Part shown: positions 1 through 44,359 of the stretch, piece by piece
How the letters are laid out: each line of letters opens with the position of its first letter
How positions within the stretch are numbered: the first letter of the stretch is position 1
NCBI GenBank assembly: GCA_003388545.1
Contig: QQVI01000349.1
Location: forward strand, 1-44,359
Source: Actinomycetota bacterium
Lineage (GTDB): Bacteria; Actinomycetota; Acidimicrobiia; Spongiisociales; ZC4RG35
Reading direction: 5' to 3'
Length of the DNA: 44,359 nt
Notes under the pieces: generated by a model
What the model saw: only the letters and a program-made list of their open reading frames with translations
What the model was told of the DNA's origin: nothing
Databases searched by the model: none
Position numbers and translations under genes: made by a program

Positions 1-1
1 G

Positions 2-274
2 CTTGCAGCAGACATCGACTCCTACGGCTCGCTCTTCATCGGAGCGCAGGCCGCTGAAGCCCTGGCCGACTACGGGATCGGCCCCAATCACGTGCTCCCG
101 ACCGGTGGCGGCGCACGCTTCCAGTCCGGGCTGTCGGTAATGACCTACATACGCACTCCGACATGGCTACGGATCGATGACGCCGTCACCGCCAAGGATG
201 CCGCGCATCTGGCTCGTCTCGAGGGCCTCGACGCACATGCTCGGGCCGCGCTGGCGCGAGCGGAAGCTCCCTAG
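2..274 (+). CDS. hisD: Histidinol dehydrogenase, C-terminal fragment
   Basis: The window opens inside this gene, so only the last 90 residues are seen. HisD oxidises L-histidinol to L-histidine with two NAD+ in the final steps of histidine synthesis, in the cytoplasm. The fragment carries the family's conserved GPNHVLPT segment after a SLFIGAQAAEALADYG stretch, then the usual helical tail ending LEGLDAHARAALARAEAP. The stop TAG lies inside a CTAG shared with the stop of the convergent kinase gene, so the two genes overlap by four bases and leave no room for a terminator. The frame is open from base 2. The identification is firm for the family, but the N-terminal half cannot be judged. Confidence 0.85.
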   Translation, partial: LAADIDSYGSLFIGAQAAEALADYGIGPNHVLPTGGGARFQSGLSVMTYIRTPTWLRIDDAVTAKDAAHLARLEGLDAHARAALARAEAP

Positions 275-807
275 GAGGCCAACTCCAGGAAACGATCGAC
301 CTCCTTCGTCGTTTGGAGCCTGACAACGCGGAGATGGACTGCATCGGGCTCGGCGATGGCCTCGGAGTACTTCTGTCGGTAGTGGTCGTGGCGGGTCCAT
401 GCCCATCGGATGATGTTCTTCTCCGGGTCCAACCTGGTGAAGTTGGACAGCGGCTCACGGTTTCCGTTCCACAACTCCTCGCGGGTGATCGCCCGCTTCA
501 CTGTTCGCGCAATGACGCGCCCCATGACCACAGCCCGAGACAAGTCGAGCCAAACGAGAGTGTCAGCCACCGGCCATATCAAATCCCTCATACCGAGACT
601 CGTGTAGTTCCCGTCGATGACCCAAGATGGCTGCAAGGCGAAGTCTGCCACTCTCACGCGAAATTCGTCTTCGGGCAAAGGCTCCCACCCCTGCTGGTGA
701 TAGATGCTGTCAAGCTCGAGATAAGGGAAGTCGAGCTTCTCGGCGAGCGCTCTGGCCACGGTGGTCTTCCCGGAACCGGAGTTGCCTACGACGATGATCC
801 GGTGCAT
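271..807 (-). CDS. Small P-loop nucleoside/adenylate kinase-like protein
   Basis: A 178-residue cytoplasmic ATPase of the P-loop kinase fold. The Walker A motif GNSGSGKTT is at residues 8-16. It is followed by a DSIYHQQGWEP segment typical of 'topology modulation' (FlaR-like) and adenylate kinase-like proteins, and by a VWLDLSR strand resembling Walker B near residues 85-91. A basic lid-like region follows (RVIARTVKRAITREELWNG). The substrate cannot be told from sequence. It lies 39 bases downstream of icmF on the same strand and may be transcribed with it, although nothing links the functions. Its 3' end overlaps hisD by four bases on the opposite strand. Confidence 0.75.
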   Translation of the reverse strand: MHRIIVVGNSGSGKTTVARALAEKLDFPYLELDSIYHQQGWEPLPEDEFRVRVADFALQPSWVIDGNYTSLGMRDLIWPVADTLVWLDLSRAVVMGRVIARTVKRAITREELWNGNREPLSNFTRLDPEKNIIRWAWTRHDHYRQKYSEAIAEPDAVHLRVVRLQTTKEVDRFLELAS

Positions 808-846
808 CGGCGATTCAGGTTAAATGCCCGCGTTCTCGTTGTAGCG

Positions 847-3800
847 CTACATATTGCGGCGGTACTGGCCACCGACGTCGTATAGGGCGTTGCTCATCTG
901 GCCGAGCGAGGCCACCTTGGCGGTTTCCATCAGCGCCGCGAACAAGTTCTCGCCGTTAATAGCGGCTTCCTGGAGGGCCATGAGAGACTCCTCGGCCCGA
1001 GAAGCGTTTCCTTCCTGGAAGGCCCTGAGATTGGCAATCTGACGATCCTTGGCCTCGTCGGTGGAGCGGATCAGCTCGGTCGGGATCACGAATGGCGAGC
1101 CCTCCTTGGAGAGGAAGGTGTTGACCCCGACAATCGGATATTCGCCTGACTCCTTCTGCTGCTCGTAGTACAGAGACTCTTCTTGGATCTTGGTGCGCTG
1201 ATACTGCCGCTCCATCGCTCCGAGCACTCCCCCGCGACTGTTGAGCCGCTCGAACTCCAGCAGCACGGCTTCCTCGACGAGATCGGTCAGCTCCTCGATG
1301 ATGAACGAGCCTTGGAGCGGGTTCTCGTTCTTGGCCAGCCCGAGCTCCCGGTTGATGATCAGCTGGATCGCCATCGCTCGTCGCACCGACTCTTCGGTGG
1401 GAGTGGTGATCGCCTCGTCGTAGGCATTGGTGTGCAGCGAGTTGCAGTTGTCGTAGATCGCGTACAAAGCCTGCAATGTCGTGCGGATGTCGTTGAAGCT
1501 GATCTCCTGGGCGTGCAGGGATCGACCGGAAGTCTGAATGTGGTACTTGAGCTTCTGTGATCGATCGTTACCGCCGTACTTGTGTTTGATCGCCTTGGAC
1601 CAGATCCGACGGGCCACCCTCCCGATCACGGCGTACTCGGCGTCGATCCCGTTGGAGAAGAAGAAGCTGAGATTGGGTGCGAAGTCGTCAATGTCCATCC
1701 CCCGCGCCAGGTAGTACTCCACGAACGTGAAGCCGTTGGCGAGGGTAAAGGCAAGCTGCGTGATCGGATTAGCTCCGGCCTCGGCCATGTGATAGCCGCT
1801 GATCGACACCGAATAGAAGTTGCGAACGTCGTGGTCGACGAAGTACTGCTGGATGTCTCCCATCATCCGCAGGGCGAACTCCGTGGAGAAGATGCAGGTG
1901 TTCTGCGCCTGGTCCTCCTTGAGGATGTCTGCCTGGACGGTCCCCCTCACCCGGGCCATTGTTTCCAGCTTGATCTTCTCGTAGACGTCGGATGGAAGAA
2001 CCTGATCACCGGTGACTCCGAGCAGCATCAACCCAAGGCCATCGTGGCCTGGGGGCAGCTCACCGTGGTATTGGGGGCGGGAGCGCCCGGCATAGATCTC
2101 CTCGATCCTGGCATCGACCTCTGCCTCCAGCCCGTTTGCCTTGATGTGCTTCTCACACGCCTGATCGATCGCCGCGTTCATGAAGAAGGCAAGAATCATG
2201 GGCGCCGGACCATTGATCGTCATCGACACCGATGTCGTGGGATCACTGAGGTCGAAACCCGAATACAGCTTCTTCGCATCGTCCAGCGTGGCGATGGAAA
2301 CCCCAGAGTTGCCCACCTTCCCGTAGATGTCCGGCCGTTCATGCGGATCTTCGCCGTACAGGGTCACCGAGTCGAAAGCGGTCGACAGGCGCTTGGCCGG
2401 CTGGCCTTCAGCGAGATAGTGGAATCTACGGTTGGTCTGCTCCGGGGGCCCCTCGCCGGCAAACATCCGGGTGGGATCTTCGGTCTCCCTCTTGAATGGG
2501 AAGACGCCTGCCGTGTAGGGGAACTCGCCGGGCACGTTTTCCTGGAGCAGCCATTGCAGCCGGTCGCCCCAGGAGCGGTATCGAGGCAAGGCCACCCGCG
2601 GGATCCGGGTGTGACTCAGGGTCTCCCGATGCAAGGGCACTTTGATCTCCTTGCCCCGCACGTGATAGACGACTTCGTCGCCGGCGTACTCAGCCACCAG
2701 ACCGTCCCAACGCTCGAGCGCCCTGCGGTTCTCGGCTGTCACCCCTTCGGTTGCATCGGAGAGGACGTCCGCAGCTACATGCTCCCGGGCGCCTTCCAGG
2801 CGGTAGAGACGTTCCGCTGCGTTCGCCTGCTCTTCGACCCAGCGGTCGTATCTCTCTATCTCCTCGACTATCTCAGCCAGATATCGCGCGCGGCTTGGCG
2901 GGACCACATGATGCTTCCCTTCATCTGCGGTGTTCAGTGTCATGGTCGAGTCGAGACCGAGCTTTTCGACAAGGGCTAGGTAGAAGCGGTTGGTGCCCGG
3001 ATCGTTGAAGTCCGAGGCGACCGTGAGGTGGATTGGCAATTCGTCATCAGAAGCCTGGAAGGCGAGATGGTTTCGCTTCCACTGTTTGCGGACATCGCGC
3101 AAGGCGTCCTGGGCGCCTTGCTTGTCGGCTTTGTTGATGGCCACCAGATCGGCAAAGTCGAGCATGTCGATCTTCTCCAATTGCGTCGCCGCCCCGTACT
3201 CCGGGGTCATGACGTACATGCTGTGATCGGACAGGTCGACTATCTCGGTGTCGGACTGGCCAATACCGGACGTCTCCAATAAGACGAGGTCGTAACCGGC
3301 GGCTTTGACGATGTCAACGGCGGACTGGACGTAGGGCGACAGGGCGAGGTTGGGTTGACGTGTGGCCAGAGATCTCATATAGGCGCGCGGGTGCGGAATG
3401 GAATTCATCCGAATGCGGTCTCCGAGGAGTGCGCCGCCGGACTTTCTCTTCGACGGGTCGACCGAGATGATGGCGACTGTCTTGTCTTCGAAATCGGCCA
3501 GGAGCCGTCGCACCAGCTCGTCTACCAGACTCGACTTCCCCGATCCCCCGGTGCCGGTGATGCCGATGACGGGAGCCTCGGAGCTCCGCGCACGCGCCGA
3601 GAGATCATCGAAGACATCTGTGTACTTGTCGGGGTAGTTCTCGGCCGCTGAGATCAGGCGAGCGACGACCGCGCGATTGTCCACTGACAGGTGTTCGAGC
3701 TCTGACCCGTTGAGCTCGCCGAGTGGGAAGTCGGATTTCTCGATCATGTCGGCGACCATCCCGGTGAGGCCCATCTCCCGTCCATCGTCGGGCGAGTAGA

Positions 3801-4152
3801 TACGCGTGACCCCGTACTCTGCGAGGGCATCACCCTCCTCTGGGAGGATCGTGCCCCCTCCCCCGCCGAACAGCCGAATGTGAGTGGCGTCACGTTCGAC
3901 CAGGAGATCCCACATGTAGCGGAAGAATTCGTTGTGGCCGCCCTGGTAAGAGGTCACCGCTATGGCATGGGCGTCTTCCTCGATGGCGGTCTCGACGATG
4001 TCAAGGCCGGTCCGGTTGTGGCCGAGATGAATGACTTCTGCGCCCGAAGACTGGAGGATGCGGCGGAAGATGTTGATTGACGCGTCATGGCCGTCGAAGA
4101 GGGTCGTCGCCGTGACGAATCTGACATTGTTGGTCGGTGTGGCTAGATCCAT
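847..4152 (-). CDS. icmF: Fused isobutyryl-CoA mutase (B12-binding, G-protein chaperone and mutase domains)
   Basis: IcmF interconverts isobutyryl-CoA and n-butyryl-CoA using adenosylcobalamin, and its built-in GTPase loads and protects the cofactor. Domain order from the N-terminus is a B12-binding domain (FDGHDASIN and FGGGGGTI motifs), a MeaI-type GTPase (P-loop GTGGSGKSS, base motif NKAD), a linker, and the TIM-barrel mutase. By-eye alignment to methylmalonyl-CoA mutase shows Phe in VFPFKR where that enzyme has Tyr89, and Gln in AQNT where it has Arg207. This is the isobutyryl-CoA signature. The length, 1,101 residues, is normal. I chose Met10 of the longest frame (4152) because a TTGACA-N18-TAGAAT promoter at 4207-4178 would start transcription near 4171. 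The alternative ATG at 4179 would need a leaderless message. marR diverges from the same control region. Confidence 0.93.
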
Positions 4153-4177
4153 TCGGGGCCGTCTCGCTGCCTCTTCC

Positions 4178-4207
4178 ATTCTACGAGTTATAATAGTTTG
4201 ATGTCAA
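4178..4207 (-). promoter_or_regulatory. icmF promoter, overlapping the marR start
   Basis: On the minus strand a perfect -35 TTGACA (4207-4202) stands 18 bases before TAGAAT (4183-4178). Transcription would begin near 4171, about 19 bases before the ATG at 4152. The -35 lies within the first codons of marR and the spacer holds the marR -10, so polymerase could hardly occupy both promoters at once. Seen in sequence; activity is inferred. Confidence 0.55.
4189..4194 (+). promoter_or_regulatory. marR -10 element (leaderless)
   Basis: A consensus TATAAT ends exactly six bases before the marR ATG, so the predicted transcript starts at the A of the ATG. There is no Shine-Dalgarno sequence and no good -35 hexamer. 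The core TTATAA at 4188-4193 is palindromic and could also be read from the minus strand. Confidence 0.6.
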
Positions 4208-4698
4208 AGTATTTCCTGGGCAGCACTCTGGACGACCCCATAGCCGAGGCGACCCGCCAGTGGCGTGCCCACGGCTGGGAAGAAGCTGCACCGGGGATGG
4301 CAGCTGTCACCACGATCACCCGCGTCAACCGGATACTCGTGTCGCGCATCGAGGAGGCGCTCAGCCCGTTTGGGCTCACGTTCGCCAGATTCGAGATTCT
4401 CAGGCTGCTCGGCTTTGCCCGGGACAATGAACTGCCAATGGGCAAGATCGGAGACAGGCTCCAGGTGCACCCGGCTTCGGTCACCAGTGCGGTGAAGCGA
4501 CTGGAGCGAGACGGCCTCATCGAGAGGGTCCCCGCTGATCACGACAACCGAATCGTCCTTGCTCGCCTGCTACCGGACGGGCGCAAGACTCTCGAGCAAG
4601 CGACGAGGCGGATCAATGAGGTGTTCACGAGCCTCGAGCTGGATACCGCCACTCTTCAGGACCTGACCGCCCACCTCGCCGCCATAAGGAGCGATTGA
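4201..4698 (+). CDS. MarR-family transcriptional regulator
   Basis: A 165-residue winged-helix DNA-binding protein, probably a dimer. The core runs from [20 protein letters not shown] (dimer helix) through [12 protein letters not shown] and the recognition helix region ([19 protein letters not shown]) to the wing ([20 protein letters not shown]), followed by a C-terminal dimerisation helix. The start is the ATG after TATAAT. A TTG one codon upstream is less likely. It is divergent from icmF with interleaved promoters, so it most likely represses icmF and itself and may respond to an acyl-CoA or related ligand. The ligand is inference only. Confidence 0.9.
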
Positions 4699-4756
4699 CG
4701 CGCGATTCCATTCCCAGGTACAACTTGGAAAAAACGCGACTAGATTGTGTGACGGG

Positions 4757-5059
4757 ATGGCTATCTACGAAGGACGAATGCAAGGCGACTCGCTGGACCT
4801 CAGCCATGTCACATTGCGACTGGACGACGACAAGCGGCTCCGCATTTTCGCCGGGCCGGTCGCGGTGGGCTCATGGCCGATGTCGCGAGTTAGCGCCGAA
4901 AGAACCTCGATCTACCGCTTCTCCCTCAACATCGATGGGGAGCTGTTCGAATTCTTCCCCGAGGACCCTCTCGGCTTCTCGGATGAAATAGGGGCGGTGG
5001 TCGACCTGACCAGGACCTCGCGATTCAGCCTGAAAGAAGCAATCGAGCGAACCCGCTGA
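4757..5059 (+). CDS. Conserved hypothetical protein, about 100 residues
   Basis: I do not recognise a named family. The 100-residue protein is rich in beta strands: it opens MAIYEGRMQGDSLDL, then alternates short hydrophobic strands (VTLRLDD, RLRIFAG, SIYRFSLNID) and an FEFFPEDPLGFSDE segment, ending in a basic helix. No signal peptide or membrane segment is visible, so it is probably cytoplasmic. I chose the ATG over a TTG at 4745. A possible promoter TTGACG-N18-TACAAC (4695-4724) lies just after marR, and another -10-like TAGATT is at 4741-4746. The stop TGA overlaps a CTG that may start the downstream SGNH hydrolase. Confidence 0.65.
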   Translation: MAIYEGRMQGDSLDLSHVTLRLDDDKRLRIFAGPVAVGSWPMSRVSAERTSIYRFSLNIDGELFEFFPEDPLGFSDEIGAVVDLTRTSRFSLKEAIERTR

Positions 5060-5121
5060 CTGAGCGGCTCGAACTCCCGCTCCTCGGCCGGCTCCTCTAT
5101 CGCGTTGTCTACGGCTCGATC

Positions 5122-5829
5122 GTGGCCGCGTTCACGATCGTCTCCCTCGAACTCCTGTACGCCGTCCTTCGGCCGTCACCAAGACAGGAGGAGTTTGACC
5201 CCTCGGACATCTTTGGCGACCCGGAGAACCCCCACCTGAAGGTCGCGGTGCTGGGCGACTCGACGGTCACGGCTCCAGGAGTAGGGGGGCCGCATGAGAT
5301 ATGGGTGACCCATATCTGCCGGCGGCTGACGGCCGGATACTTCGTGGAGCTTCGCTCGTTCGCAGTAGGTGGCTCGATGGCTCACAATCTGATCGACGAT
5401 CAACTAGGCCCTGCTCTCGACTTCGGGCCAGACCTCGTGATCCTCTCGGTGGGTGCCAATGATGCTCTGAAAGGCGTGACACCCGTCCGATTCGAGCAAA
5501 ACCTCGACCTGCTGGTGTCCGCATTCAGGGAGCAAGGGGCCGTGGTCGTCCAAAGCGGCGTGGGGGACCTCGGAACCATTCCTCGCCTGTTTCCACCCCT
5601 TGCCACGCTCCTGTCGCGAAGAGCACTCACTTTCAACGCAGCACACGAGCGTGTCGCGGCGCGGCATGGATCACACGTCGTGCCTCAGCGGCAGAGTCCT
5701 GTCGAGGTTTGGGACGAGCGGCATATGTGGTCGGATGATCTTTTCCACGTCAGCGCCAAGGGTCACGAGGTCTGGGGGGAGCTCGGATGGAGAACCGTCG
5801 CCGTGGCGATGGGGCTCGATGAATCTTGA
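5122..5829 (+). CDS. Membrane-anchored SGNH/GDSL-type hydrolase
   Basis: A 235-residue (or longer) esterase/lipase-like protein of the SGNH superfamily. Block I is AVLGDSTVTAPG with the nucleophile Ser. The block II Gly is in AVGGSMAHN and block III is LSVGANDAL with the oxyanion Asn. Block V, near the C-terminus, is SDDLFHVSAKGH with the Asp-x-x-His pair. The N-terminus is hydrophobic (VAAFTIVSLELLYAVLRP) and would place the enzyme outside the membrane. The GTG at 5122 cuts into that hydrophobic segment. The frame remains open upstream, and a CTG at 5056 overlapping the previous stop would add 22 residues and complete the helix. The natural substrate is unknown. The last bases overlap the next gene by 11. 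Confidence 0.8.
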   Translation: MAAFTIVSLELLYAVLRPSPRQEEFDPSDIFGDPENPHLKVAVLGDSTVTAPGVGGPHEIWVTHICRRLTAGYFVELRSFAVGGSMAHNLIDDQLGPALDFGPDLVILSVGANDALKGVTPVRFEQNLDLLVSAFREQGAVVVQSGVGDLGTIPRLFPPLATLLSRRALTFNAAHERVAARHGSHVVPQRQSPVEVWDERHMWSDDLFHVSAKGHEVWGELGWRTVAVAMGLDES

Positions 5830-6238
5830 TCGAGACGGTGCGATCGGTCGGGCAGCCGCCTATCCCGTAGCCCATCTCGCCACAACGCGCCCCTCCGGAG
5901 CGCCTCACGTAGTGGCAATCACTTTTGCGATAGAGGCCGAGCGGCTGTACTCGATGGTCGACCACAAGCCCAAGTCGACGAGACGACTGCAACGTCTGGC
6001 GAACATCGAGGCGAACCCGCACGTGTCGATCCTGGTGGACCACTACGAAGACGACTGGGGCCGGCTGTGGTGGGTGCGAATCGACGGCGAGGCTCGAGTA
6101 GCTTCCGGGGGCGAGGCGTGGGAGAGCGCCAGGAGGGCGTTGTCGGCCAAGTATCAGCAGTACTTGGTGCGTCCGCCTGCTGGCCCGGCAATTGTCGTCG
6201 AGATCGGGAAAGTCAATTGGTGGGAGCCGGCTCGATGA
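5819..6238 (+). CDS. PPOX-class probable F420-dependent oxidoreductase/flavin-binding protein
   Basis: A 139-residue split beta-barrel protein of the pyridoxamine 5'-phosphate oxidase-like class, close in layout to the mycobacterial Rv0121-type group. Typical features are the N-terminal AYPVAHLATTRPSGAPHVVAI strand pair, SMVDHKPKSTRRLQRLANIEANPHVSILVD (cofactor phosphate-binding basic patch and turn), WGRLWWVRIDGEARV, and a C-terminal KYQQYL...KVNWW. These proteins use F420 or flavin to reduce small substrates; the substrate here is unknown. The start ATG overlaps the end of the SGNH hydrolase by 11 bases, and the 3' end overlaps the convergent cyclo-ligase gene by 26 bases. Confidence 0.8.
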   Translation: MNLDRDGAIGRAAAYPVAHLATTRPSGAPHVVAITFAIEAERLYSMVDHKPKSTRRLQRLANIEANPHVSILVDHYEDDWGRLWWVRIDGEARVASGGEAWESARRALSAKYQQYLVRPPAGPAIVVEIGKVNWWEPAR

Positions 6239-6758
6239 CCCCAGATTGGGTCGCGACGAACATCACCGGCATGTCGTGCGTCTCGACAGGAAGCTCATCC
6301 AGGAGGCGGCTGTCGATTGTCACACCGACCGAAATCGCGTCGCTTCTCCTCGCCGCTAGCTCTCTGTCGTAGAAGCCACCTCCACGCCCAAGCCGATTTC
6401 CCGAGCGGTCAAAGGCCAGGCCGGGCACCAGGAAGACGTCGATCTCAAACGTCGGCACGATGGGACCCGACTCCAGAGGCTGTTCCATTCCCCATGCGTG
6501 GCGCTCCAAAGGCAGCCGGGCATCCCTCCACGTGAGCGAACCATCATCTTCGACCCTGGGCAGGATCCAGCGCCACCCAGGAAGCATTTCGATCAGCCCA
6601 TCCAGGGTCACCTCGTCTCCCAGAGCCCTGTAGCAGGCAATGGTCCCGGGGAGTCGCGGTGACAGCCATTCGAAGAGATGACTGACGACGTCCTCGCTCT
6701 GCTCCGGAGTCACCGCCGGCAGCTCCGACAGTCGATCGCGGATCTCTCGCTTGTCCAC
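6213..6758 (-). CDS. 5-formyltetrahydrofolate cyclo-ligase
   Basis: It converts 5-formyl-THF to 5,10-methenyl-THF with ATP, returning folate to one-carbon metabolism in the cytoplasm. Diagnostic motifs are VDKREIRDRL at the N-terminus, the CYRALGDEV strand, and the C-terminal VPGLAFDRSGNRLGRGGGFYDREL loop that binds ATP and substrate. At 181 residues it has normal family length. I chose the GTG at 6758 because its protein begins (M)DKREIR like relatives, and because a TATTGT -10 (6771-6766) lies seven bases upstream, which fits a leaderless message. A GTG at 6767 is the alternative. It is divergent from plsC and overlaps the PPOX gene tail to tail. Confidence 0.88.
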   Translation of the reverse strand: MDKREIRDRLSELPAVTPEQSEDVVSHLFEWLSPRLPGTIACYRALGDEVTLDGLIEMLPGWRWILPRVEDDGSLTWRDARLPLERHAWGMEQPLESGPIVPTFEIDVFLVPGLAFDRSGNRLGRGGGFYDRELAARRSDAISVGVTIDSRLLDELPVETHDMPVMFVATQSGVIEPAPTN

Positions 6759-6765
6759 CGAGAGC

Positions 6766-6771
6766 ACAATA
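6766..6771 (-). promoter_or_regulatory. Cyclo-ligase -10 element
   Basis: TATTGT on the minus strand ends seven bases before the GTG at 6758. No Shine-Dalgarno sequence precedes that codon. A leaderless transcript is inferred. Confidence 0.4.
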
Positions 6772-6780
6772 GGCGGCAGC

Positions 6781-6786
6781 TAGCCT
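6781..6786 (+). promoter_or_regulatory. plsC -10 element (leaderless)
   Basis: TAGCCT fits the TANNNT -10 pattern and ends exactly six bases before the plsC ATG. There is no purine-rich ribosome-binding sequence. The spacing matches marR and the crotonase at 10675. Confidence 0.45.
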
Positions 6787-6792
6787 CCGACC

Positions 6793-7536
6793 ATGGCTTG
6801 GGTGCGGACCCTCTTCAGATCGGTCGTGACTTCGCTCGTGGGCTTCGTCGCAACTGTCATCGCCGTCCCGGTGGTCATGACCATCGCCTTCATCAACGAG
6901 ACCTCGCCTTGGATCGATCGGGTGATCCGGGCGTGGAGCCGGGCCTGGCTCGCCGCATCGGGCACGCAGCTCACGATTGTCGGGCAAGAGGTGATCGATC
7001 CGAGCCGTTCTTATGTGGTCGTCGCGAACCACCAGTCGGCGCTCGACATCATGGCGTGCTTTCTCGCTGTCCCGCTTCCGATTCGCTACCTGGCGAAGAA
7101 GGAGCTCTTCCGGATCCCGCTATTCGCCCAAGGCATGAGGGCGGTGGGCATAGTCGAAGTCGATCGCAAGGCCCGGTCAGCGGTTCACGCCGAAGTCAAC
7201 CGAAAATCGAAGGAGCTGGTAGAAAAAGGGCGAAGCCTCATCATCTACCCGGAAGGCACGAGGCCCCGGGACGGTGCTCTCGACCCGTTCAAGAAGGGCG
7301 CCTTCACCATGGCGATCGCCAGCCAGCTGCCCATTCTTCCTGTGACGATCCATGGAACTTACGAGGCCTGGAAGCCCGGAACCCTTTGGATCCGCGGCGG
7401 CCCTGTGTCTGTGGTTGTCGACAAGCCCATCCCGACGGAGGGAATGACCCATTCGGATGCCGGTGACCTGACGAAGAAGGTGTACACGATCATCGCCAAT
7501 CACGTGACCGAGATGGGCGGTTCGATCCGGGTCTGA
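6793..7536 (+). CDS. plsC: 1-acyl-sn-glycerol-3-phosphate acyltransferase
   Basis: PlsC transfers an acyl group to lysophosphatidic acid to make phosphatidic acid, the precursor of all phospholipids, at the inner face of the membrane. The 247-residue protein has an N-terminal membrane helix (VVTSLVGFVATVIAVPVVMT), the catalytic HX4D motif in NHQSALD, the substrate-binding YPEGTRP motif, and the LPILPVTIHGTYEAW segment. The length is normal. The ATG has no Shine-Dalgarno sequence but follows a -10 hexamer at leaderless spacing. It is divergent from the cyclo-ligase gene with little space between them, and is followed 80 bases later by a TSUP exporter gene with its own promoter. Confidence 0.9.
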   Translation: MAWVRTLFRSVVTSLVGFVATVIAVPVVMTIAFINETSPWIDRVIRAWSRAWLAASGTQLTIVGQEVIDPSRSYVVVANHQSALDIMACFLAVPLPIRYLAKKELFRIPLFAQGMRAVGIVEVDRKARSAVHAEVNRKSKELVEKGRSLIIYPEGTRPRDGALDPFKKGAFTMAIASQLPILPVTIHGTYEAWKPGTLWIRGGPVSVVVDKPIPTEGMTHSDAGDLTKKVYTIIANHVTEMGGSIRV

Positions 7537-7553
7537 GAGAGGGCCGCAACGGC

Positions 7554-7580
7554 TTGACCCGTCCCCTGGCCAGGTATTAT
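7554..7580 (+). promoter_or_regulatory. Promoter of the TSUP-family gene
   Basis: TTGACC (7554-7559) is followed after 15 bases by TATTAT (7575-7580). The spacing is short but the hexamers are good. The predicted start near 7587 leaves a 30-base leader with a GGGGGTGG ribosome-binding stretch before the GTG at 7617. Confidence 0.45.
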
Positions 7581-7616
7581 CTCCCTGACTCAGTTTCGTT
7601 TCGTGGGGGTGGTGCG

Positions 7617-8510
7617 GTGCCTTCTCTGATCATCCTTGCGTTGATCGGCCTGGCGGCTCAACTTGTGGATGGCTCCTTGGGGATGGCGTACGGCGTCACA
7701 TCGACGACGCTGCTCGTGGCCTGGGGGGCATCTCCTGCTCTTGCCTCCGGCTCAGTGCATCTCGCCGAAGTCGGCACGAGCCTGATCTCGGGAGCCTCGC
7801 ATTGGAGGTTCGGGAACATAGATCGCAAGGTCGTCCTTCGTCTCGGCGTCCCCGGCGCCGCAGGCGCCTTTCTCGGGGCAACACTTCTCTCCAACATATC
7901 GACAGCCGTGGGTCGGCCTGTGATGTCATCGATCCTCCTCGTCCTCGGAGCCGTGCTCTTGATCCGTTTCGCGTTTCGGGGGCTGACCACACCGAAGTCG
8001 AATTTCGGTCGCAGGGGTCGCTTTCTCGCCCCGCTCGGTCTCATCGCCGGCTTCATCGACGCCACAGGCGGAGGTGGCTGGGGGCCGATCGCGACACCAA
8101 CGATGCTCATCTCAGGTCGCACGGAGCTGAGGAAAGTGATCGGCTCGGTCTCCGCCAGCGAGTTTCTCGTTTCTGTCGCGGCCAGTGTGGGGTTCCTGGT
8201 GAACCTGGGCGGCGATGGAGTGGACTGGACGATCGCGGCCGCGCTCCTTGCCGGTGGAGCGGTGGCGGCCCCGGTGGCCGCGTTGCTGGTGGCCCGGGTG
8301 AGACCAAGGATCCTCGGGACGGTGGTTGGTGGCTTGATTCTCATCACCAACGTCAGGACGCTCCTGATTCATTTCGAGGTGCCGGCGCCGGTGCCACTGC
8401 TCGTCTACGGGGTTCTCGCTGTGCTGTGGGCGTGGGCCGTGTTCGCTGCTGTTGTTGGTTCGAAGCGAGAGGCGGAGAGCGCACAACCGCCGGCTCCGGC
8501 GAACGCCTGA
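7617..8510 (+). CDS. TSUP (TauE/SafE) family membrane transporter
   Basis: A 297-residue polytopic inner-membrane protein of the sulfite exporter TauE/SafE family, with roughly eight hydrophobic helices. The two repeats are visible: LAAQLVDGSLGMAYGVTSTTLL in the first half and LIAGFIDATGGGGWGPIATPTML in the second, the second carrying the family's glycine-rich GGGGWGP signature. Members move sulfite, sulfoacetate or related organosulfur anions; the substrate here cannot be assigned. The GTG start has a GGGGGTGG sequence just upstream, whereas a TTG at 7554 is actually the -35 hexamer. The tail ends in a short Ala/Pro-rich cytoplasmic stretch. It converges on imuB with three bases between stops. 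Confidence 0.85.
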   Translation: MPSLIILALIGLAAQLVDGSLGMAYGVTSTTLLVAWGASPALASGSVHLAEVGTSLISGASHWRFGNIDRKVVLRLGVPGAAGAFLGATLLSNISTAVGRPVMSSILLVLGAVLLIRFAFRGLTTPKSNFGRRGRFLAPLGLIAGFIDATGGGGWGPIATPTMLISGRTELRKVIGSVSASEFLVSVAASVGFLVNLGGDGVDWTIAAALLAGGAVAAPVAALLVARVRPRILGTVVGGLILITNVRTLLIHFEVPAPVPLLVYGVLAVLWAWAVFAAVVGSKREAESAQPPAPANA

Positions 8511-8513
8511 GCT

Positions 8514-9983
8514 TCAGTCATACACGCCGGCGAGGTAGCTCTTGCCGTTGGCGACAACACAGAGCAACGCACCTGCCGACGTGACGATCTGGTACCGATC
8601 AGCGTCGCGCTCCCCCGCCCACCAGCGTCCGCTGAGACGCCAGGGCCCACTCCAGGTGAGGACCGGCTCCCACCTCGTCCCCAGCCGCACCCGGGAGGGC
8701 ATGCCATCGTCCCATTCGACTTCGAGCGGTCGAAGACGCGGCGGGACGAGGGCGGGTGATGGCTTGGGAGTGGAACCCGGCCATGGAGCTCCTGGATCCC
8801 TTTCGATCTCTGCAGCAGACTCGTTCCAACGCGACCAAGCCACCCTTTCGGCCGGCATCCTGCCGCCCTGAGGACGGCCTTCGAGAACACCATCCGGGCC
8901 GAGAAGCGACTGGGCCCTCGCCAGAGCTCGCTCTGCCTCGATTCGCGCCGCCTCGTCACCGAAGATGCCGAGCTGCCGGCCATCGCCGGACAGATCGAAG
9001 GGAGCGATCCTGATCCGCGTTATGCCTCCCGGTACTCCTCCGGCTTCGACCCATGCGCGAAGCTGCCACCAGACCCGGTCGGTCAATGCCCTCTCTGTGA
9101 ACGGATCGGCCGATCGCCAGATCCTCTCCCTCGCCTCACCCAATGCAGGTTGGGCGAGGATCGAGACCTGATGAGGAGCCACGCCGTTCGATCGGAGGCG
9201 TTGCAGCATCCGCTCTGAGATGTTCCTAGCGGCAAAGGCAACCGCATCGACATGCTCCAACGGGTCTTCGAACTCCATTTCCACAGAGAGCTCATCGGCG
9301 ATCTCCCGTGGAAGCGCATTGCGGTCTTCACCACTGGCCAACTTGTGGGCCAAAACGCCCTCGTGGCCAAACCGCGTGGCGAGTGCATCGCGGGGAAAGC
9401 CGGCAAGGTCGCCGAGAGTCGAGATGCCAAGCCATCGAAACGTCGCTATCAGTGAGTCGCTGGCAACACCCTCACGCAGTGTCTCCAAATCGAGAGAGCG
9501 CAAGAACCGCAGAGTGTCCTCGACGATCACTGGATCACCGACCGCTGACCGGGCCGCGGCCCATCTGGCGGCAAAGGGGCCGTCGGCTATGCCAACCAGA
9601 GCCTCACCGTATCCGGCTATGCCTTCGGCCACCTTCATCGCAATGATGTCTTCCCCGCCGTAGAAGCGAACCGCTCCCCCGACCGGTACGAAGAGAAGCC
9701 CGGGCTCGACGACTTCGACTCTGGGTATCAGGGCCTCTATCACCTCGATCACCGCCTCGAAGCGTCGCGCCTCCTCACCCACATCCCGGGTCAGGACGGT
9801 GGCAAAGGGTGCGAGTGCCTCTGCTTCCCGTCTCGGCATCCCTAGGGTCACGCCAGCCTCGAGCACCTCCGGCGTAGCGGCCGTAACCCGATCGTCGACG
9901 ACCAGTAGCGGCTTATCCTGCGGCGCGTCTGGCCTGGTCAGCGACCACATCGGAAACCAGACGCAGAGGGTTCTTGCTCTCAT
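8514..9983 (-). CDS. imuB: ImuB, inactive Y-family polymerase homologue (mutasome adaptor)
   Basis: ImuB links the error-prone polymerase DnaE2 to the beta clamp during SOS mutagenesis. The 489-residue protein has the Y-family fold but lacks the catalytic acids: the first motif reads [10 protein letters not shown] where active polymerases have DMDAFF-like residues, and the SxDE motif is replaced around VEPGLLFVP (residues 92-100). A helix-hairpin-helix region lies at about 186-215 (LGISTLGDLAGFPRDALATRFG). A beta-clamp-binding motif, QLGIFG, is at 337-342, where ImuB proteins keep QLPLW-like sequences. The start [10 protein letters not shown] was chosen over an ATG 60 bases upstream because it matches the fold and follows an AGG-type site. 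It overlaps imuA by 71 bases. DnaE2 is not in the window. Confidence 0.88.
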   Translation of the reverse strand: MRARTLCVWFPMWSLTRPDAPQDKPLLVVDDRVTAATPEVLEAGVTLGMPRREAEALAPFATVLTRDVGEEARRFEAVIEVIEALIPRVEVVEPGLLFVPVGGAVRFYGGEDIIAMKVAEGIAGYGEALVGIADGPFAARWAAARSAVGDPVIVEDTLRFLRSLDLETLREGVASDSLIATFRWLGISTLGDLAGFPRDALATRFGHEGVLAHKLASGEDRNALPREIADELSVEMEFEDPLEHVDAVAFAARNISERMLQRLRSNGVAPHQVSILAQPALGEARERIWRSADPFTERALTDRVWWQLRAWVEAGGVPGGITRIRIAPFDLSGDGRQLGIFGDEAARIEAERALARAQSLLGPDGVLEGRPQGGRMPAERVAWSRWNESAAEIERDPGAPWPGSTPKPSPALVPPRLRPLEVEWDDGMPSRVRLGTRWEPVLTWSGPWRLSGRWWAGERDADRYQIVTSAGALLCVVANGKSYLAGVYD

Positions 9984-10590
9984 CTTCGACCTGTTCGATC
10001 TTTCGACCGCCATCCTCCACTTCGAACCGTCTCGTGATCCCACCTGCCCCTTTCCCGGAGGCTTCGAGGAGGATGCGGCGACCCTTCAACTTCCCATGAC
10101 CTCTGTCGGCCCCTTCCCAGGTGATGCCGAGAGAACGGAGACGGAGGTGGGACACACCCGCCGGGAGCCGCGGGCCCATTGGCCGGAAAGCAACCAGGGT
10201 CTTGCGTGCCCTGGCCAGGGCACCGAGACGGCGCAGATCTTGATCCTTCATCCCCACCGGCACCTCTGCGAATACCGCAGGGACACCTTCGATCAAGGCG
10301 GCTGTGACTCTGGACCACAACGGGCGTTCGTGGCAGCGGACGATCACCAGGCTCTCCGCCTCGACGCCGGTTTCCCAAGCAGCTTCGGGAGAGATCCATC
10401 CCCTCGTGTCGACCACGACCACCGGGCCGGACCGTGACGGCTCAGCAAGCAGACTCAACCCGATACGGGTGAGACCTGCCCCGGTTTCACCGACCAACTC
10501 GGTGATTTTCCCGGGCTGAAGCCGCAAGAAGTCGCTCTCTCGCGGGCCGTCGAGGAGAGGTGCGGCTAGATCGATCTCCAGTTTGCCCAT
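9913..10590 (-). CDS. imuA: ImuA' RecA-like SOS mutagenesis protein
   Basis: A 225-residue RecA/SulA-like protein that with ImuB and DnaE2 forms the actinobacterial mutasome. The position of the P-loop is occupied by GETGAGLTR, in which the usual Lys is Leu, so ATP binding is doubtful. Later strands ([44 protein letters not shown]) match the RecA core. I chose the ATG at 10590 because GGAG lies eight bases upstream and because the promoter at 10655-10627 would start transcription near 10620, which excludes the GTG at 10623. A LexA box sits within the promoter, so the gene should be DNA-damage inducible. imuB follows with overlapping frames. Confidence 0.8.
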
Positions 10591-10626
10591 TTTTCTGACT
10601 CCGCTTCGAGCTCGATAGGGCACTTC

Positions 10627-10655
10627 ACACTATCGAACATATGTTCGAGACACAA
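10627..10655 (-). promoter_or_regulatory. imuA-imuB promoter
   Basis: On the minus strand TTGTGT (10655-10650) and TAGTGT (10632-10627) are separated by 17 bases, and the last 16 of these are the LexA palindrome. The predicted start is near 10620, giving a leader of about 30 bases before the ATG at 10590. Confidence 0.65.
10633..10648. promoter_or_regulatory. LexA operator (SOS box)
   Basis: TCGAACATATGTTCGA is a perfect 16-base palindrome matching the Gram-positive and actinobacterial LexA consensus (TCGAAC-N4-GTTCGA). It occupies the -35/-10 spacer of the imuA promoter and also covers the likely -35 region of the divergent crotonase gene. Bound LexA should block polymerase on imuA until RecA-triggered cleavage. 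Confidence 0.93.
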
Positions 10656-10662
10656 GCGCGGA

Positions 10663-10668
10663 TATCCT
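10663..10668 (+). promoter_or_regulatory. -10 element of the crotonase gene (leaderless)
   Basis: TATCCT ends exactly six bases before the ATG at 10675 and no Shine-Dalgarno sequence is present. The matching -35 region (10640-10645) lies inside the LexA box. Confidence 0.5.
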
Positions 10669-10674
10669 CGCTGG

Positions 10675-11532
10675 ATGAGCTACTCCACCATCACCTATGA
10701 GACGGCCGAACGCGTCGCCACAATCACACTGAATCGCCCCGATCGGCTCAACGCCATCAACGACACCATGCCCGGAGAGATCCGCAGCGCTGTCGAAGAG
10801 GCAAACCACGACGACGACGTCCACGTGATCGTCTTGACCGGCGCCGGAAGAGCATTCTGTGCCGGCTATGACTTGAAAGAGTACGCGGAGAACCCGGAGA
10901 CTCCGCTCACCCAGGACATGCCTTGGGACCCGATGATCGACTTCGACCTCATGTACCGGAACACCCAGGACTTCATGTCTCTGTGGCGCTCCTACAAGCC
11001 CACGGTGGCCAAGATCCGCGGCTATGCCGTCGCCGGGGGGTCTGACATGGCTCTGTGCTGCGACCTGATAGTCATGGCTGACGACGCCAAGATCGGGTAC
11101 CCGCCCACCCGGGTGTGGGGCTGTCCGACCACTGCGATGTGGGTCTACCGCATCGGAGCCGAGCGGGCCAAGCGAATGCTCCTCACAGGGGACCTCATCG
11201 CCGGGTCGGAGGCGAAGGAGATGGGCCTCGTCATCGATGCCGTTCCCGAGGCTGAGCTGGACGAGCGGGTGAGCCGGCTGGTCGACCGAATCAAAGGCGT
11301 TCCGCGCAATCAGCTGATGATGCAGAAGCTGATGGTGAACCAGGCCTACGACAACATGGGCCTTCAGTCGACCCAGATGCTTGCCACGCTGTTCGACGGC
11401 ATCACTCGTCACTCTCCTGAAGGCATCTGGTTCAAGGAAAGGTCCGAAGAGGTCGGCTTTCAGCAGGCTGTGAGAGAAAGGGATTCCGGAGAGCCAATCG
11501 CTGAGGAAGTCAGCCGGAGAAGAAAGGACTGA
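10675..11532 (+). CDS. Enoyl-CoA hydratase/isomerase family protein (crotonase)
   Basis: A 285-residue crotonase-fold enzyme acting on acyl-CoA thioesters in the cytoplasm. It starts with [14 protein letters not shown]. The oxyanion-hole segments are [15 protein letters not shown] (residues 58-72) and [28 protein letters not shown]. The second catalytic region reads [32 protein letters not shown], where classical hydratases have Glu/Asp residues, so the exact reaction is uncertain. The protein is somewhat longer than typical (about 260) because of a C-terminal helical tail. The TGA abuts the stop of the next, convergent gene at a TGATCA palindrome. It shares its upstream region with the SOS-controlled imuA operon. 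Confidence 0.85.
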
Positions 11533-12048
11533 TCACGGGTCGATCGGAGCGGGAACATGACAAGAGTCGACGCCCGGGCGAATCTCGTAGACAAGCCACT
11601 GTCCCCCGGAGCTCTTGAAGACGAGAGATCCGGTCTCCTGACTATCGCTGCCTCGTATCAGATAGCAGAGCTGTGGCTGCGACAACGACCCGAAGGGCAC
11701 CTGATCGACGATCACGTCAGCTGAGGGATCTGCCAGGACCGCAAGCTCGGGTAGCTCCCGCATTGCCGAATCGGGATGAGTCAACTGGCCCCATAGGTCG
11801 ATATCGTCGAGACGCACCGCCTCGAGCCAGCTTCGTCCATACGATGCGCCGACGTCACCTGCAAAGGGCGCCCCACCGGCGGCGACCGTTGTCGGAGAGA
11901 CCTCAGAGCCAGGTGCGAGAAGCGACACGAACAAGCCTGCAATCACAACAACGCCGGCGGCGGCGCCCGCAAGCCACATTCGCCTGGAGGGCATGGGCCG
12001 CTGCCGCCCGAAGTCACCAGCATCGGGAACAATTGGCTCGTCGGCCAC
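11533..12048 (-). CDS. Hypothetical single-pass membrane protein
   Basis: Not recognised. The 171-residue protein has a short cytoplasmic N-terminus (GDFGRQRPMPSRR), one membrane helix (MWLAGAAAGVVVIAGLFVSLL) at about residues 24-44, and an extracytoplasmic domain of about 125 residues. That domain contains SYGRSWLEAVRLDDIDLWGQLTHPDS, which resembles small NTF2/SnoaL-like folds seen in secreted actinobacterial proteins, plus two Cys (in PQLCYLIRG and DSCHVP) that could form a disulfide. The function is unknown. The GTG start is two bases from the stop of the glycosylase gene upstream, so they are co-transcribed. Confidence 0.65.
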   Translation of the reverse strand: MADEPIVPDAGDFGRQRPMPSRRMWLAGAAAGVVVIAGLFVSLLAPGSEVSPTTVAAGGAPFAGDVGASYGRSWLEAVRLDDIDLWGQLTHPDSAMRELPELAVLADPSADVIVDQVPFGSLSQPQLCYLIRGSDSQETGSLVFKSSGGQWLVYEIRPGVDSCHVPAPIDP

Positions 12049-12050
12049 TG

Positions 12051-12941
12051 TCAGGGCTCCTCCAGCTCCTCAATCGTCTTCGGCCAGTCGTCTTTGAGCA
12101 GGCGCGAGAGCGATCGGTCGGCGAGGAGCTTTCCGTCGGTCTGGCAGGTGGCGCAGTAGTTGGTCTCGTTTGACGCATAGACGATGCGCTGCACAGGCGA
12201 GCCACAACGCGGGCATGGCTCCTGATACTTTCCGTGAACGGCCATGTCCGGGCGGAAAGCGGTCACCTTTGAGGGCCAACCGTCCCCGACCTCCTCACGG
12301 AGACGTTGTGTCCATCCTTCGAGCGACTCGACCACCGCACCGTGGAGCCAGGCGATTTCCTCATCGTTCAGCTGGCCGGTCCGCTTCACCGGCGACAGCT
12401 GCGCCGACCACAGAATCTCATCGGAGTAGGCGTTGCCGATACCTGAGAAGATCCGAGGATCGGTCAGCGCACGCTTGAGAGTTCGATTCTCACGGGTGAG
12501 GGCCTTCTTGAATTCAGACGGCGATGCCTCCAGGGGCTCTATGCCGCCTCTGTCCTCATCTCCCAAGGCTTCTTCACCTTTGAGTACCCAGATGCCGGCA
12601 CGGCGCTTGGTCCCCTGCTCTGTGAGAACGATCGACGCCCTGTCGAAGTCGAAAGCCGCCAGACCCACCTTCTTCGGTATCGCTTTGCCCGCGGCTTCGA
12701 GACGGAGCCTCCCCGCGACCATGAGATGGATGACCACGAACAGGTCGTCGGGAAACCCGAAGACAATCCTCTTTCCGATGCGGCGAAACCCCGTGACGCT
12801 CTGGCCAACTGGTGCGTCGTAGGGAGGGTCAAACGTCCTGAGCACCGACGGCGAGGCGATGCGCACCCCGATCAGTGTCTCGCCGAGGAACTCCCGCTCC
12901 AGCGCCTCGATGTAGACGGCGATGTCGGGCAGCTCAGGCAT
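12051..12941 (-). CDS. Fpg/Nei-family DNA glycosylase, variant zinc finger
   Basis: A 296-residue base-excision repair glycosylase/AP lyase homologue. The N-terminus MPELPD gives the catalytic Pro (after Met removal) and Glu. Lys57 (RRIGKR) and Asn170 (SGIGNAYSDEIL, helix-two-turn-helix) are conserved. A zinc finger uses Cys243, Cys246, Cys263 and Cys266. In E. coli Fpg the finger carries Arg258 in the context RATFYC, but here the aligned residue is Asn258 (NETNYC). I recall actinobacterial relatives with the same NETNYC motif, so it is probably a subfamily trait with altered lesion recognition rather than decay. It lies in a three-gene operon between two small membrane-protein genes. Confidence 0.87.
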   Translation of the reverse strand: MPELPDIAVYIEALEREFLGETLIGVRIASPSVLRTFDPPYDAPVGQSVTGFRRIGKRIVFGFPDDLFVVIHLMVAGRLRLEAAGKAIPKKVGLAAFDFDRASIVLTEQGTKRRAGIWVLKGEEALGDEDRGGIEPLEASPSEFKKALTRENRTLKRALTDPRIFSGIGNAYSDEILWSAQLSPVKRTGQLNDEEIAWLHGAVVESLEGWTQRLREEVGDGWPSKVTAFRPDMAVHGKYQEPCPRCGSPVQRIVYASNETNYCATCQTDGKLLADRSLSRLLKDDWPKTIEELEEP

Positions 12942-12947
12942 CTGGAA

Positions 12948-13349
12948 TCAGTCGACTCGCCCGATTGTGTCGGCCAACATCACACCGACCGCGACGAGGA
13001 TCCCGCCGGCGACGAAGCCGTAGCCGAGCAGGCCGGTTGTCTCCACATTCAGCTCTCCGAGAGCGATGGTCAAGAGGACGATCAGCGTCGCAACGACGAG
13101 GATCGCCACCAGGCGAGCAGTCCTGCTGAAGACGTTGATGATGACTGCAACCAGGCCGATCAATACGCCTCCGACGACGAATGCCACCCAGAAGGACACC
13201 CCGCCAGAAAGCTGCGCCTCGGACTGGGCAGCGTTACCAACCGGCGGCCGAAGGAGCACCCCACCGCCGGCGACGAGCGCAGCCGCAACCGCCAGACCGC
13301 CGGGCAGCTTGCGCCGACGCGTTGGTTTGCTTTGAGGGGTCTCCGTCAT
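12948..13349 (-). CDS. Hypothetical small membrane protein
   Basis: Not recognised. The 133-residue protein starts with a basic cytoplasmic segment (KPTRRRKLPGG), then shows four hydrophobic segments: LAVAAALVAGGGVLL, FWVAFVVGGVLIGLVAVIINVF, LVAILVVATLIVLLTIAL and LLGYGFVAGGILVAVGVMLA. It should be an inner-membrane protein with little outside the bilayer. The stop lies six bases before the glycosylase start, so it heads the operon. The ATG is 42 bases beyond the pnp terminator on the same strand. A TAGACT nine bases before the ATG is a weak -10 candidate. Confidence 0.6.
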   Translation of the reverse strand: MTETPQSKPTRRRKLPGGLAVAAALVAGGGVLLRPPVGNAAQSEAQLSGGVSFWVAFVVGGVLIGLVAVIINVFSRTARLVAILVVATLIVLLTIALGELNVETTGLLGYGFVAGGILVAVGVMLADTIGRVD

Positions 13350-13391
13350 GGTCGTCGAAGTCTAAGTAGGGCCCAGCGTCTCTGAATAGAA

Positions 13392-13419
13392 GAGAGGGCG
13401 GCCGATCGGCCGCCCTCTC
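13392..13419 (-). terminator. Intrinsic terminator of the rimP-pnp operon
   Basis: A perfect 28-base inverted repeat (12-base arms around GATC) lies 18 bases after the pnp stop. On the minus strand it is followed by TTCTATTC, a weak U-tract. It separates pnp from the next operon in the same direction. Confidence 0.75.
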
Positions 13420-13437
13420 AATCAAGCGTTCGTGGCT

Positions 13438-15822
13438 TCAGTTGGAATCCATCTCGAAGCTCGGTGCCGCTCGTCGCTCACCCGAGCCCTTCTTTGTCGA
13501 CTCGGACTTCTCGTGCTTTCCGCGACCACTGTCGCGGTCACGGTCACGATTGCGATTCCGGTCACGATTGCGGCCACCGCCGCCATCGCCACCTCGGCCC
13601 CGGCCACCGTTGCGGTCGCCACCGCCTCCGCCGCCTCGCGGCGACGAATCGCCATCAGGCAGCGTTGCTCCGGGCAGTGCGTTAACCAATTCCAGGCTCA
13701 CCTTGCCACGATCGATCTCACGCACCCTCACCTGGAGCTCATCGCCCTCGGAGAGGTAGTCCTCGACGTTCTCGACTCGCTTGGAGCCATCGATTCGGGA
13801 GATATGAAGGAGGCCGTCCCTGCCGGGAAGGATGTTGATGAAGGCGCCGAACTTGGTGATTCCGACGACTTTTCCGTCGTACTCCTCGCCGACCTCGGCC
13901 TCGGGCGGGAAGGCGATCTGGGTGACTCGCTCTCTGGCGGCTGCCAGAGCTGCTCCATCGGCAGAAGCAATTCGGACGATTCCCTTGCCGTCGGCCTCTT
14001 CGATCTCGATGTTCGCACCGGTCTCTTCTTCGAGCTCGCGGATGACGGCACCCTTGGGGCCGATGATCTCACCGATCTTGTCCTTCGGCACCTCGATCGA
14101 TTCGATGCGGGGAGCCCACTCGTTCATCTCGCTCCTGGGCTCGGCAATCACGTCGGTCATCGCCTTGAGGATGTGCAGTCGGGCATCTCGAGCCTGAGAC
14201 AGCGCATTCTTCAGGACTTCAGAGGGAAGGCCTTCGATCTTCGTGTCGAGTTGCAGAGCCGTGATGACATCTGCTGTGCCGGCGACCTTGAAGTCCATGT
14301 CGCCAAGGGCGTCCTCGGCTCCAAGGATGTCGGTCAATGTCACGAATTTCCCGTCATTGTGGATGAGCCCCATGGCCACACCGGCAACTGGTGCCGTGAT
14401 GGGAACGCCTGCATCCATCAAGGAAAGTGACGATCCGCACACCGATGCCATGGAGGAGGAACCATTGGATGCGAGCACCTCGGAGACGAGTCGCAGCGCG
14501 TAGGGGAAGTCGTCGGAATCGGGGACAACTGGCAGCACGGCTTTCTCGGCCAGTGCACCGTGCCCGATCTCCCGGCGCTTCGGTCCGCGCATGAACCCGG
14601 TTTCACCCGTTGAGAACGGAGGGAAGTTGTAGTGGTGCATGTAGCGCTTCGACTCCTCGTTGGCGAGGGTGTCGAGCATCTGCTCCATCTTGAGCATCCC
14701 GAGAGTTGTGACGTTCAAGACCTGAGTCTCTCCACGCTGGAACAGGGCAGAGCCGTGCGTCCTGTCGACCACACCGATCTCCACGGTCAGCGGGCGAACA
14801 TCGGTCAATCCGCGGCCGTCGAGACGGACGCCCTCGTTGACAACGCGCTCGCGGGCCATCTTCTTGAAGACGGACCGGAAAGCGTTCTTGGCCTCGCGAA
14901 GGGCATCCGTGTTGTCCTCTTCGATGGCCAGGTCCTGGACTACTGCTTCGAGCGCCTCTTTCTCGGCGTTCTGTCGCTCCTGCTTGCCGGCGATCTTGAC
15001 GACCTCGGCGATCCTCGGCGAGGCGAGAGACTCCACTCTGCTGTACATCTCATCGCTGTAGTCGACAGCGAGCGGGAATTCCACGGTTGGTATGTCGACC
15101 TTGGACCGAAGCTCGAGCTGCATGTCGATCATCTGGCCGATGTATTGCTTGGACTCCTCGAGACCTCGGGCGACGGTCTCCTCGTCCGAGGGCTGATCGC
15201 CATCGGCAATCAGGCGCAGCCCTTCGGGGGTGGCCCCGGCCTCGACCATCGTGATGTCGATCTCGCCGTTGCTGTTGCGATGACCGGCGACGGTGAGCTC
15301 GAACACCGACTCCTCCAGTTCGTCGGCAGTCGGGAACGGGACCCACTCACCCTTCTTGAGGGCAACTCGCACTGCACCTATCGGGCCCTCGAATGGAATC
15401 GGGCTGACGGTGAGCGCAGCGGATGCGCCGTTGAGTGCGATGACGTCGAAAGCCTGCTGGCCGTCGACAGAGAGGCTGGTCGCTACGACATGAGTCTCGC
15501 AGCGAAAGCCTTCGGCGAATGAGGGCCGCAGTGGCCGATCGATGAGACGACAGGTCAGGATCGCTTGCTCACTGGGACGACCCTCGCGCCGGAAGAAGGA
15601 CCCGGGGATCTTCCCCACCGAGTACATCCGCTCCTCGAAGTCGACCGTGAGAGGGAAGAAGTCCGCGCCTTCGCGCAGAGTCCTGCTTGCTGTGGCGGCT
15701 ACGAGTATTTGCGTTCCGCCGAGGGTGGCGACGACCGCTCCATCTGCCTGCTGGGCCAATTTGCCCGTGCTCAGAGAGACTTCTTTGTCGCCGATGGTGC
15801 CGCTTACTTTGAATTCAGGCAC
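13438..15822 (-). CDS. pnp: Polyribonucleotide nucleotidyltransferase (PNPase)
   Basis: PNPase degrades RNA 3'-to-5' with phosphate and can add tails in reverse. It is a ring-shaped cytoplasmic trimer. Order in the 794-residue protein: RNase PH-like domain 1, an all-helical linker, RNase PH-like domain 2 (with FPPFSTGETG and KRREIGHGALAEKA), KH domain (IGPKGAVIRELEEETG) and S1 domain (GKVVGITKFGAFINILPGRDGLLHISR). After S1 comes a tail of about 80 residues rich in Gly, Arg and Asp, with RGG-like runs and an alternating RDRNRNRD stretch encoded by imperfect DNA repeats near 13535-13575. The GTG at 15822 has a strong AAAGGAG six bases upstream and beats an upstream in-frame ATG at 15882. rpsO lies upstream, as is common. 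Confidence 0.96.
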   Translation of the reverse strand: MPEFKVSGTIGDKEVSLSTGKLAQQADGAVVATLGGTQILVAATASRTLREGADFFPLTVDFEERMYSVGKIPGSFFRREGRPSEQAILTCRLIDRPLRPSFAEGFRCETHVVATSLSVDGQQAFDVIALNGASAALTVSPIPFEGPIGAVRVALKKGEWVPFPTADELEESVFELTVAGHRNSNGEIDITMVEAGATPEGLRLIADGDQPSDEETVARGLEESKQYIGQMIDMQLELRSKVDIPTVEFPLAVDYSDEMYSRVESLASPRIAEVVKIAGKQERQNAEKEALEAVVQDLAIEEDNTDALREAKNAFRSVFKKMARERVVNEGVRLDGRGLTDVRPLTVEIGVVDRTHGSALFQRGETQVLNVTTLGMLKMEQMLDTLANEESKRYMHHYNFPPFSTGETGFMRGPKRREIGHGALAEKAVLPVVPDSDDFPYALRLVSEVLASNGSSSMASVCGSSLSLMDAGVPITAPVAGVAMGLIHNDGKFVTLTDILGAEDALGDMDFKVAGTADVITALQLDTKIEGLPSEVLKNALSQARDARLHILKAMTDVIAEPRSEMNEWAPRIESIEVPKDKIGEIIGPKGAVIRELEEETGANIEIEEADGKGIVRIASADGAALAAARERVTQIAFPPEAEVGEEYDGKVVGITKFGAFINILPGRDGLLHISRIDGSKRVENVEDYLSEGDELQVRVREIDRGKVSLELVNALPGATLPDGDSSPRGGGGGGDRNGGRGRGGDGGGGRNRDRNRNRDRDRDSGRGKHEKSESTKKGSGERRAAPSFEMDSN

Positions 15823-15934
15823 TATTGCTCCTTTGTCAGGAGCCGGGTCCTGTTGGCAGTAGTCATGTCTCGTTCGAGGCACTTGCGAGACATCGCCACT
15901 GACAACCGGGGCCGGCTCATTTCATGTTGTGATC

Positions 15935-15951
15935 TCAGCCACTGTGGCTGA
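15935..15951 (-). promoter_or_regulatory. Third hairpin of the rpsO-pnp leader
   Basis: TCAGCC and GGCTGA arms pair around a five-base loop. It is nearest to pnp, about 113 bases from its start codon, in the minus-strand RNA. Confidence 0.5.
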
Positions 15952-15956
15952 AGCTC

Positions 15957-15977
15957 TGCGGGCCGATCTGGCCCGCA
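15957..15977 (-). promoter_or_regulatory. Second hairpin of the rpsO-pnp leader
   Basis: TGCGGGCC and GGCCCGCA form a perfect eight-base-pair stem with a five-base loop. There is no U-tract, so it looks like a processing or stability element rather than a terminator. Confidence 0.6.
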
Positions 15978-15982
15978 TATAC

Positions 15983-16009
15983 GTGAGGAGCGGGATTGCC
16001 GCTCCTCAC
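15983..16009 (-). promoter_or_regulatory. First hairpin of the rpsO-pnp leader
   Basis: A perfect 11-base-pair stem (arms 15983-15993 and 15999-16009, five-base loop) begins seven bases after the rpsO stop. It is GC-rich and lacks a following U-tract on the minus strand. In E. coli this interval holds the RNase III site through which PNPase controls its own synthesis; a similar role here is inferred. Confidence 0.65.
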
Positions 16010-16015
16010 TGAAAG

Positions 16016-16273
16016 TTATCTGCGTAGACCGAGTTTGGCGATCAACGCCCTGTAGCGCTCGACGTCCTCTCGACGTAGGTAGTCGAGAAGTCGACGCCTC
16101 TTGCCGACCATCATCAAGAGCCCACGACGGCTGTGGTGGTCATGTTTGTGCTCGCGTAGATGCTCGGTGAGGTGGTTGATCCGCTCCGAGAGCAGGGCCA
16201 CCTGGACCTCGGGAGATCCGGTGTCGCTCTCGTGTGTGCCGTACTCGGCAACGATCTCTGTTGGTGTCTTCAT
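16016..16273 (-). CDS. rpsO: 30S ribosomal protein S15
   Basis: S15 is a primary binder of 16S rRNA in the 30S platform. The 85-residue protein is slightly shorter than the usual 88-89. It carries the hallmark [32 protein letters not shown] segment and the C-terminal [22 protein letters not shown]. The start ATG follows ribF after 58 bases, so a local promoter is possible but none is convincing. pnp follows after a structured spacer of 193 bases. Confidence 0.97.
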
Positions 16274-16331
16274 TGCGCGTAAAACCTGAATCGGTGAGGG
16301 GAACTCTCAGAAGAATAACAGATCCTCATCT

Positions 16332-17255
16332 TCAACCCATAACCGTATCGAGAATCTCTCTTGCGCGTCGCACGTCGTCGTCCATGTGCTCAACCAGCTC
16401 TTCGACGGACGCGAACTCGAGCTCCGGGCGAAGACGCTCGACGAACTCAACGGTGAGATCCTCGCCGTATATGTCATCTTCGAAATCGAGGATGTGAGCT
16501 TCGATGATCCTCGCACCGCCGCCAAAGGTTGGCCTCGTGCCTACGTTCGTAGCCGCCATGCGAGAAATACCACCGACTGTGGCGATGGTGGCGTAGACGC
16601 CGTCGCCGGGAACCACTTTGCGCGCCACCGGGAGGAGATTGGCCGTCGGATAGCCGATCGCCTGGCCCCGATTGTCGCCATGAACGACAGCGCTGGTGGT
16701 GGCGAATCGGGACCCCAGGAGCGTTGCCGCGTCGGCCACAGAGCCAAGCTCGATGAGGTTCCTGATGCGAGAGCTCGAGACGGTCACCCCGCCCTCGGCG
16801 ATCAGGTCGACGACGTGAACGTCAAACCCGGCAACTCGTCCCGCCGTACTGAGGAAGGCGGCGTCGCCCGCTCGATCCTTACCGAAGTGGAAGTCGCTTC
16901 CTATGGTCAGCGACCTGAGATTGAGTCGCTCCACGAGTATCCGATCGACGAATTCCTGAGGGCTGAAATAGCGAATTTCGCCCAGATCGAGAACGGCCAC
17001 GACCTCCGCACCTGCCTCTTCGAGGAGATCAAGCCTCTCTTCGATGGTTGTCAGGAGCCTCGGTGTGGTGCCTGGCGCCAGGACCTCGACCGGATGGGGG
17101 TCGAATGTCACAACCGTCGCGGCGCCCTCGGGCTCGAAGGCCCGGGACAGCAATTCTCTGTGCCCGACGTGCACGCCGTCGAACACCCCGAGGGTGCCCG
17201 AGCCGGGATCCGACTGGCTTTGCCAGCCGACGAAGCTACCGCTGAGCACGCGCAT
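16332..17255 (-). CDS. ribF: Bifunctional riboflavin kinase/FAD synthetase
   Basis: RibF phosphorylates riboflavin to FMN and adenylylates FMN to FAD in the cytoplasm. The N-terminal nucleotidyltransferase half shows GVFDGVHVGHREL, VTFDPHPVEVL and SSSRIRNLI. The C-terminal flavokinase half shows NRGQAIGYPTANL and NVGTRPTFGGG, and ends in the usual RPELEFASVEELVEHMDDDVRRARE. Its 307 residues are normal. The ATG shares one base with the truB stop, so translation is coupled. Confidence 0.95.
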   Translation of the reverse strand: MRVLSGSFVGWQSQSDPGSGTLGVFDGVHVGHRELLSRAFEPEGAATVVTFDPHPVEVLAPGTTPRLLTTIEERLDLLEEAGAEVVAVLDLGEIRYFSPQEFVDRILVERLNLRSLTIGSDFHFGKDRAGDAAFLSTAGRVAGFDVHVVDLIAEGGVTVSSSRIRNLIELGSVADAATLLGSRFATTSAVVHGDNRGQAIGYPTANLLPVARKVVPGDGVYATIATVGGISRMAATNVGTRPTFGGGARIIEAHILDFEDDIYGEDLTVEFVERLRPELEFASVEELVEHMDDDVRRAREILDTVMG

Positions 17256-18130
17256 CAGGCGAGAACCACCTCGGCCCGGCTCGTGTCGCCGTGCCTCGTG
17301 TAGACCGCAAGCAGGCGCCCGTCGTCTCCGATCACGCGGAACGGCTCGTCTTCGGGCGCGTCACTCATGCTCGATCCAACGAATCGGGTGCCATGAGTCA
17401 CCGCCGCAGCCGTCTCGGCGTCCACCTCGACACCGGCGAGGTCGGAAAGGGCTTGATTCGGTGTGAGAAGCTTCGATTTCCAGCCTTCGAGCCGATCGGC
17501 GTGGATGCCGAGCCGATCGACATCGAGAGAGCCAATTCGCAGCCTTCTCAACTCCGTCAGGTGAGCGGACCCTCCCAATGTGGCGGCGATGTCGTCGGCG
17601 AGGCTGCGCACATAGGTTCCCTTCCCGCAAACGACCCTGAAGGTGACCTCCGGGTATGGGCCGTCCCCCACCGATTCGAACTCGAGCTCGTGGATCTGCA
17701 CCTGCCGGGCTTCCCTCTCGATCACGACACCTTCGCGCGCCAGCTCATAGAGCCTTCGTCCCTCATGCTTTAGAGCCGAGACCATTGGAGGTACCTGGTG
17801 AATCTCTCCGACGAACCGATCCCGCACCTCCTCCAGGTCGGCGATGTCGAACTCCATAGGCTCCCGGGCGACGACTTCACCATCTGCATCGAGCGTGTCG
17901 GTCGATACGCCGAATCGAGCGGTAGCGACGTACTCCTTGGGTTGATCTTGCAAGAACCTGATCAGACGCGTGACCCGCCCTATGGCGACGACCACAGCGC
18001 CTGTCGCCAAGGGGTCGAGGGTGCCGGCGTGGCCCACCTTCCTCTCTCCGGTGGCCCTCTTCACCCTGCCCACGACTGCATTCGACGTGATACCGCGCGG
18101 CTTGTCGACGACCAGGAATCCAGTCGTCAC
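17255..18130 (-). CDS. truB: tRNA pseudouridine(55) synthase
   Basis: TruB makes pseudouridine at position 55 of the tRNA T-loop. The 291-residue protein starts GFLVVDKPRGITSNAVVGRVKR and carries the catalytic Asp in HAGTLDPLATGAVVV. Further family motifs are KEYVATARFGVSTDTLDADGEVV, the FVGEIHQVPPMVSALKHEGRRLYELAREG region and CGKGTYVRSLADDIAATLGG. The C-terminal domain is short and PUA-like. The start overlaps the nrnA stop by four bases (ATGA), and the stop overlaps the ribF start. Confidence 0.95.
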   Translation of the reverse strand: MTTGFLVVDKPRGITSNAVVGRVKRATGERKVGHAGTLDPLATGAVVVAIGRVTRLIRFLQDQPKEYVATARFGVSTDTLDADGEVVAREPMEFDIADLEEVRDRFVGEIHQVPPMVSALKHEGRRLYELAREGVVIEREARQVQIHELEFESVGDGPYPEVTFRVVCGKGTYVRSLADDIAATLGGSAHLTELRRLRIGSLDVDRLGIHADRLEGWKSKLLTPNQALSDLAGVEVDAETAAAVTHGTRFVGSSMSDAPEDEPFRVIGDDGRLLAVYTRHGDTSRAEVVLA

Positions 18131-19104
18131 TTCGCGGCCTTCACGGCGGCGATCACCGCGGAGATTGCCTCGTCTGCGGTCATTTCCACCGTGGCTCCAG
18201 CCGCAAAGCGGTGGCCCCCGCCACCAAGACCGGCAGCGATGGCCCCGACATCGGTCCCGCCCCGCGATCGCATGCTCAGCTTCACACGGCCGTCATCGTG
18301 GGTCTTGGCGAGGACAGACACATCCGCTTCGACAGGGAGTCGGATGGTGTTGATGAGATTGTCGATGTCCCCCCAGTCAATCCCCGCCTTCTTCAGGTCG
18401 TCGGCAGTGATGACGGTTGAGACCACGCTCGCATCTTCGTCCAACTGAGCCCTCGACAGGGCAGCTCCCGCGGCGTGGAGATAGCCGAACGGCGCCCGCT
18501 CATACACATACTGGCCGATGTAGTCGGTGTTGGCGCCTGCGGCGACGAGACCAGCAGCGAGCTGAAAGGTCGATGGCTTGGTCGCCGAGTACTGGAAGCG
18601 ACCTGTGTCGGTGACCAACGCAGTGTGCAAACACGTCGCGATCTCAGCAGTGACTGGCCAGCGCAGCTCCCGAAGCAGTTCGGCCACGAGCTCGGCCGTC
18701 GCGGCAGCTTCCCCATCGACGATCCCGATGTCGCCAAATCCCTCATTGGTCACGTGGTGGTCTATCACGATGAGGGTGCTTGCATTGCCGGCATGGTGGC
18801 CGAGCTCAGCGAGCCTATCGGCACTTCCGGCGTCGAGCACGACCATGACTCCCGGGTTCTCCGGAAACTCGTCCGGTGGGACCAGGCCCACAGTCGGCAC
18901 GAACGACAGGTTCTCGGGAATGATGAAGGGCGATCCAAAGGAAGTGATGACCTTCTTGCCCGCATTCTCAGCAGCGATTGCAAGACCCATCATCGAGCCG
19001 AGCGCATCGCCGTCGGGGCCCACGTGGCATGCAAAGGTGATCTCTTCAGCTTCTTCCAGGACCTTGGCGGCCTCCGCTATCAACCGGCCCAAGTCGGCGC
19101 TCAC
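18127..19104 (-). CDS. nrnA: DHH-family oligoribonuclease/pAp phosphatase
   Basis: NrnA-type enzymes degrade short RNA oligomers (nanoRNA) and dephosphorylate 3'-phosphoadenosine 5'-phosphate. The 325-residue protein has the DHH metal site (HVGPDGDALGS, VVLDAG, VIDHHVTN) and the C-terminal DHHA1 motif GGGHRFAAGA. The length is normal. The GTG start overlaps the rbfA stop (GTGA). Its place between rbfA and truB is common in actinobacteria. Confidence 0.93.
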   Translation of the reverse strand: MSADLGRLIAEAAKVLEEAEEITFACHVGPDGDALGSMMGLAIAAENAGKKVITSFGSPFIIPENLSFVPTVGLVPPDEFPENPGVMVVLDAGSADRLAELGHHAGNASTLIVIDHHVTNEGFGDIGIVDGEAAATAELVAELLRELRWPVTAEIATCLHTALVTDTGRFQYSATKPSTFQLAAGLVAAGANTDYIGQYVYERAPFGYLHAAGAALSRAQLDEDASVVSTVITADDLKKAGIDWGDIDNLINTIRLPVEADVSVLAKTHDDGRVKLSMRSRGGTDVGAIAAGLGGGGHRFAAGATVEMTADEAISAVIAAVKAAK

Positions 19105-19445
19105 TCTTCCTCACCTGGTTGCAGATCGCGCAGGATCTGCTCGATCCTCTCTCCGGCCACCACGCCACTGTCGATCTCGAACTCCAGCACCGGCGTGTAC
19201 TTGATACGGACCTCGCGGCCGATCGCCCTCTGCAGCCTCGGCCCAGCGGCGCGCAGGGCCTCGAGCACGCCGTCTTTGTCCTCTGCCAGTGCGTCGACGA
19301 ATACGACTGCCTTGCGCAGGTTGGGAGCGGTATCGACACCCGTGATCGAGACCAGTTCGAGACGCGTGTCGCTCAGCTTCTCCACCTCTTCGGCCAACAC
19401 TTCGCGGAGAATCGAGTTGACCCTGAGCATGCGTGGAGTTGTCAT
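19101..19445 (-). CDS. rbfA: 30S ribosome-binding factor A
   Basis: RbfA is a small KH-like protein that helps mature the 5' end of 16S rRNA in late 30S assembly. The 114-residue protein reads TTPRMLRVNSILREVLAEEVEKL, then ITGVDTAPNLRKAVVFVDAL and LQRAIGREVRIKYTPVLEFEID. I chose the ATG at 19445, which has AGGGG nine bases upstream, over a TTG at 19493 that would overlap infB. The stop overlaps the nrnA start. Confidence 0.94.
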   Translation of the reverse strand: MTTPRMLRVNSILREVLAEEVEKLSDTRLELVSITGVDTAPNLRKAVVFVDALAEDKDGVLEALRAAGPRLQRAIGREVRIKYTPVLEFEIDSGVVAGERIEQILRDLQPGEEE

Positions 19446-19479
19446 TGGCTGCACCCCTGGGGATGTGGTCGCATCCGGA

Positions 19480-21588
19480 TTACGTGCGAGCAACCTCGCG
19501 GATGAGGTAGACCTCGATCAGGTCGCCTTCTTTGATGTCGTTGTAGTTCTCGAATCCCATACCGCATTCGAAGCCCTGCGCTACCTCTCGGACATCGTCT
19601 TTGAAGCGTCTGAGCGAAGACACGACGCCGTCGTGGACGATCACGCCATCGCGAAGCAGGCGCGCCTTGGCGCCACGCTGCACGGTGCCTTCGAGAACGT
19701 AACAGCCGGCGACGGTGCCACCTCGTGGCACCTTGAAGGTGGCTCGGACTTCGGCGGTGCCCAGCACCTGTTCTTGCTCATCGGGAGCGAGCTGGCCCAC
19801 GAGAAGCTGTTCGATATCGTCGAGCAGCTCGTAGATGACGCCGTAGGTCCTTATCTCGATGCCCGCCTGTTCCGCGGCCTTACGCGACTTCGGCTCCGGA
19901 CGGACGTTGAACCCAACTATGACGGCTCCGGTCACGTCGGCCAGTGACACGTCGTTCTCGTTGATCCCACCCACTGCACCATGGACTATCTCGATCTGAC
20001 CGCCTTCGCGCTCGATCTTCCCGATCGACTCTCGTAGTGCCTCGAGTGAGCCCTGGGCATCGGCCTTGACCACCACGTTGAGCTGAGCGTCCTCGCTACG
20101 AAGCTGTTCGAGGAGGCCTTGCAGCCGATCGCGGGCACTGGGCATGGCCTGCTCCTCGGCTTTGACTTCCTCGAGACGAGCAGCCGCGATCTTTCGCGCC
20201 TCCCGATCGTTCTTGACGACTTCGAGGAAATCACCCGCTGCGGGCATCTCGTCCCAGCCCATGATCTGCACGGGTGTCGCGGGGCCCGCCTTCTTCAGTT
20301 GCTCGCCCCGATCGTTGAGAAGGGCCCGGGCCCTTCCAGAGACGGCGCCGGCAACGAATGCGTCACCCTGCTTCAGGGTTCCTCTCTGGACGATGGCCGT
20401 TGCCACCGCACCGCGCCCACGCTCGAGTTGGGCTTCGACCACGACGCCCGATGCCTTGGGCTTGGGATTTGCCTTGAACTCTTCGAGCTGCGAGATGAGG
20501 TCGATGACCTCCAGGAGGTCCGAAACGCCATCCCCGTTTACTGCGGAGACCTCGACCGACGGGACATCCCCGCCGAGCTCCTCCACGATGACGCCTTGCT
20601 CGGTGAGCTCGGTGCGGACACGCAGCGGATCTGCGCCGGGTAGGTCGATCTTGTTGACGGCAACGATCATCTTCACACCGGCCGCCTGGGCATGGGAGAT
20701 CGCCTCGATGGTCTGTGGCATGACACCATCGTCGGCCGCCACGACGAGTATGACGATGTCGGTGATGTTCGCCCCACGTGCCCGCAGGGCCGTGAACGCC
20801 TCATGACCGGGGGTGTCGATGAATGTGATCGGGTGACCGTTGACCTCGACCTGGTAAGCACCTATGTGCTGAGTGATGCCGCCCTCTTCGCCTTCAACCA
20901 CGTTGGCGCTGCGAATCGTGTCGAGCAACGTCGTCTTGCCGTGATCGACATGGCCCATGACCGTCACGACCGGAGGCCGGCCCACCAGGTCTGCTTCATC
21001 GTCGTCGAATTCAGGCTGCTCGGCGACAACGGGCGGAGGAGCAGCTTCCTCGATCTCGACTATGTAGCCGAAGGACTCGCCGATCTCTTCGATCAGGTCG
21101 CTCGGCATTTCCGCGTTGGCACCTGCGGGCACGCCTTTGCCCATGAGTGCCTTGACGACCTCTCCGGTTGGCTGCGAGATGGCGGCAGCGAAGTCGGCGA
21201 CCGATGCGCCTGCCGGGACTGACGTGATCTCGACATCCTTAGCCTGAGCGGGCTCTTTGGTCTCGGTCGGCTCGTCGGCCTCCGCAGACTCGTCGGCATC
21301 AGCCGGAGCGACCTCCTCAGGTTCCGTCGCGGGTTCGTCTGCCTGGGCCTCCGTATCGGCCTCTGTCTCTTCGGCCTCTGTCCCTTCGAGCTGTGTCTCT
21401 TCGACCTCGCCGTCTGACTGCTCCACCGCAGCTGGCTCGTCGGACGAGAAAGCCATACGGACCAGTTCCGCGCCTTCGTCATCCAGCCCCGAAGACGCCG
21501 TCTTCACATCCAGGCCCAGCTCCTGCGCCTGCTCCAGGACATCCCTGGACTCGAGGCCCATTTCGCGGGCAAGCTCATAAACCCTCAC
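19480..21588 (-). CDS. infB: Translation initiation factor IF-2
   Basis: IF-2 is the GTPase that brings fMet-tRNA to the 30S subunit and promotes subunit joining. The protein has 702 residues, shorter than many actinobacterial IF-2s. An IF2_N domain (about 1-50) is followed by an acidic, lysine-poor linker (about 52-115) and a second IF2_N domain (about 125-180). The G domain follows with GHVDHGKTT, DTPGHEAF and NKIDLPGA, then the beta barrels and C2 domain. It begins 13 bases after nusA; the ylxR gene often found between them is absent. Confidence 0.96.
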   Translation of the reverse strand: MRVYELAREMGLESRDVLEQAQELGLDVKTASSGLDDEGAELVRMAFSSDEPAAVEQSDGEVEETQLEGTEAEETEADTEAQADEPATEPEEVAPADADESAEADEPTETKEPAQAKDVEITSVPAGASVADFAAAISQPTGEVVKALMGKGVPAGANAEMPSDLIEEIGESFGYIVEIEEAAPPPVVAEQPEFDDDEADLVGRPPVVTVMGHVDHGKTTLLDTIRSANVVEGEEGGITQHIGAYQVEVNGHPITFIDTPGHEAFTALRARGANITDIVILVVAADDGVMPQTIEAISHAQAAGVKMIVAVNKIDLPGADPLRVRTELTEQGVIVEELGGDVPSVEVSAVNGDGVSDLLEVIDLISQLEEFKANPKPKASGVVVEAQLERGRGAVATAIVQRGTLKQGDAFVAGAVSGRARALLNDRGEQLKKAGPATPVQIMGWDEMPAAGDFLEVVKNDREARKIAAARLEEVKAEEQAMPSARDRLQGLLEQLRSEDAQLNVVVKADAQGSLEALRESIGKIEREGGQIEIVHGAVGGINENDVSLADVTGAVIVGFNVRPEPKSRKAAEQAGIEIRTYGVIYELLDDIEQLLVGQLAPDEQEQVLGTAEVRATFKVPRGGTVAGCYVLEGTVQRGAKARLLRDGVIVHDGVVSSLRRFKDDVREVAQGFECGMGFENYNDIKEGDLIEVYLIREVART

Positions 21589-21601
21589 TACTCAAACTCT
21601 C

Positions 21602-22927
21602 TCATTCACTCTCGTCGTCATTTGCTGCGCGCTCGTCGGTGCTCATGGCGTCTTCGTCATCCTGTTCGGTCACACTCGCTTCGGGCATGGCCTCCTCGGC
21701 GGCATCATCCGCCTCCGCAGCGGGCGCGGGCTCAGCGTCCACTTCGACATCCTCGCCAGGATCCACGACAGCTGCGTCATCTTCAGCCGGGGCCTGCCCC
21801 ACCGCTGATTCTTCGGTTGAAGGCTCCTCGGTCGCGGGCTCCGCATCGGAAGCGCTCTCGACAGTCTCCTCCCCGGAGTCGGTCGTGGCTCCCGCTGTCT
21901 CATCCGCAGGGGTGGCGTCCTCGTCGGAGCCCTGCTCCTCGGCCTCCGGCGGCTCCGGTGGCCGGTCCGGATGGATGTCCACCTTGTAGCCCGAGAGCCG
22001 AGCCGCAAGTCGAGCGTTCTGACCCTCTTTCCCGATCGCCAGCGAAAGCTGGTGCTCGGAGACGATCACATCAGCGGTCTTCGTCTCCTCATCGATGCGG
22101 ACCTCCTGGACCTTGGCCGGTCCCAGCGCCTCTGCGATGAACTGGCCGATGTCATCGCGCCACTGCACGACATCCACTTTCTCACCGCGCAGCTCATTGA
22201 CCACCTGGCGCACCCGGGCGCCACGCGCCCCCACGCATGCCCCCTTGGGGTCGACGTTGGGGTCGTTGGAGATCACGGCGATCTTGGTGCGGTGTCCGGG
22301 CTCCCGGGCGATGTTGACGATCTCGACCGTCCCGTCGTTCAGCTCGGGAACTTCGAGTTCCAGCAATCGGCGGACCAGATCGGGATGGCTCCTCGAGACC
22401 ACGATCTGGGCACCTTTGCCCTCATTGCGCACCTCGATGATGAGGGCCTTGACGCGATTTCCTCGTTCGAGCCGCTCGAAGGGGATTCGCTCAGACCCGG
22501 GAAGTATCGCTTCGGCGTCGCCGAGGTCGAGAATCACCGATCGATAGTCGACCTGCTGCACGAGGCCGGTGACCAGGTCTCCCTCGCGCCCTTCGTACAT
22601 GTCATAGACGAGCTCCCGCTTCGCCTCACGGAGCTTGTGCTGCATCACCTGCTTGAAGGACTGCGCGGCGATCCGACCGAAGGCCTCTCCCTCCGGCGTG
22701 TCCTCCCACTCGTCGATGACGTTGCCGTCTTCGTCGAGCACCTGGGCATACACAGTCACTTCACCTGAGTCGGGATCAATGGTGACCCTCGCCTCTTCGG
22801 CAGCCCCCGGGCTTCGCTTGTATGCGGCGACCAGGGCGTTCGCGAAGGCATCGAGGATCGCCTCTACGGCGACTCCCCGTTCCCTTGCGAGGACCTCAAT
22901 GGCCTCCATCATCGTGTCGAGCTGCAT
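21602..22927 (-). CDS. nusA: Transcription termination/antitermination factor NusA
   Basis: NusA binds RNA polymerase and modulates pausing, termination and antitermination. The 441-residue protein has the N-terminal polymerase-binding domain (MQLDTMMEAIEVLARERGV...), an S1 domain (EGDLVTGLVQQVDYRSVILDLGDAEAILP) and two KH domains (DPKGACVGARGARVRQVVNELRGEKVDVVQW; LAIGKEGQNARLAARLSGYKVDI). Then follows a tail of about 115 residues, very rich in Glu, Asp, Ala and Pro and with no Lys, unlike the short tails of most relatives. The ATG at 22927 has AAGGAG at ideal spacing, which rules out an upstream start. It lies between rimP and infB as in most bacteria. Confidence 0.95.
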   Translation of the reverse strand: MQLDTMMEAIEVLARERGVAVEAILDAFANALVAAYKRSPGAAEEARVTIDPDSGEVTVYAQVLDEDGNVIDEWEDTPEGEAFGRIAAQSFKQVMQHKLREAKRELVYDMYEGREGDLVTGLVQQVDYRSVILDLGDAEAILPGSERIPFERLERGNRVKALIIEVRNEGKGAQIVVSRSHPDLVRRLLELEVPELNDGTVEIVNIAREPGHRTKIAVISNDPNVDPKGACVGARGARVRQVVNELRGEKVDVVQWRDDIGQFIAEALGPAKVQEVRIDEETKTADVIVSEHQLSLAIGKEGQNARLAARLSGYKVDIHPDRPPEPPEAEEQGSDEDATPADETAGATTDSGEETVESASDAEPATEEPSTEESAVGQAPAEDDAAVVDPGEDVEVDAEPAPAAEADDAAEEAMPEASVTEQDDEDAMSTDERAANDDESE

Positions 22928-22935
22928 GTTTCTCC

Positions 22936-23406
22936 TTAGTGCCCTGGCTTGGGAGCTCTCTCCCACCTGAAGACGGTGTTCGCCTTGACAACCGACTCAT
23001 ATGTGAAAGTCTCCTCGCCCTGATCGCCATCAACGCTGAAGGTCTCATCATTGGCTTTCGTGAGGACCCCCTTGATCGTGCGGGTGGTCTCGCCCAGCCT
23101 GACTTTCGCTGCGACCTCTCTCCCTACCGACTTGCGATAGTGCTCGGGCCGACGCAGCTTGCGCTCCAGACCCGGTGTCGTCACTTCGAGTTGATACGCA
23201 CCTTCGAGGTCCGACTCGTTGTCGAGCATTCGAGAGATGCCGCGCGACAGCTCAGCGAGACGGTCGATATCGAGGCTCTCACCGTCAACGGCGACGCGCA
23301 GAACTCTGCCCTTACCTCTACCACTGAGCTCCAAATCGTCGAGCTCGAGTCGTTCTGCAGCGAGGTACGGCTCTACCAGTTGCCATATTTCCGCAGTCGT
23401 CGTCAA
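22936..23406 (-). CDS. rimP: Ribosome maturation factor RimP
   Basis: RimP supports 30S assembly, especially entry of proteins near S12. The 156-residue protein shows VEPYLAAERLELDDLELSGRGKGRVLRVAVD, SLDIDRLAELSRGISRMLD, YQLEVTTPGLERKLRRPEHYRKSVGREV and a C-terminal SH3-like barrel. I chose the TTG at 23406, which has GGAG eight bases upstream and gives the family's usual N-terminus. Longer readings would run through the leader hairpin and the promoter. It is the first gene of the long operon. Confidence 0.92.
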   Translation of the reverse strand: MTTTAEIWQLVEPYLAAERLELDDLELSGRGKGRVLRVAVDGESLDIDRLAELSRGISRMLDNESDLEGAYQLEVTTPGLERKLRRPEHYRKSVGREVAAKVRLGETTRTIKGVLTKANDETFSVDGDQGEETFTYESVVKANTVFRWERAPKPGH

Positions 23407-23453
23407 TTCTTCTCCAACATCTTCCAGGCTCTGGCCCGTATGACCACAGCAAA

Positions 23454-23480
23454 CAGGTGGGTGCACGAGGCGCCCACCTG
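23454..23480 (-). promoter_or_regulatory. Leader hairpin of the rimP-nusA-infB operon (possible attenuator)
   Basis: Eleven-base arms (23454-23464 and 23470-23480, one wobble) close a five-base loop. On the minus strand the stem is followed by TTTGCTG. Flanking CCACA and TGTGG could extend it. It lies between the promoter and the rimP start, and resembles a weak terminator or attenuator. Confidence 0.6.
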
Positions 23481-23508
23481 ACCGAAAAGCGTCCTGTTGT
23501 GGATGGTG

Positions 23509-23537
23509 ATTATAGGGGCAATCGCAAAACTCCCCCA
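23509..23537 (-). promoter_or_regulatory. Promoter of the rimP-pnp operon
   Basis: Minus-strand TTGGGG (23537-23532) and a perfect TATAAT (23514-23509) are spaced by 17 bases. The predicted start near 23502 leaves a leader of about 96 bases before the TTG of rimP. Confidence 0.72.
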
Positions 23538-23557
23538 AGACCTGCCGGAGCGAAGAT

Positions 23558-25276
23558 TCAGGCCTCCCGGGCTGCCTTCACGATGTGGGTGGTCCTCTCG
23601 ACGACGGTGCCCAGCGGCACCTCGACGGTTTCGAGGCCATCGCGCGTGGTGAGCTCGATGACGCCGCTTTCCACGCCGCGCGGCCCGACGGTTATCCGGT
23701 ACGGGATCCCGACCAATTCGGCGTCAGCGAATTTCACTCCGGGCCGTTCCGAACGATCGTCCAGGATCACATCGAGACCTTCGCCGGCCAATGCCTCATA
23801 TAGGGACATGGCCGCCGTCATCGTTGTCTCGTCATCGGCGCGAAGCACGGTCAGCACGACCTCGAACGGGGCTACGGGGACGGGCCACACCATCCCGTTG
23901 TCATCGTGTGAGCTCTCGACGACCGCCGCCATGGCCCGCTCCACGCCGATCCCGTATGAGCCCATTATCACGGGGTGGCTGTTGCCCTCCTCATCTTGAA
24001 CATAGGCTCCGAAGGCTTCTGAGTACTTCGTGCCCAGCTTGAAGATGTGCCCCACCTCTATGCCCTTCCACAAGTCGAGCGAACCGTCGCAGTTGATGCA
24101 TCTGTCTCCCGCCTTCACTGTTCTGAGATCGGCCCAGACACTGACGTCGATGTCGCGCTCCACACTCACCCCGGAGTAGTGCCAATCGTCCTCATTGGCC
24201 CCCGTGGTCATGTTGACCCTTCCCCGGAGCGCTTCGTCCGCCACCACCCGCAGATCTTTGACGCCCACGGCACCGAGGCTGCCGGGTTGCGCACCCAAGA
24301 GGCCCTCGATCTCTTCGGGCTGGGCGGCCCGGATGTCCTCGCCCACTCCCATGGCATCGAGCATCTTCTGCTCCTCCAGATCGTGGTCGCCACGGAGCAA
24401 CACAACGACAGGTTCGCCCTCGAGGTAATAGACAAGGCTTTTGATCTGGCGCTCGGGAGACGCGATCTCAGGGTGCTTCTCGGCCAGGGCCTTGATCGTC
24501 CGCAGGCCCGGTGTGGGAAAACGATCCAACTCGCCGGGCTCACCGTCTTCCACCACGCCGAGGGCGGACGTAGCCTTCTCCCGGTTGGCTCGGTAGTCGC
24601 AATTCTCACATGTGACGATCCAGTCCTCGCCGGCATCGGACCTGACGATGAACTCGACCGACTCAGACCCACCCATCGCTCCAGACGACGCCTCGACGTC
24701 GATGGCCTTCATCCCCATCCGGGCGAAAATCCGTCGGTAGGCCGCGCGGTGCTTCTCGAAACCGGTGTCCAGTCCGGTCCTGTCGATGTCGAGCGTGTAC
24801 GAGTCCTTCATCGTGAACTCACGGACGCGCAGCAGGCCGGACTTAGGCCTGGGCTCGTCGCGGAACTTCGTGTGCATCTGATACCAGATCTGCGGCAGCT
24901 GGCGATATGAAGAGAGCTCTGAGGCCAACATCCCGAAGATCTCCTCCTCGGTCATGCCCAGAACCTGATCCATGCCTTTTCGATCCTTCAGCTTGAAGAG
25001 GTTGTCCCCCATCAGGTCGTAGCGCCCGGACTGCTTCCAGATCTCGGCCGGGTGAAGCGTTGGGAGAATCATCTCCTGGCCACCGATGGCGTTCATCTCC
25101 TCACGGATGATGTTGGCGATCTTGAGCCAGGTGCGATTTCCCAGCGTGAGCATGGTGTAGGAACCGGCTGCGAGTTGGCGGATGAATCCGCCGCGCACGA
25201 GCAGCTTGTGGCTGATCGCCTCCGCATCGGCGGGGTCGTCACGAAGGGTGGGTATGAAGGTCTGCGACCAACGCAT
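23558..25276 (-). CDS. proS: Prolyl-tRNA synthetase (bacterial type)
   Basis: It charges tRNA-Pro with proline in the cytoplasm. The 572-residue enzyme has the class II motifs: motif 1 around LTLGNRTWLKIANIIREEM...LPTLHPAEIW, motif 2 FRDEPRPKSGLLRVREFTMKDSYTL, and motif 3 GSYGIGVERAMAAVVE. The editing (INS) domain lies between motifs 2 and 3 (about residues 225-390). The anticodon-binding domain at the end begins PVPVAPFEVVLTVL. The length matches the bacterial ProRS type. It ends 20 bases before the promoter of the next operon, and ispG lies upstream. Confidence 0.96.
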   Translation of the reverse strand: MRWSQTFIPTLRDDPADAEAISHKLLVRGGFIRQLAAGSYTMLTLGNRTWLKIANIIREEMNAIGGQEMILPTLHPAEIWKQSGRYDLMGDNLFKLKDRKGMDQVLGMTEEEIFGMLASELSSYRQLPQIWYQMHTKFRDEPRPKSGLLRVREFTMKDSYTLDIDRTGLDTGFEKHRAAYRRIFARMGMKAIDVEASSGAMGGSESVEFIVRSDAGEDWIVTCENCDYRANREKATSALGVVEDGEPGELDRFPTPGLRTIKALAEKHPEIASPERQIKSLVYYLEGEPVVVLLRGDHDLEEQKMLDAMGVGEDIRAAQPEEIEGLLGAQPGSLGAVGVKDLRVVADEALRGRVNMTTGANEDDWHYSGVSVERDIDVSVWADLRTVKAGDRCINCDGSLDLWKGIEVGHIFKLGTKYSEAFGAYVQDEEGNSHPVIMGSYGIGVERAMAAVVESSHDDNGMVWPVPVAPFEVVLTVLRADDETTMTAAMSLYEALAGEGLDVILDDRSERPGVKFADAELVGIPYRITVGPRGVESGVIELTTRDGLETVEVPLGTVVERTTHIVKAAREA

Positions 25277-25341
25277 GAGTCTTTCCGGTCGGCTGTGTCG
25301 AGTGAGAACGGTAACCGTAGCCCGGAGGCTAGAGGGAAGGT

Positions 25342-26550
25342 TTACTCGGACTTGGCGACCTCGGCGACGCGTCGACGGCGCTCGTCGGAGCGATTGGCGT
25401 CTCCCTGGATCTCGATGAGCTGTTGGCGCGCCGCCTTAGCCAGTTCTTCTGCGTTGGCCTCGGCGTGAGCCAGCCTGCTCTCGACGCCTTCCTCTACGAG
25501 CTTTCTCGCCTCGTCGAGAAGGGCCTCGACCATCTCCTCTTCGGGCACGACCCTCACGACTTGGCCTTTGATGAACAGATGGCCTTTGCCACGTCCAGCG
25601 GCGATGCCGATATCGGCCTCACGGGCCTCACCGGGCCCGTTGACCACGCAGCCCATGACAGCCACCTGAATCGGCAGGTTCTCAGCCTCGAGGGCCACTT
25701 GAGCCTTGGTCGTTACTTCAATGACGTCGACCTCGGCGCGCCCACAAGATGGGCATGCGATCAAGTCGAGGCCCTTACGCTCGCGCAGACCGAGAAACTC
25801 GAGCAGTTGCCTTCCGGCCTTCGCTTCCTCGACCGGGTCCGCCGTCAGAGAGAAGCGAATGGTGTCGCCGATCCCCTGATTGAGCAGGGTGGCGATCCCG
25901 GCCACCGACTTGATGAGCCCCGAGGGTGGCGGCCCTGCCTCGGTCACGCCGAGGTGGAGCGGGTAATCGACCGCCTCGGATAGGAGCCGGTACGACTCGA
26001 TCATCGAGGGCACGTGTGAGTGCTTGACCGAGATCTTGATGTCCTCGAAGTCGACCTCTTCGAGATATCTCACCTCGACCTTGGCCGACTCGACGAGAGC
26101 TTCCGGCACGGGCGAGCCGTACTTGGCCAGAAGGTCCTTATCGAGTGAGCCCGCGTTGACCCCAACCCGGATGGGCACCCCGCGGTCGCGAGCTTCTCGG
26201 GCGACAGTCTTGATCTGCTCTTCCTTGCGGATGTTCCCCGGATTGAGTCTGAGACCCTGCACCCCGGCTTCCAAGGCAGCCAGCGCCAGCCGGTACTGAT
26301 AGTGAATGTCGGCAATGATCGGAACCGGGCTCCTGGGAACGATCTCGGCCAGACCCTGAGCTGCTTCGACCTCGTTGCAGGTGATCCTGACGATGTCGGC
26401 CCCAGCCCCGGCGAGTGCGTACACCTGAGCCAGCGTCCCGTCGACATCTGCCGTCTTCGTCGTGGTCATCGACTGGACAGAAATCGGAGCGCCACCGCCC
26501 ACGGCGACATCGCCCACATGCAGTTGTCGTGTCTGTTTGCGCTCGATCAT
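25342..26550 (-). CDS. ispG: 4-hydroxy-3-methylbut-2-en-1-yl diphosphate synthase
   Basis: IspG is a [4Fe-4S] enzyme of the MEP pathway that converts MEcPP to HMBPP. The TIM-barrel part carries VQSMTTTKTADV, IVRITCNEVEAAQGL, ADIHYQYRLAL and LRLNPGNI. Cluster Cys residues are in LIACPSCGRAEVD and VMGCVVNGPGEA. The last 45 or so residues form an extra charged helix beyond the normal end (EEGVESRLAHAEANAEELAKAAR...). rseP lies upstream and dxr, another MEP gene, beyond it: the usual dxr-rseP-ispG group. Confidence 0.96.
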   Translation of the reverse strand: MIERKQTRQLHVGDVAVGGGAPISVQSMTTTKTADVDGTLAQVYALAGAGADIVRITCNEVEAAQGLAEIVPRSPVPIIADIHYQYRLALAALEAGVQGLRLNPGNIRKEEQIKTVAREARDRGVPIRVGVNAGSLDKDLLAKYGSPVPEALVESAKVEVRYLEEVDFEDIKISVKHSHVPSMIESYRLLSEAVDYPLHLGVTEAGPPPSGLIKSVAGIATLLNQGIGDTIRFSLTADPVEEAKAGRQLLEFLGLRERKGLDLIACPSCGRAEVDVIEVTTKAQVALEAENLPIQVAVMGCVVNGPGEAREADIGIAAGRGKGHLFIKGQVVRVVPEEEMVEALLDEARKLVEEGVESRLAHAEANAEELAKAARQQLIEIQGDANRSDERRRRVAEVAKSE

Positions 26551-26585
26551 CTAGACCAAAACTAGCCCGGGGCGGAGGCGAACCA

Positions 26586-27701
26586 TTAGAGCGATATCGG
26601 GTTCACTACATCGAGAATGATGGCCACCAGGCCAAGGAACCCGAAGATTGCGATGACGGCCGCCGCGACCGGCATCATCTTCTCGATATTGGCTTCGCGA
26701 TGGGTGACCTTCTCGTACAGAGCCACTGCAAAGTGCCCTCCATCGAGGGGGAAGAGGGGTAGGAGATTCAGTGTCGCCAGAATCACGTTGACCAGCGCCA
26801 GTATCCCCACAAAAGCGGCAGCAGATTCCATCTGGGTGCCGATGTTGACCAGGCCGATCGGGCTGACAGGCCTGATCTCCTGGTCCACATCCGTGTCTCC
26901 GACTAGGACTCCGAAGTATTGGGCGATGTTGGATGGCCGGAGCATCTCGAACAGAGAGCGGAACGTGTTCTCTATTCCCGTCCAGACGTTCTGGGCGGCG
27001 ATGCCGACGCCCTGGAACACCCCGACATCCTCAACGATCACCTCGGATGTGACGCCGAGGAATCCGGTGGTCCCGGAGCCGTCGGCGGAGGGTTGCTCGA
27101 TCAGGCTCGTCTCGAGAGTGAGCACCTGGCCCTCCCTCTCAACGACCAGAGTGGTTGGGCCACCACCCTCCGATCGCAGCGCAGCCACCACTTCGTCCCA
27201 CGTGTCTACCTCAGTGCCGCCAAGAGAGAGGATCACATCGCCGGTCTGGAGCCCGGCTACCGCCGCAGGCGAATCCCGCTCCTCGCCGTCGATCTCCACA
27301 GTTTGCACGACCTGGTCGACCTCAGTTGTGGGCGTTGCGATGCCCTGGGCGACGGCGATGCCGAAGAAGAGCAAGAATGCGATCAGGAAATTGGTCCCAA
27401 CGCCGGCAAGGACCACAAAGCTCTTTTCCCAGAACTTCTTCTCGCGGTATGTGCGGCCGAGATCCTCTGGTGCCACTTCCTCGAGGGGATTCATCCCAAC
27501 GATCCGGACGTATCCACCCAATGGAATCCACTTGAACCCGTACTCGGTTTCCCCGCGTTGAGTCGACCAGATCTTGGGCCCGAACCCAAAGAAGAACTGG
27601 GTCGCTTTCATGCCGACGGCCTTGGCGGCGAGAAAGTGACCTGCCTCATGGGCCGTGACGAAGATGATGATTGCCACTGCGGCGGCGATTCCACCAACCA
27701 T
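26586..27701 (-). CDS. rseP: Site-2 family intramembrane zinc metalloprotease (RseP/Rip1-like)
   Basis: This 371-residue inner-membrane protease cleaves membrane-bound substrates such as anti-sigma factors. The zinc motif HEAGH is at residues 18-22 in the first helix. The second zinc-ligand motif LDGGH lies in NLLPLFPLDGGH near residue 320. A PDZ domain sits between (SPAAVAGLQTGDVILSLGGTEVDTWDEVVAALRS). About four membrane helices are visible. It stands between dxr and ispG as in most actinobacteria. The substrate is unknown. Confidence 0.93.
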   Translation of the reverse strand: MVGGIAAAVAIIIFVTAHEAGHFLAAKAVGMKATQFFFGFGPKIWSTQRGETEYGFKWIPLGGYVRIVGMNPLEEVAPEDLGRTYREKKFWEKSFVVLAGVGTNFLIAFLLFFGIAVAQGIATPTTEVDQVVQTVEIDGEERDSPAAVAGLQTGDVILSLGGTEVDTWDEVVAALRSEGGGPTTLVVEREGQVLTLETSLIEQPSADGSGTTGFLGVTSEVIVEDVGVFQGVGIAAQNVWTGIENTFRSLFEMLRPSNIAQYFGVLVGDTDVDQEIRPVSPIGLVNIGTQMESAAAFVGILALVNVILATLNLLPLFPLDGGHFAVALYEKVTHREANIEKMMPVAAAVIAIFGFLGLVAIILDVVNPISL

Positions 27702-27738
27702 GGCCGTTACGGTAATTCGGGTGGGCCGCTACGAGCGG

Positions 27739-28881
27739 TCAACAGGCACCGGCGACCAGCGATGCAGCCACCTCTCGCGCCTCTTTGTCGGCATCGACGA
27801 CTGACTGGAAGTCCGTGAGCTCACGCCACCCAACCTCCTCCAAGGTCATCTCAACCACTCTGGGTATGCCGGTGAACCCGAGCCTTCCTTGCAGGAAGGC
27901 CTCAACGGCGACCTCGTCGGCAGCGTTCAGCACGGCCGGCGATGACCCTCCTTCCCGACCAGCCCGATAGGAGAGATCGAGTGCAGGAAACGCCTTGCGA
28001 TCGGGCTCCTCGAACTCGAGTGCCCGACCAACCAGAGAGAAGTCGAGGTCAGGGCCCGGAGCGCGCTCCGGCGCCGTCAGCGCATACTGGATGGGGATGC
28101 GCATGTCTGCCTGGCCAAGATGTGCTTTGAACGACCCGTCGACGAACTCAACCATGGAGTGCACGATCGACTGGGGGTGGACGACCACATCGATCTGGTC
28201 GAAGTCGACGTCGAAGAGGAAGTGAGCTTCTATCACCTCGAGGCCCTTGTTGAACAGAGTTGCCGAGTCGATGGTGATGCGGTTCCCCATGTCCCAGGTG
28301 GGATGGTCAAGAGCCTCTTGCGGCGTGACCGACTCCAACTCTTCAGTAGACCTTCCTCGAAACGGGCCACCCGATGCGGTCAAGACGAGTCGAGCAACGG
28401 CGTCGAATGGCTCTCCCAGGAGGCATTGGTACAGAGCAGAGTGCTCGCTGTCCACCGGGATCAACTCGCCACCTGCCTCGAGAGCGCTTCGCACAACAGG
28501 CCCACCTGCCACGAGGCTCTCCTTGTTGGCCAACGCCACGCGATTGCCCTCGGCCAGGGCGACGAGTGTGGCGCGGAGGCCGGCGGAGCCAACGATTCCA
28601 TTGACGATCACCGCATCGGACAGGCCTGCCAGTGACGCCACCTCGTCGGGGCCGAAGCTCACCTCCCGTCCGAGCTCGGAGCTGAAGCGCTCTCTCTCGT
28701 CTTGGGAGCCACCCGCAATCGCCACTAGGGCATCGGGATAGCGACGTGCTTGTTCCAGAAGCTGGTTGCCCGGGCTTCGGGCGGCGAGGGCAAGCACATC
28801 GGCACCAATGGCATCGACCACATCGAGGGTCTGGGTTCCGATGGATCCGGTGGAGCCGAGAACGACTACCGGCCGGGTCAC
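27739..28881 (-). CDS. dxr: 1-deoxy-D-xylulose 5-phosphate reductoisomerase
   Basis: Dxr converts DXP to MEP with NADPH, the first committed step of the MEP isoprenoid pathway. The 380-residue enzyme has the NADPH motif VVVLGSTGSIGTQTLD at its start, then ALANKESLVAGG, PVDSEHSALYQCL, LTASGGPFRG and VVHPQSIVHSMVEF, with a C-terminal helical domain. The GTG overlaps the cdsA stop by four bases (GTGA). The open frame continues upstream inside cdsA, but that part is an out-of-frame reading of cdsA. Confidence 0.96.
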   Translation of the reverse strand: MTRPVVVLGSTGSIGTQTLDVVDAIGADVLALAARSPGNQLLEQARRYPDALVAIAGGSQDERERFSSELGREVSFGPDEVASLAGLSDAVIVNGIVGSAGLRATLVALAEGNRVALANKESLVAGGPVVRSALEAGGELIPVDSEHSALYQCLLGEPFDAVARLVLTASGGPFRGRSTEELESVTPQEALDHPTWDMGNRITIDSATLFNKGLEVIEAHFLFDVDFDQIDVVVHPQSIVHSMVEFVDGSFKAHLGQADMRIPIQYALTAPERAPGPDLDFSLVGRALEFEEPDRKAFPALDLSYRAGREGGSSPAVLNAADEVAVEAFLQGRLGFTGIPRVVEMTLEEVGWRELTDFQSVVDADKEAREVAASLVAGAC

Positions 28882-30086
28882 AGCAGTCCGAAACCCCGGA
28901 GCACGAAATACACGGCAGGAACGGCGATCAGGAAGCTGTCGATCCGATCCAGCATCCCACCGTGCCCGGGCAGAACGGAGCCCATGTCCTTGACGCCCAT
29001 GGACCGCTTGATCGAGGACTCGATCAGATCGCCGATCGGGGCGAAGAACCCCACGACAACCGCAACGATGAGGCCCCTGGCTATGCCAATCCCCTCCCAC
29101 GCCGGGAACGTCGTGAGGATGGACGCCACGACCATCGACGCGATGAGGCCGCCGAAGAGGCCCTCGACGGTCTTGTTGGGCGACACCGAAGGCGCGAGCT
29201 TGCGGCGGCCGAAGGACCTTCCCACGAAGTAGGCGCCCATGTCGTTGAAGGCCACGAGGAGCACAACGAACATGATGTATGCCACGGGCTGGGGACCCTG
29301 TTCGATCAGGATCGCAAACGACAGGAGCCCCACCCATCCCATGCCCATCACGGTCACGGCGGCGTTCTCCAGGGCCTGACGACGAGGGGCAAGCGAGAAG
29401 AAGAGGACGGTGATCACGGTTGTGACCGCAGCCCAGCCGCCGATCGCCAGTGGGCCAATCTGAGCCGCGCCCACGCCCATCAACATCACACCGATGAGGC
29501 CAAACAGGGCTACCGGCCGGTAATCGACCGTGCGCAATGTGGCATAGAACTCACCCAGCGCCACGACCATGATCAAGATGACAAATCCGGCGAACCACCA
29601 GCCGCCAAGCAGCAGGCTCCCGAGGAACAGCCCGAAGATGACGAAAGCGGACGCTACCCGCAGTGCGAAGTCCGAGGCTGCTGCCTGCGCAGTCACCTCG
29701 TGATCCTCCATGTTCACCCTGGCGGTTCCTGCCACGTCGTCGAAACCGACCATGCCCGAGTCCACACCGGCAACAGAGGCAGAGACGGCTTGCTGCTCCC
29801 ATTCCTCACTGGCAGCCCGAGCCACGTCTTCGGCCAGGCCCTCGTATTCCTGCGTGGAATATGCGGTGTACTCCCGAGGACTGAACTCATCTAGCTCCGA
29901 GCTTGCCGCGTCTTCCTCTTCCGGTTCGTCGTCGGCCAGGAACGGATCCTCGTCATCCTCGCCGTCGTCGACTTCGATGCCGGGCAGTGGAACGACGTCC
30001 GCTTCGCGATCCCGCTCCGTGGTGTCTTCCTCCCACGGCCTACCGAAGCTCTTGTCGTCTCCGTCGTTACGCCCGTTCTCGTCCAA
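28878..30086 (-). CDS. cdsA: Phosphatidate cytidylyltransferase with long acidic N-terminus
   Basis: CdsA makes CDP-diacylglycerol from CTP and phosphatidic acid at the membrane. Residues from about 140 onward hold around eight membrane helices and the family signature SMGVKDMGSVLPGHGGMLDRIDS near the end. The first 138 residues are extra: very acidic, with a Tyr-containing middle (REYTAYSTQEYEGLAEDVARA) and no membrane segment, so they should project into the cytoplasm. The total is 402 residues against roughly 270-300 for most relatives. The TTG start has GAGG eight bases upstream and follows frr after three bases. The usual uppS gene is missing between frr and cdsA. Confidence 0.92.
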   Translation of the reverse strand: MDENGRNDGDDKSFGRPWEEDTTERDREADVVPLPGIEVDDGEDDEDPFLADDEPEEEDAASSELDEFSPREYTAYSTQEYEGLAEDVARAASEEWEQQAVSASVAGVDSGMVGFDDVAGTARVNMEDHEVTAQAAASDFALRVASAFVIFGLFLGSLLLGGWWFAGFVILIMVVALGEFYATLRTVDYRPVALFGLIGVMLMGVGAAQIGPLAIGGWAAVTTVITVLFFSLAPRRQALENAAVTVMGMGWVGLLSFAILIEQGPQPVAYIMFVVLLVAFNDMGAYFVGRSFGRRKLAPSVSPNKTVEGLFGGLIASMVVASILTTFPAWEGIGIARGLIVAVVVGFFAPIGDLIESSIKRSMGVKDMGSVLPGHGGMLDRIDSFLIAVPAVYFVLRGFGLL

Positions 30087-30089
30087 GTC

Positions 30090-30650
30090 TCAGACCTCTG
30101 TCAGCTCTTCTTCTTTGTTCTGGAGCAGCCCGTCGATCCGATCTGTGAACCGATCCGTCAGCTTCTGGAGCTCATCTTCGCCCCTGCGGATGTCATCGTC
30201 GGAGATTTCGCCATGGAGATTCTCCATCTCGGACTTGGCGTGACGCCTGATGTTCCTGACCGAGACCCTGCCTTCCTCGGCCATATTCCTGACGACCCGG
30301 ATGAGATCCTTCCGCCTCTCTTCAGTGAGCGTCGGGAAGGCGATGCGCACGACATTGCCGTCGTTGGTCGGGTTGAGCCCGAGATCGGCCGACTGGATGG
30401 CCTTCTCGATGTTTCCCAGAGAGCTCTGATCGAAGGGGTGCACGACGAGCAGCCGCGGCTCGGGCACCGCGATCGACGCGAGCTGCTGAAGTGGTGTGGG
30501 TGTGCCGTAGTACTCGACCTGGATCCTCTGCAGGAGCTGGGGATTGGCCCGACCGGTGCGGACCGTGGAGAACTCCGACGCTACGTGCTCGATTGCTCCC
30601 TCCATCTTCAACTCTGCTTCGGTGAGCAAGTCGTCGATGATCGCAACCAT
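30090..30650 (-). CDS. frr: Ribosome recycling factor
   Basis: RRF, with EF-G, splits post-termination ribosomes. The 186-residue protein has the full family layout: the helix LTEAELKMEGAIEHVASEFSTVRTGRANPQLL, then VEYYGTPTPLQQLASIAVPEPRLLVVHPFD, LGLNPTNDGNVVRIAFPTLTEERRKDL and the final long helices. It lies nine bases after pyrH in the classic rpsB-tsf-pyrH-frr order. Confidence 0.97.
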   Translation of the reverse strand: MVAIIDDLLTEAELKMEGAIEHVASEFSTVRTGRANPQLLQRIQVEYYGTPTPLQQLASIAVPEPRLLVVHPFDQSSLGNIEKAIQSADLGLNPTNDGNVVRIAFPTLTEERRKDLIRVVRNMAEEGRVSVRNIRRHAKSEMENLHGEISDDDIRRGEDELQKLTDRFTDRIDGLLQNKEEELTEV

Positions 30651-30659
30651 GTCCGCCTC

Positions 30660-31376
30660 CTAATGAACGATGGTGCCGATTTCATCTCCGCGCACGGCGC
30701 GCAAGATGTTCCCCGGCTGTGTCATGTCGAACACGACGATCGGCACGCCATGCTCCTTACACATCGTAACTGCCGTCGTGTCCATGACCCGAAGCTCTCT
30801 GGCGATGAAGTCCATGTATGAGAGGTCGGCGATCCTCTCGGCCTTGGGGTTCGTAGCCGGATCCGAGTCGTAGATGCCGTCAACCTTGCTCGCTTTCAGC
30901 AGGGCGTCGGCGTCCATCTCTATGGCCCTCAGAGCCGCGGTGGTGTCCGTTGTGAAGAACGGATTCCCTGTCCCGGCGGCGAAAATGACGACCCGCCCTT
31001 TTTCCAGGTGACGCATGGCACGGAGCCGGATATAGGGCTCGGCAAGTTCTTGCATCGTGATCGCGCTCTGGACTCGGGTGTCCACCCCTTGTTTCTCCAG
31101 GGCATCACGCAGAGCCAATGCGTTGATCACCGTCGCCAGCATCCCCATGTAGTCGGCAGACGCCGGGTCCATCCCCTTCGCGGCCGAGGAGACCCCGCGG
31201 AATATGTTGCCTCCTCCGACGACGATGGCCGTTTCGGTGCCGTCGGAAACACCCTGTGCGATCTCCTCGGCGACGCGAACGACGGTCAGGGGGTCAATCC
31301 CGTATCCGACAGTCGGGTCGGCGAACGCCTCTCCGGAGAGCTTGAGGAGGACCCTTCTCTGTTGGCCTTTGGTCAA
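30660..31376 (-). CDS. pyrH: UMP kinase
   Basis: PyrH phosphorylates UMP to UDP for pyrimidine nucleotide supply. The 238-residue protein belongs to the amino-acid kinase fold: [42 protein letters not shown] and [19 protein letters not shown]. The TTG start has AGAGG four bases upstream and lies seven bases after tsf. Confidence 0.97.
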
Positions 31377-31383
31377 GATGCCT

Positions 31384-31995
31384 CTATTCGCCTACGGCAA
31401 TCCTTGCGAGCCGGCGCACCGATATGTTCTCTCCCATCTTCGAAGCGAGCTGGGAGATCATGTCTCCCACCGATCCGTCGAACCTATCAGCATTCACGAA
31501 CTTCTGGTCGTACAGAACATTGTCCTCGTACCAGGACTCGAGCTTCCCTTCGACGATCTTGTCGATCACCTGCTCGGGCTTTCCCTCGGCCGCCGCCTGA
31601 CGCGCGATCAGCTCGCGCTCTTTCTCGACGGCGGTTTCGTCGACTTCCTCACGTCGCACCCAACCGGGATTGCCCCAGCTGACATGCATGGCGACATCAT
31701 TGGCGACTTGTTGGAACTCGTCACTCTTGGCCACGAAGTCGGTCTCACAAGCAAGCTCGACCAGAACGCCCATGACCGGTCTCCCGTTCTGCTCATGGAC
31801 ATAGATCCCGACGGTGCCCTCGGTCGCCTCCCGATCGGCGCGTTTGGCCATCTTCGCCTGACCGCGCTCCCGGAGTAGCTCAAACGCTTTGTCGAAGTCG
31901 CCGTCTGCGTCGTTCAGCGCCGCCTTGGCGTCCATCATCCCGACTCCGGCAGTCTGGCGGAGCTTCTGGATGTCTTTGGCTGTGATCTCGGCCAT
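31384..31995 (-). CDS. tsf: Elongation factor Ts
   Basis: EF-Ts exchanges GDP on EF-Tu. The 203-residue protein is of the short type found in many actinobacteria and cyanobacteria. It has the UBA-like N-terminus ([27 protein letters not shown]) and the conserved [17 protein letters not shown] segment, and ends with a single dimerisation-type subdomain. It lies five bases after rpsB. Confidence 0.97.
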
Positions 31996-32000
31996 GGCGC

Positions 32001-32723
32001 CTATGCCTCCGCCTTCGCCGGCTTCTTGCCCTTCTTGGCATACGCCTCGCGACCTTCGATGATCGAGTCGGCGAGAGCACCTGCGATGAGGTCTGAGGCG
32101 CGTATCGCGTCGTCGTTGCCTGCGATGACGTACTTGATGTCGTCAGGGTCGCAATTGCTGTCTACGAGGGCAATGATCGGGATTTCGAGCCGCGCCGCCT
32201 CGGCGACGGCCGTCTCTTCGGCGTTCACGTCGATGATGAAGACTGCATCCGGCAATCTCTCCATTCCGGCAACGCCGCCCAGGTTCGCCTCCAGCTTTTC
32301 GAGCTCGCGGTGAAGCTTGAGTCGCTCCTTCTTGGTGAGGTCGCTCTGCTCATTCGACTCTTCCATCTGACGCAGCTCACGCATGTAGAAGATCCGCTTC
32401 TGGATGGTCTGGAAGTTGGTCAGCATGCCGCCCAACCACCGGTAGTTCACAAATGGCATGCCGGATCGTTGTGCATGCTCGGCGATGGCCGACTGGGCTT
32501 GCTTCTTCGTGCCGACGAAGAGCACAGAGCCCCCGCGTGCGGCCACTTCGTTGACGAACTCGGCCGCCTCGGCGATCTGGTTCACCGTTTGGCGGAGGTC
32601 GATGATGTGGATTCCGTTGCGCTCGCCGTAGATGTAGGGGCGCATCTTGGGGTTCCAACGCCTCGTCTGATGGCCGAAGTGCACACCAGCTTCGAGGAGC
32701 TGTTTCATGGTCACCGTGGACAC
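32001..32723 (-). CDS. rpsB: 30S ribosomal protein S2
   Basis: S2 sits on the 30S back near the mRNA exit. The 240-residue protein shows [52 protein letters not shown] and the C-terminal [29 protein letters not shown]. The GTG start has AAAGGA at good spacing; an ATG five codons later is possible. The leader (32724-32890) has a weak promoter candidate and no other feature I can support. Confidence 0.97.
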
Positions 32724-32855
32724 GGTCGATTCCTTTCTGGTTAGTACTTCCGCCTGTCGGTAATCCCACTCCGTTTCCGGGTGATCCTCTTCCGGTCCGG
32801 TGCGTTCACATCCGGGCCGACCAGTGAGGATGGACAGGCGTGCTTGATGGGGGCG

Positions 32856-32861
32856 ATTCTA
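32856..32861 (-). promoter_or_regulatory. Possible -10 of the rpsB-tsf-pyrH-frr promoter
   Basis: TAGAAT on the minus strand with a poor -35 (TATCCA, 17 bases upstream). A start near 32849 would give a leader of about 125 bases, long enough for S2 autoregulation. Weak evidence. Confidence 0.3.
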
Positions 32862-32890
32862 GATGTCAGCGCGGAGCTTGGATAAATCAG

Positions 32891-33670
32891 CTAGCCAAGG
32901 GCGAGCTCGCCCAGCCGGTTGCGGAGCGACATCATGGTCTTGGCGTGGATCTGACAGACCCGCGACTCGGTGACTCCGAGGACCTCCCCGATCTCGGAGA
33001 GAGTCATGCTCTCGTAGTAGTAGAGGGTGACCACGAGGCGATCGCGCTCGGGAAGCTTGTTGATCGCCTCGACGAGGCCCTCGCGCGTTTCTTCTGCCTG
33101 GACGGCAGTCTCCGGTGAGATGCTTCCGGGGTCGGCCAGCATGTCGCCGACGGTCGTCGCCGAGTCTGAGCCAACCATCTCGTCGAGAGCTGCGATTCCG
33201 GTGCGTCCAATCTCGGCGAGCGCCGATTGGAGCTCGTCGACGGACATCTCCATGTGCTCGGCGAGCTCTTCTTCGGTGGGCGCTCGTTGCAAGCGATGTT
33301 CCAGTTCGGCCACGGCTGTCTCGATCAGCCTCGAACGGGAACGAACGGACCTGGGCACCCAGTCGAGGGCCCTCAGCTCGTCGAGGATTGCCCCTTTGAT
33401 CCTGTTGATCGCGTAAGTCTCGAACTTGAAGCCTCGCTCTGGCTCGAACTTGTCAATGGCATCGATCAGGCCGAACAACCCGTATGAAGCGAGGTCGTTC
33501 TGGTCGACAGAACGGGGAAGACCCGCCCCGACGCGGCCCGCGACGTACTTGACGAGTGGTGAGTAGTGCAGGATCAACCGCTCGCGAACGGCGGCGTCGC
33601 CATCCTCCTTGAAGGAGCGCCACAATCCGTCGATCACGGACTGATCAGGCTCTTGGATGGCTTCGGTCAT
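32891..33670 (-). CDS. whiG: WhiG/FliA-type RNA polymerase sigma factor
   Basis: A 259-residue sigma-28-group factor. Region 2 is LVKYVAGRVGAGLPRSVDQNDLASYGLFGLIDAIDKFEPERGFKFETYAINRIKGAILDELR, with the family's DWVPRSVR link. Region 3 is LQRAPTEEELAEHMEMSVDEL, and region 4 is LPERDRLVVTLYYYESMTLSEIGEVLGVTESRVCQIHAKTM. In Streptomyces WhiG drives sporulation and in flagellated bacteria FliA drives motility; which applies here cannot be told. The ATG has GAGG six bases upstream and overlaps the end of xerC by 26 bases. The xerC-whiG-rpsB order matches Streptomyces. Confidence 0.93.
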   Translation of the reverse strand: MTEAIQEPDQSVIDGLWRSFKEDGDAAVRERLILHYSPLVKYVAGRVGAGLPRSVDQNDLASYGLFGLIDAIDKFEPERGFKFETYAINRIKGAILDELRALDWVPRSVRSRSRLIETAVAELEHRLQRAPTEEELAEHMEMSVDELQSALAEIGRTGIAALDEMVGSDSATTVGDMLADPGSISPETAVQAEETREGLVEAINKLPERDRLVVTLYYYESMTLSEIGEVLGVTESRVCQIHAKTMMSLRNRLGELALG

Positions 33671-34532
33671 ACGTCCCTCTGAGGTGCTCCCGGGTTACAG
33701 CAGTGTATATCTGTGTCGTCGCCAGATCGGTGTGTCCCAAAAGATCCTGTACAACACGCAAGTCTGCCCCGCCTTCCAGAAGATGTGTTGCAAAGCTGTG
33801 TCGCAATGCGTGAGGGAACGTCGCGAGCCGCTCCGCGACCACTTTGCGAAGTCCTCTCGGGCCCATTCTGCTGCCTCGCTTGCCGACCCACAATGAATCT
33901 CCAGCCCCATTCGCCGCGAGCTGCGGCCGGGCACGGTTGACATAGGCCTCGAGAGCCTCCTGAGCAGGCTTTCCAATGGGCACCCGACGTCCTTTGCGGC
34001 CTTTCCCGGTGATGGTGAGAACCTCCTTGCCGACGTCGTCCAGAGTCAGTGACGCCAACTCAGAGATCCGGAGCCCGGTCGCGTAGAGAACCTCGATGAT
34101 CGCCGCATCACGCAGACCGATCGGCGTCGAATCGTCAATGGCGTCGATGGCGCTCACCAGATGACGTGAGGGCAGAGCGTGAGGAAGGGGCCGGTCGAGC
34201 TTGGGCCTCGACACGTTCTCGAACGGGTTGCTGGCCACTGTCCCTCGCCGGCCCGCGTCCGTGTAGAAGCTGGACACGGATGAGGCTTTTCGTGACATCG
34301 AGCGCCGTGAGTATTGCCGGGTATCGAGGAACGCCAGATAGCGTCGAGCGTGGCGGCGCTCGACACTCTGAATCGACTCCACACCCGCCCGGTCGCAGTA
34401 GTCGAAGAACTGAGCCAGGTCCCCTCGATAGGCCTCGAGCGTGTGCTCCGACAGCCCTCTTTGGTCTCGCAAGCGAGATATGTAGTCGTCAACATCGGCA
34501 GCTGCCCAATCTGGCAGATCCGGAAGTCTCAC
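33645..34532 (-). CDS. xerC: Tyrosine recombinase XerC/XerD
   Basis: A site-specific recombinase that resolves chromosome dimers at dif. The 295-residue protein has the SAM-like N-terminal domain (DYISRLRDQRGLSEHTLEAYRGDLAQFFDYC). The catalytic set is Arg in ATGLRISEL, Lys in GKGRKGRRVPIG, His-x-x-Arg in HALRHSFATHLL, His in LLGHTDLATTQIY, and Tyr276. Its core neighbours and complete length argue for the housekeeping Xer protein and not a phage integrase. The GTG start lies 27 bases after dprA. Whether it is the C or D partner cannot be decided here. Confidence 0.9.
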   Translation of the reverse strand: MRLPDLPDWAAADVDDYISRLRDQRGLSEHTLEAYRGDLAQFFDYCDRAGVESIQSVERRHARRYLAFLDTRQYSRRSMSRKASSVSSFYTDAGRRGTVASNPFENVSRPKLDRPLPHALPSRHLVSAIDAIDDSTPIGLRDAAIIEVLYATGLRISELASLTLDDVGKEVLTITGKGRKGRRVPIGKPAQEALEAYVNRARPQLAANGAGDSLWVGKRGSRMGPRGLRKVVAERLATFPHALRHSFATHLLEGGADLRVVQDLLGHTDLATTQIYTAVTREHLRGTYDRSHPRA

Positions 34533-34559
34533 CTGTTCAATCGTATTGGAAGTGGGCCT

Positions 34560-35381
34560 TCAATCCCGGATTGCGGGCAAGATCCGATCTCCGAGACGCC
34601 GCACCTCTCCGGACGCCTCGAGCCGCCCCAATCTGACGAGGGCCTCCTTGATGGTGCACCCCCAATGGTCAGGTAGATCGTCGATGTCGAGGCCCCCGGC
34701 CGGCACCGGCCCGTTGAGCCCGACGGGGCGGGCGTCAACTCCGGCAAGGACCGAGAGCTCATCGAGCAAGTCCTGTCCGCCAAAGACCGGTATTGCGCCA
34801 TCCCGAATCAGCCGGTTGGTCCCCGCCGAAGACTCCCGATCGACGTCGCCGGGGACGGCGAAGACGGGTCGGCCCATCTCTGCAGCAAGAACCGCTGTGA
34901 TCTGGGCGCCTCCCGTGACCCTGGACTCGACTACGACAACAGCCACCGACATCGCTGCGATGAGGCGGTTCCTGGCCGGGAACCTCCATCGATCCGGTGG
35001 TGTGCCGTTGGGATACTCCGAGACGACTGCCCCGCCGTGCTCCACGAGACTCTGCGCCAGGCCGATGTTCTCACGTGGGTAGATGTGATCCAGCCCGGAT
35101 CCGAGTATCGCCACACCATGGCCACGGACTGTCACCGTCCCCCGATGGGCGGCGGCATCAATTCCCCGAGCGAGCCCGCTCACGGTTACCAAGCCCGCCG
35201 AAGCGAGTTGCCTGCCCATCGACTCACCGATATCGACCCCGTAACGCGTGCACGACCTGGTACCGACCACAGCGACACAGGGACCATCGGGGATTCTTCC
35301 CCGGATATACAGGGGTGGGGGCTCTTCGAGGTCATTGAGTCCCGGCGGATATGCAGGATCGCCGGGGAGCAGAGGTTTCAC
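34560..35381 (-). CDS. dprA: DNA processing protein DprA
   Basis: DprA loads RecA onto incoming single-stranded DNA during transformation and also occurs in bacteria not known to be competent. The 273-residue protein has a Rossmann-like core: VAVVGTRSCTRYG, VSGLARGIDAAAHRG, ILGSGLDHIYPREN, FPARNRLIAAMS and VFAVPGDVD. A short winged-helix domain follows at the C-terminus. The usual SGSLITA motif reads TGGAQITA. The N-terminal SAM domain is missing, giving a short protein. It overlaps comM by four bases. Confidence 0.93.
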   Translation of the reverse strand: MKPLLPGDPAYPPGLNDLEEPPPLYIRGRIPDGPCVAVVGTRSCTRYGVDIGESMGRQLASAGLVTVSGLARGIDAAAHRGTVTVRGHGVAILGSGLDHIYPRENIGLAQSLVEHGGAVVSEYPNGTPPDRWRFPARNRLIAAMSVAVVVVESRVTGGAQITAVLAAEMGRPVFAVPGDVDRESSAGTNRLIRDGAIPVFGGQDLLDELSVLAGVDARPVGLNGPVPAGGLDIDDLPDHWGCTIKEALVRLGRLEASGEVRRLGDRILPAIRD

Positions 35382-36847
35382 CAGCCCCCACGCAACGACA
35401 GCGCCTCGGCCACGTGCTCCTCCCCCACATCCGTGCCGTCGAGATCAGCGAGCGTCTGCGAAACGCGGCGCACCCGCCCAACTCCTCTGGCGGTGATGGC
35501 CGACGACTGGAGTGAACGGAGCAATAGATCTCTGGCTGTGCCAGAGATGGGCAGCTCCTGCACCAACGAGTCGGGAAGATCCCCGTTGACGGCACCTCGC
35601 GCCAGTTGGATGTCCCTGGCCGAAGCCACACGCCGGGCCACGGGCGCGGATGCCTCTCCACCCCCACCCTTGAAGTCGTCGGCTGCGACCCTCTTGACGT
35701 GGACAGCCAAGTCGAATCGATCGAGCAGCGGCCCGGACAAGCGTTGTCGGTAGCGATCCCGGCCGGGCCCTGTGCAAGTGCACGGCCTTCGCCTGTCGCC
35801 CCAATAACCGCATGGGCACGGATTGGTTGCCCCTATCAGCTGAAAACGCGCCGGGAACCTGACCGACGAGCCTTGCCGGGAGATGACAACGGCGCCTTCC
35901 TCCAAGGGTTGCCGCAACGCGTCGAGGTGAGATCTCGGAAACTCGGCGAGCTCATCCAGAAAAAGCACTCCGCAGTGAGCCAAAGAGATCTCCCCGGGCG
36001 TGGGCATCCCACTCCCTCCGCCCACCAGGGCTGCTCGAGTGGCAGTGTGGTGCGGAGCACGAAAGGGTGGGACGTAGGAGACTGAATCCCCCAAGCCCGC
36101 ATTCGACTTCACCAGAGCGACCTCTATCGCATGCCTTTCCTCGAGTCCGGGGAGAATGCCCGGGAGACGACGTGCGAGCATCGTCTTTCCGCCTCCTGGC
36201 GGCCCATGCAACAACAAGTGATGGCCTCCGGCCGCAGCGACCTCGAGGGCGCGCCGGGCAAAGGACTGGCCGCGGATGTCCCTCATGTCCGGCGGCTCGG
36301 GCGCATCGGACTCACCGCCTTCCGGCACAGTCGGCTGGGCCTGCAGCCCCGACGAGACCAGAGACACGGCTTCCGACAAGGTCTCGACGGCGTGAACTTC
36401 CGAGCCCGGCACGACCGCCACCTGCGCGGCGTGCTCACGGGACACGAGACACGGGATTCCGAGGCGGGACCCTATGACAGCGGCGCCGAGGCTGCTTCCG
36501 CCCCGTCTTACCTTCCCGTCCAAGGCCAACTCCCCGACGATGACGGCGCGCGCCATGTCCGCGATCTGCCGGTCAGCAGCGAGGATGGCCAACGCGATGG
36601 GTAGGTCGTAGTCCGAGCCTCGCTTCCTGAGGTCGGCAGGTGCCAGGTTGATGGTCACCTCTCGATGGGGGAACTCGATCCCTGAGGCGGTGATGGCCGA
36701 CCTCACCCGGTCTTTCGCTTCTCGCAAGGCTGTGTCGGGGAGCCCTGAGAGCCTGAAGCCTTCCTTGTTCCTGCCGACCGCGGCCTCGACGTGAACGACC
36801 CGGGCATCGCCGCCCACGAGCGCGACGGAAAGCACCGATGAATACAT
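35378..36847 (-). CDS. comM: ComM/YifB family Mg-chelatase-like AAA+ ATPase
   Basis: ComM-type helicases promote branch migration during natural transformation. The 489-residue protein has an N-terminal Lon-like domain (VHVEAAVGRNKEGFRLSGLPDTALREAKDRV), then the AAA+ core with Walker A GPPGGGKTM and Walker B GVLFLDELAEF. The family's zinc-type insertion NPCPCGYWGDRRRPCTCT is present, and the C-terminal lid domain is intact. It is coupled to dprA, as is common. The ATG has no Shine-Dalgarno sequence; a TAACTT seven bases upstream suggests a leaderless start. Confidence 0.94.
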   Translation of the reverse strand: MYSSVLSVALVGGDARVVHVEAAVGRNKEGFRLSGLPDTALREAKDRVRSAITASGIEFPHREVTINLAPADLRKRGSDYDLPIALAILAADRQIADMARAVIVGELALDGKVRRGGSSLGAAVIGSRLGIPCLVSREHAAQVAVVPGSEVHAVETLSEAVSLVSSGLQAQPTVPEGGESDAPEPPDMRDIRGQSFARRALEVAAAGGHHLLLHGPPGGGKTMLARRLPGILPGLEERHAIEVALVKSNAGLGDSVSYVPPFRAPHHTATRAALVGGGSGMPTPGEISLAHCGVLFLDELAEFPRSHLDALRQPLEEGAVVISRQGSSVRFPARFQLIGATNPCPCGYWGDRRRPCTCTGPGRDRYRQRLSGPLLDRFDLAVHVKRVAADDFKGGGGEASAPVARRVASARDIQLARGAVNGDLPDSLVQELPISGTARDLLLRSLQSSAITARGVGRVRRVSQTLADLDGTDVGEEHVAEALSLRGGW

Positions 36848-36854
36848 GGCACCG

Positions 36855-36860
36855 AAGTTA
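36855..36860 (-). promoter_or_regulatory. Possible comM -10 element
   Basis: TAACTT on the minus strand ends seven bases before the comM ATG. The -35 region (TAGAAC) is poor. It lies in the 44-base gap after ggt. Confidence 0.3.
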
Positions 36861-36891
36861 CGGGCCTGCAGAGTGGCGTTCTAGTGGTCTC

Positions 36892-38349
36892 TCAGACGAC
36901 CACCGCGGAGCCCACACGCCTCGAATCCGCATGTGCGATCAACCGGTCGCCGATGAGACCGGCGCTGTTGACACCGCCAAAGAACATGTGCGGCTCCTCA
37001 TACCAACGAAACTCCGGCCCGTGGAGCTCGATACCGCGCTCCGCTGCAATCGCTACCGGGCTCACCCGCTCCGGGTGGAGCCGGGGATGCTCTATGGCAT
37101 CCTCGAGGCTGTCGCCTGCCAGCAAGAAGCGGATCAGCGTGATCGCCAGAGCAGATGTGATTCGGTCCGCTCCAGGGGATCCGATTGCCACGACGTCGCC
37201 GCCAGAGCGAACCGTCGTCGGAGCCATGTTTGACATCATGCGCTCACCTGGGAGAAGCGATTCCTCACCGCCCGGTACGAGCTCGATTTCCCCGAGCGAG
37301 TTGTTCATCAGCAAGCCCGTGCCTCGAGGTACCACGCCGGAGCCATAGCCGGCCGAGAAAGTCGCCGCGACCGCCATGCCCTCGTCATCGACTGCGGACA
37401 CGGAGATCGTCGACGGCGACTTGAGGCCGGCCGAGGCAAGGAGACGGTGCATCCCCTCTTCACCTCCGTGCCTCTCGTACTCACGACGATGGCGAAAGGC
37501 ACCTACGAGGGCGTCCTTCCAGATCTCATGATCGAGGGGGTTGTTGGACCGATCTACCTGGGATAGGGCGTCGAGGACTGCGACTCCGCCGACTGCTGGC
37601 GGTGGGTTGGCAACGACGTCCCAACCCGAGATCTCCGACTCGAGTGGATGGCGGATTTCCGGTTCATAGCCGGCGAGGTCATCGGCTGTGAGAGCTGACC
37701 CTCTTTCCTCGAGATCCACGACAATCTCCTTCGCCAGATCGCCGCGATAGAAGGTGGCGGCGCCCTGCTCCCCGATCAGTCGCAGCGTGCCGGCCAAATC
37801 CTCGAAGACCACCCAATCGCCGGTCTCCTTGACACGGTCTCCGATGAAGAGGGCGTCACGGCACGCCGGGTCTTGACTGAATATCAAGGGGCCGGAGTCG
37901 ATGAGATAGGTGAAGCATGCCTGGCTGAGAGGGAATCCTCCTTCCACAACGTCGGCCACGAGTCTGAGGAGCTCAACCCACGGAGTTCTGCCGAATCGCT
38001 CCGACGCCGCCGAGAGTGCTGCAAACGATCCTGGAACGGCTATCGATCCGGCCCCCACCAGGGTGGTGACGCCACCTCCATACTTCATCGTCACCGACTC
38101 GGCGATCGACTCGCCTTCGAATCCGACACCCGGGACCGCCATATATCCATCGATGACCACCGCCGGGCCTTGTGGAGGGTCGACCGTCAGATACCCGCCG
38201 GATCCCGGAGCACAGACCCCCGGCTCGGTACACATCGAGACGAGCGCCATGACGATTGCGGCGTCGGCGGCCGTGCCGCCCATCTCGACCACCGTCTCCC
38301 CCGCCGTCGTGGCGAGGGTGGAAGGTGCCGCCAGGGCCATCGACCTCAT
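36892..38349 (-). CDS. Gamma-glutamyltransferase-like Ntn hydrolase, probably cytoplasmic
   Basis: A 485-residue member of the GGT family, which self-cleaves to expose an N-terminal Thr nucleophile. The likely nucleophile is Thr314 (TISVSAVD aligned to TTHYSVVD of E. coli GGT). Other kept features are PGSGGYLTV, GAGSIAVPGSFAAL and LLMNNSLGE. Several substrate residues differ: the Arg of the E. coli DFRE motif is absent (DGYM, 67-70), the paired serines read SN (383-384), and the GG of the oxyanion hole reads GA (393-394). There is no signal peptide, and the protein is shorter than usual (530-580). Glutathione is therefore a doubtful substrate; another amide is more likely. It follows a crotonase gene after seven bases. 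Confidence 0.82.
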   Translation of the reverse strand: MRSMALAAPSTLATTAGETVVEMGGTAADAAIVMALVSMCTEPGVCAPGSGGYLTVDPPQGPAVVIDGYMAVPGVGFEGESIAESVTMKYGGGVTTLVGAGSIAVPGSFAALSAASERFGRTPWVELLRLVADVVEGGFPLSQACFTYLIDSGPLIFSQDPACRDALFIGDRVKETGDWVVFEDLAGTLRLIGEQGAATFYRGDLAKEIVVDLEERGSALTADDLAGYEPEIRHPLESEISGWDVVANPPPAVGGVAVLDALSQVDRSNNPLDHEIWKDALVGAFRHRREYERHGGEEGMHRLLASAGLKSPSTISVSAVDDEGMAVAATFSAGYGSGVVPRGTGLLMNNSLGEIELVPGGEESLLPGERMMSNMAPTTVRSGGDVVAIGSPGADRITSALAITLIRFLLAGDSLEDAIEHPRLHPERVSPVAIAAERGIELHGPEFRWYEEPHMFFGGVNSAGLIGDRLIAHADSRRVGSAVVV

Positions 38350-38356
38350 CTGATGA

Positions 38357-39154
38357 TCATCGACCCTTCCACTCAGGGTCGCGCTTTTCGTTGAACGACA
38401 TCACCCCTTCGGCAGCGTCCTCGGTGCCGAGCAGGATTGCCTGCGACTGCCCTTCCCAGCTGAGGGCGTCTTCGAGCGACATGCCAAAAGACGCATTCAG
38501 TGTTTGCTTGGCGAACATCTGCGCCTTGGGAGCTCCCTTTGCCAACTCAGAAGCCATCGAGATGGCGGCATCCTCCAGATGATCGGGCTCGACCAGCTTG
38601 GTGACCATGCCAATCTGAGACGCCTCCTCTCCGCTCACGATCCTCCCGGTGAGGGCCAGCTCCTTCGCCCTCTGAATCCCCACTATGCGAGGCAGAATCC
38701 AGCTGCCTCCAAAGTCGAGGGTGAGGCCGCGCCTCACGAATATCTCCGAGAACCGTGACCTCGCTGTGGCGAGCACGATGTCGCAACCCAGCGCGAGGTT
38801 CATCCCGGCACCCACAGCGACACCGTCGACCGCGGCGATCGTCGGCTTGTTGAGGCGGTGCAGTGTGAGCGCTGTCTCGCCGACGATCTTCATCCGTCGA
38901 TGCCGATCAGTGACAGTCTGAAACTCATTGATTCGCGACGGGTCGAGGTCTGCACCCGCACAGAAGTCGTCGCCTGCACCTCTGATCACGAGTATTCGCT
39001 GGTCCGACTTCTCGAACTCGCGGAACACTCTGGTGAGATCCTGCCAACCGTCCATGGGAACGGCGTTTCTACGTTCGGGGCGGGCCAGGGTCAGCCAGCG
39101 AATTCCCTCATTGTCTTCGATGTGCAACCAATCCACGGCGAAGACGGTAGACAA
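38357..39154 (-). CDS. Enoyl-CoA hydratase/isomerase family protein (crotonase)
   Basis: A 265-residue crotonase-fold protein. It has TLARPERRNAVPMDGWQDL, the oxyanion segments GAGDDFCAGADLDPSRI and VDGVAVGAGMNLALGCDIVLATARSRF, and a PaaG-like second catalytic region RRGLTLDFGGSWILPRIVG that keeps the Asp but not the Glu pair of true hydratases. This suggests isomerase or thioesterase chemistry instead of hydration. The C-terminal WEGQSQAILLGTEDAAEGVMSFNEKRDPEWKGR is typical. The TTG at 39154 lacks a ribosome-binding site and a GTG at 39136 is equally possible. It is followed by the GGT-like gene and diverges from the 37-residue membrane peptide gene. Confidence 0.85.
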   Translation of the reverse strand: MSTVFAVDWLHIEDNEGIRWLTLARPERRNAVPMDGWQDLTRVFREFEKSDQRILVIRGAGDDFCAGADLDPSRINEFQTVTDRHRRMKIVGETALTLHRLNKPTIAAVDGVAVGAGMNLALGCDIVLATARSRFSEIFVRRGLTLDFGGSWILPRIVGIQRAKELALTGRIVSGEEASQIGMVTKLVEPDHLEDAAISMASELAKGAPKAQMFAKQTLNASFGMSLEDALSWEGQSQAILLGTEDAAEGVMSFNEKRDPEWKGR

Positions 39155-39179
39155 CTCAGGAGGCAGTTACCGTGTCGGC

Positions 39180-39293
39180 ATGGGCTTCAATCCCTTCCGA
39201 GAGCAGAACCGATCAGTGGTCGACATCGTGATGGTCGTCTTCGCCATCGGTGCTGCCCTGGCACTGGTGGCATGGGCGATCTTCTCCGGGTGA
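39180..39293 (+). CDS. 37-residue single-pass membrane peptide
   Basis: A very short gene. After a polar start (GFNPFREQNRS) one hydrophobic helix (VVDIVMVVFAIGAALALVAW) fills most of the 37 residues and ends IFSG. An AGGAGG at 39159-39164 lies 15 bases upstream of the ATG, which is longer than ideal. The stop TGA overlaps the GTG of the next gene (GTGA), so the two are translationally coupled. The frame runs antisense-free: the divergent crotonase starts 25 bases away. No family name is known to me; the fit between helix, start and coupling makes it a credible gene. Confidence 0.6.
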   Translation: MGFNPFREQNRSVVDIVMVVFAIGAALALVAWAIFSG

Positions 39294-39508
39294 CTGTTAC
39301 CCCTGTTCAGCCATACGCCGCGCGGAAGCAGTACATCTGCCCGGGGTGCAGCCACACCATCCCTGCCGGGACGTTTCACGTCGTCGTGGTGCCCGACGAT
39401 GCACCCGACATGAGACGGCACTGGCACAGAGGTTGCTGGCACAAAGAGATGAGACGAAGGTTCGGCTCGTCAGGCGTCGCGGCGGTTGAGTCCCCACCAC
39501 GTCAATAG
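39290..39508 (+). CDS. Small zinc-ribbon/treble-clef protein, conserved in actinobacteria
   Basis: A 72-residue protein with a likely zinc site: CPGCSHTIPAGTFHVVVVP followed by RRHWHRGCW, giving a Cys-x2-Cys pair and a His-x-His-x3-Cys-like set. I recall similar small actinobacterial proteins with CPGC and RRHWHxxCW motifs, some misleadingly named ATP/GTP-binding; their function is unknown. The GTG start overlaps the stop of the membrane peptide. The last 39 bases overlap the convergent ABC permease gene. Probable roles include nucleic-acid or protein binding, but nothing in the sequence decides this. Confidence 0.68.
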   Translation: MTVTPVQPYAARKQYICPGCSHTIPAGTFHVVVVPDDAPDMRRHWHRGCWHKEMRRRFGSSGVAAVESPPRQ

Positions 39509-40240
39509 CATCCCCAGCGTCGTCCAACCGGCGAGGATGAGCATCGAGTGCCCGAGACCCACGGGAGGTGCAAGGAACTCGGCGGCTATTCCCTCGAGAC
39601 CGACCGCACCGAAGACGCCCGTGGTTGCCCCAGTCAGTGACACGTTTGCGTACGGGTCCCACAGCACGAGGAGGCCTTCACCGAAGGAGAGAGCGAGCAC
39701 GGCGCCGATCGCCGGGCCAACAGACCTCAGAAGAGCAACGAAGCCGATCCCGAGCGATACCCACGCGACCTGACTGACACCGGTCTTCCACAACACGTCC
39801 AGCCACTCCACGATGGACAGGCCGCCGCTGCCCTCGGCGAACAGAATGGCGACTCCACTCCAGGCGGCTATTCCCAGGAGCATGGCCAGCCAGCTGGCCA
39901 GTGTGAACACGAGCAGCCGGGCGCTGATCTGCCAGGTCTTCCGTGACTCCCGCGTCAGGGTCGTTGCCCATATCGTCGTCGAGAGCTCGCCGCCCAGGAC
40001 CACCACGGCAAGAATCAAAGGGAACCATGTCTGCCCGACGACCTGCTGGATGCCGAGGATGAATGCTTCCGGCTTGGGGATCGTCGGGAGACCCTGACTG
40101 GCCGCATCGTCGAGGATCTGGCCGAACACCATGAGGAAGAAGGCAGCGAGTCCCGTGAACGCCAGGATGATGAGAAGCATCACCGGGTAGAGCTTGCGCC
40201 CGCTCAGCTTGAGGGTCTCGGCCTTGATGAGCCCGATCAT
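39470..40240 (-). CDS. ABC-2 type transporter permease
   Basis: A 256-residue inner-membrane subunit with about six helices. It begins with a cytoplasmic amphipathic MIGLIKAETLKLSGRK, typical of ABC-2 permeases, followed by VMLLIILAFTGLAAFFLMVFG. The second cluster is WFPLILAVVVLGGELSTTIWATTLTRESRKTWQISARLLVF, where the TRESRK loop contacts the ATPase. The last helix ends LLTWWGLNRRDA. It should form a homodimeric exporter with the ATPase upstream, whose stop overlaps its start by four bases. The cargo is unknown. Confidence 0.88.
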   Translation of the reverse strand: MIGLIKAETLKLSGRKLYPVMLLIILAFTGLAAFFLMVFGQILDDAASQGLPTIPKPEAFILGIQQVVGQTWFPLILAVVVLGGELSTTIWATTLTRESRKTWQISARLLVFTLASWLAMLLGIAAWSGVAILFAEGSGGLSIVEWLDVLWKTGVSQVAWVSLGIGFVALLRSVGPAIGAVLALSFGEGLLVLWDPYANVSLTGATTGVFGAVGLEGIAAEFLAPPVGLGHSMLILAGWTTLGMLLTWWGLNRRDA

Positions 40241-41130
40241 TGACCCGCCTCTGTCATGCCGAGGAACACCGACTCCAGGGAGTCTCGAGCCTGCTTGACC
40301 TCCGACGGATAGATGCCCCTGTCGGCAAGCGCCCTTATGATTCCGGACCCATCACGACCTGACACGAACAGTGATCCGTCCCGGACATTCACTTCGTAGC
40401 CAGCCGCAACAAGCGTCTCCGCCGCATCGCTGCCCTCGACGCCTTCGACTCTCATCGAGGACGCGCTGAGAAGCGACTCGAGGGGACCCTGAGCGACGAG
40501 CTTTCCCTTGTTGATGACGATGACGTTGTCGGCCAGGGCTTCGACGTCCGCCAGGTCATGGCTGGAGACCATCACTGTGGTGCCATCCTCCGCGAGCTGC
40601 CTCAGCCTCGCCTTGAAGGCGTGCTGGCCCGCAGGATCGAGACCGTCGAGCGGCTCGTCCAGGAAGAGCAGCTTTGGCGAGGCGAGGAGGGCCGCGGCCA
40701 GGGCAAGCCGTTGCCGCATGCCCTTCGAGTACTGCTCCACATTGCGGTCTGCGTCCTGTGTCAGCTCGACGAAATCGAGGAGCTCGTCGATTCGATCGTG
40801 ACCGAGACCGAGCGTGTCGGCGGCGACTCTCAAATTACGCCTGCCGGTGATCGACTTGATGAGACCGGGCTCCTCGACGATCGCACCAACCTGCTTCACG
40901 AGATCGGGCAGATCGCCCGGCACAGACATGCCCATGATCTGGATGTGGCCTTCGTCGAGCCTCGTGAGACCGAGCATCGATCGAAAGGTCGTGGTCTTCC
41001 CGGCACCGTTGGGCCCGAGAAAGCCCGTCAACTTGCCGTGCTCCACCTCGAAGTCCAGCCCGTCCAACGCCCGGATACTCCCGTAATCCTTGACGAGCCC
41101 GGAGACATGAATCGCAATTTGACCGCTCAC
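40237..41130 (-). CDS. ABC transporter ATP-binding protein (ABC-2 exporter)
   Basis: A 297-residue ATPase of the DrrA/NatA/CcmA-like export type. Walker A is GPNGAGKTTT, the Q-loop is VGAIVEEPGL, the signature is YSKGMRQRLALAAALL, Walker B is LLFLDEPLDGLDP and the switch His is SSHDLADVEALAD. After the core is a domain of about 80 residues (MRVEGVEGSDAAETLVAAGYEV...) common in this group. It pairs with the permease downstream. Export of lipids, peptides or drugs are all possible. Confidence 0.92.
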   Translation of the reverse strand: MSGQIAIHVSGLVKDYGSIRALDGLDFEVEHGKLTGFLGPNGAGKTTTFRSMLGLTRLDEGHIQIMGMSVPGDLPDLVKQVGAIVEEPGLIKSITGRRNLRVAADTLGLGHDRIDELLDFVELTQDADRNVEQYSKGMRQRLALAAALLASPKLLFLDEPLDGLDPAGQHAFKARLRQLAEDGTTVMVSSHDLADVEALADNVIVINKGKLVAQGPLESLLSASSMRVEGVEGSDAAETLVAAGYEVNVRDGSLFVSGRDGSGIIRALADRGIYPSEVKQARDSLESVFLGMTEAGQ

Positions 41131-41163
41131 GAAAGAGGCAGGCTACGGCTCAGCAGGGTCGGC

Positions 41164-41568
41164 TCAAAATGATCGCTTGTCCCAATGGATGACGTAGTGC
41201 CCCGGGTGAAGGCCAACACCGACCAGATCGCATCGCGAGACTCCGATACGTGCCGCGAGCCGGCGGACCTGTGTTCTCTTCTCGCGATCGACAGCATCCA
41301 GGGGGTATCTGGATCCGGTGACCGTGCGCACTTCGATCACTGTGCGCTCACCGCTGCAACGGGCGATGATGTCTATTTCGCCGCGGCCAACGGCCACGTT
41401 GGTGGCAATGATCTCGTAACCATGGTCGATGAGGAGGCGACGGGCGAGCGCCTCTCCAAGAGCGCCTAGATCGGCAACCCCTGCTGGTCTACCTCTTCGA
41501 TGTTGACGTCGCGGAAGGTGAGGACCTTGACGTTCTTCAGGAACCGGGCCGGGCGGAACATGTCCCAT
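41164..41568 (-). CDS. YraN/UPF0102 family nuclease-like protein
   Basis: A protein of the YraN family, which has a PD-(D/E)xK-type fold of unknown function. The conserved core is LGALGEALARRLLIDHGYEIIATNVAVGRGEIDIIARCSGERTVIEVRTVTG, containing the Asp and the Glu-Val-Arg equivalent of ExK. The end is short. The start is uncertain: the core begins just where the DUF2469 stop lies, and no ATG, GTG or TTG occurs there in frame. The nearest options are an ATG at 41568 or a TTG at 41574, both about 100 bases inside DUF2469. I give the ATG. Confidence 0.75.
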   Translation of the reverse strand: MGHVPPGPVPEERQGPHLPRRQHRRGRPAGVADLGALGEALARRLLIDHGYEIIATNVAVGRGEIDIIARCSGERTVIEVRTVTGSRYPLDAVDREKRTQVRRLAARIGVSRCDLVGVGLHPGHYVIHWDKRSF

Positions 41569-41762
41569 ACCCAAGCATCGTTCATTTCGACCTCGAAGAA
41601 CATGGAGCCGTTCGTGGATCGGACTTCTAGGTTCACTTCGTTCGCGAGATAGAAGCGACGCTCGGTCTCCACCACGTACTTGAACATCGGGAGCACATCG
41701 CGGTACTCCTGGTAGATCTTTAGTTCGACCTCGGTCTCGTAGCGCTCCAGATCTTCTTCCAT
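41466..41762 (-). CDS. DUF2469 family protein
   Basis: A 98-residue actinobacterial protein of unknown function. It matches the family closely: EEDLERYETEVELKIYQEYRDVLPMFKYVVETERRFYLANEVNLEVR, then FFEVEMNDAWVWDMFRPARFLKNVKVLTFRDVNIEEV. It normally sits between rnhB and yraN; here lepB comes directly before it and rnhB is absent. Its 3' third overlaps the longest reading of yraN in another frame. It is a useful lineage marker for actinobacteria. Confidence 0.92.
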   Translation of the reverse strand: MEEDLERYETEVELKIYQEYRDVLPMFKYVVETERRFYLANEVNLEVRSTNGSMFFEVEMNDAWVWDMFRPARFLKNVKVLTFRDVNIEEVDQQGLPI

Positions 41763-41850
41763 GGTCTCCTCAAACCCGCTGGTGTTCGCCGATGATATGC
41801 CGCGATCATTCCTAACCGGTCGCGCAGCGGGGATTTTTGAGCGTCAGGCG

Positions 41851-42492
41851 CTACAGCCCGCCAAAGTTCGAGAAAGGCCAGATGATCACAAAGGCGCGAC
41901 CGATCAAATCATCCAATGGGATCGTCCCGAATCGGCGACTGTCGAAGCTCTCGTCACGGTTGTCACCCATGACGAATACGGCTCCGTCCTCTACCTCGAC
42001 CGGACCAAAGTCCGGCAGGAAGCTGCCGTCGGTATACGACTCGCTGAGAGCCGCTCCGTCGATGAGGAGCTCGCCGTCCCTGATCTCAACTGTCTCGCCG
42101 GGCAGCGCAACAACCCGTTTGATCAGATCGTCGAGCCCTCTCGTCCTGATCCCAACGGCTTCGAGCACCGAGCGAATGACAGCTTCGGGAATCGACTCTT
42201 CCTCCTCAGGCTCGAGTGGATTCTGAAAGACGACGACATCTCCACGACTGACATCACCGATCTGATAGGCGAGCTTGTTGACCATGACCCGGTCGTTTAC
42301 CTGGATCGTGGGCTCCATCGACACGGACGGGATCCAGAAAGGCTGCATCAGAAACGTCTTCACCACAACGGCGATGACCAAGGCGGTGAACAGCAACCCG
42401 GGGAGCTCCGCCCAAAACGAACGCCGACGCTTCGGCGCCGGCGCTTCGTCGGGTGACTCTTCGAGTGCTTGGGCGTTCTCCGGAGCAGTCAG
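41851..42492 (-). CDS. lepB: Signal peptidase I, probable CTG start
   Basis: LepB removes signal peptides on the outer face of the cytoplasmic membrane. With the CTG start the protein has 213 residues: a cytoplasmic segment of about 35 residues ending [11 protein letters not shown], one membrane helix, the catalytic Ser58 (SVSMEPT), the catalytic Lys in [11 protein letters not shown], and the [14 protein letters not shown] box. Actinobacterial relatives have the same SFWxELP segment before the helix, so the in-frame TTG at 42396, which removes it, is too late. The only upstream candidate is the CTG at 42492, overlapping the rplS stop, with AAGGAG eight bases before it. DUF2469 follows after 88 bases. 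Confidence 0.85.
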
Positions 42493-42833
42493 TCCCGGAG
42501 CTCCTTGATGCGAGCCGACTTCCCTACGCGATCGCGCAGGTAGTAGAGCTTGGAGCGACGGACGTCTCCGCGTCGCAGCACTTCGATTTTCGCGATGATG
42601 GGCGCGTGGAGGGGAAAGACCCTCTCGACACCTACGCCGAAGCTGACCTTGCGAACCGTGAACGATGCCCGGCTTCCGCTGCCGTTCCTGGCGATCACAA
42701 CGCCTTCAAAGGCCTGAATCCGCTCACGCCCGGCTTCGACCACTCGCACGTCTACGCGCACCGTGTCTCCGGTGCGGAAATCGGGGATGTCATCGCGCAA
42801 ATGCGCGCTCTCAACGATCTGTAGGTCATTCAT
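42489..42833 (-). CDS. rplS: 50S ribosomal protein L19
   Basis: L19 is at the 30S-50S interface. The 114-residue protein shows [31 protein letters not shown], then [41 protein letters not shown] and [19 protein letters not shown], as in all L19. The ATG has GAGGAG six bases upstream, which excludes an in-frame start 78 bases further up. It lies between trmD and lepB. Confidence 0.97.
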
Positions 42834-42888
42834 GGGAAACTCCTCAGGATTTGCCGGCGGTCGAGTCGGGCCAGCGAGACGAATTGTA

Positions 42889-43572
42889 TCAGCTCTCAGA
42901 TTTCTCGCCATCTGACATCAAGTCAGGTCTGCGCTCCCGGGTCCGGGCCAGCCTCTGCTCCCTGCGCCATGCCTCGATTCTGGCGTGGTCACCGGACAAC
43001 AGGACCTCGGGCACGGCATCGCCATCGAATTGGGCAGGACGCGTGTAAACCGGCTCTTCCAGAAGGCCATCTCGGAACGACTCCGTCAGGGTCGAATCGG
43101 GATTGCCAACCACTCCGGGCAGCAAGCGGGCGACGCCTTCGACGATCGCGGCAGCCGCCACCTCCCCACCGGCGAGGACGAAGTCGCCCAGGGAGACCTC
43201 TTCCTCGATGTAGTTGTCGGCGACTCGCTGATCGACCCCTTCGTAGCGGCCGCAAACAAGAGTCAGCTCGTCGATCTCAGCGAATCGGTCGAGCGTGGCC
43301 TGATCGAGCGGCCTACCTGCCGGTGTGAGCAAGACTCGATGCGTCTCGGCCAGTGGCTCGAGCGCCTTGGACAGTGGCTCAACCATCATCACCATCCCCG
43401 GTCCGCCTCCGAACGGTGTGTCGTCCAGCTGCTTGTGCTTTCCGAGCCCATACTCTCGCAGCGGGATCACTTCGACCCTCAGGGCTCCGTCCTCGATCGC
43501 TCTCCCCACGATGCTGATACCAAGCAGGCTGTCGAAGAACTCGGGGAATATCGTGACGACATTGATCTTCAC
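42889..43572 (-). CDS. trmD: tRNA (guanine37-N1)-methyltransferase
   Basis: TrmD methylates G37 of tRNAs with SAM and is essential in bacteria. The 227-residue enzyme shows [55 protein letters not shown], the knotted SAM site [13 protein letters not shown] and [36 protein letters not shown]. The GTG at 43572 gives the family N-terminus. An ATG at 43620 has a GAGG seven bases upstream and would add 16 residues, so both starts remain open. The rimM gene usually before it is not there. Confidence 0.95.
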
Positions 43573-43674
43573 GATGCCGGAGGCTACAAGCATCACATCG
43601 GCATCGGGACCGCATGCCATTGGTCGGCCTCGCTAGGTTCGGAAGAACCCAACCGGGAGGTAAATATCTCTGCC

Positions 43675-44016
43675 GTGGCGCGCTCACTTCAGGTGTGGGT
43701 GATCTACACGACGGTTGTAGGGGCGTCGCTGCTCTTCATCCCGAATGTTTTGCTCGGACTCTTTCAGATCGAGGAGACCACTGAGGTCTGGGTTCGGGTC
43801 CTGGGCCTGATCGTCCTGGTCCTCACCGTGATGTACGCGTACACCCTCCGGGTCCGACAACGAACGATGTATCAGGGAACCGTGTACGCACGATGGCTGG
43901 CCGTCGTGGGCTTGACGGTCCTGGCGTTCACATCGGGCCCATGGCAGCTCGTGCTATTCGCTGTGGTCGATCTCGCCGGGTCTACCTGGACTCATCTGGC
44001 CAACCAGCCGGACTGA
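43675..44016 (+). CDS. Hypothetical small membrane protein
   Basis: A 113-residue protein with four predicted membrane helices: VWVIYTTVVGASLLFIPNVLLGLF, VWVRVLGLIVLVLTVMYAYTL, WLAVVGLTVLAFTSG and WQLVLFAVVDLAGSTWTHLA, with a basic loop RVRQRTMYQG between the second and third. It resembles short membrane proteins with a LLxPNxLLGLFxL opening that are found in many bacteria, but no function is known. The GTG is preceded by GGAGG at a rather long 14 bases. The longer open frame upstream is the antisense of trmD and should be ignored. Confidence 0.7.
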   Translation: MARSLQVWVIYTTVVGASLLFIPNVLLGLFQIEETTEVWVRVLGLIVLVLTVMYAYTLRVRQRTMYQGTVYARWLAVVGLTVLAFTSGPWQLVLFAVVDLAGSTWTHLANQPD

Positions 44017-44036
44017 AGCCCGATAGGCTGCCTGGA

Positions 44037-44348
44037 TTGTCCGATCACTACGTCTACGTGTGGTCATTCGAGGTGGCGGCCGACAAGGCCGATGAATTCA
44101 GGCGGCTCTACGGGCTAAACGGCGCGTGGAGCCAGCTCTTTGCGAGCGCTGATGGCTACATCGACACCCAACTTCTCGAAGACCGGGGAAAACCGGGTCG
44201 ATTCATGACCATCGACCGGTGGGAATCAGAAGACGCGTTTCGGGCTTTCCGTTCCGCGCGCGCCCAAGAATTCCAGCGTCTCGATCGAATGGGAGACGTG
44301 ATGACGCTGTCGGAAACGCTCGTCGGTGAGTTCCGCGCCTGCCACTGA
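44037..44348 (+). CDS. Small ABM-like (dimeric alpha-beta barrel) protein
   Basis: A 103-residue protein of the antibiotic biosynthesis monooxygenase-like, dimeric ferredoxin-type fold. It shows YVYVWSFEVAADKADEFRRLYG, WSQLFASADGYIDTQLLEDRGKPGRFMTIDRWESEDAFRAFRSARAQEFQRLD, with the alternating strand-helix pattern and the conserved W-s-edAF motif. Members are either small oxygenases or ligand-binding proteins, and the role here is unknown. The TTG at 44037 lacks a clear ribosome-binding site; a GTG at 44049-44060 is an alternative. The gene follows the membrane protein after 20 bases. Confidence 0.7.
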   Translation: MSDHYVYVWSFEVAADKADEFRRLYGLNGAWSQLFASADGYIDTQLLEDRGKPGRFMTIDRWESEDAFRAFRSARAQEFQRLDRMGDVMTLSETLVGEFRACH

Positions 44349-44359
44349 CAAGGGGGGCG

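Follow-up and report, generated by a model that had tools for sequence, protein, structure and literature searches.

A LexA operator as the predicted promoter spacer of the imuA-imuB operon in an uncultured Acidimicrobiia-type lineage

Results

The imuA-imuB locus and its upstream region

The window, by which we mean the whole 44,359-nucleotide stretch of DNA analysed, contains on its minus strand a two-gene operon of the mutasome type, preceded by a short intergenic region with the following features:

8514..9983, minus strand: imuB, Y-family-like, 489 aa, with a likely ATG at 9983 and an overlap of about 70 bases with the end of imuA
9913..10590, minus strand: imuA, 225 aa, an ImuA'/Rv3395c-like mutasome factor, ATG at 10590-10588
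10599..10602, minus strand: Shine-Dalgarno sequence GGAG, 8 bases before the imuA ATG
10618..10621, minus strand: conserved GCCC block at the expected transcription start (columns 27-30 of the box-anchored comparison)
10627..10632, minus strand: predicted -10 element TAGTGT (TANNNT), from conservation across imuA loci
10633..10648, minus-strand reading 10648-10633: LexA operator (SOS box), perfect actinobacterial/Gram-positive consensus TCGAACATATGTTCGA, from sequence and comparison
10650..10655, minus strand: predicted -35 element TTGTGT, from conservation across imuA loci
10675..11532, plus strand: divergent crotonase/enoyl-CoA hydratase gene, outside the imuA module

The imuA product matches the NCBIfam model NF058630 with an E value of 5.5e-15 and 55.4 bits, under the curated cut-off of 65, and is therefore called ImuA-like by homology and by its imuB partner rather than by the curated model. 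The sole match of the imuB product is PF00817 (E 4.1e-10), and VEPG stands in place of the catalytic SLDE of Pol IV, as expected of an inactive ImuB, with the N-terminal aspartate lying outside that alignment. The two genes adjoin each other in 52 of 54 related loci. On the other side of the intergenic region, the crotonase gene begins 84 bases from imuA, and it was absent from this place in all relatives compared. Within 10675-12048, the crotonase gene (plus strand) and a 171-aa open reading frame (minus strand) stand between fpg and imuA; in 12 of the 54 related loci fpg is found upstream of imuA at a distance of at most 1.5 kb and crotonase is missing there, so that the crotonase region looks like an insertion in the lineage of the window.

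Read on the minus strand from 10655 to 10627, the intergenic region runs TTGTGT, C (10649), TCGAACATATGTTCGA and TAGTGT, base for base where the original prediction had placed these elements, followed 3' by GAAGTGCCC, the GGAG site and the imuA ATG at 10590. All 16 positions of TCGAACATATGTTCGA are symmetric, making it a perfect palindrome that matches the CGAACN4GTTCG-type consensus, and it occupies 16 of the 17 bases between the hexamers, the remaining base being the extra C. The spacing falls within the 16-18 bases of sigma-70-type promoters, with weak hexamers in the window and conserved ones in relatives. Because the window hexamers match TTGACA and TATAAT at only 3/6 positions each, because a scan of 8400-12000 for consensus sigma-70 promoters returned none, and because chance alone would give 0.8 copies of the loose core GAACN4GTTC per window, making that core weak evidence by itself, a single sequence is insufficient here, and from the window alone the promoter geometry would be only a guess.

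Conservation of the operator and its flanks in relatives

Comparison with relatives lifts the predicted promoter geometry above chance. In a search of 34 genomes of the same family, imuA was found in 28, and wherever the 5' side was usable (26 relatives) a GAAC-N4-GTTC box lies upstream of the gene. The box is flanked asymmetrically by conserved sequence, with TTGNCA abutting it on one side, a TATGAT-like hexamer directly after it and the GCCC block 6-9 bases further on. Most of these relatives have a 16-base spacer, that is, the box itself, as opposed to 17 bases in the window; the original claim that the palindrome exactly fills the spacer thus describes the common arrangement in the family, and the window departs from it by the one extra C. 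Among the 25 family loci with enough upstream sequence, TANNNT occurs at +0 after the box in 23, at any other offset outside the box in 0-2, and on the opposite strand in none (0/25).

A scan of named genomes outside the family added 28 imuA loci, titled mostly Acidimicrobiia or Actinobacteria with a few metagenome-assembled genomes (MAGs) labelled, for example, Acidobacteria or Armatimonadetes, and in 28/28 of these the box is followed by TANNNT at +0 or +1. We pooled 53 imuA loci in which 60 bases or more of sequence precede the box; they come from the window, from other members of its family, and from Acidimicrobiia and related MAGs at a greater distance. TANNNT follows the box at +0 or +1 in 53/53, compared with about 0.04 matches per control offset, and TTG lies within -8 to -4 of the box in 42/53, which together back the earlier reading of this site as a LexA operator set in the spacer of an imuA-imuB promoter. 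The full consensus TCGAACN4GTTCGA is present in 44/53 and the identical 16-mer TCGAACATATGTTCGA in 31/53. Mean pairwise identity over the 53 loci falls from 0.93 in the box to 0.50 across the -10 and 0.47 across the -35 region, and to only 0.27 upstream and 0.30 downstream; the flanks are therefore under selection and not merely inherited. Since every testable imuA relative has the same layout, the comparison identifies the site as a real LexA operator within the predicted imuA promoter. A chance palindrome was rejected because the box is conserved across relatives, even though about one copy of its loose core is expected per window.

The central N4 of the imuA boxes is mostly ATAT, though the consensus leaves these bases free, and lexA boxes vary there. 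An alternative -10, TATGTT within the box, was discarded; it is part of the palindrome in many relatives but comes without a conserved -35 at the right distance. In the sampled loci of other actinobacterial orders, no TANNNT abuts the box and the distances from box to TTGAC differ, and several such loci contain no exact box; judged from these sequences, the operator-as-spacer layout is not universal.

The same comparison bears on the crotonase gene at 10675, which the operator might mainly, or also, control. The gap of only 84 bases would allow this, and TATCCT at 10663-10668 ends 6 bases before the crotonase ATG, forming a possible leaderless promoter whose -35 region would lie inside the LexA box. 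Yet none of the relatives has a crotonase gene here and all have the box, and the plus-strand flank of the box is GACACA rather than TANNNT. We consider this reading unlikely and, given the relatives without crotonase at this place, rejected SOS control of that gene as the main role of the site; an effect of the operator on crotonase is possible as a side effect, but is not the conserved function.

The translation start of imuA

With the hexamers at these positions, imuA transcription is predicted to start at about 10619-10621, near 10620. GGAG/GGAGTCAG recurs before the homologous imuA starts of relatives, which lie at the same place (ATGGGCATCGAG in locus L047, encoding MGIEE, and TTGGGC(ATC) in several others), and homologous ImuA proteins begin MG(I/K). 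These similarities support the ATG at 10590 as the start of imuA, in agreement with the original prediction, although it is homology and the GGAG site, and not the operator itself, that point to this codon. The GTG at 10623 is in frame but was rejected because the homologous starts match 10590 and because, if the promoter is right, a codon upstream of the predicted transcript start near 10620 would be unusable.

The same layout at dnaE2, lexA and recA

The arrangement recurs at other SOS genes. At dnaE2 of the same family (loci L115-L140; L002:326-371 in the genome of the window), the box is followed by TANNNT at +0 or +1 in 23 of 25 loci, with a weak -35 that reaches 4/6 in only 3/25. An in-frame start codon, ATG or GTG, follows the -10 at a distance of 6-8 bases in 22 of these 23 loci, from which we predict a leaderless dnaE2 mRNA in the family. 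The upstream-most start of the dnaE2 open reading frame in the window's own genome is an ATG inside the LexA box, and is probably not the true start.

At lexA, which has two to four LexA boxes upstream of it in most family genomes (L011:1401-1516, L145-L174), it is the gene divergent from lexA that has this layout, with TANNNT after the box in 27/29 and a TTGACA-like -35 of at least 4/6 in 24/29; in most genomes the outward-facing box reads TTGACA-box-TANNNT. In the window's own genome this gene encodes a short LysM protein with the promoter TTGACA-box-TAAAGT, and recA of the same genome has a box followed by C-TAGTGT.

These loci bear on a reading that we hold less probable than control of crotonase, namely that the palindrome is a LexA operator but the hexamers are chance matches or extended LexA sequence, the true imuA promoter lying elsewhere. 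It would accord with the weak hexamers of the window and with the A immediately preceding and the T immediately following the box, a symmetric pair that could belong to an 18-base LexA site. However, TANNNT stands on the gene side only (53/53, compared with 0/25 on the other strand), and at the lexA divergent pair the asymmetry of the flanks reverses with the direction of the gene. Flanks that turn with the gene argue for promoter elements and not for an extended LexA site, and an extended symmetric site as the cause of flank conservation was rejected on the grounds of this asymmetry and direction.

Least probable of all is induction of imuAB mainly by PafBC with LexA secondary. The mycobacterial RecA-NDp/PafBC motif is TTGTCRGTG-N8-TANNNT; it was found neither in the intergenic region of the window nor in the imuA promoters of relatives, which differ from the motif at no fewer than 5 and at 3-6 positions, respectively, and the TTG-to-TAN spacing here is 22-23 rather than 17. 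The precedent is the mycobacterial imuA'-imuB/dnaE2 cassette, which is under both LexA and PafBC (PMC10421592), so that induction there is partly of this kind.

LexA boxes, LexA and RecA in the same genome

We located further box sites in the window's own genome by pattern searches. The full 16-mer TCGAACATATGTTCGA has 4 sites in 2.46 Mb, compared with 0 for a reversed control: one at imuA, two at dnaE2 on near-duplicate contigs and one at a DUF222-HNH gene; the pattern CGAACN4GTTCG has 16 sites, compared with 5 for its control. Boxes stand upstream of lexA, dnaE2, recA, uvrA, a DEDDh-GIY nuclease gene and an alkB-like gene. The boxes at L003:1132-1147, L008:1501-1516, L009:1501-1516, L024:898-913 and L007:1501-1516 are near genes for a DUF222-HNH protein, a DEDDh exonuclease-GIY-YIG protein, an alkB-like 2OG oxygenase, UvrA and a 263-aa protein, the last with no Pfam match. 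No TANNNT abuts the uvrA, alkB-like and DUF222-HNH boxes of this genome.

The genome encodes both LexA, with a readable AG cleavage motif and the GDSM/TVK serine-lysine motifs, and RecA, and both genes have boxes. About 1698-1742 of lexA in L005/L011 reads N, leaving its DNA-binding region readable only in part. RecA (G000:C208, L205, minus strand) contains an in-frame insertion with matches to intein-splicing and LAGLIDADG endonuclease domains, which, from these matches and its position between GVMFG and SPETTPGG, is a RecA intein. In one genus (g3, G002-G007), six genomes, each at least 94% complete, contain neither imuA nor dnaE2, and five of the six keep a lexA match, a pattern that suggests joint loss of the mutasome.

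Discussion

Taken together, positions 10655-10627 very probably form a sigma-70-type imuA-imuB promoter whose spacer is the LexA operator. The operator reading is based on the geometry, on its conservation and direction, on the presence of LexA and RecA, and on the operator shared with dnaE2, lexA and recA. In an undamaged cell, a LexA dimer on the palindrome would keep RNA polymerase off the flanking -35 and -10. Upon DNA damage, RecA filaments would make LexA cleave itself and thereby free the spacer, and transcription would then start near 10620, so that ImuA would be translated from 10590 behind a leader of some 30 bases that contains GGAG. For imuA, we infer LexA binding, occlusion of polymerase, the start site and damage induction from sequence comparison, and tight repression and clean SOS induction of imuA-imuB, as originally proposed, are predictions. 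Binding of LexA within promoters, preventing polymerase binding, is established elsewhere (PMC9578287). By analogy with the rule in E. coli that stronger boxes are induced later (PMC9578287), the perfect box suggests high affinity and, perhaps, late induction.

By its sequence, the site is an SOS operator of the ordinary kind; what is unusual is how well the operator-as-spacer layout is conserved. The box is a perfect match to the SOS consensus CGAACN4GTTCG of B. subtilis and S. aureus (PMC9578287) and matches the 16-bp Streptomyces SOS box (PMC9380542); it does not differ from the actinobacterial/Bacillus box except that its central ATAT is unusually constant at imuA. The mycobacterial and other LexA-controlled imuA'-imuB/dnaE2 mutasomes resemble the present one in having an ImuA'/ImuB-like two-gene operon, dnaE2 elsewhere and a LexA operator upstream (PMC10421592). 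What distinguishes the present system is its Acidimicrobiia-type uncultured lineage, a box that serves as promoter spacer with an abutting TANNNT, an arrangement not seen in the sampled other actinobacterial loci, and the lack of a detectable PafBC motif.

The box of integron intI lies over the -10, and several E. coli SOS promoters are also overlapped by LexA operators. Such a placement, a 'classic operator organization' (PMC3108266), makes repressor and RNA polymerase mutually exclusive, as would apply here. Unlike such overlapping operators, the one here makes up the spacer itself, and does so in the same register at three separate gene families of a single lineage. The short LysM gene divergent from lexA occupies the position of the LysM division inhibitors YneA and ChiZ/Rv2719c, a synteny known in Gram-positives (PMC6851548), and we note it here because it shares the promoter layout of imuA.

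Control of imuA-imuB and dnaE2 by LexA is well documented (PMC10421592), as are promoter-overlapping operators (PMC3108266). Possibly new are the layout itself, with the operator fixed as spacer in three gene families of one lineage, and the prediction of leaderless dnaE2; our literature searches, with subscription papers mostly outside their reach, returned no paper on this promoter geometry in Acidimicrobiia. We hold with about even confidence the wider proposal that, in this Acidimicrobiia lineage, the LexA operator is a fixed spacer part of SOS promoters, in constant register at imuA, dnaE2 and the lexA-divergent gene, and that dnaE2 has a leaderless mRNA beginning 6-8 bases after the -10.

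The resulting promoter rule, TTGNCA and TANNNT separated by the LexA box as a spacer of 16-17 bases, is testable and would predict SOS genes, transcription starts and true start codons, with the caution that gene callers may choose the ATG inside the dnaE2 box, which is probably the wrong start. In this uncultured lineage of actinobacteria, the comparison points to SOS control of the mutagenic ImuAB-DnaE2 system. If the proposal is true, promoter strength would be inseparable from repression in these bacteria, and new SOS genes could be recruited by gaining one 28-base module.
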